In this document: positions 1 to 8,309 of the stretch, in pieces
Numbering within the stretch: position 1 is the first letter of the stretch
Layout of the letters: each line of letters begins with the position of its first letter
Assembly: GCA_021823555.1 (NCBI GenBank)
Contig: JAKANW010000097.1
Location: forward strand, 1-8,309
Direction: 5' to 3'
DNA: 8,309 nt
DNA from: Chloroflexota bacterium
GTDB taxonomy: Bacteria > Chloroflexota > Anaerolineae > Anaerolineales > Villigracilaceae
Translations under genes and position numbers: made by a program
Notes under the pieces: model-generated
What the model saw: the letters and a program-made list of their open reading frames with translations, nothing else
Told to the model about the DNA's origin: nothing
Database searches by the model: none

Positions 1-229
1 CCGGGGAGGCGAAGTGAAGTACGGCGTCCACTTTGCCGCGCACGAAGATGTAATTGGATACATCGTGACGATAGAACGAAAACTTCTGGTTGCCCATCAG
101 GTGGGCAATGTTATCGGGGCTGCCAGTGATGAAATTATCCAGCCCAATGACCTCGTGTCCCTCTGACAACAGACGGTCACAAAGATGGGAGCCGAGGAAC
201 CCGGCTGCACCGGTAATGAGAATACGCAT
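1..229 (-). CDS. NAD-dependent epimerase/dehydratase, extended SDR family (UDP-glucuronate decarboxylase-like), partial
   Basis: This is the 5' part of a gene that leaves the window at position 1; about 76 residues are visible. The protein starts [16 protein letters not shown], the glycine-rich GxxGxxG NAD-binding loop of an extended short-chain dehydrogenase. It continues with GLDNF, the end of beta-2 with the acidic residue that binds the adenosine ribose, and later [10 protein letters not shown], the beta-4 motif of the family. The RHDV-type stretch before it (YRHDVSN) is common in UDP-glucuronate decarboxylases (UDP-xylose synthases) and related UDP-sugar epimerases, so a cytoplasmic role in nucleotide-sugar or cell-surface polysaccharide synthesis is likely. 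The exact substrate cannot be decided because the catalytic YxxxK is outside the window. The ATG at 229 is supported by an AGAGG ribosome-binding site (complement of 240-244), ten bases upstream. Confidence 0.9.
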
Positions 230-253
230 GTTTCAGTTTCCTCTTTCGTTGTC

Positions 254-269
254 CTTCTCAAATGAGAAG
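254..269. repeat. Short perfect inverted repeat in the leader of the epimerase gene
   Basis: CTTCTCA (254-260) and TGAGAAG (263-269) are perfectly complementary, separated by two bases. The repeat lies 25-40 bases upstream of the epimerase ATG on the minus strand. The near-continuous dyad suits a protein-binding operator better than a hairpin with a normal loop. Its function is inferred only, and a 7-bp arm can arise by chance. Confidence 0.35.
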
Positions 270-280
270 ATGACAAATAA

Positions 281-407
281 GAATTATTTGGGTGCGTTTC
301 AAACAATTGAGGGTAACGTCCCGAAGGTTGAACTTGAGCCGATTTTGGCCTTTTATAACCAACCTTCGGGACGGTTCCAACTCAGATGAAATACACCCGA
401 ATTATTT
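281..407. repeat. Nested imperfect palindromic element (MITE-like or REP-like)
   Basis: The core is a perfect 14-bp inverted repeat: CGTCCCGAAGGTTG (317-330) and CAACCTTCGGGACG (360-373) around a 29-base loop. A second, outer pair surrounds it: 281-300 matches the reverse complement of 388-407 at 15 of 20 positions without gaps. Between inner and outer arms further bases match with small gaps (TGAG on each side). The whole 127-bp unit is therefore roughly self-complementary, as in non-autonomous palindromic elements. The right arm contains the stop codon (402-404) of the upstream lipoprotein gene. In the minus-strand transcript the inner stem could also act as a 3' hairpin, but no T-tract follows it. 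Confidence 0.6.
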
Positions 408-2012
408 CCAGTCTATGATGGTGAGCAGGCCATCGCCTGTGACTTGATAAGATTGTCCGCTACCGCTGTCAATCAACCAGAGATTCCCCTGGTAAACGAC
501 AGCAATGAAATCCCCTGTTTGGCCGGGGATCGGTTCCGGCGCCCAGGCTGGGGTCTGCGGTTCGATGCCGCCTGCATCCTGCGGCGGGAAGAGTTCGCGG
601 CGGTTGGACCCATCCCGGTCGGCCACCATCAAGCGGTAACGGCTGGTCTCGCTTTGGTCGGGGAAGATGGCTTGCAGGTAGGCGACCTGGTAGGCTTTCT
701 CCGTGCCGCTCTGGCGGATGGGTGAAGCGGCTGAATAAGAGAACATGCCCGTCTGTTGTACGAGGGGTACGGTGGCGCTGTTATCGAGCGAAACAGCCGT
801 CAGGTCGAAGTAGGGCGACTCTTCATCGGCAAAGGGAGCCGGGGCCGGGGCATGAGTGGTCACGAACAACGTGTTGCCGTCCGAACCCCAGGACAGGCCG
901 GGGATCCAGGCCCAGTCGCTGTGGGTGTTGAGGGGCGTGATACTCATGATCGGTTTCAGATAACCGCCATCCTGGTCCACCAGCCCGATGCCATCCGGGC
1001 GGATGTAGGCCAGGCGGCCATCGGACGAATAGGCAAAGGACATGCCCCACCAGCCGTACACGCCGCCGCTGTTGGCGTCCAGTAGTTTGCGGGGCGGGCC
1101 GCCCGTGATGCTGACGCGCCATAGATCGTTGTTAGCCTGCCAGCCGGGGGCCGTGCCGCGCGGTTCGACCGTGGAATATGCAATCGAGTTGGTGCCCGGG
1201 ATCCAGGCCGCAAAATGGACCACGTTCTGCGCTTCCAGATATACTGGCTTGGGCGTCGTGTTGGTGGTGCGCACGAACCATAACGTGTTGATCTGTTCAT
1301 CGGCAGGTTTTTTGGATTTGCGGGTGAAGATCAGGTATTGGCCGTCGGGCGAGAGGTTGAAGATGCGCCCATCCAGGTCGCCTGTGCTGACCAGCAGTTT
1401 GCGGTTGGCAGTCGAGCCGTCCATCATCCAGGCATTGCCGCCCGCCAGGTAGACCAGTTTGCCGGGGATGGTCAGAGGCGTAAATGAAGTCTGCGCGCCA
1501 ACCATCATGATCTCGGGCGCCGCTTCCTGCAGGATGACCGTTTTGACCACCGTTTTGCTGGTCTCGACTCCATCTTCGAGCACGCGGCGGTAGGTCAGTT
1601 CCTGCTGGCCGTTGACGCCTGCCTGCACCAGGCGGGTCTGGCCTTCGGGCAGGGTTTCGTTGCGGACGGTCTGCCGCTCGTACGGGATGATCATATCCTC
1701 GGTCTGGAACTCTTCCTTGACGCGCACCAGCTTGATCTTGTCGCCGTTGCTGAGCACCGAATAAAAGGGCGGGTCGGCGCGGTCCAGGTCGCCGGGCGTG
1801 AATCCCGCGGACTGCAAGGCTTGCAGCACCGTACTGCCAGCCTGGACCTGCACATCGCGCGTCGCGCCGTCAGCGGTGATGATGACGGTCATCTGCCCGC
1901 CAAACTGCGGGCTGCGGCAGCCCGCTGCCAGCAGGGAAGCGGCCAGGAGTACGGTCAACAGGCTGAGGGGGAGCCGGAAGCGTGTGATCTTGGTGAAATC
2001 GAAGTGTTGCAT
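402..2012 (-). CDS. Lipoprotein with DUF348-like, G5 and TolB/WD40-like beta-propeller regions
   Basis: The gene encodes a predicted secreted lipoprotein of 536 residues from the ATG at 2012. A basic n-region and a hydrophobic run end in a good lipobox, LAAGC, with the lipidated Cys at residue 32. Residues about 41-98 resemble DUF348, the ubiquitin-like fold repeated in YabE-type proteins (AGSTVLQALQSAG, LSNGDKIKLVRV). Residues about 99-172 resemble a G5 domain (EGQTRLVQAGVNGQQELTYR and a following VVKTVILQ). From about residue 185 to the end there are repeated propeller blades of the PD40/TolB kind (LSPDGQYLIFTR, NDLWRVSITGGPPRKL, SDGRLAYIRPDG, GNLWLIDSGSG). The usual role of G5 domains is adhesion to peptidoglycan or glycans, so a surface binding protein is likely; the ligand is unknown. 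A GTG at 2045 would add 11 residues and overlap the upstream gene by 11 bases. The ATG is preferred because it gives a normal signal peptide, though neither start has a strong ribosome-binding site. Confidence 0.85.
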   Translation of the reverse strand: MQHFDFTKITRFRLPLSLLTVLLAASLLAAGCRSPQFGGQMTVIITADGATRDVQVQAGSTVLQALQSAGFTPGDLDRADPPFYSVLSNGDKIKLVRVKEEFQTEDMIIPYERQTVRNETLPEGQTRLVQAGVNGQQELTYRRVLEDGVETSKTVVKTVILQEAAPEIMMVGAQTSFTPLTIPGKLVYLAGGNAWMMDGSTANRKLLVSTGDLDGRIFNLSPDGQYLIFTRKSKKPADEQINTLWFVRTTNTTPKPVYLEAQNVVHFAAWIPGTNSIAYSTVEPRGTAPGWQANNDLWRVSITGGPPRKLLDANSGGVYGWWGMSFAYSSDGRLAYIRPDGIGLVDQDGGYLKPIMSITPLNTHSDWAWIPGLSWGSDGNTLFVTTHAPAPAPFADEESPYFDLTAVSLDNSATVPLVQQTGMFSYSAASPIRQSGTEKAYQVAYLQAIFPDQSETSRYRLMVADRDGSNRRELFPPQDAGGIEPQTPAWAPEPIPGQTGDFIAVVYQGNLWLIDSGSGQSYQVTGDGLLTIIDWK

Positions 2013-2034
2013 GTCCTGCGGTATAATCCACCCG

Positions 2035-2598
2035 CTATTTGACACGTCCGCTGAGTGTTATGAGGCCGTCGGCAATGGTAATGCTTTCCAGACGGAAGCC
2101 GGTGGCCGCTGGGCCAAGTGAACCGGTGTAGGCTTCGTTCACGACCGCGCTGATGGCCTCGTTCAAACCCTGCGGCGCGGGCAGAGGGCCGAAGTCAGCC
2201 GAGACCACTTCGATCTTTGGCTGGCCTGCCTCGTCCACACTGGCGCTCAGGATGATGGCCACGTTGGCGGCAAACAAGCCGCGTTGGACTTTCCCGTACA
2301 CCTGCACCTGCCCGTCCCGCAGGAAGACCTGCGGGTCCGTCATGATCGGATTGGCCTGCTCGTCCAGTTTCTGCGCCAGGTAGGAAGTCAGTTGGCTTTC
2401 GTTGAACTGGAGGGAGATTGCGCCGGTCGCGGCATCCGCGGTCAGGGCCTGCTGGATCTGATCCTGGATGCTTTGTGCGGCCTCGGTGGAAACGGGAATG
2501 GTCTGGGCAGGATACGCCGGCCCGCCGACAAAAATGGTGCAGGCCAGCGATGCCATGACGAGTGTCAACAGTAAAATTGGAAAGGCGAGTTTTTTCAT
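2035..2598 (-). CDS. Small predicted lipoprotein of unknown function
   Basis: The gene encodes 187 residues. It begins MKKLAFPILLLTLVMASLAC, a type II signal peptide whose lipobox (SLAC) departs from the usual LAGC; lipidation at Cys20 is inferred. The mature part has a region rich in Gln and Ala, then FNESQLTSYLAQKL, then alternating strand-like stretches (VQVYGKVQRG, NVAIILSASVD) and a C-terminal ITIADGLITLSGRVK. This order, a helix that binds the N-terminal edge followed by long beta-strands and a terminal strand ending in G-x-V, recalls the lipid-binding DUF2140/DUF2993 (YpmS/LmeA) proteins, but the match is by eye and weak. The stop is 22 bases before the ATG of the large downstream lipoprotein, so the two are probably co-transcribed. 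No clear ribosome-binding site precedes the ATG; the promoter-like site at 2633-2660 would give a leader of about 28 bases. Confidence 0.82.
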   Translation of the reverse strand: MKKLAFPILLLTLVMASLACTIFVGGPAYPAQTIPVSTEAAQSIQDQIQQALTADAATGAISLQFNESQLTSYLAQKLDEQANPIMTDPQVFLRDGQVQVYGKVQRGLFAANVAIILSASVDEAGQPKIEVVSADFGPLPAPQGLNEAISAVVNEAYTGSLGPAATGFRLESITIADGLITLSGRVK

Positions 2599-2615
2599 TC
2601 TGGTAAAACTTTCAT

Positions 2616-2627
2616 CCGTTCAAACGG
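2616..2627. promoter_or_regulatory. Short dyad between divergent genes, possible operator
   Basis: CCGTT and AACGG are inverted around a two-base centre. The dyad sits between the minus-strand lipoprotein start (2598) and the scpB start (2641), next to the predicted minus-strand transcription start, and it overlaps the GGGAG ribosome-binding site of scpB. It could bind a regulator of both genes, but five-base arms are weak evidence. Confidence 0.25.
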
Positions 2628-2632
2628 GAGCA

Positions 2633-2660
2633 ATTATAGCATGAGCGAACTGGAAAACAA
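2633..2660 (-). promoter_or_regulatory. Predicted sigma-70-type promoter of the lipoprotein operon
   Basis: On the minus strand a perfect TATAAT (complement of 2633-2638) lies 16 bases downstream of TTGTTT (complement of 2655-2660), a partial match to TTGACA. Transcription would begin near 2626, about 28 bases before the lipoprotein ATG at 2598. The -35 box and most of the spacer lie within the first codons of scpB on the other strand, so the two divergent genes share this region. Confidence 0.55.
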
Positions 2661-3225
2661 TTTAGCCCAGGCGGACGGGAGCGCCGAGCCGACTCTGGCA
2701 GCCAAACTGGAAACCCTGTTGTTTGTCGCCGCCGAACCGGCCAGCCTGGCGCAACTGGCCACCGCCCTGGATGTGACCACTTCAGTCATCGAGCGCGGAC
2801 TCAAGGAATTGAACGATTCACTCCGGACCCGCGGCCTGCGTCTGCAGCGACACGCGGGGCGCGTCCAATTGACCACCGCGCCCGAACTGGCGGAACTGGT
2901 CGAACGTTTCCTGGGGTTGGAGTCTGTCAGCCATTTGAGCCGCGCTGCGCTGGAGACTCTGTCCATTATTGCCTACCAGCAGCCTTGCACGCGCCCGCAG
3001 GTGGACGCGATCCGCGGTGTGAACAGCGACGGTATGATGAAGAGCTTGCTGAGCAAGGGACTGATCCAGGAGTCAGGCCGCGCCGATGGGCCGGGACGCC
3101 CGATCCTGTATTCCACATCCCCTGAATTCCTGCAGCATTTCGGGATCAACTCGATTGCGGAACTACCGCCGCTGGCCTTGCCGGAAACAGAGGCTTCCGA
3201 ACCTGACGAATTATTGAAGGGATAA
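2641..3225 (+). CDS. scpB: Segregation and condensation protein B (SMC-Scp complex kleisin-associated subunit)
   Basis: ScpB is the dimeric winged-helix partner of the kleisin ScpA and SMC, which together organise and segregate the chromosome. The 194-residue length is usual for the family. After a short acidic head, LETLLFVAAEPASLAQLATAL (residues about 23-43) is the typical first winged helix, followed by the LKELN and GLRLQRHAGRVQLTT stretch. The second winged helix starts LSRAALETLSIIAYQQPCTRPQ and contains the hallmark IRGVNSDGMMKSLLSKGLI and the wing GRADGPGRPILYSTSPEFL. The start is supported by GGGAG at 2626-2630, ten bases before the ATG. The usual partner scpA is not adjacent: upstream is a divergent lipoprotein and downstream a terminator, so scpB appears monocistronic here. 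Confidence 0.95.
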   Translation: MSELENNLAQADGSAEPTLAAKLETLLFVAAEPASLAQLATALDVTTSVIERGLKELNDSLRTRGLRLQRHAGRVQLTTAPELAELVERFLGLESVSHLSRAALETLSIIAYQQPCTRPQVDAIRGVNSDGMMKSLLSKGLIQESGRADGPGRPILYSTSPEFLQHFGINSIAELPPLALPETEASEPDELLKG

Positions 3226-3258
3226 AGCAGAGCGGCCTCCCGGCCGCTCTGCTTGTTT
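3225..3258 (+). terminator. Rho-independent-type hairpin after scpB
   Basis: A perfect 13-bp inverted repeat, AAGCAGAGCGGCC (3225-3237) and GGCCGCTCTGCTT (3242-3254), has a four-base TCCC loop and begins at the last base of the scpB stop codon. Only GTTTGGG follows, so the T-tract is short. The very stable GC-rich stem still makes termination or 3'-end protection likely. Confidence 0.75.
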
Positions 3259-3394
3259 GGGATCGCGTTGCAGGGTCATGGGTCGGGAGGGGATATTTTT
3301 CGTCCACATCACCGGATGCTTTGGTTTTCGTAATGTCATCGTATGTTCATCTTTGGGGAATAGAATTTTGTATCTTCCTCCGTAATCAGGAAAA

Positions 3395-4735
3395 TTGACA
3401 TTGGATATTCCGGTTGCTTCTCCTTCTCAATTTCCCCCGTTCCGTTTGTGGATTGCATATACTCTGGATTGGGTGAGCGCACATACAGGCCGGATTCTGG
3501 CATTGATCGTTGTTTTGGCGATCGCGCTGGATTTGCGGCGTATTTGGCTTGGGCCGATTTCATTGCAGGCCGGCCAGACGGCCGACTGGTGGACGATTGC
3601 AGTAAATCTGATCAAAGGACAGGGATACGCCTCCTGCTTCACGCGTTATTTTCCGTTCTGTGGGCCGGCCAACCAGTTGACTGCCTCGCGTGAACCTGTG
3701 CCTGTGTTATTGTTCGCCGCGGTGGCTTTCCTGACGAATCAATCGCTTTTGGCGGCTGTGGGGGTCGAGGCGCTTGTCAATGTTGCAATTCTGATCCTTA
3801 TTTTTTTGCTGACGCGCCGAATGCTCAATAAGCCCGTTGCATTGCTCGGCGCTTTGGCCTGGGCGATTTACCGCCCGGCGCTTGATCTGGTTCCGCAGCT
3901 ATCCGGCGATTTAATTGCAACGCTTTTTGTTACGCTGGGATTATATTTCGTTATGCGCGCCCGTGAATCAGAGCGATTGCTTGACTGGATCTTAGGAGGG
4001 GCGGCGTTGGGACTCAGCGCGCTGTCCCGGTCTGCCGCGTTGGCGATCGTTGCAGTGATCGTAGCCGGGCTGTTGATCGAACGGTTATTTTCAGTTCAAT
4101 CTGTGGCTAAAAAACTGCGTCTGTCCCTGATCATGACCGCCGTTGTCCTCCTGGTGATGACCCCATGGGTAGTGCGCAATGACCTCGTTTTTGGCCAGCC
4201 CGCGATCGCTTCAACACTTACCGGTTACAATCTATACCGCCATAACTATATGCTTGGCAGCAATAATTATTTTCGTTACGTGGGCGGAAGCGAAGGAGAC
4301 CAGGCCATCGCTTCGCTGGTAGCCAGCCACCCCGAATTGCCGGGGACAGAGAATGAAGCACAGATGGATGCGTTTTACAGGTCGGGGGCCCTCAAAGTTA
4401 TCACCGCCCATCCGGTGCAATATGTTCTATTGTCGGCTTATCGTTTCCTGCCACTCTGGTTTAACTGGCAGGTGCTTGAGTCGGACGGGGGCCAACCCAA
4501 TGTCAAGGACAATCTGGTGCTGTTGGAACAGGGGGCGTTACTCGCTCTGGCTCTGTTTGGCCTGGGTGAAAACGGCCGGGGCTTCTGGCCGATTTGGGCG
4601 AGTATCCTGATTTTCGCTCTATCCTATATGGCGGTGGACAGCCAATTACGTTACCTTATCCCTGTCATGCCGTTGGTTATCATTTTAAGCGCAGCAGGTG
4701 TGACCAAGCTTGTTCGATCATTTTCAAGCGTTTAA
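3395..4735 (+). CDS. GT-C fold integral membrane glycosyltransferase, family 39 (PMT/ArnT)-like
   Basis: The protein has 446 residues and many membrane segments (for example residues about 33-47, 103-120, 125-140, 147-158, 172-187, 197-230, 244-260, and several in the last 80 residues). After the first segment comes an extracytoplasmic loop with TADWWTIAVNLIKGQGY (62-78), then SREPVPVLLF, in the place where GT-C enzymes carry a catalytic acidic residue (here Asp64 is the candidate). LSALSRSAAL and TPWVVRNDLVFGQPAIAST (about 256-274), followed by GYNLYRHN, match the PWxxRNxxxFG...GYN signature of bacterial family 39-like transferases that use polyprenyl-phosphate sugars. The acceptor is unknown. 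There is no ATG before residue 187, so the start must be a rare codon: TTG at 3395, or TTG at 3401, which is better spaced from AGGAA at 3388-3392. At 446 residues it lacks a large soluble C-terminal domain. Confidence 0.85.
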   Translation: MTLDIPVASPSQFPPFRLWIAYTLDWVSAHTGRILALIVVLAIALDLRRIWLGPISLQAGQTADWWTIAVNLIKGQGYASCFTRYFPFCGPANQLTASREPVPVLLFAAVAFLTNQSLLAAVGVEALVNVAILILIFLLTRRMLNKPVALLGALAWAIYRPALDLVPQLSGDLIATLFVTLGLYFVMRARESERLLDWILGGAALGLSALSRSAALAIVAVIVAGLLIERLFSVQSVAKKLRLSLIMTAVVLLVMTPWVVRNDLVFGQPAIASTLTGYNLYRHNYMLGSNNYFRYVGGSEGDQAIASLVASHPELPGTENEAQMDAFYRSGALKVITAHPVQYVLLSAYRFLPLWFNWQVLESDGGQPNVKDNLVLLEQGALLALALFGLGENGRGFWPIWASILIFALSYMAVDSQLRYLIPVMPLVIILSAAGVTKLVRSFSSV

Positions 4736-4750
4736 AATCCTCAGCCTATG

Positions 4751-4785
4751 TGTCATTCTGAAGGCGCGGAGCGCCGAAGAATCCC
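4751..4785. repeat. Short REP-like palindromic repeat between convergent genes
   Basis: The sequence contains ATTCT, GGCGC, a GGA tip, GCGCC and AGAAT, with small unpaired bulges, so it can fold into an imperfect hairpin. It resembles the dispersed repeats of the form TCATTCTGAgcgaaGCGAAGAATC that occur in many copies in Chloroflexota and other genomes; that resemblance is from memory. It lies between the ends of two convergent genes (4735 plus, 4794 minus), where it could serve as a bidirectional terminator. Confidence 0.55.
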
Positions 4786-4793
4786 CGCGAAGT

Positions 4794-5531
4794 TTATTCC
4801 TGTTTTTTCCAGCGCGTGATCAACATTTTGACCCGCAGCCGCACTTGCGCATCGGCATTGGCAACGGCCCAGGTGGACTGCACGGCTTTTAACGCGTTGA
4901 CTTCGAGCTTCTCGAATCCCTCCCACTCGGTTTCCATGAATTCCTGCATCTCAGATGGCGTATCCCAGTAATAAAAGTACGAAAAATTTTCTTCACGCTC
5001 ACGCTTGAACCAGCTGCGGGACTCGGCCTCCCGCATGGCGCGTGCAGCGGCCTCGTCATCCGCGATGGCGACAGGCAGGTCGGTTAAACGGCCAGCCTCC
5101 ACAAAGGCTGAGCCTGAGGCGACTTCGATGGGCCAGCGCGCTTCCAGCGGACGCAGGTCTATCAGAATCCCATCCCGCCTGAGCGTTTGTCGAATTTCAT
5201 CCAGAGCATGGACCATGCTCGCGTGTTCAATTCATCAGAGCGACCAGGAGAACAGGGCGATGTCAAAGGTTTCGCGCGGGAAGGGCAGTCGGTGAGCGCT
5301 GGCGTTTGCCAAACGAACGGTCTCCTGCAAGCGCGCCGGGCAATCAGCACGCGCCACGCGCAGGGCAGCAGTATCGGGGTCAATACCAACTACTTCACGG
5401 GCGGATGAGGCATATTGCCAGGTGAGTCGTCCCTCGCCGCAGCCGACTTCAAGCACGCGTTTGCCGCTGAAGTTGGCAAATGTTTTCAGGACTTTTAACT
5501 CGTTCCGTTCTGGGTCGCGTCGCAGGGCCAT
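4794..5531 (-). CDS. Class I SAM-dependent methyltransferase with tandem in-frame TGA (candidate Sec-Sec selenoprotein)
   Basis: The gene reads as one 245-codon methyltransferase if two adjacent TGA codons (99 and 100; 5232-5237) are translated. Before them come motif I, VLEVGCGEGRL (26-36), the motif II acidic residue in GIDPD (49-53), and FDIALFSWSL (89-98), the beta-4 region. After the TGAs the same frame continues IEHASMVHALDEIRQTLRRDGILIDLRP, the helix and beta-5 hairpin that normally follow beta-4. The C-terminal part is aromatic and acidic (ENFSYFYYWD). The position of the two TGAs corresponds to the pair often seen as HH or CC after beta-4 in this superfamily, and TGC/TGT to TGA is a single change per codon. 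A SECIS-like stem-loop follows directly. The ATG at 5531 comes 3 nt after the amidase stop, has no visible ribosome-binding site, and is probably translationally coupled. Alternatives are a doubly mutated pseudogene or two separate proteins (5235-5531 and 4794-5216). The substrate is unknown. Confidence 0.8.
5191..5237 (-). promoter_or_regulatory. Candidate bacterial SECIS element overlapping the tandem UGA codons
   Basis: On the mRNA, GAGCAUG (complement of 5214-5220) pairs perfectly with CAUGCUC (complement of 5204-5210) around a GUC tip; if the closing G-C pair opens, the loop is GGUCC. The loop G lies 18 bases after the second UGA and 21 after the first. A lower stem, GAAUU (5233-5229) with AAUUC (5196-5192), adds five pairs plus a U-G wobble with the first base of the second UGA. 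An 8-by-7-base internal loop separates the two stems. A hairpin just 3' of UGA with a G-U in a small loop is what SelB recognises in known bacterial SECIS elements, and the GGUC tip resembles E. coli fdhF as I recall it. Function is inferred. Confidence 0.5.
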
Positions 5532-5534
5532 GGG

Positions 5535-7235
5535 TTAGTCGGGTAGAAGTTGATAATGTACCTGCGGGGCTTTGCGCTCGAGGACTTGTTCGGCGGCCAG
5601 AGCCATGCGCAGCAGCGTGGCTTCCTGCCAGGCCCGCCCGATGGCTTGCATCCCGATGGGCAATCTGCTTTGCGTATAACCAACGGGAAAGGAGATGGCA
5701 GGCAGGCCGGTGAGATTCGCAGCGGTGACAAAACGCATGATCTCGATGGTGGTAGTCAGGTCCGATTCGCCATCCGGCAGGGCGGTTTTGGGAATGGGCG
5801 GCGCGGTGAGACCGGTGGTGGGCGTGAGGATCATATCCACTTTGCTCAGCGCATCATCGAAATGTTTCATCATGCGCGTGCGGACCCTTTGCGCTTTGAC
5901 ATAATCGGTGGCGGTGAATTGGCGTCCCAGCGCCAGGTTGATGCGCACATCCAGGCCGTACTGGCGATGGTGTTCCTGGTAGGTGGCGTCCAGGGCCTGC
6001 GTCATTTCGCTGACGATGGTGATCGTGTGCGCGACGCGGTTGGCTTCCAAATCGGGGATGATGATCTCGCGGATTTCACAACCCATGACTTCGAAGCGCT
6101 TGAGCATGACTTCGCAGGCGGCCACCACCTCCGCGTCCGCGTGGCGGAACCAGGGCTGGTAGACGCCGAGTTTGAGTCCGCGCAGATCGAGGTTGTCCCA
6201 GCCTTCGAGCGTGGGTAGGGGTTGGCGCAGCGAGTTGGGATCGCGCGGGTCGGGGCCGGCGATCAGGGCGTAGGTGAGAGCCGTGTCGGTGGCGGAGCAG
6301 GCCAGGGGGCCGATATGAGCGACGCTCCAGCACAGAGGCGCGGCGCCGTGTTCGCTGACTCGTCCGTAGGTGGATTTCAATCCCACGATCCCGCAAAACG
6401 AAGCGGGGATGCGGATTGAGCCGCCGCCGTCCGCGCCGATGGCAACGGGTACGAGTCCCGCAGCTACGGCTGTGGCGGAGCCGCTGGAACTTCCACCTGT
6501 GTAGTGACCCGTGTTGTATGGATTGCGGGTCGTGCCGTGATGTGGATTCAGCCCTGTCACGTTGATGCCGATTTCGTGCATGTTGGTCTTGCCGATCAGC
6601 AATGCACCCGCCCGGCGCAGGCGCGCTACAACCGTCGCGTCCTCTGCCGCAGGCGACTTGCCCAGGAAGGATGTTCCAACTGTGGTGGGATAGGGCGTCA
6701 TATCAATTTCATCCTTGACCGCTACGGGAACGCCGTCGAAGATGCTCAGGGCGCGCCCGGCTTGGATGCGCTGCGTGGATTTGCGCGCCTGCTTCAATAT
6801 ATCGTCACGGTTCACCGCGATGACCGCCCGCAAAGGGGGATTGGCCGAGTTGCTGGCTTCGATGGCATCCAGCACTTTCCGGGCAACTTCTTCGGGCGTG
6901 GTGGCACCATCCCGATAGGCTTTGGCAAAATCATGGATGGTCGCAAAGTGAAAGCCTTTTGCGCTGGCGGGTTCGCGCGGCCATTCATCTTCCGGGACGG
7001 AGGCGGCCTCTTCCTGCGGGGCGCCCGTGAAGTGAATGGGCAGCAGGGTGGGCGGTTCGTCATACTCCTGTTGGCGCAGCCAGGTAAGACCCGCGCTTTG
7101 GAAGAGACTGGGAGTCAGCAGTCCCTTGAGCGGCCCCTCCACCAGCGAAGCAAACAACTTCAGAGTCCCGCCGGTGAGATGCGGAAGTTTGACCGATTTC
7201 AGGTCGTACACGCCTGGCGCAGTTTTGGTATTCAT
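5535..7235 (-). CDS. Amidase signature family hydrolase, plant fatty acid amide hydrolase (FAAH)-like
   Basis: The 566-residue protein carries the full Ser-cisSer-Lys triad of amidase-signature enzymes. Lys174 is in [12 protein letters not shown], Ser249 in GGSSSGSA (cis-Ser), and Ser273 in [16 protein letters not shown] (nucleophile). The spacings of 75 and 24 residues equal those of K142, S217 and S241 in rat FAAH. The roughly 95-residue N-terminal extension, with [13 protein letters not shown] and [10 protein letters not shown], then [24 protein letters not shown], strongly recalls plant-type FAAH rather than the shorter GatA or aryl amidases. It probably hydrolyses amides or esters with hydrophobic acyl chains; substrate and localisation are uncertain, and there is no signal peptide. 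The start is fixed by GAGGA (complement of 7239-7243) just before the ATG. It precedes the methyltransferase by 3 nt, so the two form an operon. Confidence 0.92.
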
Positions 7236-7295
7236 GTTTCCTCGATGTGAAAATGATTATGCTGCTTCGTACATTCCTGGTATGCCAGCAGGAAA

Positions 7296-7511
7296 TTATC
7301 CCATTTCCTCTTTCTGTTTGACGAGTGACTTCCTGAACTCTCTAAGTTGATCTCTCGATTCGGAAATAGCAAGAATCTTGAAATCATTCCCAGCTTCGTC
7401 CCTAGCAAACCACCCGATATTGTATTTCAAAACTTCATCGAGGTCTTCGATACGCCATGCCTTTTGTTGAAAGCTGTATTCAAGCACGAATAGGCCTTTT
7501 TTCTCTAACAT
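7296..7511 (-). CDS. Small hypothetical protein (71 residues)
   Basis: I do not recognise this protein. From the ATG at 7511 it has 71 residues, MLEKKGLFVLEYSF at the start and a charged, Lys/Glu/Arg-rich helical end (ESRDQLREFRKSLVKQKEEM). There is no signal peptide or membrane segment. The alternation of hydrophobic and aromatic residues in the first half (FVLEYSFQQKAW, YNIGWFA) suggests a small alpha/beta cytoplasmic protein. An AAGGGA ribosome-binding site about nine bases upstream supports the ATG over an in-frame TTG at 7553. It stands between a ClbS/DfsB-family gene (75 bases upstream) and the amidase (60 bases downstream) on the same strand, in a stretch that is AT-richer than the amidase. 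Confidence 0.6.
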   Translation of the reverse strand: MLEKKGLFVLEYSFQQKAWRIEDLDEVLKYNIGWFARDEAGNDFKILAISESRDQLREFRKSLVKQKEEMG

Positions 7512-7586
7512 GGATATTATCCCTTCAAGGATCCATTCAAGACAACCAACCAAGACAGTTTACTACGAAGAGAGCCTGGGCGAACT

Positions 7587-8093
7587 TCAATTTCCATGTT
7601 GACGGAGCAGGAGGAGTAAAGGTTCAAGATGCTCTTCATGATGCTCATAAGAACCAAGCAGGACTGCCGAGAGAGGATATCCTTTCAGCCATGGATACCT
7701 TCCGGCGTCCAATAGGTCTTTTTCAGGAATAGCTTCTCCTAATTCCAAAAAGCGGAGATACCTTTCCCTCCATTCTCGATAGACATCTGACCAGGACCGT
7801 TCATGGTGGATTTCATAAATCCAGGCATTAATTTGATCCAGATCATCTTTAGATTCTGGGTCTAACTCTGGAGGCCACTGGGGATACCCAGGTTCCCTAT
7901 TCTGCCGGGCGGCTTCCATCCGTGCGACGGAAATTTGCTGCCAGGCCGTCAAATGGGCGACGATATCTTTGATGGACAAGTTGGGAGCAAGATCGGGGGT
8001 AGCGATTTGCTCTTCTCTTATGCCAGCCAATAATTTTTCCCAACGATTGAATTCATCTTTAAGCATTGTGATGATTTGTTTTTTATCGTTCAT
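7587..8093 (-). CDS. ClbS/DfsB family (DUF1706) four-helix bundle protein, DinB superfamily
   Basis: The 168-residue protein starts MNDKKQIITMLKDEFNRWEKLLAGI, a first helix typical of the family, followed by SIKDIVAHLTAWQQ (His47) and ending YEHHEEHLEPL (His151, His152, His155). These histidines are in the places where DinB-like proteins bind a metal. Other conserved-looking parts are the PWLKGYPLSAVLLGS turn and WRERYLRFLELGEAIPEKDL. Family members include the colibactin self-protection hydrolase ClbS and DfsB; most have no known function, so only a cytoplasmic, possibly metal-dependent protective or transferase role can be suggested. The ATG at 8093 has AGGA six bases upstream and is preferred to the in-frame TTG at 8108. 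No convincing promoter is seen: TATAAG (complement of 8113-8118) is present, but the only TTGAAA lies 21 bases further up. Confidence 0.85.
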   Translation of the reverse strand: MNDKKQIITMLKDEFNRWEKLLAGIREEQIATPDLAPNLSIKDIVAHLTAWQQISVARMEAARQNREPGYPQWPPELDPESKDDLDQINAWIYEIHHERSWSDVYREWRERYLRFLELGEAIPEKDLLDAGRYPWLKGYPLSAVLLGSYEHHEEHLEPLLLLLRQHGN

Positions 8094-8169
8094 AATCGTC
8101 CTATTCAATCAACTTATATGAGGGCAAGATCAGCGTGAATTTCAACCTTGCTCAATCACCGGAGCGGGC

Positions 8170-8238
8170 GTGGACTCGCCGTCTAAATCAAAAAACTCAA
8201 AGCTAGATATAAACTCTTTTTTTGCGGGCGAGTCCCAC
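8170..8238. repeat. Nested imperfect inverted repeat upstream of the ClbS/DfsB gene
   Basis: GGACTCGCC (8172-8180) and GGCGAGTCC (8227-8235) form a perfect 9-bp repeat that extends by two more pairs past a one-base bulge (8170-8171 with 8237-8238). Inside it CAAAAAA (8189-8195) pairs with TTTTTTG (8218-8224). The result is a two-tier stem with an AT-rich 22-base tip. It could be a small palindromic mobile element or a terminator of the neighbouring gene beyond the right edge. No gene is recognised in 8094-8309 as a whole. Confidence 0.45.
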
Positions 8239-8273
8239 CTTTGATGCTGTTACTCATCGTTGGGTGGGTTTTT
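8234..8273 (+). terminator. Terminator-like hairpin followed by a T-run
   Basis: CCCACC (8234-8239) pairs with GGTGGG (8263-8268), and GATG (8243-8246) with CATC (8255-8258), leaving a small internal loop and an eight-base tip. A run of five T (8269-8273) follows, as in plus-strand intrinsic terminators. No plus-strand gene ends nearby in this window, and the left arm is shared with the preceding repeat, so the two structures are mutually exclusive. The role is therefore unclear. Confidence 0.3.
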
Positions 8274-8309
8274 GTCTTCCGAACGCCAATTGCTGGAAAC
8301 AAGTGTAAG

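Follow-up and report, generated by a model that had tools for sequence, protein, structure and literature searches.

A probable Sec-Sec methyltransferase family of Chloroflexota, with tandem UGA codons followed by a candidate SECIS hairpin

A gene of a Chloroflexota bacterium, found within an 8,309-nucleotide stretch of DNA (hereafter, the window: the whole stretch that was analysed), is in all likelihood an intact selenoprotein gene in which two adjacent UGA codons are both decoded as selenocysteine (Sec) via SelB, tRNA-Sec and one SECIS element, yielding a methyltransferase of 245 residues. The features of the window that bear on this reading are the following.

4794..5531, minus strand: gene for the putative Sec-Sec class I SAM-dependent methyltransferase, 245 codons and a TAA, assigned from Pfam and AlphaFold2
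5238..5531, minus strand: N-terminal half, the SAM-binding Rossmann part with motif I (LEVGCGEGR), reaching to just past strand beta-4
5232..5237, minus strand: tandem UGA UGA, codons 99-100, Cys-Cys in the 14 full-length homologues among the matches listed
5204..5220, minus strand: candidate bacterial SECIS hairpin, with a 6-bp stem (5220-5215 with 5209-5204) and apical GGUCC (5214-5210)
4797..5231, minus strand: C-terminal half, the remaining Rossmann core and an extension, entered in databases as a protein of its own, 137-150 aa long

Under the proposed mechanism, ribosomes would decode both UGAs as Sec through SelB and tRNA-Sec, the single SECIS hairpin would direct both insertions, and the product would be a class I methyltransferase whose Sec99-Sec100 pair follows closely on strand beta-4. 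At the level of sequence, the case consists of a family with exchange between TGA and Cys codons, a hairpin that covaries and is lost in Cys-Cys genes, Sec machinery in relatives, and selection on both sides of the site; from these, we infer that the window's own organism decodes both codons and that they share a single hairpin.

The methyltransferase frame runs on the minus strand from an ATG at 5531 to a TAA at 4794-4796, and codons 99 and 100 are the sole internal stops among its 245 codons. The initial annotation had proposed a candidate Sec-Sec selenoprotein here, having noticed TGA TGA at these two codons of an otherwise intact frame encoding one class I methyltransferase. Re-reading the minus strand from the DNA gave the same two codons and no further stop, and Pfam Methyltransf_25/11 scores above cut-off within residues 7-124 of the read-through protein; the proposal itself gains support from the alignment of the TGAs with Cys, from the covarying hairpin and from the machinery in relatives. 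The initial annotation did not include the hairpin, nor how widely the family occurs, nor the Cys-Cys genes that act as controls. Motif I together with a Rossmann-like methyltransferase fold places the protein among the class I SAM-dependent methyltransferases. Searched alone, the C-terminal fragment (P0002) gave no Pfam match at E <= 0.001. Besides codons 99-100, the only cysteines of the window protein are C31 and C64.

A protein search recovered 1621 proteins at E <= 0.001, and the figures given here rest on the best 120 of the 1621, which include the window's own fragment, 14 full-length proteins (P0003-P0016) and 105 proteins of 137-150 residues. All 14 full-length proteins listed contain LCCI where the window reads L-TGA-TGA-I. 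The 105 listed fragments share 62-75% identity with the window protein, and their first residue corresponds to window residue 101 (50/105) or 106 (55/105), never to an earlier one; such starts just behind the pair are what gene callers that stop at TGA would produce. These 105 proteins look, from their sequences, like truncated halves of a selenoprotein, which suggests that current annotation splits Sec-Sec methyltransferases in half. Where they are named at all, P0017-P0121 are called hypothetical protein or SAM-dependent methyltransferase.

The fragments could also be taken at face value, with the N-terminal half ending at the TGA and the C-terminal half restarting at a later ATG to form a second protein, as would fit the occurrence of that half as a separate database entry in 105 of the best 120 matches; the selection data, taken alone, are compatible with such an arrangement. 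However, the 14 full-length homologues listed are each one chain with Cys-Cys, internal stops in the family are TGA only and occur at Cys positions only, and a SECIS and the Sec machinery are present. Moreover, the division would cut a Rossmann fold after beta-4, whereas the whole chain is modelled by AlphaFold2 at a mean pLDDT of 95.3 (pTM 0.90). We consider two separate proteins very improbable.

The reading of the pair as Sec-Sec can be followed through the DNA of relatives. Profile A2 was run in six frames, with stops read through and up to six candidates scored per genome, against a sample of 400 Chloroflexota genomes; among the matches listed, there are 52 family matches, at 108-392 bits, in 47 of the 400 genomes, and all 52 contain one or two internal TGAs, the other matches listed reaching at most 70.3 bits and having no stop. 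In a second sample, of 400 genomes from one order, 85 had a match and 83 of the 400 had the TGA form, with one or two TGAs in 90 of 92 matches and no stop in the other 2; in a third, of 152 genomes from one family, 66 had a match, with TGA in 65 of 67 matches and no stop in 2. The phylum, order and family samples overlap. TGA is the only kind of internal stop in the six-frame matches, save in four rows that each have one TAA or TAG: in G001 (phylum and order searches), it is the gene's own terminal stop, and in G300, G258 and G058 (family search), it is probably the terminal stop as well, since the frames end one codon past the matched domain. Phyla beyond Chloroflexota were covered by one close-relative scan, and a plasmid search gave partial matches only, at less than 60% identity.

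The first 55 distinct genes read as DNA comprise 38 with Sec-Sec (UU), 15 with Sec-Cys (UC) and 2 with Cys-Sec (CU) at the site; with 33 more resolved in the order sample and one identical pair merged, the set grows to 87 distinct genes, the window included, of which 64 are UU, 21 UC and 2 CU. Three named Chloroflexota relatives are among the illustrations of this pattern, two having TGA TGA and one TGA TGC. Across the 19,758 matched-domain codons of the 87 genes, TGA occurs nowhere but at the equivalents of codons 99-100; frames were ended at TAA or TAG before scoring, so that the absence of these two stops from the count is by construction. The alignment check that had been put forward in the initial annotation thus came out with all four combinations, Cys-Cys, Sec-Cys, Cys-Sec and Sec-Sec, at codons 99-100 of homologues, and its remark that a neighbouring gene ends in a regular TGA also stands: the adjacent DUF1706/DinB-like gene terminates in TGA. 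TAA or TAG is the terminator in 7 of the 8 window ORFs checked, the methyltransferase frame included.

These counts bear on two simpler accounts of an in-frame TGA. A conserved gene interrupted by two adjacent stops might be a decaying pseudogene, or the stops might be artefacts of sequencing or assembly. Against this stand the recurrence of TGA at the same two codons in the 87 distinct genes, drawn from many assemblies, and never elsewhere in the domain, the covariation of the hairpin, and the similarity of pN/pS on the two sides of the site (medians over 39 comparisons, 0.42 before the TGAs and 0.37 after), which places both halves under similar purifying selection. Decay or error is, in effect, refuted by conservation across so many genomes, and we assign it a negligible probability. 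Alternatively, an in-frame TGA within a gene could mean that the carrier genomes have reassigned UGA globally to an amino acid, but TGA terminates the neighbouring gene, the 87 family genes have no TGA at other codons, and most carriers possess the full Sec machinery, all of which leaves reassignment hardly credible.

Given that both UC and CU occur, each of the two positions is a Sec position in its own right. Of the two Sec residues, the first is better retained, and the excess of UC over CU (21 versus 2) suggests that the second is more dispensable. This asymmetry, combined with the general expectation that tandem insertion should cost yield, lends some weight to a different account, in which only one UGA is usefully decoded and the other mostly terminates, such that the UU protein would be rare and termination maybe regulatory. 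However, UU is the commonest state of the family (64/87), the spacing of the hairpin from either UGA agrees with the published range, and the two sides of the site are under selection of about equal strength; we regard decoding of a single UGA as unlikely, and retain decoding of both. In L067 (genome G067, contig C16), two Sec-Cys copies lie less than 5 kb apart on the same strand. In L136 (genome G608), the site is Arg-Gln (PLRQI), neither Sec nor Cys, in a genome with SelB above cut-off, a possible case of functional divergence.

The second line of evidence is the RNA element behind the pair. In the window, the hairpin starts 14 nt past the first UGA and 11 nt past the second, its apical stretch lies 20 nt from the first and 17 nt after the second, and the apical GGUCC can be closed to a GUC loop, the stem then being 6-7 bp. 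The limits for bacterial SECIS elements given in the accessible part of PMC13188914 are a loop of 3-9 nt, an upper stem of 4-16 bp, a G in the first two loop positions, a distance of 16-37 nt from the UGA and a minimum free energy of -7.5 kcal/mol or lower, and the window hairpin falls within all of these; counted from the first TGA, a stretch of 49 nt has a folding energy of -13.7 kcal/mol, with z = -2.3 relative to dinucleotide shuffles. A 6-bp stem topped by GGUCC, GGUCG or GGUUC is present in 48 of the 55 genes, and 5 of the 55 have an apical stretch with C first and G second. Over the 55 genes, 328 of 330 stem cells are paired, compared with 21-66% for stems displaced along the gene in codon steps, and all 6 stem pairs are formed in each of the 34 further Sec genes of the order sample, L121 (UU) included.

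Covariation within the stem points in the same direction. Of the 324 cells in 54 distinct sequences, 99.4% are paired, and changes on both sides are seen at 5 of the 6 pairs, in 21 cells; none of 500 shuffles was as good as the observed combination of pairing and both-side changes, and sliding the stem partners by 1-3 bases reduces pairing to 26-59%. The number of further pair types is unremarkable, being reached in 150 of the 500 shuffles. At the level of codons, the first base of a Ser/Gly codon covaries with the wobble base of an Ala codon four codons on (39 G-C, 14 A-T, 1 G-T and 1 A-C; Fisher p = 5e-11, uncorrected for kinship), and codon +9, which mostly encodes His or Asp, has T as its third base in 20/20 genes of clade A and 29/33 of clade B, against background T rates of 0.50 and 0.36, respectively. 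Neither the Ser/Gly-Ala covariation nor the preference for T at +9 is explained by protein coding.

Folding energy contributes less. Against a synonymous-codon null, the mean z over the 55 genes is -1.25, with p <= 0.05 in 14/55 and p = 0.15 for the window itself, a modest signal; given the weakness of these z-scores, the argument is carried by pair counting and covariation. Covariance model R1, run on 40 sources, recovered their 22 family sites at 54-65 bits, all 22 of them part of the training alignment, and nothing besides these above 16.8 bits in the same sources. Rfam at gathering thresholds gave no match within the window.

Genes of the family with Cys-Cys at the site provide natural controls for the hairpin. 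Three such genes examined at the DNA level keep 3/6 (L137), 4/6 (L151) and 3/6 (L152) of the stem pairs, and R1 gave 12.4 bits for L151, with the other two not among the matches listed; judged by sequence, the hairpin is lost in all three. The genomes of L151 and L152 still encode SelB, and the L137 genome has no SelB match at E <= 1e-60. The peptide encoded by the hairpin behaves in parallel: in alignment A4, a selection of 66 sequences, Val occupies position +8 in 54/54 Sec rows and 0/12 Cys rows (Fisher p = 2e-13, uncorrected for kinship), and it is likewise found in 54/55 of the first gene set, L089 having Gly, and in 105/105 of the listed database fragments. This peptide is thus constrained in the Sec forms and relaxed in the Cys forms. 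On an unrooted tree with 102 rows, which include 15 Cys-Cys rows, and with bootstrap support unsettled, Cys-Cys requires 6 changes, at least 5 of them forced by well-supported branches, UC requires 11 (8 forced) and CU 2 (2 forced); because several changes are needed, the exchange between Sec and Cys must have taken place more than once, the directions being conjectural on an unrooted tree.

The machinery for Sec insertion was surveyed in relatives of the window, namely, the 47 carrier genomes of the 400-genome Chloroflexota sample. Above cut-off, SelD is found in 47, SelA in 45, tRNA-Sec in 45 and SelB in 44, the last counted from best E-values. SelB occurs in 307/400 genomes of the whole sample versus 44/47 carriers (Fisher p = 0.0027, uncorrected for kinship), and as it is so common in the sample, its enrichment in carriers is weak evidence; it is also present in 20/20 further carriers. 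In 14 control genomes, SelB passes the cut-off in 2, SelA in 1, SelD in 2 and tRNA-Sec in 5, so that the tRNA-Sec cut-off is not fully specific and is the least specific of the four. In 43/47 carriers, tRNA-Sec scores at least 53 bits; G170 and G202 fall below the cut-off of 47 bits, and G261 (47.3 bits) and G320 (47.9 bits) lie just above it. A tRNA-SeC(tca) was identified in 8/8 loci examined, and ARAGORN found no tRNA gene in the window. SelB was not found in carriers G047, G098 and G289, nor SelA in G098 and G289, and each of these three has a tRNA-SeC(tca) and a TGA-bearing SelD; the gaps in SelB are likely due to incomplete assemblies. SelD is itself a known selenoprotein. A single in-frame TGA is present in the above-cut-off SelD of 45/47 carriers; there is none in that of G210, and the SelD match of G194 is without the N-terminal part.

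What the enzyme might do is suggested mainly by the position of the pair. In the predicted structure, Sec99-Sec100 would come shortly after strand beta-4 (residues 89-95), and in class I methyltransferases, the SAM pocket is faced by the residues that follow beta-4, so that a site near this pocket, as suggested in the initial annotation, fits the secondary structure of the model. Structure searches place the window protein among generic class I methyltransferases; the S-methyltransferases TmtA (5egp), GtmA (5jgk) and OxaG (5w7k) are 11-16% identical to it, and as many other class I methyltransferases score alike, these three permit no inference on substrate. The closest profile in NCBIfam is the corrinoid protein-associated methyltransferase CpaM (NF043040), which is matched at E <= 1e-5 by 66/66 A4 members and by the window at 63 bits against a cut-off of 180, so that identity with CpaM was rejected. 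In NCBIfam release 20, no cut-off was reached among the 25 of 34 families listed for the window or the 25 of 53 listed for P0003.

The arsenite methyltransferase ArsM (NF008823; Sec forms NF041536 and NF041537) shares the class I SAM fold with the window family, and a profile comparison with ArsM sequences of carrier genomes (101 columns, probability 98%) places Sec99 on the cysteine of the ArsM motif ISNCVINLS after beta-4, which we take to be cysteine 174. In CmArsM, cysteines 72, 174 and 224 bind As(III), and activity is abolished without cysteine 174, according to the accessible parts of PMC5552862 and PMC3877260. The family is nevertheless not ArsM: the window scores 23.6 bits against an NF041537 cut-off of 510, of the arsenic-binding cysteines 72, 174 and 224, no more than one is matched, by Sec99, and 11/12 carriers tested also encode an ArsM above cut-off. 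The 25 of 34 NCBIfam families listed for the window do not include plain ArsM (NF008823), and three ArsM sequences that were read have no adjacent Cys-Cys at the place of Sec99-Sec100.

Two other families resemble the window family in combining a methyltransferase domain with two Sec residues, going by the accessible part of PMC13188914: MduS (NF045649), the methyltransferase domain-containing double selenoprotein, and the methyltransferase/UXPK-star double selenoprotein (NF047649). The motifs given there, CxxU for the former and UxxG for the latter, differ from the UU of the window family, and neither identity holds, the window scoring 36.2 bits against a cut-off of 380 for MduS (model length 338 versus 245) and 27.8 bits against 460 for MTase/UXPK-star. 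Among the 66 A4 members, E-values go down to 2.3e-18 (ArsM/AhpD), 1.7e-17 (MTase/UXPK-star) and 1.5e-13 (MduS).

The placement of Sec99 on an ArsM cysteine suggests a soft metal(loid) or chalcogen substrate, and our working hypothesis is that the enzyme methylates some other soft metal(loid) or a chalcogen compound, in which case the Sec pair would be a ligand or an acid-base pair. Conceivably, and we offer this tentatively, the two selenols face the methyl group of SAM and keep a soft electrophile, either a metal(loid) or a chalcogen compound, in place to receive it. The main rival of this soft-substrate hypothesis is that the pair forms a diselenide redox switch or a metal-binding regulatory site that takes no part in methyl transfer. 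Vicinal chalcogenols can form diselenides, and most uncharacterised selenoproteins are likely to be redox proteins, in the view taken in the accessible part of the review PMC13188914. However, Sec99 falls in the alignment on a Cys that is conserved in ArsM, and it does so in a stretch that, in this class of enzymes, generally faces the SAM pocket; we consider a purely redox or regulatory role somewhat unlikely.

The gene neighbourhood offers little guidance on substrate. Directly upstream of the methyltransferase, with a gap of 3 nt, lies the following gene.

5535..7235, minus strand: amidase gene (PF01425)

The amidase cluster recurs near the methyltransferase in 6 of 68 loci, and clustering of neighbours (517 ORFs in the 68 loci, with a Pfam scan of one representative per cluster) revealed no single partner and none pointing to a substrate. 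Amidase or UPRTase genes lie near the methyltransferase in other loci, and contexts in clade B differ. In clade A, an upstream ORF of the DUF1801 cluster (L001, L065, L068, L069, L077, L079) or of the zinc-ADH cluster (L066, L075, L080) often overlaps the gene by 4 nt, the partner differing between subclades. Elsewhere in the window, an inverted repeat (312-330 / 360-378; 19 nt, 89% complementary, 29 nt between arms) separates ORF 2-229, sugar-epimerase-like by eye, from a G5-domain gene, and a second one (8172-8187 / 8220-8235; 16 nt, 81% complementary, 32 nt between arms) lies near the contig end.

With respect to known selenoproteins, we rate the window family as new and its tandem-Sec form as an unusual variant. 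A catalogue from 2026 that covers 119 prokaryotic selenoprotein families has, in its accessible part, no UU motif, some rows being without a motif, and its five entries of the SAM-methyltransferase type (ArsM, MduS, MTase/UXPK-star, ArsM/DUF2284 and ArsM/AhpD) do not include a UU form there either; the catalogue table cites the families of Haft and Tolstoy 2025 as its ref. 64 (PMC13188914). In the open-access literature, we found no bacterial family with adjacent Sec residues of this kind; the tandem UGA codons described in the accessible part of PMC11510084 belong to an overlapping frame of a viral gene, not to bacterial selenoproteins.

Taken as a whole, one tentative picture is of a widespread Chloroflexota family in which a single SECIS would direct two consecutive Sec residues, a Sec-Sec soft-ligand site beside SAM might methylate a metal(loid) or chalcogen compound, or else relay the methyl group via selenium, and the sequence [SG]MV[HD]AL might be kept for the sake of the RNA rather than the protein. 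Sec-Sec is the commonest state of this methyltransferase family, and yet UU is absent from the accessible part of the 119-family catalogue (PMC13188914). The natural UU, UC, CU and CC versions of one enzyme form a series in which the role of each selenium, and the way in which one SECIS serves two adjacent UGAs, could be addressed. More generally, the family suggests that a protein motif can be imposed by an RNA element and become relaxed when Sec is lost.
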